Below, one piece after another: positions 1 through 64,000 of a stretch of DNA of 64,000 bases. The stretch is taken from contig BSYQ01000007.1 of the NCBI GenBank assembly GCA_030272585.1, positions 5,708,001 through 5,772,000 on the forward strand, given 5' to 3'. Position 1 is the first letter of the stretch. Each line of letters starts with the position of its first letter. Source of the DNA: Bryopsis sp. KO-2023. Lineage: Eukaryota > Chlorophyta > Ulvophyceae > Bryopsidales > Bryopsidaceae. A program made the position numbers and the translations under genes. The notes below the pieces were generated by a model. That model did not search any database. It was given only the letters and a program-made list of their open reading frames with translations, and was not told the DNA's origin.

Positions 1-2621
1 CTACCGTGAAGGCTTGCCTGCCGCTGATGCTCAAAACAGTGTTCTTCTTCTCGAACAATCCTGGTGGGGAACTGGCTTCCACTCTGAGAGGCAAGGCCTC
101 TGACAAAAATACTCCCCCTCCTCCTCCCTTTTCCTCCCCTTTCTCCACCTCCTTTCCAACTTGCAAAATGGCTCGTCCATTCACAGAAAGAAAACAGGAG
201 AAAAGCACCAAGACTCCAACTGTTCCACACAGCACACGGCGCCTCAGCGTTCTCAATGGTGCTGGGATTTCGCAACTGGCGCTTCTGCGAGAATTATTGC
301 CAAAGCGCGCGGCCATGCCGGGAGCGTTTGTGATGGCATGCGTCAGCCACACACATCAAATTCACTTACCCGTCGAGCGACCAACCAAAACCTCATGCGC
401 GGACGCCCTCCTCATTCCCTATCGCACAAAGCACGCCGAATCCTCAAATTCCTCGAGACAGTTCACGATTTCGATCGCATTCGACTATCATTTGCAGTTG
501 GTTTTCCCCCTGGGGTTCGTCTTCGTTATGTTTTTTTGTGTGTCCGCAATATGTTGGCTGGTGTGGTGAGGGGGGGGGCAATCTGTGTAGTCCACTTCCA
601 CGTGACTCGGTTTTTCTCGACGAAATGACGTGCCAGTGCACCACACCCCTCACTTCAACCACGACACCCCTCACCGTACGTTTACACGAAACAGCCTCCC
701 AGTGGCATACTTGCTTCCGGTTTCTCTTCCTTCCCAAAAGGAGGAGGTACGGCTGGGGGTCCCTTGCCCTTTCCCTTGGTTACACTTGGACGAGTCACCA
801 CCACTCGACAAAAATTCGTAAGGGAACGCCATGCAATTCGCATTAGGCCTGGGTTGCAACGCGCGCTTTGCCCCCCCCCCCGATCGAATCATCCCGACAC
901 AGGGTCTCCGCCAATCGTGGAGCATTGTCGATTCTGGACCTCGTTCGTACTAGGCTCACAGCCCATGGCAGATATGGTGTGCGGAGTTTCCATGCTTGCT
1001 TTCCATCGCGTCCCGAATGAAAGCTTTTTCACAGCCATCACCCCCCCCCCCCAGAACAGTCAGTGCGGCAGAGCGATAAGTGCCATTCCCTAACAAAGTT
1101 CATGTGGCGTTGAGGCGGGCTCACGTGTGGATTGCCACAAAGTAAAGTTTCTTACTGTGGGGAAGTAAGCCGTGGTATACCCGCACTCACTAAGTACAGG
1201 AGCGACTGAGCGAGCATCCAATCAGGAGCGTTACGTTTGAGGTGTCGGAGGGGACGCTACTCACTTGAACCACCAGTGATGCAAGTGAGCAGTTGGTTCC
1301 ACGCTCTCCTGTGCACACCACCACCGGCGCCTTCCACTCCACTTCCCTAGTTTTATGTTCTATGGTGGTGCAGCAACACTTATTTGGTCTGAGTTGCTCC
1401 TCCGTCGACCACACCCTCCATCACAGGAACTGGACAACAGAGCACCAAACGTACCATAAAGCCGTCAGGGGAACGTTACTTCTTGCGGCGAGGGCCTGGG
1501 TTAGTAAAAGCATATTAGAGGATAGGAGACACCGTGAGGCTGGCACCTCGACATTGTCAGACGCCAACGCAAAAGAGGGAGCTTTGTTCGCCAGAGAAAA
1601 CAGTGACAGAAATCACTCCAGGGATGTGGAGTCACGGAATCGCGGAACGGCAGCCTTTCGTTTTGCTTAAGTACTGCTGGAATATACAGCAACAGCACCG
1701 TCACCCACAAAAAAACAAAGCCCACATCTCCTGATGAAGGTACTTGTTTGCGAAAAGGCGAGCACATACCACAAGTTGTGGTCCACAACCTCGTGCTATA
1801 GGATGCGTTTTGTAGCATCGTCAAAGCTGCAGGAAGTGTTGTAGTACCGTTGTTGTTATTGTTACGGCCCAAATTGAATGAATGGAGTTGCCTCTTCCTT
1901 GAGTTTCGTGACTTGAGAGTGCAGTGGGCTTCCGCGCTTTTCTTTCTTTGATTCTCCTTCTAGCACTTTTCTGAGCCCGAGAGGATTTGAATGGTTTTTG
2001 TGCAGTAGTATGGCCAGGGATAATTAGCATATGCGATGGACTAGCCTGGTCCCTTTTATCGTACACCTAAGAGAAAAACAAGCACGGAATGCTGACGAAT
2101 AGCTCAAATACTTCCTCCAGGGGTCCATCTTAATGTCTGGCCTGGATCAAAAGAAAACAATAGAAATGGGGAAACCTCCAAAAAAAGCACACCCTTGCGG
2201 ACGATGGGAGAGGCAGTACGTATATCGTCTTGTGCAAGACCGAAAGTGATGCATTTGTATTGTCAAAAACCAGCTTTTAAACTTTGGGAAAAAGTTCGAT
2301 CTTCAGGCTGAATCGTGGTGTGGCAGAGGAGGCAGTCTCGGTTTCCAGGTGTGGTCTTTAGTATGTATTGGAGCCGTCCCCTGTGCACCTACAAGCTTTG
2401 TTATCATTGCTGGTTGTCTTGGATATTTTCTTTTTACTTCTCTTTTCACGAAGTAAGTGCATTTTGCATTGACGCGCTGCGCGTCTTGTAAAGAAATATC
2501 CCCAAATCAGGAAGACTAGAAAAATTTGTTCATCCCTGTTGAAGTTTATGGCTACAAAAGGCGAGAAGCTTTTCGAATCTGGCCTCGAGACCTCGTTTGA
2601 CTCAATCGGAAAGTGCCAAGC
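1..2621. other. Left-edge region without a supported gene
   Basis: I see no convincing coding exon here. The first 1.1 kb is C-rich on the + strand, with several C runs (for example near 871 and 1041) and mixed short open frames on both strands. It may be the promoter or 5' part of a minus-strand gene lying off the window, since transcribed strands in this window tend to be G/T rich. The part from about 2200 to 2621 is the likely promoter and 5' leader of the dynein light chain gene. Confidence 0.3.
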
Positions 2622-3198
2622 ATGTCTCTCCAGAAATCGACAATGGTGCACTTAGACAATATGGAGGCATTCTTCAAGGCTGCGAAATTCCCATGCGTCA
2701 AACACTGCGATATGTTGCCCGAGATGTTCGAGGAAGCTAAAGATGTCTGCATAATGGCCGTCGAGAAGTATCCGAACGAAGTTGAGAAGTGTACACAGGT
2801 ACAACCCAAGTTGGTTTCCCTCTTCTTCTTGTTTTGGCGATTGCTTGCGTAGATCTGAAGGAGGTACATGGTTGTGCGCGTTCCTGAAGCTTTTGCCAGT
2901 TTGCACTGGATATTGGAATTCTTGATGTTGGGAAAATCTCTTGCAGGTGATCAAGGAGGTGATGGACAAGAAATTCGGTTCACCGTGGCACGTCGTGGTG
3001 GGGAAAGGCTTCTCTTTTGAGATCACCTACGCGGTGGGTTTGCACACCACGCTGAGCACCCTCCCCTCTCAAGAGAATGTGCCATTCCTACACTCATTGT
3101 TTATGTAAAAAAAAATTCATATGCTCTTCTTGCAGGTGCAACATATTCTAAATATGTTCATTGGAGGAACCGTCTCTGTTCTAGTCTGGAAAATGTAG
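2622..3198 (+). CDS. Axonemal dynein light chain, DNAL4/LC10 type
   Basis: Three exons (2622-2798, 2947-3033, 3136-3198) with GT-AG introns encode 108 residues. The protein belongs to the LC8/DYNLL superfamily of dynein light chains. The segments FPCVKHCDMLPEM, VIKEVMDKKFGSPWHVVVG and FSFEITYAV align closely with human DNAL4, more closely than with LC8 itself, notably in the DKKFGS-WHVV-G stretch and the final GGT-SVLVWKM strand. DNAL4 is the counterpart of Chlamydomonas LC10, which binds intermediate chains of ciliary dynein. The ATG at 2622 is the first in frame. The protein is close to the usual length of about 105 residues. Both introns are phase 0. Presence of this subunit implies motile cilia or flagella in the organism. 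The assignment to the family is firm; DNAL4 rather than another LC8 paralogue is likely. Confidence 0.92.
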
Positions 3199-3959
3199 AA
3201 ACATTCGGAGGAGGCTTTTGTAAAACACTTGTACAGTTCCAACCACAGCCCTGTAACTTGGAAAATTATTGTAGCCCTATCAACCCCCACCCAGTCCTTT
3301 TCCTCATTTTATGATGTTATTTTCCGCCCTCCAGAACTCTAGAAAGCAGCAAGAAAACACCTTGCGGACATGGACTGAAAAAGCAATTCAGACATGAAAA
3401 AACTAATCATCTACAAGGCCTTGAAAAGAGAGATTCATTCATCAGATACAATCTCGAGCCTGAAGTTTCCAGAGACCCATGGTGCATCTTTTCTTTAGCG
3501 GATTTTTGCTCCATGACACTGCCAAAGAGTGAACCATGATGGAGTGACTTCTGGACTCAACCTCAGCAGCCCAAGATCCCACTTTGTGAATCTGAAATAA
3601 TCCTCACTAAGCTCGACTACCCAATAAAAGACAGATATTTTTCAGCGATCACGGATACCAAGTGCTTCAGAGAATGCCACGCGAGTGGCATCCCAATGCA
3701 TCCAGCATGAATAAAAGAAGTTGTTTGCCCCACTGAGAATCTGTTTAACTAAAAAATGTTGTGCAAAATGCTTTGCACTTGCAGTCTATCCCTGCTTTCT
3801 TTCATCCACTAGTCTTTCTCCCGCTGGAAAGGGTCAGTGCAGAGTAAACTGGGCCCAAGTGTATCCCCCTCCCTGTGCCTTTGGAGGCTTCCGCCTCTTC
3901 TGCGGTACCACGCTATGGCTGGTCGGGTCCAACAACGCGTAGTACGACGAACGTGTTGA
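3199..3959. other. Intergenic, convergent 3' flanks
   Basis: This stretch separates the 3' ends of the dynein light chain gene (+) and the small secreted-protein candidate (-). I see no coding exon or structural RNA. An AATAAA-like element lies near 3711, but whether it is used for polyadenylation is unknown. Confidence 0.35.
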
Positions 3960-4543
3960 TTATAACAACGCGTCAAGCAGCTCCTCAATGTTGCTCCCAG
4001 GAGCATCCGCTGCAAAAGCCTGACTAGGACCCTCTGCAAAAGCCGCGATAGGACCCTCTGCTGGAGCCTCACTAGGACCATCCAGCATATCAAAAGGGGT
4101 TTCCAGAGGACCTTCGGCAGCCAACTCTACAAACAGCAAAGTACAAAAATTACGGATTTTATCCCTTCTTAACCGCAGAAACGGTTTTCCTTGCTTGTAC
4201 TATTCATGCCAGCACTGTACCGCGTTTCGCCCAAGTATAACCATTTGCTGGGTCAGGTTTCGAGGTTCAACTACAGGAACAACTGCAAACGAGCGAAACG
4301 CTTCCACCCACAGGAGTGCAAGAACTGTGCTGTGTTGTACGCTTCGTGACATGCAACATGAGTTTTCAGGGAGCGTTCAGGTTCAACTAGTTCTCTTTCA
4401 AAGATCCCCATGCGAGGAATTAAGCCAGTATCGTCTTCTGTTTCGAAGAGGAGTTGCTCACCACGCGCAGCACTCGACAGGACGAACAGTGCCAAGAGCA
4501 GGCACACACTCAGCCACGAGACGACGGTAGACCCCCTTGCCAT
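3960..4543 (-). CDS. Small putative secreted protein with Ala/Gly/Pro repeats
   Basis: Two exons on the minus strand (4543-4388 and 4124-3960) can be joined in phase to give about 106 residues. The first exon starts with a clear signal peptide: Met-Ala-Arg, a hydrophobic core SVCLLLALFVLSSA and a likely cleavage site after Ala-Arg-Gly. The second exon is free of stops to a TAA and holds short repeated units of the form (A)EGP followed by Ala/Phe-rich residues (AEGPIAAFAEGPSQAFA), ending in NIEELLDALL. The acceptor TGTAGAG fits, but the donor (CTA/GTTGAA) is weak, so the junction is uncertain. I do not recognise the family. It might be a cell-surface or extracellular-matrix protein; that is inference from the signal peptide and the composition only. 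Confidence 0.42.
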
Positions 4544-9632
<5,089 letters not shown>

Positions 9633-11353
9633 TTTAAATTTGTTTTGTTTTTTGTTTTGGGGGTGGGGGGGTTCTTTTCGCTTTCACATCCGGGGGAAAG
9701 AATTTTATTTTTTGACAGAAGAGGTGGGGGAACAAATGAGCAGCTGGGAGGGAGGGGGGGTTGAAGAAAGACAGGGGGAAAAAACAATCCCGGTGCTATT
9801 GCGATGTTTTTTTTTTTTTCGTTTCTTTTTCAACTTGTATGTTGTTTTTGGCCGTGGGGAGCATCCACAAAGAATGACTTCCATGAGTTTTTTTGTTTTC
9901 TTGGTCAGTCTGAAGAAAAACTCCATGATTTACCTGCCCCTTTTTTTTCAGGATTCAAATTCGGTGTTGTGCAGTTGCATGTGAGTTATGATACTCGTGG
10001 AAGTCATCAAAATATATATTTGCACTCTTTTGGCTTTTATGTGATGCCTATGTATCTTTTTTCGATATTTTTTTTGAAAGAGGGGGGGGGGAGGAGCTGA
10101 AAAGAAAAGAGACAAAGAGGGAAATTTGTTTTGCAAAAATGAAAAAAAAAAAAAAAGATTGAAACAAGGGGAACACAAAAGAAAAAGAAAAATGTGCGCA
10201 GTATGTCAATGGCAAGGAAGGGTAAAACTAAGAACAGATGTGCGTTTGTGTGAAAACTTGTTTGTATTTATGATGGATAGCTACACAAAATTCATAATTT
10301 TAGCGTTGTCGAAGATGGGATTTCATTGTACAAAAAACCCTTAATATCTTATATTTATATATACATATGTATTTCAAAAAATTGAGTCCTGCAAGGGGAG
10401 GCCTGTGCCCTGTGTTTTTGATTTGTTTCTTCAACTTTATGTGTTTCGTTGGGGTTCAGCTGAAAACTTTCAGGAACCCAATTTTTGATTTGGGGATGCT
10501 CACAAGCAAGAGGGAAAAGTTCACTAGTTGACAGTTTTGTGTTCGTTTTTTTGGATGAACGTGGCAAAAGAGCCATATTTGCTGGTTTTTCGAAACTCTG
10601 ACTTTAAAAAACATGGGGGTTTTTTGGGGGGGAGAGGGGAAGAAGCACGCAAGGAAAAAGTTGTACAATTGTAATTCCAGCAAGAAGGCTGTGATCATGG
10701 GCACCCTTTCTTTGTGGTTTTACTGCTTTTTGCCGGAGTCGTGTATCTTATTGTGAACTCTCTTTGTTGTGTTTTTTTTCAATTTATCCGGACCAAAGTG
10801 GCCCTGAATTTGGCTCTCAGGTTTGGAACAGCAAATTGAATTCTCTCGTCTGCTTGTGAGTTCTGTGGAATCGCCGATTGGTTTCTTGGGGGTGTGGCCC
10901 AGTCCTTCCAAAGTTTGGGTGGAAGTGGCCCTTTCGTGGTTCAAATAATCTATAAAAATAAGTCCTGGCCCTAAAAATTCCAGGAAATGTTTTGAGGGGG
11001 TCACAATGGCCAAAAAAAAACACTGCTCGACACCTTTTCTCCGATCTGAGTCAAAATCGCTGTGATGACGGCCACTGGACTTGCTCAAAGCGTGTCCGAC
11101 ATATGAAATCAATGACTGGAACACAAAGAGCCATTCTGGCCACGAAATTGGCTTCCAAGTTTTCATGAAAACATGGAACATGTTCGCCAAAACGAAAACG
11201 GGAAGTGTATTTGGGGGGAGAACATCTCCGCTTTGTAGAGCAAGCGGGGGCGCATTCGCATAGTATGCCACACAGAAACTGAAGTTCGACGCAGGTTGAG
11301 CTTGCTGGCGAGTTTTAATCACCACTTGCTCCAGGGGCAGCAGGCTGGCGAAA
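9633..11353. other. Intergenic, low-complexity T/G-rich stretch
   Basis: Downstream of PTEN the + strand is dominated by runs of T, G and A (for example near 9655, 9808, 10081 and 10141). I see no exon with a family match. A 216-codon open frame runs on the minus strand from 11370 to 10720, overlapping the start of the next gene in antisense; it is discussed under findings. Confidence 0.35.
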
Positions 11354-14300
11354 ATGACTAAGAGGATCACATGTCAGAGCTCATCATTTCTGCTGGTGGT
11401 GGCAGTGGTTGGGCTGACCTTTCTGAATTTCACACTGTATGATCATCACCTCCAAGCCATTGTCGCAAGGAGGGGCACTCCTTTGATTCTGAAGGGCCCA
11501 TCTGTGAGGACGGGTAAGCTTGGAGCATTGGACTCCCACTTTTCTAACACGGGGAGCAAGGATATTCTTCCGTGCAAGGATATTATTGCAAGGAAAATCA
11601 TACAAACGGCTCTCAATGGAACATTGATATGCCCAGATTCACAAGCTTACAATGAGACTGTGAAAGTGTTCAACTCCCGGCTGAAAATCAGTCCCGGGGT
11701 TATCATTCGCCCAAAGCAAGAAGAGGACATCTTGGTAGCAATGGAAATGGCTGCAAAATACGGGATGGTTGTGACTGTGAAGAATGGGGGTCACAATCCT
11801 GCTGGGTTTTCTTTGAATGAGGGTGGCTTAGTGATTGACATGAAGTTCATGGATCGAATCTGGAAAGAGGATAGCTCCGGTGATTTGATCAGGTCTCAAG
11901 GTGGGGCGAAATGGCGAGAAGTGTACAAGCTAATGGATGGAATTGGACGGTCGATTGTCGGAGGGGGCTGCCCAACAGTGGGGGTGGCCGGGCTCGCACT
12001 GGGGGGTGGCATTGGTTGGATGTCTCGAAGCAGGGGTTTGGTTTCGGATAACATGCTTCAGGCCAGGATCGTTTTCCCCAATGCGACGATTGGGGTGATT
12101 GATGATCAAAACCACCCTGACTTGATGTGGGCGTTGCGAGGGGCTGGGGGAAGCAATTTTGGGGTGGTGACCGAGGTTTTGCTGCAAACATATCCGGCCC
12201 AAGAGATTTACTTTGCAGGGCTGTTCTGCTTCAAGAGGGCTCCTCACACTTTTCGGAACATCATTGAGTTGCTTCGTGACATGATCAATGGGAAAGTCAA
12301 AGTGGATGATAGGCTGACAATGGACGTGCTCATGAATCGGGTGCCACCCAAAGCAAACCAAGGCGACCAGCCCCAGGTAAGATTGCGTAAGGACTGCTTT
12401 TGCGCGATGCACTGGGGGAACAGCAGCTGGAATCAATGTGGATGGGTGATTAGCCTATCAACGTTGGGCTTCTATTTGTTTGAAACGAGGGGTTGTGCTT
12501 CCAGTAGGTTGAGATGTGTTGGGCAGGCTTTTTCGATGGACCCATCGACGAGGCACTATCCACCAGCAAGCAGCTGCTGGATCGACTAGCAGACTTGATC
12601 ACAGAACAAGATGCTTGCCAGTAAGGTTCACATAAACCCACATGCTGTCCAGATTTTGATTCAGTGAACGGAATTCCATGCCCTGATCCTTGATAGTGTT
12701 TCAATTTTGAACCTGGATATATTCCAAGGAGCTTTTTTTGGCCAACATATTTCTGGCTGAAACTTTTTCGTAGCTGGAGTTTATTCGTACGGTTTTGATA
12801 GGTGTCTGTCAAAGTGACGGGGTGGTTAGCTTCGAAAGGGCACAATTCCCACGGCTGATGTGTGTCTGGTGTAGAATGACGAAAAATGAATGCAAGGAAC
12901 AAGCAGTGACATCTTTTGCTATGAGGCGCAGCAAAGAAATGGTTCGTAGTGGCCAGCCCTGGCTGCAAAAGCACAATTTTTCATCATGGGAGAATAATTT
13001 TGGGGGAGATTATCTGGACATCACTTGGAAGAGCACAATGTCTGAGGAATTCACGGAGCAAATGGTCGATGCGACAGTCAAATACTTCAGGTCAGTGCGT
13101 TGTCAAATATTTCAGGTCAAGTCATAGCTTGTGGGGACCTTAGAATCACTCTATTGGTGGTGGTGTGGATGGAATGCACCTTGATATTGCTGCACTTTTG
13201 CATCTCAGTGAAACAATGGTCTGACATGCGTGCATGTTTAGCGATATCCCTGTTGTCCAGAACGATTATGGAGCAAAGATGACCATAGAAGTGTTATTCG
13301 AGCACTTGGGGGGTGCCATGAGGAAAAACAGAAATTCAATATCTGCATGGAAGCACGGAAAAGCTGGAATCATGGCTTCCATTCAAGGATACATGTGGGA
13401 CCCATTTTCATTCACGGAACGAGGGGGCGATCATCATGCAGTTGTGCTGACTTACTTGAAAAACTGGACGGAGTCTTACTATGCAGCCATGTCGCTGTCT
13501 GGTCAAGGGTCCTATGGGAATTACGCTGATGCTGATCTCAGCGATTGGGAGGAAAAGTACTATGGCCGGGAAAATTATGACCGATTGAAACGAACGAAAG
13601 GTAAGATTCCTGGTGCGACAGTGTTTCGATCTGCACAGAGAGTGTATGTTGAAGGTGGGGCCCAAGAGGTCGTGTTACCGCATTTCAAACAGGGGCTGCA
13701 CGATTCCAAAGGGAGTGAGTCGATCCTAAGTCATGCACACGAGAGTTTCACAAAGGAATCAGCCGTTTCGGTTACCCGTTCAGCTCATAACACAACGTCT
13801 AAGAAGGGAGCCGAGTCTGACATGAGGGATCGAAACGACACCAAAGAGTTCCCAACCGATGTGGATGTTTCTGCAAAGGATTCATCCAAGGAGGGTAGCG
13901 CTCAGATCACAAATATGGCCAGTTTGAATGCAAGCTCCGTGTCATTGGAGTCCAATATGAGTCGAGAATGTCCACAGGAGCTGCTGGATTCGATGGTACC
14001 GATTTTACCAGAGGAAATTAGTCATGTGGATCAAGCGGCAGGCCATGATGGATCTCGATTAGATGTCAGGTGGAAAGAAGAATCTAGAAGTCTTTTGATG
14101 GGCAAGAATCGGTCGACCACTGGTGCCAAAAATATATTGCTGACTGGTGGTTCTGGGGGGCTTGGTTGGTCCGCAACACTCCATTTGGCCAAGCTGGGGT
14201 TCAATGTGCTCTACACTTCCCGAACTGAAGAGGGATGTCATACGGCCTCAACTAAAATGCAAGTTGTCAGAGAAACCTTGAAATTGAGAGGAAAAATGGC

Positions 14301-15117
14301 CTGTGTGCCGCTAGCTTTGGATGATTTCGGTAGCATTCGAACCTTTGCCACTAGGCTGAGCGATTCAAGTGAGTTCCAGACATGGGGAAGTTTGTTCGAT
14401 GTGGTGACCTTGAATGTGGGGATGCTTGGAGAATTTGGAGTGGCCTCCAAGGCGGGAAATGTGTCCAACTCTCTGGCCATCAATCATTTGGGCCATTTTG
14501 TATTGATGCATGAAATGCTGAACAAGAATTTGATCGAGCCAGAGAACGGAAAAGTGGTCGTTTTGGGGTCCTGCGCAATGGACAGTTCAAATGAAAGGGA
14601 TGTCGAAAGCTTGTTGAGAGTACCAGCAGTCGCATATCAGAATTCGGACCCGAAAGCATCGTTTCTGGTGTCGCCCCCGTATCTTACCTACGCAGCAGCC
14701 AAGGCTATAAATTACATGTTTGCAAACGAGCTGTCCCAGAGATTGGCCTCCGTAGGGAGTGGAATCATGGTGGGCATGGCTGCACCTGCTGGAACCTCCC
14801 TGACGGAGCTCACGAAAAAAACTGGTGAAGAATTTCTGAAGGTCTCTAAGTTTATCAGCACCGCGGAGGGAGCCCTGGCAACCGTATTTTTAGCATCAGA
14901 TGGGTTGACCGATGGCCGAGTTTGGGTTCCTGGGAAAGTTAGTGTTGTGTCTGGATGCAGGATTGATGATGGTATTTCTAGGATTGAGTTTGTGCAATCG
15001 GAAAAACTCCGTTGTCGTGTTTGGGATGCTAGTTTAGGAATGGCTGGGTTGGCATCCTCCACTGGTGCTGGGGATAGTCCAGTGGTCAATGCATTTGTTT
15101 CGCCATGTAAGTCATGA
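11354..15117 (+). CDS. Fusion: berberine-bridge FAD oxidase + short-chain dehydrogenase
   Basis: Four exons (11354-12376, 12508-12620, 12875-13090, 13242-15117) give 1075 residues. Residues 11-29 form a signal anchor or signal peptide. About 110-350 is an FAD-binding domain of the PCMH/BBE type: NGGHNPAGFS carries the His (147) and GGGCPTVG the Cys (206), which hold FAD bicovalently in berberine-bridge enzymes; GLALGGGIGW follows. The BBE C-terminal motif lies near 541-585 (YGNYADADLSDW, then YYGRENYDRLKRTK and VFRSAQRV). A Ser/Asp/Lys-rich linker follows, then an SDR domain from about 745: TGGSGGLG (from 752) for the nucleotide, LNVGML in place of NAG, and the YAAAK catalytic pair (Tyr 934). 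BBE motif and SDR lie in one unbroken exon, so the fusion is not a splicing guess. Predicted: an oxidation by the flavin domain coupled to an NAD(P)H-dependent carbonyl/alcohol step, at a membrane or in the secretory path. The substrate is unknown. Confidence 0.88.
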
Positions 15118-16104
15118 GAGGGAGGTCAAACATAGAGCAGATGTCACTCCATCCAAAAAAAGATCAACAGAAAGGTCATTTGGGGGAAAGGGAAGGGAAA
15201 AGCTATATGTCTGTTTTCTGTTTTCACATTAATTTTTTGACTCATCTTCTGCACTCTGCCGAAGAGTATTTTTTGGACGGGACTTTTGTTTTTTGGCGAT
15301 GGTTGAAAGAAGACAATGGTTGAAACGATACAGTGTAAACAAACAGGTGTTACTCGAAAAGTTCTCTCTACACTTCCCCCATTTTTTTCACAAGTCTATC
15401 GAAAAAAGATACATCGAGATTGGAGGCTTCCTTTTGTCGGCCAGCACACACACACAAATACCGCGGGGTGAAAGTAGATACCTAATTCATTGAAAGAAAT
15501 TAACCTAATGATCCACAAATGCTGCATCGCTTCATAAATGCAGAAATTCAAAAACTTGAAAAGGAAACATAAGGCAGAATGCAAACGTCATTTTTTCCAC
15601 TCACAAAAACTAACACCCCCCCTGCTTGTCCAGGGTTTCGATGGGTGCACCCAAAACATTTGGGTTTTTACAAAAAATTAGTTGGATTTGAGAATCATGC
15701 ATTTGTTTAGTAAAGATCTACTAAGATGGCCCCTCAGTTAATTCGCAAGTGTGCTTGGCAACATCCACACAAAAAACCATCCCAAGAACACTATGAGCCA
15801 ATGCACAATGCCAACACTGCAAAGCAACACACCACACTCAGTTCTTGAGAAATCCCCAAGCACAGTTCACACGATGGTTCAGCCATCGTTAACAAAAAAC
15901 TGCAACAAAATATGAAGACAATGCTTACACAGTGTTATTCTTGGCAGGAAATAGAGCAGTCAGGATTAGTCAAAGAGTTAGTTAGTCAAGCTACCAAGGA
16001 AACAGGTTCTTCCCCTCTCACACTGCTCAGGATCTTGACTGAACCCAAATATCATGCATGAAGTTTTCTCCGCTATGTCTGAATCCATAATGTCAGCTAA
16101 GCCC
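15118..16104. other. Intergenic, convergent 3' flanks
   Basis: This gap separates the 3' end of the oxidase fusion (+) from the 3' end of the nucleoredoxin-like gene (-). I see no coding exon. Composition changes from T/G-rich to A/C-rich along it, as expected between converging genes in this window. Confidence 0.35.
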
Positions 16105-17116
16105 TTACTTGACATCGACGGTTGTCTCCAGCCAAGGAAATTGGTCCCCTTGTGGATCGTGGATGACTGTATCTCGTGCATTTTTGGCCAGCAACTCTCC
16201 GTCCGGTCTGATCATGGATAGGCATGGAAATTCACGAACCCCCAAAGTTTTCACGACCTCCTCTTGTTTTCCGAAGGGAACCGACAGCCATGGCATACCT
16301 TCGAATTCCCTCTGATTAACACCAAAAAAGCACATTATTCAGGTGCATTTCAGCATTTATTTCTCTGATCCCGGACACACTTAATCAAGTTGAACCACAC
16401 CCCCCAATTCTGCCCTTCCCTTCTTTCTCAACATATGAAGCTATTTTGGATGGTGAAATGAAGGGATATGATTTCAACAGCAGTCTCCTTTTCCAACATT
16501 CCATCGTTTCGCTCCAATTCGCCGTCCCACCTTGAATCCGTCTGGATCGTTGCTCAACCCCACATGGACCACTTCGAACAGTTCATTGTTAGTCTTCAGC
16601 GACTGATACGCTTCCTTCAGCGTGCAAGCGAACCCTTCGTCGGACGAACTCCTGCAAGTCCCAGAACCCCTTCACTGTGGCTGTTCCCTACGGTCTTTGT
16701 GTGTAATGGGAAGTAAACAACACAGGCTTCTTTTCCTCGAAGCACTCGGACAAACCGTCGACGTCGGGGATCTATTCCGAGCACTGTTGCGCGCGCTCTA
16801 TAACGGGTGACAATATACGTGCTGATGCGCGAAACTGACGGCTGCTCGGAGATCCAAACGAATAGATCGACGCAGGCGTTTTCCATCGAAGCTGGGTTTC
16901 AAAATACACGAAATCCCACCGCGCGACGTTCTAAGACGTCGAAGCGCTGGCCAGTGAATGCGGAACGTCTCCCTACCCGTCTTTTGTGAAGAATACGCCA
17001 ACGACGTTATCCTTAAGCGCAGTCGCTGTTGAGACGGTTGTCACTTCCCCTTCGCCAGCGTTTCTCCAGAGGCTGGGACCCAAAAGCTGACGGACATCCA
17101 CCATCGGGGAAGCCAT
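16105..17116 (-). CDS. Nucleoredoxin/tryparedoxin-like protein lacking CxxC
   Basis: Minus-strand exons: 17116-16977, 16771-16692, 16651-16531 and 16311-16105. Exon 1 starts MASPMVDVRQLLGPSLW and continues as nucleoredoxin domains do (VSTATALKDNVVGVFF). Later exons give LKEAYQSLKTNNELFEVVHVG, FEGMPWLSVPFG, LGVREFPCLSMIRPDGEL and NARDTVIHDPQGDQFPW, all typical of the thioredoxin-fold nucleoredoxin/tryparedoxin family. Where family members carry WCPPC after the first strand, this protein reads LFTSHYTQRP, so the redox cysteines appear to be missing. The last two junctions keep phase, although one intron would be only 40 bases. The junction between exon 1 and exon 2 does not keep phase as read, so a small exon or a different donor has been missed there. 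Family membership is fairly sure; redox activity is doubtful. Confidence 0.68.
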
Positions 17117-18028
17117 AGATTCAACCAACACGTTGTGGTGACGGGGCCGAAAGCGAGCGTGTCTTGGGCGGCGTCAGTTTTTACTCTCAAGGAGGTGGAA
17201 AAGATGGGGAAAACAATGGATCCGTGAGCGTTTCAGACTCCGGCCACATTTGTACAAGGATTTTTGAGAGTCGGACGCAGAACTCGCACGATTCGATTTT
17301 GGGGTGTTCAAGACGACGTCTGTCTCCCAGGCTCGACTGGCAACGCGGGCGCATGCGCCCCCACCCCTGTCGGAACTTTCCTTGATTTGACCGTCCAGGG
17401 GTGGCAAGGAGAAGCGTCAGAGGGGGGGGGGCTGGGCGTCTGACTGCTCAATCAAAAGCTGAGCTTGCCTCTCTCGATAAAGGAGCGAGGCCGAGGTGCA
17501 ACTTATGCCAGTTTCGCCGGCACAGGGTCGGGGGCAGGGGTTGGATGCGATTGAATCAGGAACGAAACTGCCGTCAATAGCTAGCATTCATACGAGCGAA
17601 TCGACGCAGGGATACAGCGAGGACTGGTGGGTGTGTAGGAGTGACAAAAGAGTCTCGCAATCGTAGTTGGGTGCCTGGCGTTGCAGGGTTGACTTCTTCG
17701 CCCTCATGCAGTGGCGGCGGTGGGGGCAGTAGGTGAATCGTGTTTGATCGATCACGAGCTCAGCTCGTTTAGTTCCTCGAGAATTTCAAACGGAATTGCA
17801 ACTCGCCTCCATGCCTAACCTGTTTGAGCCGTCACGTTTGGGCAGCTCCTGACACGGACGAGTTTTCCCCCTGCCAATTGATTGGTCGCTTTCTCCCCCT
17901 CGACAATGATCTGCCGCGCACACGATCTCTCCACCAAACGGAAAAATGTTGTTGGAAACCCTCGGTCTGTACATTTCTGAGTCACAACCCCACCTTTTCT
18001 GCAGGTTCTTCTCGCCTCATTTGCTGTA
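17117..18028. promoter_or_regulatory. Divergent promoter region between nucleoredoxin-like gene and receptor kinase
   Basis: About 0.9 kb lies between the start codons of two genes pointing away from each other. It is richer in G+C than most flanks here and holds no exon I can support. I infer that it contains promoters for both genes; no TATA box or other defined element is evident. Confidence 0.4.
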
Positions 18029-21000
18029 ATGGGTGCCCTACATGGCCTAGCAATTGTGTACCTCCTCCTTGTGATTCTTCGACCGGCGAATGCCATCCTC
18101 CCTGGAACACATACCAAACCCCACAAACTGGTGGCAATTTCCAACTGCGCCGAATTGAAAAGAGCCCTCGAGCAAACATGGCCCCCCACAGACATCCTCG
18201 TTCCACACGACATTTTTTGCAGCAGCAAAGCCTGGGGACCTCCAGTGGTGATCAAAACGGCAAGGGCAATTCTGGGCATCAGAACGCAGCCTCACCCAGT
18301 CCCCAACATCGATTTTGGCGATGTCCATGAAGGGATCGTTGTGGCACCCACAGCCAAGTTGAAATTTGAAACTCTGAGCCTGGTGAGCACGGTGCCTCAA
18401 GACACAAGTCAGCAGAATTTGGAGGGAACTCAGCCACTCCCTGCCCTGAAGGTCGAGCGGAACGGTACCGTGGATTTTGTTGGTGTTTGGATGTGTTGCC
18501 AGAATTGCATGATGGGACCGACACAGGTGTGACCTGCCACTTTTGTCAAACCCAACACTGCTTGTTAGGAAAGCACCCTGCTTCCCAATGCTCTGTAATG
18601 CACTGTCCACTTGGCGTCGCAAACCCTCCGCATTGAGATAGAATTGCCGATTGAAGTGGCAATCTGTGAACCAAGAAATGATAGTAGTTGTTGGGAACTT
18701 GATACGGAATCGGGGGTCCTTTGGCCATCGGCTGCATGAAGCATTTGACCTGAACATAATACTTACATTTGAAACTTAGAACAAGAAGAAAAACGAGTGA
18801 GGGATGGATTTATCATTCAGTGGAAATGCGGAGTCTGGCTGTTCTTGCAAAGTGTTTCATATCTGAAATACAGGTGTACATCGACCAGCGACCGAATGAG
18901 GAGCAGGACAGAATCAACCTGGGAGTGGACGGCATAGAGGCCCTGGAGGTCGGCGATTTCAGTCCTGAAGATACCCAGAGCGAAGGTGCCTATATCAAGT
19001 GGCTGGAAGGAGAGTTTGCTTCGGGCGGAATCTACCACATGTGTGCAACCATGCTTTCCTGCAATGTCGGCACCGGCATGCACTCTGCCTTCATGTATTT
19101 CATGGATAACTCGATCGAAATGTGTCGATCCAACCCGACTGTGGTCATCCTCAGCCAAGATCCAAGCAAGGGGTCCCACATTCCCATGCTTGTGGCCGTT
19201 TTGGTGATATCTATTTCCACGGCGGTGTGTTTAGTGATGGGGACTGTGGTGGCTCTGCTGGTGAAATCAAGGCGTAAAATGGCGGGTCGATTCCATGGGT
19301 TACGAGGCATTGACAGTCACCGTGCGAGTGTCAGACCTTTGGAAAGCGATGGGGGAGCCCATGAAAATATCGACGCGGTTGAGGCAGATCAGGCAGATGT
19401 CGAACCTGATGATGATGTCGTGGAGATCAGTGGGAATGCCCTATCTTTCAATGAAGTGCGAGTGGATCTGACCAAACTTCTGGGAAGAGGGGGATTCAGC
19501 AGCGTGTACGAAGGCACTTACCAGGTTTGCGTTCTCCAGCATTTTGGGTCCAATCCTTACATGCCACCCACCCATTTGGTCATCATTCATTTCAAACCTT
19601 TCACGTCTATTCTTGATCAGATTCTTGCGAAACCTCTTTTTTTTCCAAAAACAAAAGGGTAGGATTGCAGCCATCAAGATAGTGGAGCACAGTCAGCGGG
19701 TGATGGCCCACGCCACAGGGGAATTGGCCGAAGTCAAACTCCACGAACACTTGGCGCATCCTTACATTGTGATGACCTACTGTAGCAAAGTAGTGCCGAT
19801 CGACGCGGTGTGCCTGAACAGCAGTTTGCGAAGCTCACCGACCATCAGTGTAGGGCCAGAGGGATCATCAAGTAATGGCAAAGCCCCCGAAAACCAAAGC
19901 GTCCCTGAAGAAAACTCCAGCCAAGGTGGGAGTGGATGCGGTTTCTGTTTTTTCCTGATGAAGTGTTTTACTTGGTTGGAAAAAGTAAGTTCAGAGCAGG
20001 TCAATTGTAGACAAGGAGGAATGGATAAAGTTTGCTTTACGACATTTTTTTGTCCATCTACATGTATTTTTCTGGGTCGTTTATTTATTGGGGGTGGTTG
20101 GAGTAACGCCCCCCTTCCTATCTGCAGATCAAGAAAGAAAAATGATTTTTCGATTCTTGATTCTTGATTTTTTTTTTCTCAGGTCGAGAGGAGGCTATGT
20201 GCACTCTGATCGTCATGGAGTACTGTGAGAAGGGCAATCTGTTTGAGGCCATCCATAAAGGGGAGTTTTTCCGAAGTGGTTTGAAAGGGGTTCCAGATTT
20301 GAATGTCATTCTACGGTCTGCCTTGGATGTGGCTTCAGCCATGCGCTACTTGCATGCCCAAGGAATCGTACATGGAGATTTGAAACCTGAAAATGTTCTG
20401 AGGAAGGAGCTTGCTGAAGATGAGCGAGGCTTCATATGCAAGGTATTTTCCTCAACACTTTTTTTTTTATCCGGTCAAATTTTTGAATAGTTTTTTTCTT
20501 CCCAATTTGGACATATTTTGGTCCTTTTCTTGGAGGTTTCCATTTTAAAAAAATATCCATAGAGTGAAGAAATGATGTTAGAAAATTCATGCATCAATAT
20601 TTTCGTGACAGCAGTTGTGCTGTGAATGATAATGCGTAGATCAGTGACTTTGGATTGAGCCGAACAGTCCCCATAAACACCTTCCTTCAGACAGCCACCT
20701 TGGGAACGATCACCCACATGCCTCCAGAACTTCTTCGTGACGGAATCCTGGGCCCCGCCGCCGATGTGTACAGTTTCGGAATAATGCTCTGGGAGATGCT
20801 GTCTGGGAATATTCCTTTCAAAGGGCAGGGTCACCATGACATAATCCTGGGGGTGGTGGCAGGCAGTAGGCCGGCCATGCCAAACAATGTCCCGAGAGGA
20901 ATGTCAGCGTTGATCGAGGATTGCTGGCGGGAGAATCACCTCAGAAGGCCCACATTTGTGCATGTCATAGGGCGGCTCCAAGGTAATTTGCTACTCAAAT

Positions 21001-22547
21001 CTATCATAACTAGTTGATTCCGCCGACTTGCCCATGTTAGTCTGTGTGGTGGGCTGAATGTGCTCGTCTTTCATGGTGGATAGGCATAATCTACGAAGTC
21101 CAGCGGCATTTGTCAGCCCCATTTTCTCGCCTCTTGGTGCCGTCCCCATGTGAGTCATACCAACAGCCTCCAACAGAAGATTGGATGCAGTCATGCTCAA
21201 AGTCAGTCCTGAGCTCCACAACACCAACCAACACCCCTCGTCATTTATCCACCAGCCCGTCTTCAGAAGGAAGCCCTGTGATCTGGGATTGCATCAACAG
21301 CTCAACACCGACGCCCCAGGATCAAGCAGGGGGAGAAGACAGCGGTCAGCTTTGGTGTGCGAGTGTTTGTGGGATGAACCCTGCCAGGGAAGCACCCTTG
21401 AGGACCGAAAGCACCGGGATGAATTTTATGGAGCTCCAGTGGAAAAATTGGCGAAGCTCGGGGAAAACCACCACACCTTCTGATTCTTACGAACAGCAAA
21501 GGTGTGACCCCATGCCTTCCCCCCCCCAAAAAAAATCTTCTCAATGGTTTTTTCTTTGCAATTCATCTTAAAGCGAACCAACTCATCGATAATTCTCTCC
21601 AGTTGCACTGATTCAGATATTTGCATACTCCCTTTCCTACTGCAGAGGTGGGTCTGACTGCGAACCTGACATAAATTCAGATATTCATGGGGGGAATCTT
21701 CTGGTGGTTTTTGTTGTTGTAGAGGTATGTCTGGCAGGGAACAGGTGATTGGTAGGGATATGGAGCCCAACCCCCCCTCGCCATGGAACAGTCCAGATCG
21801 TATGAGAGGGTCACCTGAAGAGCGCGGATCTGGAAAAATCAGTCCTGTCATCTTTCCTGAACAAACCAACAGAAATCACCACGTGCTAAATATTCCTGAC
21901 GTTGAAATGTCGGATTCCAACGCAAAGAAAGGTGATATTCTTTGAGGAGAGAAACCACTCCAAAAAAGACAGAGAGAGAGAGAAAAAAAACGAAGAGCAA
22001 TTTTACAACGAGAAACGGGCGTGTTTTTTTTTCCGGGATCTTTTTTTTTTCGATTTCTTTTTTTTTTTTCACGATGGAATTTTGAATGGCGATGTGGTCA
22101 TTGTGTAGGATTGGGTTGGTTTCCAATTGTTTGAATCGACTAGAATAATGGGGTGCCGAAATTGGCGAGGGGAAAAAAAAAACCAGATTCCGATCATTGG
22201 GTGTCTTAGTTGTTACTTTTGTGCAATATTATGGGTCACATGGTGGGTTAAAGTTGCGATGGGTGGGTTTTCTTCTTCTTTTTTCTGGGGGCGGGTGGGT
22301 GGGTGGAAGGGTTCCCGTGTGCAGTGTATCCTGTCAAGACGAGTGAACTGATTTTGATTGAACTCATGAAACGAATGAACAATGTATATCCTGGTCGGAG
22401 ATGTTTTTGCTTATATAAGGAGAGACCTTTCAGCGAAAAGCATGTGTTTTAGAATTACAGCACTGTGAGTGGGAAACGCACCGGAGTCTAATTCTCGAGT
22501 TTGTAAAGGATCGTATTCGCACCTATTGCAAATTTTATGGAAAAAAA

Positions 22548-22587
<40 letters not shown>

Positions 22588-23064
22588 CAAATGCTTTGGG
22601 GAGGGGGTGAAAGCCGTAGTCAATCATCTGAGCAGCTTCCGTGGAGCTTCCGCTTAATTTTGGATTTTAGATTTGAAAAAACAGAATTGAAAAAACTTGA
22701 TGATTCTTCTGCCAAACAAGTCGAGGCGTTCGATAAATTTTTGTTATCTTTTTTTTTTTTGCCATCAGGCCCACGAGAATGGGATGATGTCGACCCCACC
22801 TACCTGAATTCGTGCCTAGAGATTGATTGGGATGCTGTTCACCCCGGAGACCCAAGGTGGAACACCATTCACTTTTCCCCCAACGATTTGACCTCCGCCG
22901 TAACGACCATATCCACGTACGAAGTGGATTCTGAACCATTTAATAGATTTCCCCAAGGTCCCTGTCTGCAATGTCAAGTCGGTTCTGTTAAAGGGGAGGA
23001 AAATGAGAATGACCACCATGGGGAGGTTTTGTACAGCGTTTCGAGGGATTCATCATTGGTATGA
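18029..23064 (+). CDS. TKL-type receptor protein kinase with secreted ectodomain
   Basis: Eight exons (18029-18526, 18874-19524, 19658-19925, 20183-20442, 20640-20982, 21084-21501, 21723-21931, 22769-23064) join in phase to 980 residues. A signal peptide (VYLLLVILRPANA) leads a Cys-containing ectodomain of about 240 residues. Part of it, with VVIKTARAILGI and FETLSLVSTV, resembles the rungs of pectate-lyase-like beta-helix proteins. A transmembrane helix follows (about 271-296, MLVAVLVISISTAVCLVMG, then KSRRK). The kinase domain has the glycine loop LLGRGGFSSVYEG (Gly 370), the AAIKIV lysine, HGDLKPENVL (about 535), DFGLSR, PPELL and DVYSFGIMLWEML. HGD in place of HRD marks a non-RD kinase. 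A Ser/Asn-rich insert of about 45 residues sits between the early strands. The roughly 300-residue tail is Ser/Pro-rich and low in conservation. Likely role: sensing an external signal and phosphorylating Ser/Thr targets. The ligand is unknown. Confidence 0.88.
22550..22582. repeat. TA dinucleotide microsatellite
   Basis: A run of about 16 TA units follows an A8 tract, inside the last intron of the receptor kinase gene. It is a plain simple repeat and probably varies in length between individuals. Confidence 0.9.
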
Positions 23065-26000
23065 CTGTCGAAAAAGATTTGAAAGAACACTAAAAGGAAA
23101 GAAAAGAAATAAAAATAAGAAAGCAGAAAACAAACCGAAAGGGGTCGGATCAGGGTTCAGAGAAATTCGAGAACTACATTTGAACTGCACTGTCGAAAAA
23201 AGAAAAGGAAAAAAAAAGGGCTTTAAAAAAAAGTTTTGGTCAAGTAAGGGGGTTAAACAATTCTCATTTTTTTCTTTTTCTTTTTTTTTGGGGGGGGGAG
23301 GAGGGAGGGCAAGTCGCGTTTTTGAGAGTGGAAATCATGCGGATTATCTTTTTGTGTGTTGCCGAATCGCTTTTTTTTTTTTTAAACGAAGCAAGGAGAT
23401 TCATTACTGTGTGGAATATATATATAAAAGAAAGAAGCTTTGGAAAACCAACATTAACCAAACATTCAGCAATGTTAGTTGGTTTTTGGATATCGGATCT
23501 TAGTCCATAGTCAGCAATGATGCTACAAGTATGACTTATGATACTTGTACTGCCGAAAAGGATGTGTTGCGACTGTTAGCTTATTCGCTTTTTCATCTTA
23601 ATTCGAAATGTCAGGGGATGTTTGACGGGTGGAATAGACCATGGGGTTATTTTTTGGGTATAGTGGCTAATTAGGCAAGAGGCATTCCTTCTGGTCAATA
23701 CTAGATGAATATTTGGTACTGAATTTGAGAAAAAATGGGCAGGATTAATGTGTTTCTTTTGTGTATTTTGGGGGAAGGGGCTAGGATAAGAATACGACGA
23801 AAGCAGAAACACTTATTTTCTGTGGTGGAAATGTGTAAAAAGTCGAATAAAGAACGGCATTCATAGGATACTACTATGTCGATTTGGTGGGGTTTTATTT
23901 GTGTGTGGTTTTTTATGATGAGAATCAATGCGCTTAAATTGCTTCGGTAACTAGCATGGTTTCCTTTGTTTTATAATGTGGTTTACAAAATTATATCATT
24001 TTTCAGGGGTTCATTTTTTTGTCGCTTTTGTGTTTTTTTGGCTTGTTTAAGCAAACCTAGTGGACAGAAGGAAAACAGCGGTTTTTGTAAGGGGTGGGGA
24101 AATGAATAATAATGGCCTTGATGGTTTTTTTGCTTTGTTTATTTGCAAGTTGATTGAATGCTACTGTGGATGGGAGAGATTCAGGGATTGATTAACCTTA
24201 TTTTTTTTGGTTCCTTACGAAGCAACTTTCCCTGCCCTTTCTATTCTTTGTTCTTGCATGTTTGTTTGATTTTGTATGTTGGGTGGGGGTGGGTGTTTTG
24301 GTTTTCTTTGGGGGTTGGGGGATAACTTTTTATTTTATGTATATGTATCTCAGCAAGGGAATGCCACTCCGTTTTGAGTAAGTGACAAGTGCACATTTCT
24401 TGGTTTGAGAAAAACCATCACCAAGAATTAAAAAAATTTATCAAGCATGAGGGGTGTGGGGAAGCCATGGTTTTCTTTTCTTGATGTACAAATGCAAGGG
24501 GAAAAACAAACAACTTGAGAAAAAAGATATGGCCTGGATGAATTTGTTTAGTTCAGTTCAGTCGAACATTTCCAGATGGATTTCCATCAGCATGTTAAAC
24601 AGACAGGGGCCATATGGCAGTGTAAAAAGTTTTTAAGACTCTGAGCACTATGCAATACGAAACGGGTTTTGTGAAACAAGGGAAGGAGGGGAGAAAAAAT
24701 TCACGAGAGGGTTCACTTCGGGTGTTTTTTTCACAAAACTGTACAGGAAACTGGCTGACAATCGAGTCAACTCAGGTGACCTGGAAAAAATACTGTGCTC
24801 TTTTGAGAGTTCTATCTTGCATTGATTGGATTCTGGACATTACAATGAAGTTTTGTGGATTGGATGGAATAAGGGGAGTCAGCCAGGACACCCAAGAATG
24901 TGTTTTTGTCGTCTGAGAGGAATGGGGAAATTATCTAGTGAAGGGAGAACTATGAGCTGGCACAGTCAGCAGAGAAGTTGGTGTAGTTAGGAAGCCAAGC
25001 ACTTTTTCCTGGGAATGTCGACTATGAGCGATGGCGTGTGGCTTTCCTGTGATGGACAGACTTTGTATGCATTCGGGTGTTTTCTTCCAAAAATTGAGAA
25101 TCAATAAAATCAAACATTTGAATACGCGTTTTGGCCTCTCTTCGTCTTGATCCGATGCACTGCCCTTTCAATCATCACGATTCCATGTATCAATGAACCC
25201 TCCCAAATTGATGCTGGCAGCAGGCCAAGAGGGTTAATTGACTGTGGAGGTCTATCCGAGATTTTTGAGCAATCCACCCCAACATTTCTTCAGGCCAGCA
25301 ACACCCTGTTTCCCAAAGTCAGCACCTTCTTGGCATGGTTTTTTTGGTTTGGCTTTAATTTCAAAATACCTCTTTTCCTATGCAGTTCTATGAATTGATT
25401 TTCTTTCATATTGCATCCCCAGCGTTTCATAGTGTTTTTTTAAAGGGTTGATTTCCTTTGGGATCTCTGGACAATAAATATAGGGTCCAACAACACAACA
25501 CCAGGAATACTTTACCTCAAGTGAAGAGGGTTCTGGTTCGTGATCACTGCACAGAGGAGATTGTCAGAACCCCCCCCCCCCCAGACAATCCATGTCTTTC
25601 TCAATCAATCCCCACAGTAATGATTACCAACAATTCAACAGTTGCTGTGCTTGTAAAACATGGACATTCTGTGCAGTAGGAGGACAGATGACTACCAAGG
25701 CGAAGAGAGATTTGTCAAAGCGATATCATAGATCCATCAGGAATAGGACCCCATATCCTCCAAGCATTTGGGGGGGGGTCCCCACAATCAATAGATATCC
25801 CCAGTGTGCATCACGATCGTCAATTGAGATCCGACCCCCTTCACCTTGGAAGAAGGAGCGGCCAAAACCTTAAATTTTTTCTGTGAACCCCCAAGAAATG
25901 TCCGCTTGGAGAGCAGGGTACGATATTTAAGGCGTTAAGTATCGACATCAATGTTACATCCCCAGAGTAAACCCAAGAAGACAAAAAAAGTTCCCACCGT

Positions 26001-27956
26001 CAGAAAGGAGTATTTTTTTTCCACAGCCAACATGAGGCCATTGACCGTGCTGTGGCCCATATGATGCAGAATGTCATAAGAATACAATCAAACCAATGCA
26101 GGAAAATAAAAAAACACAATGAAGAGCACAGATTGTAAGAAAGGAACCATCCACATGGACCTCCGATTTATAACAAGGCTCAAAGAGCTGCTGACGTCTT
26201 TCATCCAGTCACTTTCACATCAATCATTTTACCACCCGAGACCAGATGGCAAATAGAGCAGAAATGCAAATAACCAGAAATGTATTCATGTCCCTCCTCC
26301 CCCTCAAAAAAATCCAATACATATGCGCTTACTGAGGAAAAAGCAAAAAAAAAAAAAAGACATGAGAATTTCTTGAAAAGTGCAAAAATTTCCCCCTTCC
26401 AAACATTAGGGAGAAACACCAGAGTGCCAAGGTGCAAACAAATTAATGTCATAATAGATTCTTGAAGACATTCTATTGGCTACCCCTTATTCGCTATCTA
26501 GACACGGCAGCTCTTGGGTTTTTAACCACCAATACAATTTCTGACGCTCCACTAACTGCTCCCACAACAATACACCCCCCAATCAATCCATACCCCCCCC
26601 CCTTCCCCCCCCCTTAAACTTCCCCAATTCAACAATACCCACCCAAAAAACACCACCCAATCCGGTTCCAAACTACTCCATTTCCACGCCCTCCCTCACC
26701 TGGTCATTTTTTCGACCTGTTGGGTGAGTGTGAAATGCAGAGCAATATCCACTCGCCCTAACTCTCCCAATCCAGCGCTCATTGGCAATGTTTTCGTTTT
26801 TTTTTTTTTTTTAAAGCCCTCAGACCACCACGTCGACGCTCATCTGATCTTCCCAATTTTTTGATTTCTTTTCCAACAACTCTCAACCCCTTCCCCTAGA
26901 ATTTCATATTCAATCAGGGATGGCCTGCTCCAAAAAAAAGCAACTCCAGAGCATTCATTATGTCGTTTCAAATATTCCATTTTTTTTGTAGATTTTTTTC
27001 TTTTTTCCCCCTTTTCTTTTCAATCTCCCTCCTTTCCACTCGAGCGAGGAGGAAAGAATAGATTCAACTCCCTTGTGGGTTCTTTTTCTTGCTTTTTTTG
27101 TTTTTTTTATCCTTGAAAACTGTGAATGCAGGCTCCGCAAAATGAACATTCCTCAATGGCCAGGATTTGCATCACATAAATGAAGATGCTGAACACGCAA
27201 CTATGGTGGGTGAACAGCAATTATTTGGAAAACGAACTGATCCTACCAATTGGGAACGAAAGCAGAGAGATCGACAACCCACCGAATGATGGCCAGGCAC
27301 TCACCGACCTGCACTGCCCCCCCTACAATAATAATCATTTTTCCATGGTGTTTTTTGTTTTTTTTGTTTCCGACTTAAATCATTATAAAAAGGACAAAAC
27401 AAATGGGCGCTAGACAGGAACAGAGCAATACAAGTCCACACCAGCAGCTAAAATAACGTTTGTACCCGGTTTTGCATTCAAACCTTAACCCCTCAACCAC
27501 CCCTTCCTCCTCCCCCCCCTTTTAAACCCTGCAGAGTCACCCCCGAAGCTCACGATACTGGGATATCGTATGATGGGATGGCCACCCATACGTCACACGT
27601 GTGATCTACCACTTCCAAACCAATTCGTGAGTCCATTCCCGTCCTGGTGTACACTTGCTTTCTTGGCTACAGGGCCGCAGACCGCTTGGGGAGTCTCGAG
27701 GCTCCAGCTGGAATTTTGCCCGACTTCTGTTTTGAGATCCTGCGAGGCCGCAAGCCATTTCTCTCACCCTCACGACAACCTGTCGGTCGAGGATGCACCT
27801 CAAACCTCGACTGAGTGCTGTCTTTATTCAGGAAACCTACACTGGACACCACCCCGTGCTTCAGGTTTGCATACACCGCGTTTTTCCAACAGATCTCCAG
27901 ACTCAGTTATATGACTGACCCACATTACTGCACACTACTGGGAACACTTTGCAGCT
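23065..27956. other. Gene-poor convergent intergenic region (about 4.9 kb)
   Basis: This is the largest gap in the window, between the 3' end of the receptor kinase (+) and the 3' end of a minus-strand gene. I found no exon with splice sites plus family features. The left part (to about 25.1 kb) is T/G-rich and the right part is A/C-rich, with C runs near 25570 and 26590. That matches transcription arriving from both sides, so long 3' UTRs or non-coding transcripts are possible. A minus-strand open stretch around 27930-27800 could be a small last exon of the neighbouring gene. Confidence 0.4.
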
Positions 27957-29704
27957 TCACTTACCCCCACGGTGTCCCACAGATGAAACTGAGGCGTTCC
28001 CTGGAATATTCTTCAAGCCTTTGTCACCACCTTTTTGGCCAGCAGCAGCGCTTTTTCCCTTTTCAACCCGCACGAGCTCCTCCTCCAGTCGCATGACCTC
28101 CAGTCTTACATCCTCCAAAATAGCCTTTTCAAGGTCCAATGGGCAGGGATTTGCAGCATCGTCTGAAAATCTAGGGAGCTCACCGGACGTCAACAGATCC
28201 CCCAGTCGTCCCAACTGGGATTTCATATCATCCAAAACCACTTTTCTCCGCAGAGAACTTGGTTGCCTATTGTGAGAAGCACCCTCCCTACCACCCTGTC
28301 CCATCACAATTCTCATCGCCTCCACATCTGCAATATCATCCTGGAGTTCGTGTGGGGCTGACGCAGGATCCAGTACCTTGTTTTGCCGTTGTGGACTGGG
28401 CCTCAGAGGTTTTCTGGTCTCCGGGGTGGGGTGTTTATGAGGAGCTGGAGTTTGCAGTGCAAACAGGAAGCGATCGACTACATCCATAATCCCCTTGGGA
28501 ACACTGCCAGCCCTCGGAGTCACCCTCCCATCGCCATAAAAAGCCTCAGATCCCACATTCTGTCTGGTCGAGAGAACTGGAGGATTTTGGTCGCTGGTGA
28601 TCGGGCCAATGCCTGGTGCCCTTGGAGTGGGATCATCCGTCAGACGAACCTCAGCAACCAGGTCATCGTCATCCTCCCCAACCCAGCGCAAATTCAAATC
28701 GATCTGCCATTGTTGGAGATGCCTGGGGGTGTCATTGACACTGACACTAAGACCTGTCACAACTGAGGTTCCACCCATAACCTTGGAGCAATAACTGCCT
28801 GTCCTCCTCACGCGACTGAGATCCAAAGCTGGGACTCCCTGCGTCGATCCATCGGCTTCCCGCGCCTTGTGCCAGTGCGTATGATTGTCTGATAGCAATG
28901 ATGATACAGACAATTGGGGGTCGGTCGATGCCATTGATCTTTTTCCAACCCGCCGAGAAGCTGCACTGTGCCTCATGGAAGACATATCCGATTGGTTCCC
29001 CATCGATGTGAGCGCTCGCCCACTGCAGCTTGTGTCAGACAGATCATCGGAGCTCCTCCAATCCACCAACGCCGACGTTAACCCTTGCGAAGAATCTGAG
29101 CTGATGGCCATGTCAAACGACGCCAAGTTTTTCCCATGCACACCGTGACCCCCATCCCGGTTCTGTGGAAGGAGGTACAGATCAGCATCCGACACTAGAA
29201 ACTCATCACTGGAAAGCGGTATCATATGATTCTGATTTTGACTGCCACCACTTGCTCCTCGGGATCGAGATGGATGTCTACTCCGACGGGCATTCATCTC
29301 CTGGTCTAATTTTTCAGAGGACCTTGCACCAGAGTGGCCAACCGTTCGGCGACGTTGAGATCGTCCGGTGCCTACCTTACTTCGTCGGTCCTCTTTGATC
29401 CCACAGTTCACACCCCTCCCCCTTTCGGGTTTTTCATGAGAGAGCATTGTGCCATCTGGAAACCTCCCTTGGACCGACTCTTCATGCACCAATTCTGCTA
29501 GACTCGTCGGATGCGGTCCGGGTAGATATGTCGGCTGAATAGCACCCTCTCCAAAATCGATCGACCTGGTGTCCACGGCATGCTTGCCTCGACACAGACA
29601 CAGGAATTTGTGCATGGTTTCCCAGCCTTTCCTCTGGCAATAAGAGCGATGAGACTTGCTTTACATAAGGTGGACTGTGAGCCAAGTTCACCATGCAAAG
29701 GTCC
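27957..29704 (-). CDS. Large Ser/Arg-rich protein of unknown function, 5' end incomplete
   Basis: The main exon (29477-27957) is an unbroken frame of about 506 codons ending in a stop. An upstream exon ending at 29567 is in phase across an 89-base intron and reads WIENHDFVVLLQDLCMVNLAH and QVSSLLLPEERLGNHAQIPVSV. Its start lies at or above about 29704, and no ATG is visible, so a further 5' exon is missing from this model. The protein is mostly low-complexity (Ser, Arg, Asp) and probably disordered. One short ordered-looking patch is WQIDLNLRWVGEDDDDLVAEVRL-like (near 28690). A possible coiled coil lies near the C-terminus (LEKAILEDVRLEVMRLEEEL). A perfect GTAAGT donor just before the stop means a further small exon to about 27810 is possible. 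I do not recognise the family. Confidence 0.55.
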
Positions 29705-29962
29705 TGCAAAAGAACGACGAAATCGTGATTTTCGATCCACTCCACAGGAGTAATACTCCTCCAACGTATTTTTTTCGGTTGGTTTCGGGGTGACGTGTCA
29801 AAACCGACTTTACTATCGGTCCTTCGTCAACCCCCTTTCCACAGCTTTCGGAACCTGTGGGCCTCAGAACCACAGGCACCGCAGAAAACGACTCTTTTCT
29901 CGACAAAACATGCTGCAAGCAATCAAAAGACGAGTACGAATAGAATATACGCAAGAAACGCG

Positions 29963-30363
29963 ATGGTGCAAAACCAGCAGGACCGGATCAACCCCTTCCA
30001 CGACGGCGACGCGTCCATGAGGTCTGTTACTAAACGTAAGTCGAGAGCAGTTGCGGACACCTTTTCCCAAGACCTCTCCCCTCCAGGCGCCCTTTCGACA
30101 ACTGGACGAGTAGTAAACGCGACGCAAGTCCACTTTCTGTGGAACGATCAGGAAACCAGGACAACCGATCGTCGAGTAGCCGTCTTTGGCATCAAAAACG
30201 AACACAAAACCGCGCTTGTTCTCTCGCGCGTGAAGGGACGCCCGCTGGACGCCTGCCGCGGGCAGCTCTCCCGGGTTTTCAGCAGTACCGTAAAACAAGA
30301 CGGAGCCCTCGCTCGACAGGCCTACCTCTTATTTCCGCGCACTTCCACCAGTATCGCCCAATA
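29963..30363 (+). CDS. Possible short gene or first exon, unrecognised
   Basis: An ATG at 29963 opens a frame of 133 codons reaching a TAG at 30363. Its start, MVQNQQDRINPFHDGD, looks like coding sequence. A strong donor, C/GTAAGT, follows the codon for Lys at 30035, so only the first 73 bases may be an exon of a gene continuing to the right. I could not find a convincing partner exon before 32.7 kb. It lies head-to-head with the minus-strand gene on its left, so a shared promoter near 29.8-29.95 kb is possible. The opposite strand is also open over most of this stretch, which lowers confidence. Confidence 0.25.
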
Positions 30364-32728
30364 GAATCCAACGCCACCTGACGACGACGCCGTGCAGGCG
30401 TGATCGGCAAGACAGAATGGAGACACACGCGCGCGCCAATTGTGGCAAGCCGAGTCTGGCGATGGAATAGCAGCCAGACCTCGCCCGGTACACCCTTGGG
30501 GCATGTCCCACGTGACGGACGCGTTTGACATTCTTGATCGGCTTCAATGATAAGTGTGAGAGCAGATTGGCATCTCACCAAACCAAGTGATCCACCGCAG
30601 TGGACGGTTGGCGTGCATTGTTATGATCTCGTCTCGCTTTTCGTTGCCGTTGCTCAAAGTTTCGTCGTCCATCCAAGTTGCTGCCGAGTCACTTAGTGTG
30701 CTGAGCGCAATCGATGTGTGTTGAAAGGGTGCGTTCGATTGTTCTGTGTCTACCGCATCTCGTTGTTGAAGGCAACAGCAATGCACTGCCATGCTGATTG
30801 GTGAAAAAAAAGACCTCAACTCCGAAGATTACGTCAAGTGTATGTTGGAGAACTCACGGGACGCGCGCGCGTGGAAAATCTCATTCGCTGGTGAACTGCT
30901 GGAGGGAGTTCTCTCCCTTCGAAGGGAGAATGGGGTGGAGAACTGAATCGTAGTCCCGTACATGGTCAGTACGTGTAGTCCAGAGGTGGGCTGGAAGGGA
31001 GGGTGTTGTGAACTAACCGCTTTTACACGAAGATTTGTCCAAAGTTCCACAAAGTTCCGTTATATGCTTTCCCCAGTTTCTGTCAAGCATGCGAAACGCC
31101 ACATGATTTCGATCAAATGGATCAACAGAGGGATTCGATTTCGGTGGAGCTGGAGGTACTCACCAACATGTCCTGTTTTGCTTGCGCTTGCCACCTGCCA
31201 AGGAAATGAAGCACCACGCTGTGTTGAGATTGAATGAACGGACTGGGTTTTCCTGGAACAGAGAAGACAGTGACGTGGAATCGACGTTTTGTAACGGTGT
31301 AGAAGAAAGTGAAAGTGAGCAGTCCAGAGTGGAGATGATAGCTCCTTTTTTTTTTACCCCTGTGAGGGTGAAAAGTGGAACGGCGAGGGATAACAGAGTT
31401 GAACGATTGCTTAATTGGTTGTGGCGCAAACGGCGAGCTGGTGGCTGGAGGTTTGCAGATGCGTTTGTGGTGGCCAATTGGCATTGCAATGCTCGTCGTG
31501 CTCTTGAGGGAAGAACCGACCTTGACTCCGCACACTAAATAAGAACACCGCTATTAAACCTTCAATGGAAAAGCAAGTATTATCTTCACAATTGTTGAAG
31601 ACTTTTAAAAGTCTCCAATAAGGATTCAAATTTGAATCCTTATTGCGCCCAATAGACAACACTTTGCTGTAACTCACATGTCTTTGAGACCAGAACCTGA
31701 TACTTCAATCCCATCGCAGCTCTTACCGACTAACTTGACAATCTAGGAATTCCATCGTGGCTATTCACTTGTCAAAACGCTCTCGCCTTGTTCAGCCTAG
31801 TTTTGTTTCGAGTGTATTTTACTCCTTTAAAAAGATAAGTGGATTTCTGCTGCAAAATGTGCAACAAAAACAACACAAGAAGGCAGTCAACGCCATTCGA
31901 TTCATGGAGGCATCAATACGGCGCACAGTGCCCCCAACAATACGAACAGCTCTCAACGAAAAGAGTCAGACGAAGCAACTGTGGTGGCTCGGCTACTGTC
32001 CCACAATTGACATTCATAACTAGGACAGTTTCTTGAAGCCGTTTTTCAAAAAGCAGATGTCACTAGTGTCGTCTTGGTTAATGGGTGTCACCGAAAAACA
32101 AAAGTTCGCAGAGAACACCTTTTCCCGACCACCAAAACTCAATCAGAATGTCTTTTAGCCAAAAATCAGAATGGCAGATTTGGGGTCCACAAAAGGGCCA
32201 AAACATTTTATTACAAGATGATTTTTGGGGCCACAAAAGGATCACATTCACCCAAAGTTTGTAAGGCCTGGCCCACATCCAAGAAATAAATCGAGTTTCC
32301 ACAAAAATCAAAACCAACAACATTTAGTAAGTGCTATATAAACACCAAGCCTTGTAATCCTTGTTTCCTTGTTTACCAATTTTATGGTAATTTCTGTTTT
32401 TGAAGTTGGGCCACATTCTATTTTTTCAGGACAAAATTGGGGCCACAAGAGGGTCACAACTAGATGAAATGGCCAAATTTAGGGCCACTTTAAATTGAAA
32501 AAAAATACACTGCTTGGAACTCGCAGAAGATAGCAATTTAATGGAAGTGATTGTCATCATCTTTTTCTTCCACATTTTAACAAGTTTTCCCATCCACGTA
32601 CGAAGTGCCTGGATCGCCAGACCATCTTGGGCCGTCCAATCTCATTTCTTTTGGTTCTCGTGGCCAAGGTCGTCAAGGGAAATATTCTCGATAGACAGCG
32701 AGGTGGTAGAAAGCGAAGTTGAGCAAAG
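30364..32728. other. Intergenic region with a palindrome and short direct repeats
   Basis: No exon can be supported here. The stretch has a 30-bp perfect palindrome (31616-31645) and three loose copies of a GGGG(C/T)CCACAA(A/G) motif between about 32175 and 32460. The last part is the upstream region of PRP4. The first kilobase has G+C close to that of coding exons and open frames on both strands, so a missed small gene cannot be excluded. Confidence 0.35.
31616..31645. repeat. Perfect 30-bp palindrome
   Basis: The half-site CAATAAGGATTCAAA is followed directly by its exact reverse complement, with no spacer. The chance of this arising in 64 kb of random sequence is very small. It may be a remnant of a mobile-element end, a hairpin-forming site or a regulatory element; nothing beside it decides between these. 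Confidence 0.92.
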
Positions 32729-35700
32729 ATGGCTGCTCAAGGCGCGAAGGCGGTTCGCCGAACCGATATGGCGGATCCTTTGGAAACTTTGCAGCTGCCT
32801 CAGGTTCGATGAAAAAAATTCCGAGGGCCGAAAAAAAAGGAAACGATCAGCAAAACGATGGACAAGTTTGAGAAGTGGTGTCTGGTTATTGTTTAGATGC
32901 AGAGGCAAAAATGTACATCCAAACTATTATCTCCAATATTTTTCCTTTGATTTATTTTGCCTTCAAGCATGCGATTAATAGATAATTAATCAGCAGATAT
33001 GTTTTATCTAATGTCAGAGTTTTTTGTGAAGCCACTGGCACCAGCCAGATGCAGGCTTCCCCCCTCCCATAAATTGCTGCAGTGGCCAATCTATATCTGA
33101 CAAAATCAATAGATGCACATCATTAATTACACTAAATAATATGTTACTGTGAACAGGACATTTTTTTCCCTCAGACTTATATTTTTTCCATTGTTATTGT
33201 TCTATAATCTTTTTTGTGTGTGATTTCCTCCGCCACCGAAATTTTGGATTGCAGACAAGCAGAGTGGCAAAAGAGAGGCAGGAGCAAATTCTAAAAGACT
33301 TTGAAATGCGAAGAAAAATTCAATCCACCGTGGTCCCCACCGACTCAGCACAAGTGAAGCAAGTGCTGAGAAATCTAGGGGAGCCGATCACTCTGTTTGG
33401 TGAAAGAGAGGCAAGCCATCCATTACATAACATCACAACAAATAGAACAAAATAATGTCGAAAATGTCGGATGCAGAAAAACTGCTAAACTGAAATTTAA
33501 ATTTGAGAATATGATTTGGATTGTTGTATGAATGTCCTTCACCTGGAAGTAATCCATTTTTTTTCTCCAACTTTGTGAGAAAAGCACCATCTCCCTTTCC
33601 CCCCACCTCCCCCCCCAAAAAAAGAAAAAGAAAAGAAAAGCGGCCCTCCTAAACCTGAGTTTTTAGTGGTGTGCAGATGGAAAGGCGAGAACGGCTGAAA
33701 AGAATAGTGGCCGAGCGAGATGTGCCTCTGTCTGCAGCACATGGGGAAAGCGGTCAGGAAATGTTGATTGAGGTTCAAAAAGATCAAAAGGAGGTGTTCT
33801 ACACCGAGGGAGTCGAGGAGTTGATGTCGGCCAGGCAAGAAATCGCTCAGTGGTCGCTGGTCAGAGGAAAATCCAGAATTGCAACTGCTAAGAGAAAGCG
33901 AGAAACAGGGGAAGAGGTGAGTTTATGGCTGAAATTAAGATGCAATGTCTTTTAAATCTAGAAGCCCCTGATGAGGTGCCTCCACAATTCTTTGGAGTTG
34001 TGGAAGAAACCATGTGCGAATCGTTGCAGAGCGAGCATGTTGGTTGTGCTTTGTACTGTTTGTTTTGAATTGCGTGGGTGGTCTATGTCAGACAGATGCT
34101 GCAAGCCAGATCAAGTCGTTAGGATTGAACTCGATGATGAGCGAAAGCAGTGAAATCGCAGATGCACGGCCAGTCAATTGCTGCGTGTACTCGCCAGACT
34201 CATCACTGATTTTGACAGCAGGTGCGAATAAATTCTCCATCCCCAGGTCCCCACTCTTAAAATCAATTTTCCTGGAAGTGGCTTGATGTTGTGAAAAAGG
34301 CACCTGGGGAATTTCTGGTCAAAGTTTGGAGCTGTGCCCCCAAAAAACCCTCTGGAAGTGCAAAAGAAAAACGGAATCTGTGAATATGAAATGTTATTTT
34401 TTCTTCTGCATAACAACAGGATGGAGTGGCGTTGCGAAAGTATGGTCGGCTGCCGAATGCAAACTAAAAGTTGAATTTCAATGTCACGACGAGCGATGCA
34501 CTGGGGCTGCTTGGCATCCACACTCAACCCAGGAGACATCCGGCGATGTTTTATCGCTGGCAACAGCATCGGCTGACTCAACCGCCAAGCTCTGGACAAA
34601 CACAGGTGTAGAAAACGAATCGCCAGTTGAAGCTTCCCCATTTTGCTAGGCATCAGTACCAAACCTCTCAGTTCACGCGACTTTCAGCCTTGATTCAGCT
34701 CATGTTGCACGGAGCCCTTCTTATCAAATGAATAGCGTATGTTGGTTATCGTCCGGGAGTGTTTTATGACCTTCATTGAACAGGTGTGAAAATTTCTTAC
34801 TCTGGTTGAATATCTGATGAAACCGGCTGAGTCTTTCAGGGAAGCTGCTGAAAACCTTGGAGGGACACACCGACAGACTGGCAAGAATAGCCTTTCATCC
34901 AATGGGAAAACATTTGGTGAGCAGTTTTTGTTTTTTTTATTATTTTTCAACACTTCCTTGTTGATGGATTTTTTCGGGTAACCTTTGAATTTCTTATGTA
35001 TGTTTGCTCCCCCCCCCTCCTTTTTTGAAAGGCTACGGCGAGTTTCGACACGACTTGGAGGTTTTGGGATGTGACGACCGGAGTGGCGCTTCTGGAGCAA
35101 GAGGGCCACAGTAGAGAAGTCTATTCAGTGGCTTTTCAGTCAGACGGGGCCCTAGCAGCTTCAGGGGGACTGGACGCTATAGGTGTGTTCAGTGATTATT
35201 CAAAATGACTTTCCATGTTCCTGTTCCATTTATCTCTGGGGTCTATCAGCTTCGATCAAGCTGGAAAAAAACCCACCACCCTTTGGGCCCCTGCTTAAAG
35301 AAAGGAATTATGTTGATTTTATGTGTTGTACTGACAGGGAGGATTTGGGACTGTCGAACGGGGCAAAGCATTATGACTCTACAAGGCCATGTGAAAAAAA
35401 TCCTGTCGATGGATTTCTCACCGAATGGCTACACTGTGGCATCTGGTGGGGCATTCACCTTTGTTCCTCTTCTAAGTTTTTGTGGGAGTTGCAATGTCCC
35501 CCCTCCTTTACTTCCTTTAGCGATCGACTGGGTGGTTTTGTATGGAATCTGCACAGATTTATGCAACAGGGAAATAAGGGGGGAAAGAGTGGGTTGAGTT
35601 TCTGAAACCGCCAACCGATCTCATTTGTTTATCGATTAGTTGTGTCAGTTTTGACCTTCCAACTGTTATTTATGGATTCTCTGTCCAGGTGGTGTGGAAT

Positions 35701-36408
35701 AAGGCCTTTGTCTTTCAGTAGCTTTGGGTTTGCTTTGCATGTTTCCATTGCTGCTTATCGTTTTTTTCCGCAGGCAGCGAAGATAACACTTGCAGAATTT
35801 GGGACTTGCGGAAGAGGCAGTGTGTTTACACAATCCCAGCGCACACACTGCTGATTTCCAGAGTCAAATTCGACCCAGATGGAGTTTTCATTCTGACGGC
35901 TGCATTCGATAAACTTGCAAAGGTGCAATCAGGCCAAGGGGAAAAAAGAAAAAGAATTTGTGGTTACGTTTTCCTTGTTCAGTACTGACGAGGATTCGAA
36001 GTTGTGTCAATGATGTGCATAGTTCTTGGACAGAAATAAGAAATAAGTGTGAGAAATAAGTGACTTTTTTTTTGCTCATTTTTTTTCCCTTCTCAATTAT
36101 TATTTTGCTGATCTTTTTTTTCTTTTTTTTTTGGGGGGGGAAATATCTCGGATTCTATTTTGACACCTTTTTGACATGTGTTTTTGATGTGTGCTTGACA
36201 GACTTGGTCAGCAAAGGATTTCTCCTTGACAAGTGTGTTAGCTGGGCATGAAGGTAAGATCATGGAGGCTGATGTTGCACCTGATGGATCGTCCAGAATC
36301 GTCACAGTCGGGTATGATAGGACTCTCAAGTACTGGGGCCCCCAGCCAGAACTAGCTCTTGATGTTGATGATAAGCAGGAGGATGGTGAAAAAATGGAGA
36401 TCGTTTGA
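32729..36408 (+). CDS. PRPF4: U4/U6 small nuclear ribonucleoprotein PRP4 (WD40)
   Basis: Ten exons (32729-32803, 33255-33410, 33677-33916, 34092-34221, 34420-34605, 34840-34916, 35032-35182, 35338-35445, 35774-35922, 36202-36408) give 492 residues in phase. The N-terminal SFM (splicing factor motif) reads [17 protein letters not shown] then RRERLKRIV, as in PRP4 of animals, plants and fungi. Seven WD40 repeats follow, for example [23 protein letters not shown] with [36 protein letters not shown] with CRIWD, and LKYWG. PRP4 binds PRP3 in the U4/U6.U5 tri-snRNP and is needed for spliceosome assembly in the nucleus. Human PRPF4 has 522 residues, so the length fits. The second intron starts with GC (GAG/GCAAGC), a known minor donor class; the others start with GT. 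Exon 1 is inferred from phase and reading ([11 protein letters not shown]). Confidence 0.93.
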
Positions 36409-36926
36409 AAACAATGACAGAAAAATCAACTAGCTGGGTATGGAAAGAAGAATGATATAGTGTGGACATTCGGTGCTGTTTTTGATTCCTGGAAATTTAC
36501 TCGTTTGCTTTGTTCAATGTTTTTTCACGTCTCGTTTTTTTGTGTGGAAACGCTGTATGTAACTGGGATTTTCTTCTCAGAAACGAAGTACTGATACACA
36601 AATGCAAGCCATGCAGCCAATCATGTTCAGCATCAGTGGGGCAATGCTAAACACACAGAGGAGTGTCTGGATGGAAGCTTGCGATGCTGTCAAATTGTCT
36701 AAGGATGTGTCCATGCATCTAGAGCCTTCTCACAGTATTTGAAAACAGAAGGACCCAAAAAAGTAGTGTTGTTTATTTACAGAAGATACAAAACTACGAG
36801 ACAGATGCGACATCATCCCATTGTAGTGGTACACAACTGAGGAGAAAGCACAAAATTGACTACTCAGATCAAAACCGGCTGAAAAACAAAATATGGTGGA
36901 ACCCCAAAGCATGCCATCAAGCTTTA
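36409..36926. other. Intergenic, convergent 3' flanks
   Basis: About 0.5 kb between the stop codons of PRP4 (+) and the small membrane protein (-). It contains 3' UTR sequence of both genes, presumably; I see no gene in it. Confidence 0.4.
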
Positions 36927-37757
36927 TCAATCTTCTTTGGATCTCTTCGTTCCAATGTGGGCCAACACCCCAGCAAAGGCTCCAGCAGCACCTCCACCGA
37001 GAACGACGGCCGGGACCTTGCTGACAAAACTTGCTGCCAGAAGACCACCTAGAAAAGTGCCTGCGCCAGCAAATTGGTCCACTCTGTTTTGGCCTTCATT
37101 GTAATGCAGCCGGTACACACGATCCTCCAACCCATCTTGGTCCATGCCAACGTATTTTGCAGTACACATCAGTCCTGACAATAAAAACAAAAATAGACAG
37201 TAAGAATACTCCACCAGGTTTTGAGGAGGACGTGGGGCAACGAATCCATCAGAAAGGATGCCAATCGTCGAACTTCGCAGCGAATTTAAAGATTTGTCAT
37301 ATGGTTTCCGAAAGAACAGCTCCATCAGAATTTGTTTTTAGACATATGTATTTAGTCCATCCCACTACATCACCATCCGAAAACTTCAACAGAAAACATT
37401 TTCATTACAGCCAAAAACAGCAATATTTCTTTGCTGAAAACGGGTCACGCTTCCTCCTAAAAACAAATTTTTCTTCCTGAATGTCCCATCAACACTGAAC
37501 GGATCAGAACACCCCGGGCACCTTGCATCGCGCCACTTACCAGACAATCCGACTCCAACGCCCGCACTTCTGCCCAACAAAGTCAAGATTTTCTCCACGT
37601 CAAAAGATTTCCCGCTTCGGTACATACCGAAAGCCGCAATCGGCGCCACCACAGCGACTCCGATCGTACCCCCAGCTTGCCAACCCTTCTGCAAGACATG
37701 CGAGTACAAGCGAGCGCCGGGCCAACTGCTGGGATCGAACTCCTTTTCTGCCTCCAT
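36927..37757 (-). CDS. Small glycine-rich membrane protein, unrecognised
   Basis: Two minus-strand exons (37757-37541 and 37174-36927) join in phase to 154 residues. Hydrophobic Gly/Ala-rich segments lie near residues 29-46 (TIGVAVVAPIAAFGMY), 58-76, 110-125 and 128-145 (PAVVLGGGAAGAFAGVLAHI), so two to four membrane helices are likely. Between them is a conserved-looking polar stretch, YRLHYNEGQNRVDQFAGAG. The C-terminus is basic and acidic (TKRSKED). Multiple small-residue helices are reminiscent of Tim17/22-type or other inner mitochondrial membrane proteins, but I cannot place it in a family. The start at 37757 is the first ATG in a frame that opens further upstream. Confidence 0.72.
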
Positions 37758-37929
37758 TGCACCACGGAAAACACGTTTTCGAACCCCCAAAAGCGAGTTT
37801 TTAAAATATTTGAATGGATTCGGTTGCGAGAGGGTGACGCCGACAGTCCCATCTTTCCATCACTTTGACTCAAGGTTATGACAGGTTTGTGAAGCGAAAA
37901 CTCATCATAGCCACGAAGACCCACAGAAC

Positions 37930-38536
37930 TAGGGATGGGACATTACGCCTTACGCCAGAATTTACGCGTAATTTTACGCGTAATTACGCGAAATTACGCG
38001 GGGGGTAGCGTAACCTTACGAGGTTACGTTTCCTGCGTAAACTTTACGCGTAATTACGCGAACTGCAAACCCCCAAGCGTAAAAAAATTGTCCCATTTTT
38101 CGCATTATTTCATTTTTATTCCGTTTAAAGTGAATCGTGTCAAAAGTTTTGATCACTTTTTCTTTTTCTGTGTTCCCAAAACACACTCTTTGAGATTGAT
38201 ACAATGTTTTCGGATTCTAATCACATTTCATATAAAGATATTCATGTTAAGATTATTTATAAATGCAATTTAGGAGCATTGACATTTCAGAATCCTTCCG
38301 AGGAGCGCCCATTTCACCTTATAACGTGTAAGAATGTGTATGTAAGCTCTCCTTTGCAAAAAATATTCAAGAAGCACCCAGGGAAAGGGCTCATTACGCA
38401 ACTTTTCATAGCTATTACGCGAAATTTGCACCTCATCATGCCTTGTTACGTGAACTGTTACGCCATTACGCGTATTACGTTACGTATTACGCAATTACTT
38501 ACGCCAAATTCTCTTGGCGTAATTTTCCCATCCCTA
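37930..38536. mobile_element. Non-autonomous hAT-type miniature transposon (MITE), 607 bp
   Basis: The element begins TAGGGATGGGACATTACGCC and ends with the inverted form, GGCGTAATTTTCCCATCCCTA minus one base, giving terminal inverted repeats of about 20 bp. It is flanked by a perfect 8-bp target duplication, CACAGAAC (37922-37929 and 38537-38544). An 8-bp duplication and TAGGGATG-type ends are the marks of the hAT superfamily. Both subterminal regions are packed with TTACGCG/CGCGTAA units in both orientations, which in hAT elements are typical transposase-binding sites. The middle (38080-38380) is A/T-rich and has no transposase. The perfect duplication suggests a fairly recent insertion. 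It sits between two divergent genes, some 170 bp upstream of the membrane-protein start and 335 bp upstream of the kinase start. Confidence 0.93.
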
Positions 38537-38871
38537 CACAGAACGTAGAACGCACACGTACTGGCCTGACGGGATGCGCAGCCAGATCACAGAAACCGCT
38601 GGCGTCGTCCGAGGGGAGAATTTGAAAACAAAAGAACATGGTCAGGGGTGTCGCTAGTATTCTAGCACCAGACCGCACCCACTGCTTTGGTTCAACACTC
38701 CGCTCAAGAAACCCCTACTAGTTTTAAGAATACTAGAGGGTCTTCCGTTGTGACGTCCCTGTATTCGTCCATTGGTCGTAACATCGTTGCGTTTTGTAAA
38801 GAACCTAAAGCGTTGGCTGTAGCAAAGAAGCGCATCCCGCAGGGAAGAAACGAGAAAAGACGCACACGTCG

Positions 38872-40809
38872 ATGGTGTCAAAGACGGACGAAGTTTTGTA
38901 CGAAGACGAAGAGCTTTCCTTTCGCAATGGGGACTCGCTTAACGGTTATCAAGTGAACGGTCGCGCAGGCGTTGGAACTTTCTGCGTCGTGTTCGAATCA
39001 CAAGGACGAGAAAGACCTGTTGCAATAAAACTTGCGAAGCAGAGATACACTTCAGAGAAAGACGTCCGCGCGATCGACACCGAAGAGCGTGTCGTCGCGT
39101 TCCTCAACCAAACTTACCCGGAAGCGCCAATAATCAACCAGATTGAGACTTTCGAGCACGAAGGCCGTCGATGTATGGTGATGGAACGTGCACACGGGAC
39201 GCTCTGGGACACCGTAGGGCTGGACTGGCCCACACGAAAGAAGCTGCTGTTCGAGATCGCCGTCGGGCTGGCGGTCTTGGAAGATGCCGGGGTAATTCAC
39301 GCCGATCTTAAGCCCTGTAACGTCCTTTTGGTCGACGATAGGCCAAAACTCGCGGACTTCAACTGCTCGAAGTGGTTCGAGTCGTCAGGGCGGTACTATG
39401 GGGAGAACGGAACTCTGCGTTACATGGCTCCAGAAACGCTCTTGGACGGCGTTTTGGACACCAGCTCAGATGTGTGGGCGTATGGCTGCGTTGCGGCTGC
39501 GGTGCTTTGGGGTGACGACGTCTTTCCACAAAACACCCATGTGGACGTCGTCGGGGCAATCGTCGATCTCTTGGGACAGCCGCCATTCGAGTCCAGCCTC
39601 CGCACGTCGTTTCTCGAGCTCAGTCGAGACGACACTCGTGCGTATGGATCGGGTTACAGTTGGAGCTTGGGCGAATTGGTTTCGTCCAGCGCGGTGGACG
39701 AGTGCGATGGAGAACACGTGCTTGACCTTCTTTCCAAGGTGACGCCCTTGTTCTTGTGGGCGTTATGACCCACGAGGGCTTCCAATCAAAACCTCGTCAT
39801 CCAGCGTTGTCGTCCTGTAATTGTCAGAGAAAAACATAGTCGTCATCTACAGCTTGAGACGGATCAACATGCATAGTATTCCAGAGGATTTTGATATGCA
39901 GTGACAGATGCAAATTATTGTGGGTCCGAAAATTGCTGTTGGGTGAGCATCAAACCAAATCAAAATTTCAGAACTGAATTGAGTGTACATCATATTATCC
40001 CCCCCAACTAGATTCACCTTGCCACACTTATATGTTTGATCGGCAGTTATGCAATGCAGGTGCTTCAATGGAGTCCAGAAAACCGGCTGTCCCCCAAGAA
40101 GCTTCTGGAGCATCCACTCTTCGCAGGGATGTCTACTGACGTCCAATTCTCGAACGAAACCATGAAGCAAAACCGTGCACAAGCTTTCGAATCCCTGCAG
40201 AGCTGTTGCCAATCAGAAACCCACAGGTGGGACATCGAGAAAAGCTGCGAATGGGACAGTGTGGCCGATTCCAGCCAGTGCTGGGGACTGGACTGGGGGT
40301 GGAATTGTGCTGCTGACACTGGTGGTCAGAGCGACTGGGGGTATTTTCCACAAGACACGCCCGCTGAATTGGAAAGGAGTGAATTGAGCGAGGTGGGTTG
40401 GGGAGAGGGGGGCTCTGTAAATAATGAACCATGTGCTCCTTGGGGTGGGCCAGAGGATTGGTCCAATTGGGACGATTTTGAAAATTATGCCAGTGGGTGG
40501 AAATTTGATGCGGATGACATAGCAACCCCAGATGAAGAAGAGCTGTCCGAGGGGGGCCCTGCTGTGGACACCAACTCGAACAGATTGAATGAAGTACTGG
40601 GCTCTGTTGAAAATGACTGTGAAATTGAGAATTATGTTGAGCAAGGCCCGGATGACTGTGGAATCGAAAATTATGTTGAGCAAGGTCCGGAAGAGGAAAG
40701 GGCCGTAGCGGGTTGTGAAAATGTTGAGAGAAGGGCCACGATTGTTGATAATTGGTGTTTTTTTTGGGATTGTTTTTTTTCCAGGTTTTTTTGGGGAAAA
40801 AAAGCTTGA
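38872..40809 (+). CDS. Atypical protein kinase (DYRK/PRP4-like) with Trp-rich acidic tail
   Basis: Two exons (38872-39738 and 40060-40809) encode 538 residues. The kinase domain spans about 22-310: glycine loop GRAGVGTFCVVFES, VAIK (Lys 53), IHADLKPCNVLL (Asp 145), LADFNCSKW (Asp 162), YMAPE and DVWAYGC, ending LLSKVLQWSPENRLSPKKLLEHPLF. The HADLKP loop, the closing motif and the overall order resemble DYRK/CLK/PRP4-kinase relatives. DFG is replaced by DFN, with an odd Cys-Ser-Lys-Trp activation start. The tail (about 330-538) is acidic and rich in Trp and Gly (WGLDWGWN, DWGYFPQD, WGGPEDWSNWDDF) and carries a near-perfect tandem repeat of IENYVEQGP. No membrane segment is seen. The substrate is unknown. 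The last 30 residues or so may be altered by a small intron ending TTTTTTTTCCAG near 40782. Confidence 0.82.
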
Positions 40810-42400
40810 ATAAGTGTTTATTATATCTTGGGCCAGGGTTAAGGGGCCCTGCGGTAAAGGCAAAGTGAAATTCTAGTGCAGGAAAGCGAGAAAAAAAGAA
40901 AAAGGTTCCTGCCATTCAAGCAGGAAATATCAAAGAAAGAAATGTTCAAAAAGGAAAAAATAGCTTAAGAAAAGAAACAAAAAATATGGCAATTTGAAAA
41001 AACAAGACCATGACTTTTGTTCCTTATGAGAGAGGGATTTCTGTACAGAAAAAAGGACCGTGAAAAAAAAAACTGAGGGAAGGGAGGCGAAGTTGTTTTA
41101 GTGAGCAGAAGTCAGTTCCATAAAATTTGGAGACGGAAAAAAAAGACCAAAGAAAAAGAAGTTCGACCCTGTGGTGTTGTTTTTTGTGGGCCGCTGGTGC
41201 TTTGATGTAGATTTCTAACGGACTCCATTTCGATCGAAAGAAAAGAAAAACAAACTGGAAGCGACAGCAAGGGAACATCCTAAAATCTTTTTTTTTTTTT
41301 AAGGGGGGGAGGTGGGAGGGATGTGATGCCCCTCTTTGCTTTGTTCTGTCCACAGGAAATTTTCTTCAAGTGTGTCTTATTGATTTGGAGAAATAATATG
41401 TCCTGGTGAGTGTGGACCCCATCGTTGTTATAAGAAAGACTTTGAAGCTTTGGGAAGCATTAGCTTTTGAGGTCGAAAGGAGTGTTCGAAGCATCCAGTT
41501 CATGAGCCATTCTAGGTGTTTTGGGGAATAAGGGGTTTCGAGACATGGGCTCAAATATTCTCCCCAAGCAATCTAGGTAACTACCTGTTTTGTAAAAATA
41601 TTATTGATTCTGCCCAAAAGCGGGCTTCCTTGGAGTGAGTGAATAATGTAGTGAGATGGCTTCTCATGGATTTGACTGGAGGTGAACGAAGAGAATTTGA
41701 CAGAGAATTCGCCTACTATCCTGACTTCCAGAAATAAACAAAAAAAACAACTCAACAAACGCCTTTCGTCTCCTTTTGCTACTTTGTGAGGTATAGTTCA
41801 CAACCCCCAATCATTCCTGCATAGTTCAGGCCATCACATTCCAACAAGACACCAATTACAACAAAAGTTTGCCTGTAAAAGTGTGTTCCCCCTTCCCTTT
41901 TTTTCCAGATTTTTGTTGGTTTTGTTGAATCTTCACGGTCGGTCTTTTTTTCCCAGTTGTTGAGTAGAAGTGAAGCAAGGAGAAGGTTCGAACCTTGGTC
42001 TGAACTCAACACCAGTGCAAAAGTTAAGATAGCCGGTGCACTACGATTCCTCCATTCACTCACATAGAACATTTACGAATTCACATCGCGAGCAGGACAA
42101 AATCACGTGCCATTATCCATGCACGGAAAGGGGATGCATCCGTCACACATTGGTAATGTGGATTCGACACTATGTGTTCAAGGGAAAACGGATTGCCAGC
42201 ATATCGTAGTTTCCTTCCCACGCTTTCTCCCTTGAGCATACGGTGCTTCGACCACATAGCCCTGTTCAGACAAGCCAGCGCACGGCGAGCGTAAAAAAAA
42301 ATAGAGTTCTTACTTCGATGGGGTCGCGGCTGCGACAAAGCAGAATACCCAAACTGTAAGTGATGCACGATGCACGGAAACTGGTGTTCCCTCGAGAAGT
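40810..42400. other. Intergenic; one tRNA-like promoter pair
   Basis: No coding exon can be supported. On the minus strand near 42046-41985 an A-box-like TAGTGCACCGG and a B-box-like GGTTCGAACCT lie 49 bases apart, as in a tRNA-derived element, but the acceptor stem does not pair, so it is not a functional tRNA gene. The left part is A/G- and T-rich low-complexity sequence. Confidence 0.35.
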
Positions 42401-43798
42401 ATGGTGATCAGTTTGGGGAAAGAAGAAAACAATACAGTGTTGCAAGCTGACGAACAGACCCCAGAAAAAGAGTGCGTTAAGCAGCGCGATAGATATGGTA
42501 AGGCTCCACGCAAAGTGCGTGTGAGTCTAAAGTTCTCACAGGTTTTCTTCCTTTGAGTCGACACCAGAGGCAGGCAACGCACATCGCGTCAAGAGTCGGC
42601 GCTTATGAGTAATGGTTAAACAACTCAAAGAATCCCTCTAACGCCGCTTCGCAAGATGTACAAATCGCCACAGGACGCGTGTTTCATCCGAAATATCCAA
42701 TCAATTTTGCGCATTTCTGCGGCACATGTGAGCGCTTGTGTTTTGTTGATAGTTCCGACTAGATAAAAATATCAAACATTTAAGGACAGTCCATCAGATG
42801 TGTCAGTCAAGGGGGGATTTATTTATTTATTGATTGATTGAGTGCTGTTGTGGATTGATTTGCTCCAGTTGATTGACTGTCGATGGTCACAATGTTGCAG
42901 ATTGGAAGAGCTCTACGGAGACGAGATTTGTGCCGTATCCAGTGATGGCTCAGATGATCAACCGACCTTGCAAGCAAAAGATGAAATCCCAGATTTGCCA
43001 TACTCAGCGTTCGCACCGAGTGGCCACCTGCCCAACTGCCCTAAGCATATTGCGTATGTCTTAAGGTCAACCGAGGGGCGGAGCCACTGCGAATGCGGTG
43101 GGATCTCAGACACTGATTCAATTGCCAGCACTCGCCTGAGCACCGAATTGGATGAACTTGGAAATCAGTACCCTGTGGACTGTGGCATAAAGCTGGTGGG
43201 ACTCTCACGCACCCTGGAGCCCATGGAAACGAGGGAGGAAATCAGACATCGTGGGCCGCTGTGCCCCTTTATGGACCAAGGGGCCATCACACTGACAGAC
43301 GATCAACCGGTGACACCAGTCAGCTCGGATCACCACCCTTCCACCCCGACGTCCACAATATCTGAAGAAACCATGAAACTAGGGAACGAAGCAGCCCTTC
43401 CAATGTGGTCTCCAGGTCGCATTTTTGAGCGAGCCAGCTTTTCCAGCACTGGAAATTCTGTGGAAAATTATCCCTACAGCTCGGACGATGTCGAGGGAGA
43501 TTGCACGATACCTTTCTGGCCTGTGCAAGGCTCTGAATGTGGGTCCAGTGTAATCCTTAAGGACAAGTCGTCGGGGGATTCTGGGAGGGGTCAAAGACAG
43601 TGCTCGAGGAAACACTGTTTCACAGGCAAAGGACAGGGGAATTGGTTGGAGAAAGGATTCATGAGGGCTGAGAATTTCGGTGCTCTGGGTTTTTGCTGCC
43701 ATGTGCGCACGAGGAGTGCGGCTTGGGAAGGAAACAACACCACGCAACGGTCGCTGAAGCGACAAAAGTCAAACAGGTCGTACAGTAGCCAGTGTTGA
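42401..43798 (+). CDS. Acidic, Ser/Pro-rich protein of unknown function
   Basis: Two exons, 42401-42497 (MVISLGKEENNTVLQADEQ..., ending in a good donor, G/GTAAGG) and 42909-43798, keep phase and give 328 residues. The acceptor at 42908 (TTGGAAG/AG) is weaker than the nearby GTTGCAG at 42900, which would break the frame, so a small extra exon is the alternative. The protein is rich in Asp, Glu, Ser, Thr and Pro (VSSDGSDDQPTLQAKDEI, SDHHPSTPTSTISEE), has scattered cysteines, and ends in a basic Ser-rich tail (RSLKRQKSNRSYSSQC). It looks largely disordered and could be a regulatory or scaffold protein. I do not recognise a domain. Confidence 0.55.
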
Positions 43799-45676
43799 AA
43801 AGAAACGCCCACACACAATGCTGGAAAACTTTCTGGGTTTTGTTTCCACTATCTTTCTTGAGCGGTTGCATGTTTTCAATAGTTCTCAACTGCGATACAA
43901 AAGTCGAATCTACTTGCTCCACACCTCATCTCAGTTTTTTAACCCTTGGTCTGACGGGTTGTGTGTACGAATTGTAGAATTCCTGAGAGTGGCGGCAGAA
44001 AAGAAGCATGGGGAAGAAAAGCGCTAGATCTGATGCTGGTTTGGGAGCCAGCAGATGGAGGCTCGCATCGCTGCAGGGTATTCAGGAAATTCATTCAGAT
44101 ATTCTCCCCAATAAAAAATATTTTTTGCATGAACAAACAAAAAGGACAAGCAAAAAGACTGAAGATTGTCGCCGGCACCAAAGAATGACGTCAGACAGAT
44201 CTAAGACTGGTGTACTATTTTGAAATACATTTCTTGTACTAAAACTTACACTTACATATTATGTGCAATGTTTTTTTTTTTACCCTTGTTGGATTGACTA
44301 TGCATCACTTTTGCACTTTTTTTTTCTTTTCGAATTTTTTTTTGCTGGATTTGCCACATTTTCTAGCGTAGAATACACATATAATATTAAAATATCTTTT
44401 TGGTTTCGAAAGGATGATAAATTCAATTTTTTTTTGTCAGTAAAAAGAACTGGGAAGAAATAGTTGCTACAGGGGGGCAATTTGATACGGTTATAGAGGA
44501 GCCTAAACAAAAACAAAAGAAAAAAAAAAAAACGCATCTCCTTTCTCAGTCAAATCTTTCTTGCATAAGCTGGGGGCCTGACCTGAGCTGAGATTTGGGA
44601 GAATAAAAAGAAAAACATCAAAAAGTTGCATGGGACTTTAATTTTTTATTTTTGTCACCATGAATAAATGCATAAATGCATAACCAGAATTGCCTAAATA
44701 CATAGCCAAAATTGCCATATTTTCGTATGGTGTTAGGCTAAAAGGATATAGATTTTGTTTCCCTCTGTGGATGCTACATATGGCCCGTTTTTTTCGGGGC
44801 GGCTTGGTTGTACCTTGAAAGTATGACTCGGCTTGAATAAAGGAATTGGGGAACAATTTGGAAAGACAATTTCTAGCTGGTTGGCTAGCTAGCTTTTTCG
44901 GTCGAAATTACATTTTTGAGAAGATTGCATAAAGAGGATGAATATCTATATATATGTGTGTAGAAGCCTCAGTTTAAACTGTATCTAGGTATCCCCGCAA
45001 GCTTTTTGCGGAACAATGTAAGCTGGGGTCTTGCTATTTTAATATTAAATTTTGCATTTGGGGTGAGTCACATCGTTCGTTTTGGCGGCCGTGGCAATCC
45101 CAGAAGCCAAGGACTTTGTCTTTTCAACACATATTTCAACCAACAGGATTTTCGAGATGCATATGCTTTCCACAAAATGCACAAGGATACGACCCATTGA
45201 ACGGTTGTTCCATCCACCCTGGGTGGCTGTAACACACAAGTGTAGAACGGCTTCCGATGGAACACCAGCTATGGAATTCAAACATCGATCCCTGCTATTA
45301 ATCATTCTGGCGGCGCAGTCTCTCCCCCATCTTTTAAAACAACTCGAAGAAAGCTCTTGCATTTGGTTGGCACCTGTCGATATTCGGCGGATGGACGGAT
45401 GGATTTCGTTGGGTGTTTGCACTTGCTACCAGCGTAGTACGTTGGATGAAAAGGTTGGCAGGTTGGGGGGAGGGACGACGGTTGAATCAGTACAATATCG
45501 GTTGACTGGGCCTTGACGTCACATCGATCCACGGATTTTATTCCACCCTACAGCACCTCGCACAGACGTTGCTGCGACGATTCTTTCCACACGCCAAATT
45601 GCTTCGAACCTTATTTTTGTTGCTGATAACTTATCTCTCGACACCTTTAACTAAGCCCAGAAGAGCACCGCACAAG
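43799..45676. other. Intergenic region without a supported gene
   Basis: Mostly T-rich low-complexity sequence (for example 44270-44350 and 44515-44535). Both strands are open between about 45050 and 45515, but neither frame shows a domain, signal peptide or clear splice sites, so I do not call a gene. The last part is the promoter and 5' leader of the secreted cysteine-rich protein. Confidence 0.35.
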
Positions 45677-47906
45677 ATGAAGAGGGCCTGCGTTGCGTTG
45701 CTAGCTTTTTCAGTGTTGGCCGCGGGGGTTCTATCAAAACCAGGTTTTGCTTCGTTCCACTCCACCCACTGCTTAACGATGTATTCAACCACTGTGTTCT
45801 TGGCCCAGCCTACAGAACTCGTTTTGCGGGTCGATTTCGTTTCCTACGTAGTTGTGCATAAACCTGGGCACCACTTCCGTTCTCCAGTTTTTCGATAGAT
45901 TAGAGGGCGTTTCAAGACTTGGCGTTTTACATATCGATCAATCGATCGGTTTTATTTCGGGGAAATGCTGCTGGGCAAAATTGACTATTAACAAGTAGTG
46001 CTGCAGATTCTAGGCAGCATCTTTGCCTGTGGCTTGCTTGTTGCTGCATGAGTAGGGTTCTGTATGTAAGACATGTAGCCAGGCCTTATTCTGAAAACAA
46101 TTATTTTGTGTTTAGCCTACCAGGAGGACCCAAAGCCAGATAAGCCTGATACAAGTTGCTATGCCTTTGCTTCATTGTCCATCCAAATGATTGGACCCGG
46201 TTATTGTGAGGGAAAAGCAACAGCCAATTGCACAGTAAGTCATGGGCCTTCTCAATCCAATCTGGGGAGATAATTTAGTCATATTCAAAATGCTCGCTTT
46301 GGCCCATTTGACTTAATTGCACTAAAGGGGCTGCATTAGGTGGTAGATCCAATTTTGCCCCGATTGCGTGCACTCCAAGTTTCGGATGGTGTGGAAGTGA
46401 ACTGTCTTGCTGCAAGAATGAAGCTTCATTTACTGCGAACCGCACGGGGTTGATCGTCTGTCTGTCTGTCTATCAGGTCCTGGATGATTCACGTACTACT
46501 AAGGATGATGTAATTAAGACCTGGTTCACTGCTGGGGTTTGTGATGATGCTGCTCAAGAAAAAGCAGCCGCCGATTTGGCTGATTCGGTTGGAACGGTGT
46601 GGGCCACTGCAATTTCCAATATCAAATGCACTGGACGCAGTTTTGGTTGCGGATGGTCCATGGCTGACCCAAGCGCATGGGGGGCTTCTTTTGCTGAGAT
46701 GCTGGTGGAAGCTGCTGAGAAGGTGGCTTTTTCTGATTGGATTCTTGATATTTTGTTTGTTCATATGTCTTGAACCTCTTTGGTAGTATAAATATAAAAA
46801 TGGCTGTTTGTGCAGCATCGATTGGAAAAATTATTGACAAGAATGCAGCGTGTGTTGGGATTTCAACTTGTTCCTTGCTCGAATTTGAGGAAGCATCTTT
46901 TCTGTCGGTTTTTGATAGGTGATCAAGACTGGTGCGTATACGGGACTGGAGAAATTCTGTCCGGTGGATTTGTTGGGATCCGAAATTCGCCTCGGTAAAG
47001 ATGCAAACAAGGCTTTGGATTCCGTTTGCAAAAAGGATGGGGCCACTGTGGAGAGCTTCCACGAAGAGTATGCCAAGGCAACCAAGGAGGACATCCTGGC
47101 TGCCATGAAGATCGCCTCTTCTGGAGTTTGCGGAGGTGGGTTTCCACAATCCCGTGTAAAAGCTGTCCAAAATAATTTTTCCAGGAATTATTTGTCGAAT
47201 CAGAACAAGGCTGCTACGGCGGATGTTGTTGAGTAGCAGATTTTTTTCTTGATTTCATGGCTTGATATTGATTCCGGCACCTCGTTTTTGCCTTCTTATG
47301 GTGTGAACACTGTGAGTCTTGTTGTGGTGCTGTTTTTTACACACACCCCTTTTTGTTCTTGAATCAGAGTGGAGCGAGGGGTCACAATGCAACCCCGAAA
47401 AGAAACACGTTCCAGCAGATATCCCTGTATGCCCACCCTCTACTCAAAGAAGGTGCTGCAATCCAAGGACGATCGGTCACGGAGTGTGCGTTTGCTTTAG
47501 GTGAGATGCTACAGTATTTTACAACCATACGATTTTCCATGTTGGAAACAAACCATTGATTTCTCGATATCTTATTTCAAGGTTGTTTCAAGCAGGACCA
47601 GTGTCGTTGATTTGAAAGAAAAAACAGTGCGTTTTCTATATTGTATTCAGTTTTCTGTTCGATTTGCCACCGAAATGACCTCTTCCACACCCCTTTTTTT
47701 TGGGAGGTAGGCTAAACTGTTTGCTTCTTTGACAAGAAAACAATAAGCTCATTGGTCGGTTGATTTTTTTCCTTTGTTTTGTTAATATCAATAGGTGCCA
47801 TAACCCTCTGCGATTGGAACACAAGCCATCAGAAACTATTTGGAGGGATGCTATCGGTGGCGAATGCAAATGCCCTCCAGCGCCAGCCATGGTGGTTGTG
47901 TCTTGA
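45677..47906 (+). CDS. Cysteine-rich secreted protein, unrecognised family
   Basis: Six exons (45677-45743, 46116-46234, 46477-46722, 46919-47135, 47368-47500, 47795-47906) join in phase to 297 residues. The start is a signal peptide (MKRACVALLAFSVLAAGVLS). The body has about 20 cysteines. The first part is helical-looking (SCYAFASLSIQMIGPGYCEGKATANC, then DDVIKTWFTAGVC and SNIKCTGRSFGCGW). The C-terminal third is densely cysteine-rich: GSQCNPEKKHVPADIPVCPP, RRCCNPRTIGHGVCVC and GGECKCPP. The even spread of cysteines suggests many disulfides, so the protein is probably exported to the cell surface or outside. If the fourth intron is not removed the frame stays open to 47236 and gives a shorter protein without this cysteine-rich end, so two isoforms are possible. 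I know no matching family; the role is open. Confidence 0.68.
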
Positions 47907-48895
47907 TTCTCGAAGCCTGTATTGATCATTTTTGGGTGCATCCAAAAAAATTGATGCTGTCATCTGCATCAAAGGAGTCCAGAGGATTATTCTTTTCTTA
48001 CTTGTAGAATTTTTGACAATGATGCGATGTGGTGTTTTTGTTTTTCCCTTTTAGTCAAGCTCAAGCCTGAAACGTTACAATTCCCCGTCGAAAGATGTGG
48101 GCAAGGTCTGGTTGGCCACTTTTTTTCTTATGCATGTGTGGTTCTTTTGTACAGTGGAGTAGAAATATTTTTTGGGAGGGTTTTTTTTGGACGGGTTCTT
48201 GTTGGCATGATGCACAGTAGGAGTTTCTTGATAGGAGCAGTTAGTTTTCATTGGCACAGATCTATGCTGTGTCAATAAATGGGTGGTTTCACCAACTCCT
48301 TTTCGTGGGAGTGAGAGTGTGTGTTCCAGTTCTCTGTTTCAATTCTTCATTTACCCCTGTTGGATCCCAAACATGAACTGCACAAAATGCTGCAGGCGGT
48401 TTTTTCTTCTTGAAACAGAAATTGACGGGTTTTGTTAATTGTCATGTTTTCTTTTTGGGAAATCGAATGTTTGTGGGCTTCTCAACTGGTCTGGCCTGTT
48501 ACCAGAAAGAAAGCTATTTATAGATATTTTGTCTCCAAGTTTGCTTCAATGTGCCCACATCAGCAAGGGTTTTCCGATCATTGGGTACTTCAGTTTGATA
48601 TTCCTTTGTGAACTGGGAATTCTTTCAGAAGGGACCTTGCACCAGGAAGGTGAAATAGAATCGCCTCCCCCTTTTGCACAGATATTTTTTTTGTATCCTT
48701 AACTCGATTCTGTTTCTGAAATCACTGGTTTTCCTCCCATCATTCCACACTTCATCCGTCAGTCGCCAAAGACGCAATCCACAACTCAAATACTCAGAAT
48801 GCGTTCGAACATCGATAGATTCGAGTTTGCATTCCGAAATAAGAGAGAACGCAAGCCTCATCTTTCGGTGAGGTGAGGATTGCCTCCCCAGCGAG
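47907..48895. other. Intergenic or unresolved 5' exons
   Basis: Two stretches look like exons: 48027-48105 (MWCFCFSLLVKLKPETLQF) and 48506-48649 (ERKLFIDILSPSLLQCAHI), which keep phase with each other. I could not join them in phase to the downstream gene, which has its own start at 48896. They could be upstream exons of it, a separate small gene, or chance. Confidence 0.3.
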
Positions 48896-51452
48896 ATGTT
48901 CAAGCCCCCAAGAAAGGCAAAATGCTGCTTTCCAAAAATCTACGCCGGCGCCGAAAGATTTCAAGGGAATCCCGCCTCCTTAACGAACATAAACGCCATC
49001 GAATGGGAAGCCACGCTGGTGGGTCTCTTGAACAAAACTTGGTGGAATGGAGCGAATTTTCTTGGTCGAACGAAATCGCACTGCGGCTATGTCTGCTCGA
49101 GGCTTCGTATTCTGCTGATATGTGGATGAATGCTGTAGGATTTGGTTGAAAATGTGAGATTGTGGAAAGAGGCTGCATTGCTTGAAGTCAAATGCTTCAG
49201 CCACGAAAATCAGTATCGAGGCACTGAATATTTTCAACGGCTGAAAGAGGTGGGTGGATTTCAACTGCTATTATTTCGGAGTGTCAAAAAAACTTCATGA
49301 TGGCTTGTTCAGATGCATATCGTGCGGACAAAATTAATCATAGAAATTAATCATTAATTAAAGAGGAGCGACAATGATCTGTTGCTATCAAGCATTGTGC
49401 AGAAATTTTGCACGAAATCAAGGGGGGGCTTTTGTTTTTATCATGAATGCAGCAACAGGCATTCACCTGGGTGAACCCCTTTCCGAAATATACTTTAGCA
49501 GAGCTTGGAAATCATCGAAGCTGTTTTATGGGCGATGGTGGCTATGCTAGGTGACAAGATGTATGCGGAGGTTGGATTCCTTGGGCTTGACGGCCATGCT
49601 GCACAATCTCCGTGAAATATGGGAAATCGGGAAATGGCGGAACGATGTGATGCTTCCCTGCAGAGAATGTGTTGCCATTGCCTTGAGGAGAATCTATGCT
49701 GGTCAGTATCTTTCCCCATCAGTTCAATTGTATCTATCCACTGGGAGCGGTTGAAAAATAAATAAGAATCAATCACGGATGGGTCAAGAAATCCTTCATG
49801 GAAGATTAAAGACAATGGCCATGATGTGTTTAAGAAAAACTGTGGGGAGTGTTTCGTTGGCATTTCTCCGACATCATATCTTAAACTGTGTGTAGGGTGC
49901 AGGATAGCAGTCGTTTTGATGGACGCTTGTGTGAAATCTGGGGAAGCATTGATCGGAACACTGGCACTTTGTCACAACACCGCTCATGCTGTCACTTGGC
50001 TGGCATTGGTTGCAAGACTCAGAGTAGGTACAATCAACACCGAAAATTTCCATTTGTGATGTCCGTGTGGGGCAAAATGCGATTTTTTCCCGAGAGAATG
50101 TGCCAGAACATGCACTGGAGTTGTTCCCATATAAATACTCAGGCGAAAGCCAAAAGAAACACGAAATCTAGCAGCATGTCGCGCACTGGGAATCGTCTTT
50201 CTTTTTTTTGTACATTGTTATTCATTGTTTGTATATATTTCTTTCTTGCGCAGGTGCTTGCTGGGTCGATGCTGACAAATTTAGTTCGATTGTACAACAC
50301 GTTCGCTGATATTGTTCCTCTGTTGACACCCCATCCCGACAAACCGAACATGAAGCTGCTGGAGTGCCTGCCCTTTTCCTTAAATCACAAATTTGAGTCT
50401 GACAGAGCAGTTCTTTGGCAAGGGTCACCCAGCCCTGAGTGCAATTCCTGGGAGGATCGAATACAGCACTTGACGAAGGAAATCGCAAAGAATGCGCCAA
50501 AATTGACTGCTCCACCACAAACCTCTGATCAAAATGGTGAAGAACCTGGGTTGGAAAGAGCAATTCAAGGTTCAAATGGCATCAGGGGGCGGAGTGGTGG
50601 TAATGTGCATCCATCATTCGGTAGGGGATTGTTGGTTAATCAACGGATGGGGGGTGGCCGAGGTCAGACTGGCGTTGTGAGTCTTGCTAATATGATGCGA
50701 GGGAACAGGCATGGGCACCCCATGCATCTAGCAAATGTTTTTGAGCAGCGGGGGTTGGGGAAGGGGTTTGGATGTCAAAATGGAGGGGTAGCCAAAAGAA
50801 AAGCTTTTTCTGGGGACTTTGGTGGAGCAGGGCAACACAGCAAATTGATGAGAACGAACAGGGATGGCCAAAGTGGAGGAATTCAGAAAATCGAGGGAAG
50901 GTGAGTGAGACTTTTTATTTCCCCTCTCGCTGTGCGCTATCAACTATGTGAGCAGTTTTCACCAGGCTGTATTGATAATAAACACTCAATATTATTCAAC
51001 CTAGGGCAGGTGATGGTGGAGGGGCATCTTTGAATTCAGAATGCAGCAAAGGGCAAACGACCCCTTGCCATCCTGAAGGCAATAGGACGAATGCTGGCAA
51101 GAATTTGAACCATTCCATCAAACAGAGCCCTCGACAGCTTCAAAAGAGTGCACCAGCTTGTCAGAACGATCCCCAGACCTCAGAAAAGTCACTGCTGTCA
51201 GACAGCAACGAGAAGCCTGAGATGCAAGTCAAGCGAAGGACGCTCGAGAAAAAGAAAAAGAGGCAATCTGGCTTGCCAGGTTGGGGCACCGGAGGAAAGA
51301 TAGGCTCCGGGGATGCCAAAAGCTGGGATCAATGGTTTGATTCTGAAGACACAGGTGTGGATTGCGCTGATGGAAAGAACCTCATGCAGGCCAATGGCAA
51401 ATGTGAATGTGAATGCTCTGCTCTAAGAGTAGCTGTCCTGATTTCCCGATAA
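48896..51452 (+). CDS. Probable NEPRO/Rmp1-like nucleolar protein
   Basis: Six exons (48896-49018, 49139-49249, 49551-49701, 49896-50023, 50254-50900, 51005-51452) keep phase and give 535 residues. The N-terminal half is hel­ical. The core reads EAALLEVKCFSHENQYRG then TEYFQRLKEVTRCMRRLDSL, which resembles the pattern of NEPRO (nucleolus and neural progenitor protein) and yeast Rmp1, where a K-x-N-Q-h-R motif precedes a YF-R-LKEV helix. It is followed by further helices (VVLMDACVKSGEALIGTLAL, WLALVARLRVLAGSMLTNLV). These proteins are linked to RNase MRP and rRNA processing. The C-terminal half is low-complexity, Gly/Arg/Asn- then Lys-rich (RRTLEKKKKRQSG), as expected for a nucleolar RNA-associated protein. 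The gene structure is well supported; the family call is from memory of motif shape and is moderate. Confidence 0.6.
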
Positions 51453-52596
51453 CAGCAATTCAACCGTTTCATCTCTGATTGTGGAGGTTGTTTTGTCGCT
51501 GGGTAATAGACGCATACCTTGCGACAGAATTTCATAAATTCAATCCCCGTCTTTTGAGTGTTGGTAGGCATGGGAGGCCTGGAACACTGCCAGTGAACCT
51601 GTCCCTGTGGAATCGCATTGCTGTTTTTGTTGTGTATCGTTTTCTCACACTTGATTTTTCTTTCCTGGTTTGTGGTGTGGTCAGGTGATGCATTAAAGAA
51701 GCAAATTCATGGCGGACACAAATCCTCAAGGAAGAGAAACTCAAGATAAAAGGGATCAGCAAAACCAGGGCAAGATATTTTATTATCAGCTTTCAGTGCA
51801 CGGTTCTTTTCTTCTGGGAAATTAAATGGGAAGGTTGGCTTGTGGCAAAGAGCCACAATCATACAGGGATATTGTCGATCGAGTGCAAGCGTTGTTTGTA
51901 CACGCAAACACAACATACCATGCATTGAAAGAAGTTGTTTCAGAAAAATCATGAAATTGTTGCAAAGCAGCACATGCAAGCAGTCATGAAAGATGGCTTT
52001 GCACAGACAAAGCCTGTATTCCATGTCTTCTACTCCACCCCCTCTTGCACATCGATGTCAAAATACTGAATGGCACCTCTAGCTGAATGCCAATAGAGCG
52101 AACAATCCTGCAGGCTCCGTATGAGTTCGCAACCAATTTTAAAACATGTTGAAGAGCGTTCAGGGGCCCGCGTACTCGCTTTGCGCCGCCTTGTTTGATT
52201 CTTGGCACCAAAGGGAGTGAAGGGTGAATAGTTGATTGGATTTTTTTGTGGGGGTATTTTATCTTTTTTCCTTTGGGATATTTTTTGGGAGTTTCCAGTG
52301 GATACAATGATCTGCTGGACGGCAGATTTTGCAGATTACCTCTGACGGGGATGAGGAGTTCCGAGTTTTCGGTAGACTGACTTTCATTTATTTTGTTTTT
52401 TTTCACATCTTATTTATACATCTGATACCTGTGGCGGGAGAGCTGGAAAAAAAACTTTTCACAGCAAAGAGACAGAAACAGAGAAAAAGAAAGATAAAAT
52501 TTTGGCTGGAAAAGGGAAGAGAAAAAGATCTCACTTGAGGGCAGTTGCTGATTGGAATTGGGTTGATCAGAAGGACGCTGAGTTGGAATCACTGAT
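51453..52596. other. Intergenic flank left of the Helitron fragment
   Basis: No gene can be supported with confidence. A minus-strand open frame (52406-51984) includes an exon-like stretch GPLNALQHVLKLVANSYGAC near 52100, without a recognisable family or splice partners. The rest is ordinary flank and T/A-rich sequence. Confidence 0.3.
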
Positions 52597-53301
52597 GTGC
52601 TTCAGACGGGCGTAAAATGCCCTTATTTGGAAATACTCTGGAATCAAAGCTTCCCAGTTGGTGGATCTGCAGAAAGGGTGGATATTCTTGTGGGGGTAAT
52701 AGTGTTACGATGTATGACTCATGGGCCGTGTGGAATTGGATGTGTGAGAGCTCACGGCTCCGTAGGGGGAAGTTCTCAATGTGATAAAAACTACCCTGAA
52801 CCCTATTGCGATGAAACAACTTGGGATGAAGAGAATATATATCCCACGTATCGTCGCCGATCTCCACAAAATGGTGGGCGTGTTCATAGACACAATGGAA
52901 GGAATATTGACGACCGATGGGTTGTGCCTTACAATGCATATCTTTGCCTCCGCTTCAATGCACATATTAATGTGGAAGCGTGTGCTTCGACATTGTCTAC
53001 AAAATATTTGTATAAATATATACACAAGGGGGAAGATAGAGCGATGGTGGAAGTGAGAAGGGATGAAAGAAATGGCCGTCCAATTGATGAGATTGAAGAA
53101 TATCAAGACTTTCGATCAATTGGTGCAAGTGAAGCATGTTGGCGAATTTTCAGATTTGATATTAGTGATCGATATCCAGCCGTCACAGCCCTGAGATTTC
53201 ATCTTGAGGATCGACAAATGGTATATTTTGAAGAAGGCCAAGAGAGAGATATTGCGCAAAGAAGTAAAAATTATACGGCATTAGCGATGTCAATGAGGTA
53301 G
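52597..53301 (+). mobile_element. Helitron Rep-domain fragment
   Basis: An unbroken frame encodes part of the Helitron replication initiator (Helitron_like_N). MTHGPCG, the YRRR motif after a CDKNYPEPY stretch, DDRWVVPYNAYLCLRFNAHINVEAC, KYLYKYIHKGEDRA and ASEACWRIFRFDI follow the family order closely, including the YxxKYxxK motif that contains the catalytic tyrosines. The upstream HUH histidines are not recognisable (the segment before MTHGPCG reads VDILVGVIVL), and there is no helicase part, so this is a truncated, non-autonomous copy or an old capture. About 140 bases downstream there is an 11-bp perfect hairpin (53439-53465) and then a second short stem ending near 53517, a plausible Helitron 3' end. 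The open frame suggests decay is recent or incomplete. Confidence 0.85.
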
Positions 53302-53438
53302 TTAGCTACCCCATCGACAATCGAAATGCCAAAATTCCCATGGTGGGCGAATCCTCATCGGATGACGAGACCCCCCGGGATCAACCGGGGGACGACCTTG
53401 GTTGCACCATCGTTGCCATCATGGGTGCCAAGTGTCGT

Positions 53439-53465
53439 GCCAGAGTGGGGGCCACCCACTCTGGC
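53439..53465. repeat. Perfect 11-bp stem hairpin
   Basis: GCCAGAGTGGG, a 5-base loop GGCCA, then the exact reverse complement. It lies just right of the Helitron fragment. Helitrons carry a stem-loop close to their 3' end, but the expected CTRR end a few bases further is not present here; a second, shorter stem (ACCCG...CGGGT, 53497-53514) followed by TAGT is the closer match in form. Confidence 0.8.
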
Positions 53466-53518
53466 GGATCAACGTCATGATCGAAAATATGTTTTGACCC
53501 GATTAGTGCCGGGTTAGT

Positions 53519-54148
53519 TGATTTTTAATTTCTCTCTCCTGTACATTTCAGCAGTCGTCGAGCGCGTTTTTTTCCCTCATGATGTGACTTAGAAACTCAT
53601 CCTTTTTTTTTGGTATGTACATACAGCGGTGCGCACGCCCTGGACGCACGGGAGTCGGCCTTGGCCAAGACGCGGAAACTGCCAAAGGTGTGGCCCAAAT
53701 TCGCCTGAGCTCGAAATATTCCGAGCACCCAAAGGAAAAGAATGTGTCAGGGGGTTGATTTTGAAATGGAGGCCTCGAGCGCGACCCCTTTCAGCACACG
53801 AAGGTGCAGCGGATGGAACGCGTGTTTTTTCTGGTAGACTTGGTGCTGTCGGATTGATCGACGTTGATGATCCGACAAGTCGACAGAGGGTCGGGATCAA
53901 ATTTCTCTGCAGTGGGTGGAAGGAATCAAGAAAGGTATCTGCCATGGCATGTTCGCTGGACACATTCCCCACTCTGCCGAATATTCTGTGCATGGCCCAT
54001 TATTCGCCAAAAATGATGGCGACATCAAACCAGAGTCTCGGCTGGATGATGATTGGCTGTTGCGAACAAATTCATAGCACGGCCGCAACTGAACACCTCC
54101 CTCCTTCGTTCTGGATAGACCGTCAAACAGCCCAAGACGTTCGAAAAT
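53519..54148. other. Upstream region of the pyrophosphatase gene
   Basis: G+C-rich stretch with open frames on both strands, but without a domain or splice structure. I take it as the promoter and 5' leader of the pyrophosphatase gene. Confidence 0.4.
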
Positions 54149-56039
54149 ATGAACATGTCGATCTCGATCGTTTTGGTCGTCCTGGCGGCGGCGCTCGTTT
54201 CTTGTCACGCTGATGTTGCAGCTGGGGCGATATGCCCAAAACCTGCGAGTCCAAAGAAATTTAACGTGTTTCCCGACTACGAGGTGAAGGAGGATGGGGA
54301 GCCAGGTACTCTGGATTACAAGATCGAGTTTTTCGACAAGGAGTCTGGCGATCAAATCAGCCCTTGGCACGATATCCCTCACGGATTGGAGTCGACGAAA
54401 GAGGGCGCGTTTGTCTGGGTCGTTAACGAAATTCCCAAGGGTGACCTCGCAAAGATGGAAACCATGGTGGGGGCCGAATAATGCGTCACGAAACACCACG
54501 TGCTTTTCCCGACAAATCCTTGTTGTTTGTGTTGTGGGGAGAGCTCATGTTTTGAAAGGAATCGTTCTATCAGTGTCCATTTTGAGAGTGAAATGCGTGT
54601 GTAGGCGAAGAGGGAGGGCAATCCCATCCAACAGGATGACGAAAGCGTGGAAGACGCTGACGGGTGGGTTTTGATACTTTTTGATTAGTTTCGCAAGCAA
54701 ATGCTCTGCTTTATTACAAACACTTGAAACAGCAATCAATCTCATGCACCTGATGGGCATGAATCCTTGTGAAATGGAATCTTGTTTTGTGCAGGGAGGA
54801 GCTCTATACTCGACCCCGCTATTATGGATATGGTCCATCACTTGTGAACTATGGATCTATTCCCCAGGTATGGCTTGTGATCGATGCGTCTTTCTGCTGC
54901 CCTTGACATACCCCTGCCAATATTGGTTACAATTCCCCACACCTCCACCAATGATATTACAGACGCATTTGCTTGCATTTTTAGACCTGGGAAGACAGTG
55001 GCAATCCTGACGAAATCACTGAGGAAATCGGTGATGGCGACCCTTTGGACAGTTTGGATATCGGGAAGGCTGTGGCTCCAATGGGTCTTGTGTACAAGAT
55101 CAAAATTCTGGGAGCTCTACCATTGATGGACTCCGAGGAAACTGACTGGAAGGTAACGAGACAATCACTGATGGCAAATGATATGATGGCTCAAAGCACA
55201 CATTGAAAAACTGTATAGTTTCAGTCAGGAATACAGATATTTGTGGGACGTTAGGTGTTGCTAATTGTTCATCAGATATGAAGCTGCCTATTGATTCTGT
55301 TGACATCATCCATCATTCAGGTGCATACCACTGTTTGTTCAAAATATACATTTCAAAAAACTTGGAAAAAGATGAAATTGAGGGCTTTTGAAGCTTTATT
55401 GCTTGTTGGCACATCGGGGGTGTTGGTATCTGCAACCATTGATTTGTTTATTTATTTATTTGTTTGCAGATCGTTGGCATCAACGAGATGGATCCACTTG
55501 CTGAGGAGTACAGTGATTTTTCGGATATCCCTGAGGAAAAGAGGGAGGCCATTTACAATTGGTTCCGTGACTACAAAACAGCTGCCGGAAAGGGTCAGTT
55601 GGCATACCACCCCATCGATGCTGATCCTGAAGAGCATTGGTATAGCCCGAAGGATGCTGTCAAGGTGAGTGTTCAGTTGCAAAATAAACATCAAATTTTC
55701 AGAAATCACATTGATTTGGGGGAGCGACTTCCAACATTTGCTTCTTTTTTCTTTAACTTTTGGGTGAGTTGAAGTTGGTCGAACTGTTTGATCAATGGGA
55801 GGGGCACTTTGCATACATATGTCAGTAATCAGCTGTCAATAGCAGCCTAATCATACCCATCCTTAATTAGGAATAAAAGGGGGAGAGAGGGGGGGGAGGG
55901 GTTAACTGATTTGGAAGCAATTTGCTGAATGTTTATTGTTGCATTGTAGATTATCAAGGCTAAAAATGCATCTTGGAAAACTCTGATGGATGGCACTTGC
56001 GGCGAAGCTTGTGAGGAGATCTGGATGCCAGAAACTTAG
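54149..56039 (+). CDS. Soluble inorganic pyrophosphatase with signal peptide
   Basis: Six exons (54149-54466, 54605-54663, 54795-54867, 54985-55152, 55470-55664, 55950-56039) give 300 residues. It hydrolyses pyrophosphate to two phosphates (Mg-dependent, family I, eukaryotic type). The domain has EIPKGDLAKME, NPIQQD, YGYGPSLVNYGSIPQTWED, the signature DGDPLD (Asp 167, 169, 172), DIGKAVAPMGLVYKIKILGAL and DETDWK-like EETDWKIVGINEMDPLA, then the late YKTAAGKGQ motif. The N-terminus is a clear signal peptide (IVLVVLAAALVSCHA), so the enzyme should enter the secretory path and act in the ER, a vacuole or outside, unlike the usual cytosolic or plastid enzymes. The extension at the C-terminus (CGEACEEIW) adds two cysteines, which fits an oxidising compartment. 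All junctions keep phase. Confidence 0.92.
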
Positions 56040-56753
56040 ATGTTCAATACAATAGGTTAATAAATGAGGAAGTGATTCTAGTTGATTTTTTTTTGGGGGG
56101 GGGAAGGGATTGACCAGAGAAGGGTATTTAAGGAGTGGGATGATCATGGGCGGAACAGTGTCTGGGGGTTCTGTCTATCCCTCGAGATATTAATGATCTG
56201 TTACTCCATGTTAAGAATTCAATCTTACAAGATTCATTCAGATATCAACATCCATCGAATCCATCGGTGTATGTTTGATGATCCCGAGTTATCAACTATT
56301 CATCTCCATATCTTCTGAGCAAATTATATTTACAAGTCAGTCCCCAACCTCACCTCTCCTCTCATCTTGTTTCAAACGCAAAAACTCTCAGCGGTTGGCA
56401 GTTTCGCAGAAAGGGCTTCGCTCCTCAGAAACCTTGGAGGGCTGTGCACGGCATATTAATAATCGCAATGTACCAGCAGCCCCAGCCATCCCTGTACAAT
56501 ACTGTGTTCGTTCGCAAGGAAGGATATTTTCGAATCGTAACTGACGCCTTTGTTCCTTCCTGTTGGTCGAATGTGCCGCATTTTTTTCCATAGATATTTG
56601 GAGTCGGGGATCGATACTGGGTGGATTTGAAAACCAAAGTTCAGGGAGAGAACTTGGGCTGTATATGCTCCGGCGTTTGAGAGTCTGTTTTGTACCCGCC
56701 CTCCCCCACTCTATTGGGACGCATAATTCTGCCATCGAGATACTCCCGTTTCG
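56040..56753. other. Intergenic between pyrophosphatase and APC4
   Basis: About 0.7 kb in tandem orientation. A canonical AATAAA lies at 56059-56064, some 20 bases after the pyrophosphatase stop, and may be its polyadenylation signal. The rest is presumed APC4 promoter. Confidence 0.4.
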
Positions 56754-59700
56754 ATGGAAAGCTCCGCTGTACATGGCGACAAGGCCATTCCGTCCCCAGT
56801 CCTCGTGGCGAGTTGGTCGCCCAAACATGAAATGCTTGCGGTGGCTTTCAGCAACAAACCGCTATCGCTGTATAGACTCAACTGGGAGCGTTTATGGACG
56901 GTGTCTCTGGATACGATCCCACATACTTCAAAAGTGACGGCCCTGTGCTGGGCTCCCAAGGGAAACGTCATTGCCGCTGGGATCGCGGACGGGACCGTTA
57001 TTCTTCTTAACGTCGAGGACGCATCGGTGGTTCGGAAATTCAAGCTGAACGAGAACGAACGGGGCGCGGAGGAAGGCGAGTCGAATCCGGAACGCGTCGT
57101 CGCGCTGGGTTTCGTTCAAGGTTTGGAATCGGGAAAGCAAAAGCTTGAGTCTGGATTCACGTCGCAAGGGATGGATTGGATTTCCAGTTTGCTGGACGGC
57201 CGACTCCAAAAACTGTTCGAGCCTTTGGCGAGCAAGGTCCCGACCAAACCGCTGACTGTGGACGAGGTGTATGCAAGGTATTACTAACGGTTTAGAGCTG
57301 ACTAATATAATCTGATTAGATAACAATAATAATAATATAATATCTTCTGGGAACTCTTACTACCCTCAGTACACTCTCGATTCCTCCGTTCAACCTTCCC
57401 AATACTGACGATTTTTGGAGCAGTGCCTGTACAGGGAAGGTGCATCCTGAAAAACATAAATAGATTATATATATCAAACATTAATAATGTTAAAAAATGA
57501 ATTATTGAAAGACTTGACCCTTTTGCCCCCAAAACTACATTCCTCAGATCCTCAGGAAAGCACATAGCTACATGTTGTTCAAAAAGGAAGGTGGCGATCA
57601 TGATTTCGTCCCGAACCTCTGAATTTCTGATCTCAGTGAAAATATTGAAAGTAGTTGCTGTTTTTTTTCTTTTTGCTGCATAGGTTTGATAAGAAACATG
57701 TTTCGCATCGTCGAATGTGGCCAGAAGACCCGAAGATGTTGTCTGTTCTGGTTGGGTCCAGCAAGAGGGGAAATATCACAATCAGCGCCTTCGGCTTGGT
57801 GGAAATTGCAAAGCTCGACACGAGTTACTTCACCCACCGTGGATCCACCGTCGAGACTTTCAAGGTTTCTTCCAAAGATAAATTCGATCTAGAAAAAAGA
57901 GCTGCAGATGTTGATCCATGTTTTTTTGGGAATTTTTTCTACCATGTCAAAAAACCTGACGCAGTTAAACTAAAATGGACCCAAGGATGCTTTCTGAAAA
58001 ATCATTGAGTGTTAAGTACTAATCTGAACGTGTTTTTCTGTTTGATTTATTTCCAATTCACGTGAAAAATTGCTCACATCAATATAATAAAAGTATAAAA
58101 GTAGAATTTGAGAATTTGAAGGCAGACATGGCTTCTGTAAGGAAGCTGAGTTATATAAAGAGACAAATCAAATTCAAAGTTTAAATTTTAAGTTTTATGT
58201 CTAATTTTTTCAGGTTGCAATAACACGAGATTTGTGCCGTTTGATTGTCATCCAATTGGTAAAAAGAAGAAGAAACGCAGACACAGGTATTCTTACATTT
58301 AGCTTGTAAATTCAAATTCATAATTTTATGTCGATTCTGTTGAATGTGGCAGAAGGGAGGCTTCTGTCTCCATGATTTTTTCCACTCTGTGTGAAAATTT
58401 GTTCATTTTTGGTTAAAGCGTGGGGTGAATTAAAGATATATAAGATAGAGAAGTTGAATAAACAGCATTACAGTTTTCTTGTTTTGTTTTGTTTTTTTGA
58501 AAAGGAGGGGCTGGAGAGAGAGAGTTTTCGTGATGGTTATCTTGGGTGTGTTTTGTTGGCTCAGTAGGTCATCTCATAGCTTACGTATTCGATTGCTCAG
58601 TAATCGGGGTACACAGCCAGGAAATCCGCCAACTCACTCAGAGAATGTCGAAGGTTTCGGCATTGCTCCAAGGTCAGAAAACAGTATTAGTCATCTTCTT
58701 GCTGCCACTTTGAAAATCGCACGTCATCAAATTCGGACCAACTTTCATTTCCCCTCTTCCCTGGAATTTTTTCTTTAAAAAAGTAGCTTTTTTGGTGCCA
58801 AACTCTGGATTTACTCAGGCACATCAAATCATACAAGAAAGCACATGATTTTATGGTGAATCGCCGAAAATAGAGAATAACAAACGAGAAAAGATGAAGC
58901 TGAAGTAACTTACTGAACATCATTTGAAGGAGCAAGAGTGGGATATCAATCTTTTTCTTAAAAAACAAGAAAGGAGGTTCAAAAAGCACATGTGAAATTT
59001 TTTTTTCTGACATCCCTCCGTCTTCGATTCACAGCGGCCGGAGACACTCTCAAAAAGGCAGACCAAGACTGGAGCCAGTCCTTCTCCAGTTTCCGATCGA
59101 AAATGCGACTGCTGTCATCGGGGCTGTCCCACGAAGACACAGTGGATACCTTGATTGTGTTTCTGGTTTCTGGCAGTCTCAGTGAATCAATGGAGTCCTT
59201 TTTTAAAGAAAATCTGACTGAGCATGGTCTCAAGAGGCTTGCGGATGAATTAGACCAATCGATTCAACTTCTGAATGAGCTCATGTTGGAGTTTCAAGTA
59301 AGTGGAAATCACCGTCAGTCTGGACAGCTTTTTTTTTTTCAGTACTGGATTTTTTAGTGATCAGAATTTTGTACTCCAAATGATTCTGGTTTCTTTTTAA
59401 TATGTGCTGCATCAAGTACCTGAGCCTATGCAGTCGATCGATTTCGAAATGAGTTGGGTTTTTTTACGTATCTCCATATCCTGGTCGGTCCTTGGCACTG
59501 TGGAAAACAAACGTGATGTTGAAAAAAAAAATTAATTAATTACTGAGGTTGGATGTGTTTTGTGTAGAATGCTGTGGAGCAATGCCTATTCATTATTGGG
59601 GAGCTCATTGGGTTGTCCCGAACATATGAACTGCTGGAATCTGGTTTGGGGATCTCGGTGAGCATCTATTTTTAGAATTATGCACATGCTGCATTCATGG

Positions 59701-62081
59701 GGACCGTTGTAACATAAGGAATTCGACGAGTCAGTGCTTTCCTTCATTGATTCACATTACTGTACAGCCTTTGTTTTATTTTCTACTTCCATCCATTCTT
59801 TTCTTCCTTCCCTTGGCTTTCCTGACGTGGTATTCAACCTGCTGTTGTAAAAAATAAAGTGATTGATGAGTGGTTGAACGGCTAAAAAAAAAAAGTGTGA
59901 CTTTGTTTGAAAAAAATGCGTGCTTCTTTTTTCCCACTCCAGATAAGAAGAAAGACGGAACGATTGCAGACGGAAATGATGTGGTTATTCTTGAAGGGGG
60001 AGAAGTTTCGAAACCGGTGGGGCTCCATAACTGAACTACAAAAACACCAAATGAGGCAATACACATTCTCGCACAGAACAACAAAAAATATTATTTTTAA
60101 ACACTGCCGTTTCAATTCTGCCGAGCAAGACCGGTGATTAGTCCTGTAACAATTTTTTCAAAATGATCAACAAATATATATTAAAGAACGACGGTGACGT
60201 CGTTTTTTTTAAATTGCGTTTGGATCGTCAGGGTTTCGAAGGTGGGGCCAGGTTATCGGCTGTTTTTTTCTTTCCTTTTGTCAGCCATTCATCAAGCAAA
60301 CGATGCACAGTCTTTCGCTGAGGGAGCGCTGCATCCGCATGCAATCAAGATCAAAGAATTTTTGCGCACCGAATTTTTGAACGACAGCATCTCCCCGGAT
60401 TTGAAGGTGAGTGCATCTCTACGATCCAAACACTTATTTTCCAGAAACTCCATGTTTTTTTTTGGTTTTTTTTTTTCCCCGCAAAGGAAAACCTGGTGCG
60501 AATGGGGTACATATGGATCAGTCAACCAGGTTCCTACTACTGAATGATGATCTAAATTGCAGTTTCTTGGCCATTTGTTTTTGCAAACATCGTTAGATGG
60601 ATGAGTCATGGCCGGATGAAAATGAAGAGATAATAGATCAAGCATTTGGACGGTCGAGGCATCCAAATGCAGCCCTCAGGAGTCGCTTGGCTGCGATAGT
60701 GTCTGACTGGAAACTAGTTTTCGATGATCTCAGAATCAATTTGAACAAAAGCGATGGGTTGTTGAGACAAGTGAGTGAACATGACTACACAGATCTTTTG
60801 CTTCTTTTTTTTTCGTTGTTGGACTGGATGTTTCAGTAGTTTGATTTCTTTGCTTAATCGATATATTATCTGTGGCAATGGATGGTTCGTTTATCATTCA
60901 TTAATCAATGTAGGGGAGTACGGAGACCGTAAGGCTCGTTTCGAAAGAATTTGGTGTTTTTTTCAGCAAGGAAGATCAGTGTTTCTGACTGCATTAGTGC
61001 TCTGCTGTTTTTTTTTTTTTTTTTTTTTTTTTCTGGTTGAAATTGTAGGTCAACTTGACAACCGGGGGATGTCGATATGTTGAGCGAGCGAAGGTGGTTT
61101 CTCTTGGCTTGCCCCAAGTCCCAGCAGAAAATTTCCACGAAGGATTTCGAATCGCTTTTTCGTTCGATAATTGTGGAAAGGATGCCATTGTGGTGGTCCA
61201 AGCATCACCTTTGGCCGACAATTCCAAAGAATTGGTGAGTTGCATGATATTGTTTTCCAAAGGCAAGACTATATAGATTCTTTCTTCCGGTGAAAGCCAC
61301 CCCTTGCAATCGAGGTGGCAACTGCATGCATGTAGAAATTTTGAGTGTCGACAAAATAGAAATACATACAATTTATCTCTGCGGAGATAAATGAGGATCT
61401 GTGAAAATATGATTTAAAATTTCCTCTCAGTTGCATTCACCTGACACGTTCCCATGTTGCAGATTTTCAGCTTGCTGTGGGATGGTTAGTCATTCTTTGT
61501 TTCTGTGTTTTCAGACATTTTCTGGAGCAATGGTTCAAATACCGGCAAAATATTCATTGACAGACATAGGCTGTCGGAAAGACGACGGCATAGTGTTGTT
61601 GCTTCAAGATCGGAAAGAATTCAAAGGGAAGCTGGTGGTCATAGCCTACAAAAATTTGACTTTCAGTCCTGCTACTGGGGAGAGAGGCATTGCAGAGGTA
61701 AGCAAACAAACAAACATTTGTTTGTACATTTCTGACCAATATTCAGTTTTTTTCTTCTTTCAGATCATTTTTTTTGAAGTAAAATACTGAGCCTTTTCTC
61801 CCTTGGTTGATTTCTGTTCCGTGAAATCCTGAACTTTTTTTTCATCCCCTGGAACCACCCTCCAGGAGCTTCAGAAGCATATGGTGGGGCTGCAAAATGT
61901 GAAAGGCCTTCAAGAAATTGCCCACCAACACCCCGGTGTGAGGACACCCCTCGCTGTGAGCTTGGATAATGTGGCCAGTGTCTTCACGGCACACCGAGTG
62001 GTGCACTACGATCTGGAAGTTTTGGAAGATATGGATCCCTTAAATGGCAGTCAATTTCCAGAACATCCTTATCAGAATTAG
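56754..62081 (+). CDS. APC4: Anaphase-promoting complex subunit 4 (APC4)
   Basis: Twelve exons: 56754-57277, 57684-57864, 58214-58286, 58568-58672, 59035-59297, 59568-59657, 59943-60016, 60285-60406, 60597-60770, 61049-61234, 61515-61697 and 61866-62081; about 730 residues (human 808). The N-terminal WD40-like part reads VLVASWSPKHEMLAVAFSNK, SLYRLNWERLWTV and VTALCWAPKGNVIAAGIADG, typical of APC4. The long helical middle domain includes LTEHGLKRLADELDQSIQLL, aligning with the human LTVKGLKKLGQSIESS region. The C-terminal part has VSLDNVASVFTAHRVVHYDLE, matching the human CVLSSNLRHVRVFEMDIDDE end. APC4 is a scaffold subunit of the APC/C ubiquitin ligase that drives exit from mitosis. Eleven of the exons fit in phase. 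The junction between 60016 and 60285 does not keep frame as read, so a donor or small exon there is wrong. Confidence 0.85.
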
Positions 62082-63954
<1,873 letters not shown>

Positions 63955-64000
63955 TGATCTGCAATGTTTTTGGTGGAAAAGAGGGAAAGAACAAAGCCAT

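Follow-up and report, generated by a model that had tools for sequence, protein, structure and literature searches.

A candidate single-chain fusion of a BBE-like flavoprotein oxidase and a short-chain dehydrogenase in the green lineage

Flavin enzymes that use O2 and reductases of the NAD(P)H type are usually separate proteins. A sequence-only reading of a 64,000-nucleotide stretch of DNA from Bryopsis sp. KO-2023 (hereafter the window) proposed that a gene at 11354-15117 joins the two in one polypeptide, with a bicovalent-FAD oxidase followed by a short-chain dehydrogenase (SDR), and that the pair could oxidise and then reduce one substrate. We asked whether the join is real, what each half is likely to be, and what the two might do together.

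Splicing of four exons at GT/AG borders gave a stop-free protein of 1,075 residues (Table 1). The splice model was chosen by its consensus-like borders, with 484 GT/AG combinations preserving the frame, and the exon 2 acceptor is ambiguous between 12508 and 12514, the latter shortening the protein by two residues without a change of frame. When the whole model was compared with Pfam, FAD_binding_4 (PF01565, residues 114-246, E 2.3e-23) and BBE (PF08031, residues 541-583, E 1.7e-10) exceeded their curated cut-offs, as adh_short (residues 747-896, E 3.3e-13) exceeded its own; no family beyond these three appeared at E <=0.1. The start of exon 3 corresponds to a stretch that is missing in all four aligned prokaryotic relatives.

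The proposed coordinates held, with a last exon (13242-15117) of 1,876 bases as claimed, and the landmarks named in the sequence-only reading were recovered. His147 lies in GGHNP and Cys206 in GGCPTVG, the BBE motif matches 42 of the 45 profile positions, TGGSGGLG at residue 752 and YAAAK at 934 correspond to the TGxxxGxG loop and YxxxK pair of the SDR, and a hydrophobic stretch at about residues 10-28 corresponds to the proposed N-terminal anchor. The assertion that the BBE motif, linker and SDR share one exon was also borne out, as all three lie in a single frame (13225-15117) with no in-frame stop before the final one. Both BBE and adh_short were detected in the unspliced frame 13228-15114, and the join is therefore independent of the splice model.

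Table 1. Positions, within the window, of the parts of the gene model and of nearby sequence elements.
Feature	Coordinates	Strand	Remark
Exon 1: start codon, N-terminal hydrophobic stretch, FAD_binding_4, His147/Cys206/Val209	11354..12376	+	
Exon 2: part of the flavoprotein substrate domain	12508..12620	+	GT/AG borders
Exon 3: part of the substrate domain	12875..13090	+	
Exon 4, first part: end of the substrate domain and BBE motif (residues 541-583)	13242..13647	+	
Linker: 156 residues, Ser/Glu/Asp-rich, five N-x-S/T sequons, same open frame	13648..14115	+	
Exon 4, last part: SDR domain (Asn865, Ser894, Tyr934, Lys938) and stop codon	14116..15117	+	
Putative optional intron (GTAAG...CAG), 183 bases long and frame-preserving	13601..13783	+	computed from sequence only
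TGTAA, 217 bases downstream of the stop codon of the gene	15334..15338	+	

The locus might instead contain two adjacent genes, with a flavoprotein transcript ending and an SDR transcript starting within the linker, or with a splice parting them. The uninterrupted frame across 13225-15117 argues against this, and the 468-base linker itself is stop-free when read in frame with the gene, whereas each of the five other frames contains 5 to 9 stops. Codon use in the linker is coding-like, which also speaks against two genes: its score of 0.115 compares with 0.138, 0.091 and 0.100 for three other gene pieces in a leave-one-out scheme, and all 42 non-coding controls, taken from 14 overlapping flanking stretches read in three frames each, fell below it, with a maximum of 0.097. 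Of 5,000 nucleotide shuffles of the linker, 6 reached its codon score and none stayed open. Homopolymer runs of at least five bases are absent from the linker, compared to nine and seven in flanking stretches of equal length.

The sequence-only reading had named a polyadenylation site and a new start between the domains among the observations that would refute the join. We searched the linker for AATAAA, ATTAAA, TGTAA (the green-algal type of signal), AATGAA and TTTGTA and found none of these five motifs, a further point against separate transcripts. An SDR gene of its own could begin at the in-frame Met737 (14098), six codons ahead of the domain, although the base three before this ATG is T, while that before the ATG at 11354 is A. 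A T at this position is a weak start context. Separation by splicing could draw on GTAAG at 13601, a good donor-like site inside the BBE motif, for which 30 of the 43 possible AG partners would shift the SDR out of frame and 13 would keep it. However, the sole pyrimidine-rich acceptor among the 43, at 13783, preserves the frame, and if 13601-13783 were removed, the predicted product would remain fused, minus the end of the BBE motif. Judged by the open frame, codon use, polyadenylation-type motifs and possible splice forms, the separate-gene reading is unlikely.

An assembly chimera, in which an error of sequencing or assembly brought two genes together, would be in keeping with a fusion known from one record only. 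Such a join would need to fall within a coding-like stretch with the frame intact on both sides, and we regard it as highly improbable. Taking what is left once the separate-gene and chimera readings are subtracted, we conclude that the fusion of both halves in one protein is very probably real.

We then considered the linker as protein. Its five sequons were equalled in 29 of 20,000 residue shuffles, the sequons having been examined after the sequence was seen. Residues 41-586 hold five sequons (646 of 5,000 shuffles reach that number) and the SDR holds one (4,692 of 5,000). The sequon count would fit a linker that is translated and lumenal. An AlphaFold model of exon 4 (pLDDT 43.8, pTM 0.29) scored the linker at a pLDDT of about 24-36 per ten-residue block; a flexible or disordered linker is weakly supported by this model, since its SDR part also scores low (26-64).

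For the flavin half, the nearest solved structures by overall sequence were 6-hydroxy-D-nicotine oxidase (E 2.3e-36) and EncM (E 4.5e-36). Both differ from the fusion in that their matched chains, of 459 and 464 residues, are without an SDR and have a residue other than Cys where the fusion has Cys206. Using tblastn, residues 43-585 aligned with plasmid-borne oxidases at 24.7-27.8% identity (best 25 of 317 records). When 102 flavoproteins from prokaryotes and viral contigs (one counted twice) were aligned, His147 was kept in 101 and met a gap in the other. Cys206 is kept in none of the 102, and the position of Val209 is occupied by Val in 5 and by Thr in the other 97, in a sample that is biased because these relatives were found by patterns from a mostly Cys-less alignment.

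When the 45-residue stretch around Cys206 was searched separately, the best PDB match was moss PpBBE1 (E 4.1e-9), with THCA synthase next. Cys206 aligns with a Cys in both proteins, and GGCPTVG is matched by GNCPTVG in PpBBE1, which is described as binding its flavin bicovalently via H111 and C172 (PMC6001459). Judged by His147 and Cys206, the flavin site of the fusion would be of the bicovalent type. For AtBBE-like 15, with its Cys at 179 and gatekeeper at 182, Leu is reported to suppress and Val to permit the reaction with O2 (PMC4513132). The gatekeeper position of the fusion, three residues after Cys206, is Val209, and because Val here goes with O2 reactivity in the BBE-like family, the flavin half is predicted to be an H2O2-forming oxidase rather than a dehydrogenase. 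The residues support the bicovalent-FAD oxidase originally proposed, with Val209 sharpening the choice of oxidase over dehydrogenase. FAD_binding_4 followed by BBE, the His/Cys pair and the Val gatekeeper place this half in the BBE-like group of the VAO/PCMH superfamily.

Aligned to two Vibrio SDRs, the second half retains the TGxxxGxG loop, Asn865 within NHLGHF, Ser894, Tyr934 and Lys938. Two motifs are altered, with NVGM in place of NNAG and PAG in place of PG, and both Vibrio SDRs likewise lack NNAG. NNAG and PG are common but non-essential motifs of classical SDRs. The assignment as a classical SDR rests on the profile, the fold and the catalytic residues, and from the altered motifs a reduced or changed activity is possible. 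A non-catalytic passenger, such as a module for nucleotide sensing, folding or oligomerisation, would be compatible with NVGM, PAG and low identity to known SDRs, but the complete loop and all four catalytic residues (Asn, Ser, Tyr, Lys) are retained, and we regard this as quite improbable.

Relatives of the SDR half are distant. Its best NCBIfam models were PRK06197 (57.9 bits, cut-off 268) and PRK06196 (54.5 bits, cut-off 414), protochlorophyllide oxidoreductases accounted for three of the four sequence matches in the PDB, and identity to prokaryotic relatives is low, at about 25-34%. The PRK06197/PRK06196-like SDRs and protochlorophyllide oxidoreductase are stand-alone proteins, and their similarity to the SDR half is low. 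A PHROG scan returned a single, FabG-like match. A structure model built from eight sequences had a pLDDT of 53.7 and a pTM of 0.60; with this low-confidence model, whose input alignment consisted of SDRs, Foldseek returned SDR structures from the PDB (best E 5.2e-13). All of the 50 matches listed carry dehydrogenase, reductase, oxidoreductase or FabG titles except 2p68, whose title gives no function. No stereochemical or substrate signature was recognised in the SDR sequence.

The mean hydropathy over 19 residues from position 10 is 2.06, and the maximum past residue 40 is 1.33. This profile suggests that the N-terminal stretch is a signal anchor, and both domains would be expected on the same side of the membrane because no second hydrophobic stretch separates them. 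NADPH is known in the ER lumen, is limited outside the ER and is not known to be available outside the cell. The need of a lumenal SDR for lumenal NADPH is a point against a lumenal reduction step, and it makes an ER-retained protein more likely than a secreted one. Elsewhere in the window, ten other frames were scanned: a kinase, a WD40 protein and a ketol-acid reductoisomerase (KARI) scored above cut-off, a thioredoxin-like match and a second kinase match fell below it, and five frames had no match. The KARI frame had only two solved-sequence matches at E <=1e-5, one being the rice enzyme and the other presumably the spinach enzyme, so that this one gene points to a green-lineage host.

We looked for the same fusion elsewhere. 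A prokaryotic origin was considered and set aside, as no fused relative was found among the matches examined in plasmids, prokaryote genomes, loci and viral contigs; relatives are most likely to occur in eukaryotes. Searches of the open-access literature listed no paper on such a fusion. Neither these nor the prokaryotic searches contradicted the statement in the sequence-only reading that it knew of no described enzyme with this order. The full protein matched 317 plasmid records, none with one place covering more than 80% of it. This threshold could miss a fusion that lacks the linker, whose coverage of the query might be no more than about 76%, and the region covered is the better argument: only the flavin half is matched in the top-ranked record (51% of the query), as it is in the best 25 of the 317 (46-51%). 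The SDR half alone matched three plasmid records. No flavoprotein oxidase was annotated within 4 kb either side of the SDR match in the two of these three records examined, and no SDR was annotated within 4 kb of four flavin-half plasmid matches.

Flavin loci were compiled from genomes (80 of at least 580 confirmed), plasmids (4), viral contigs (5) and actinobacteria (10). These 99 loci contained 102 flavoprotein frames, and with one duplicated stretch counted once, 101 distinct frames in 98 loci. The SDR model matched none of these 101 frames. An SDR was present somewhere in the flanks of 8 of the 98 distinct loci (3 of 84 with an earlier, weaker SDR model), and we saw no pattern of SDR and flavoprotein neighbours in prokaryotes. 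The viral contigs held no relative of exon 4 or of the SDR alignment, and the five loci found there with the flavin alignment were not fused.

Exon 4 was used as a query against further genomes. Four of six locus-linked genomes were matched, with five SDR matches and one match to the BBE part, the latter in a 737-residue frame. Matches were found in 17 of 194 genomes of one phylum (E <=1e-6, at most 6 candidates scored per genome) and in 12 of 398 genomes of another (E <=1e-8, at most 3 candidates per genome). The 30 matches listed for both phyla fall within query residues 255-609, covering the SDR and, in a few cases, the last part of the linker, and lie in frames of 283-536 residues. The flavin profile matched 74 of 198 genomes of a third phylum; 17 frames among the matches listed exceed 700 residues, and no SDR was found in the ten of these examined, two of which were cut at the end of the stretch. 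A BBE family search in 14 control genomes was positive in two, both bacteria.

Fusions point to enzymes acting together. The reading we favour, at about even odds, is a joint sequential function of the two halves, with a BBE-like oxidase followed by an SDR reductase in one polypeptide. In such a scheme, the N-terminal anchor would retain the protein within the secretory pathway, its two domains facing the lumen, and FAD held via His147 and Cys206 would take a hydride from an alcohol. The flavin electrons would pass to O2, yielding H2O2 and a ketone or aldehyde. A flexible and probably glycosylated linker would hold the SDR nearby, where it could use NAD(P)H to reduce that carbonyl or a different one of the same molecule. 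Were hydride delivered to the opposite face, the alcohol centre would be irreversibly inverted, with one O2 and one NAD(P)H consumed.

In a less probable alternative, the fusion is real but each half carries out its own step of a shared biosynthetic pathway without epimerisation, such as oxidation at one carbon and reduction at another, and the fusion serves only to couple their expression and location. BBE-like oxidases are described as performing many natural-product reactions beyond alcohol oxidation (PMC11375781), and a long linker, if it is flexible, need not make the active sites face each other. On the other hand, no biosynthetic cluster was seen near the fusion gene among the ten other window frames scanned. 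Returning to joint function, its boldest form is a decidedly tentative proposal: a single-chain aerobic epimerase of the secretory lumen, in which O2 and NAD(P)H would irreversibly drive the inversion of an alcohol centre.

Epimerisation by an oxidase and an SDR is a chemically reasonable idea by analogy, because a review proposes that BeklD, a bicovalent BBE-like oxidase of Penicillium, and the SDR BeklG may together epimerise berkeleylactone (PMC11375781). That system resembles the present one in pairing a BBE-like oxidase with an SDR and in its possible epimerisation by oxidation and re-reduction. It differs in that BeklD and BeklG are two separate fungal proteins for which a joint mechanism is suggested, whereas here one chain from the green lineage carries both. 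The BBE-like oxidase/SDR epimerising pair is, in that review, so far a suggestion (PMC11375781). A natural one-chain version would make the idea testable with one purified protein, would exemplify a redox pair without the need to release a reactive carbonyl, and would offer a scaffold for the one-pot stereoinversion of alcohols.

PpBBE1 shares FAD_binding_4, BBE and the His/Cys flavin links with the flavin half and has a signal peptide, but it is a protein of about 54 kDa, and the Pfam description given for it lists no SDR domain (PMC6001459). Joined in one chain, the two known enzyme families form a new combination, for which a joint function is plausible.

Two further systems offer comparisons: DprE2, the partner of the flavoprotein DprE1, is an SDR, and STORR combines a P450 with an aldo-keto-type reductase. 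Orthology of the flavin half to DprE1 was rejected (21.4 bits against a model cut-off of 500), as was a STORR-type fusion, with neither a P450 nor an aldo-keto reductase among the Pfam matches at E <=0.1. In the mycobacterial decaprenylphosphoryl-ribose epimerase, DprE1 oxidises and DprE2 reduces the intermediate, for a net epimerisation (PMC4366402, PMC11127046). This is likewise a flavoprotein and reductase pair, but it consists of two proteins, while the fusion described here is one that includes a BBE domain. STORR of opium poppy is the product of a gene fusion, a bi-modular protein that isomerises S- to R-reticuline (PMC9174169). If the protein encoded at 11354-15117 is an epimerase, it would represent an independent solution, built from other protein families, to the problem solved by DprE1/DprE2 and by STORR.

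Splicing within the fusion gene, in which a BBE-like flavoprotein half is joined to an SDR half, may be variable. Judging from sequence only, an in-frame donor/acceptor pair lies within the BBE motif and the linker that follows it, and its use could yield a shorter isoform, still fused, that would lack the end of the BBE motif.

Directly downstream of this gene, on the opposite strand, lie frames (16105-17173, -) that we take, by resemblance, to be nucleoredoxin/thioredoxin-like; one of them was scanned with Pfam, and its Thioredoxin_8 match fell below the family's own cut-off. The ketol-acid reductoisomerase frame carries an N-terminal extension that is probably a transit peptide, and two solved sequences, both from plants, matched it at E up to 1e-5; this gene gives the strongest hint of the host's lineage. 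The frame at 52582-53301 resembles a Helitron-type transposon protein, and Pfam returned no match for it at E up to 0.01. A 39-base tandem duplication (40613-40691) was observed inside the frame downstream of the long kinase frame.

Features of the window, with the basis of each assignment
Feature	Position	Strand	Basis
Tandem repeat, 45-base unit, ~4 copies	8156-8338		
In-frame donor/acceptor pair (possible intron)	13601-13783	+	sequence only
Possible receptor-like membrane protein, start of kinase domain	17981-20167	+	weak Pkinase match, below cut-off
Short array, unit TTACGCGTAA	37961-38000		
Long frame, protein-kinase match	38809-39768	+	Pfam, E 2e-32
Frame downstream of kinase frame	40012-40809		open reading frame
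Putative Helitron-type frame	52582-53301	+	resemblance
WD40 protein, like anaphase-promoting complex subunit 4	56727-57287	+	Pfam, E 3.7e-20
Ketol-acid reductoisomerase gene, plant-type, first part	62552-63418	+	KARI_N above cut-off

In sequence comparisons with solved structures, the nearest relative of the fusion gene's flavin half depended on the region considered. The best match to the Cys206 flavin loop (11939-12073, +) was the moss BBE-like enzyme PpBBE1, whereas the flavin half as a whole was closest to bacterial 6-hydroxy-D-nicotine oxidase and EncM.
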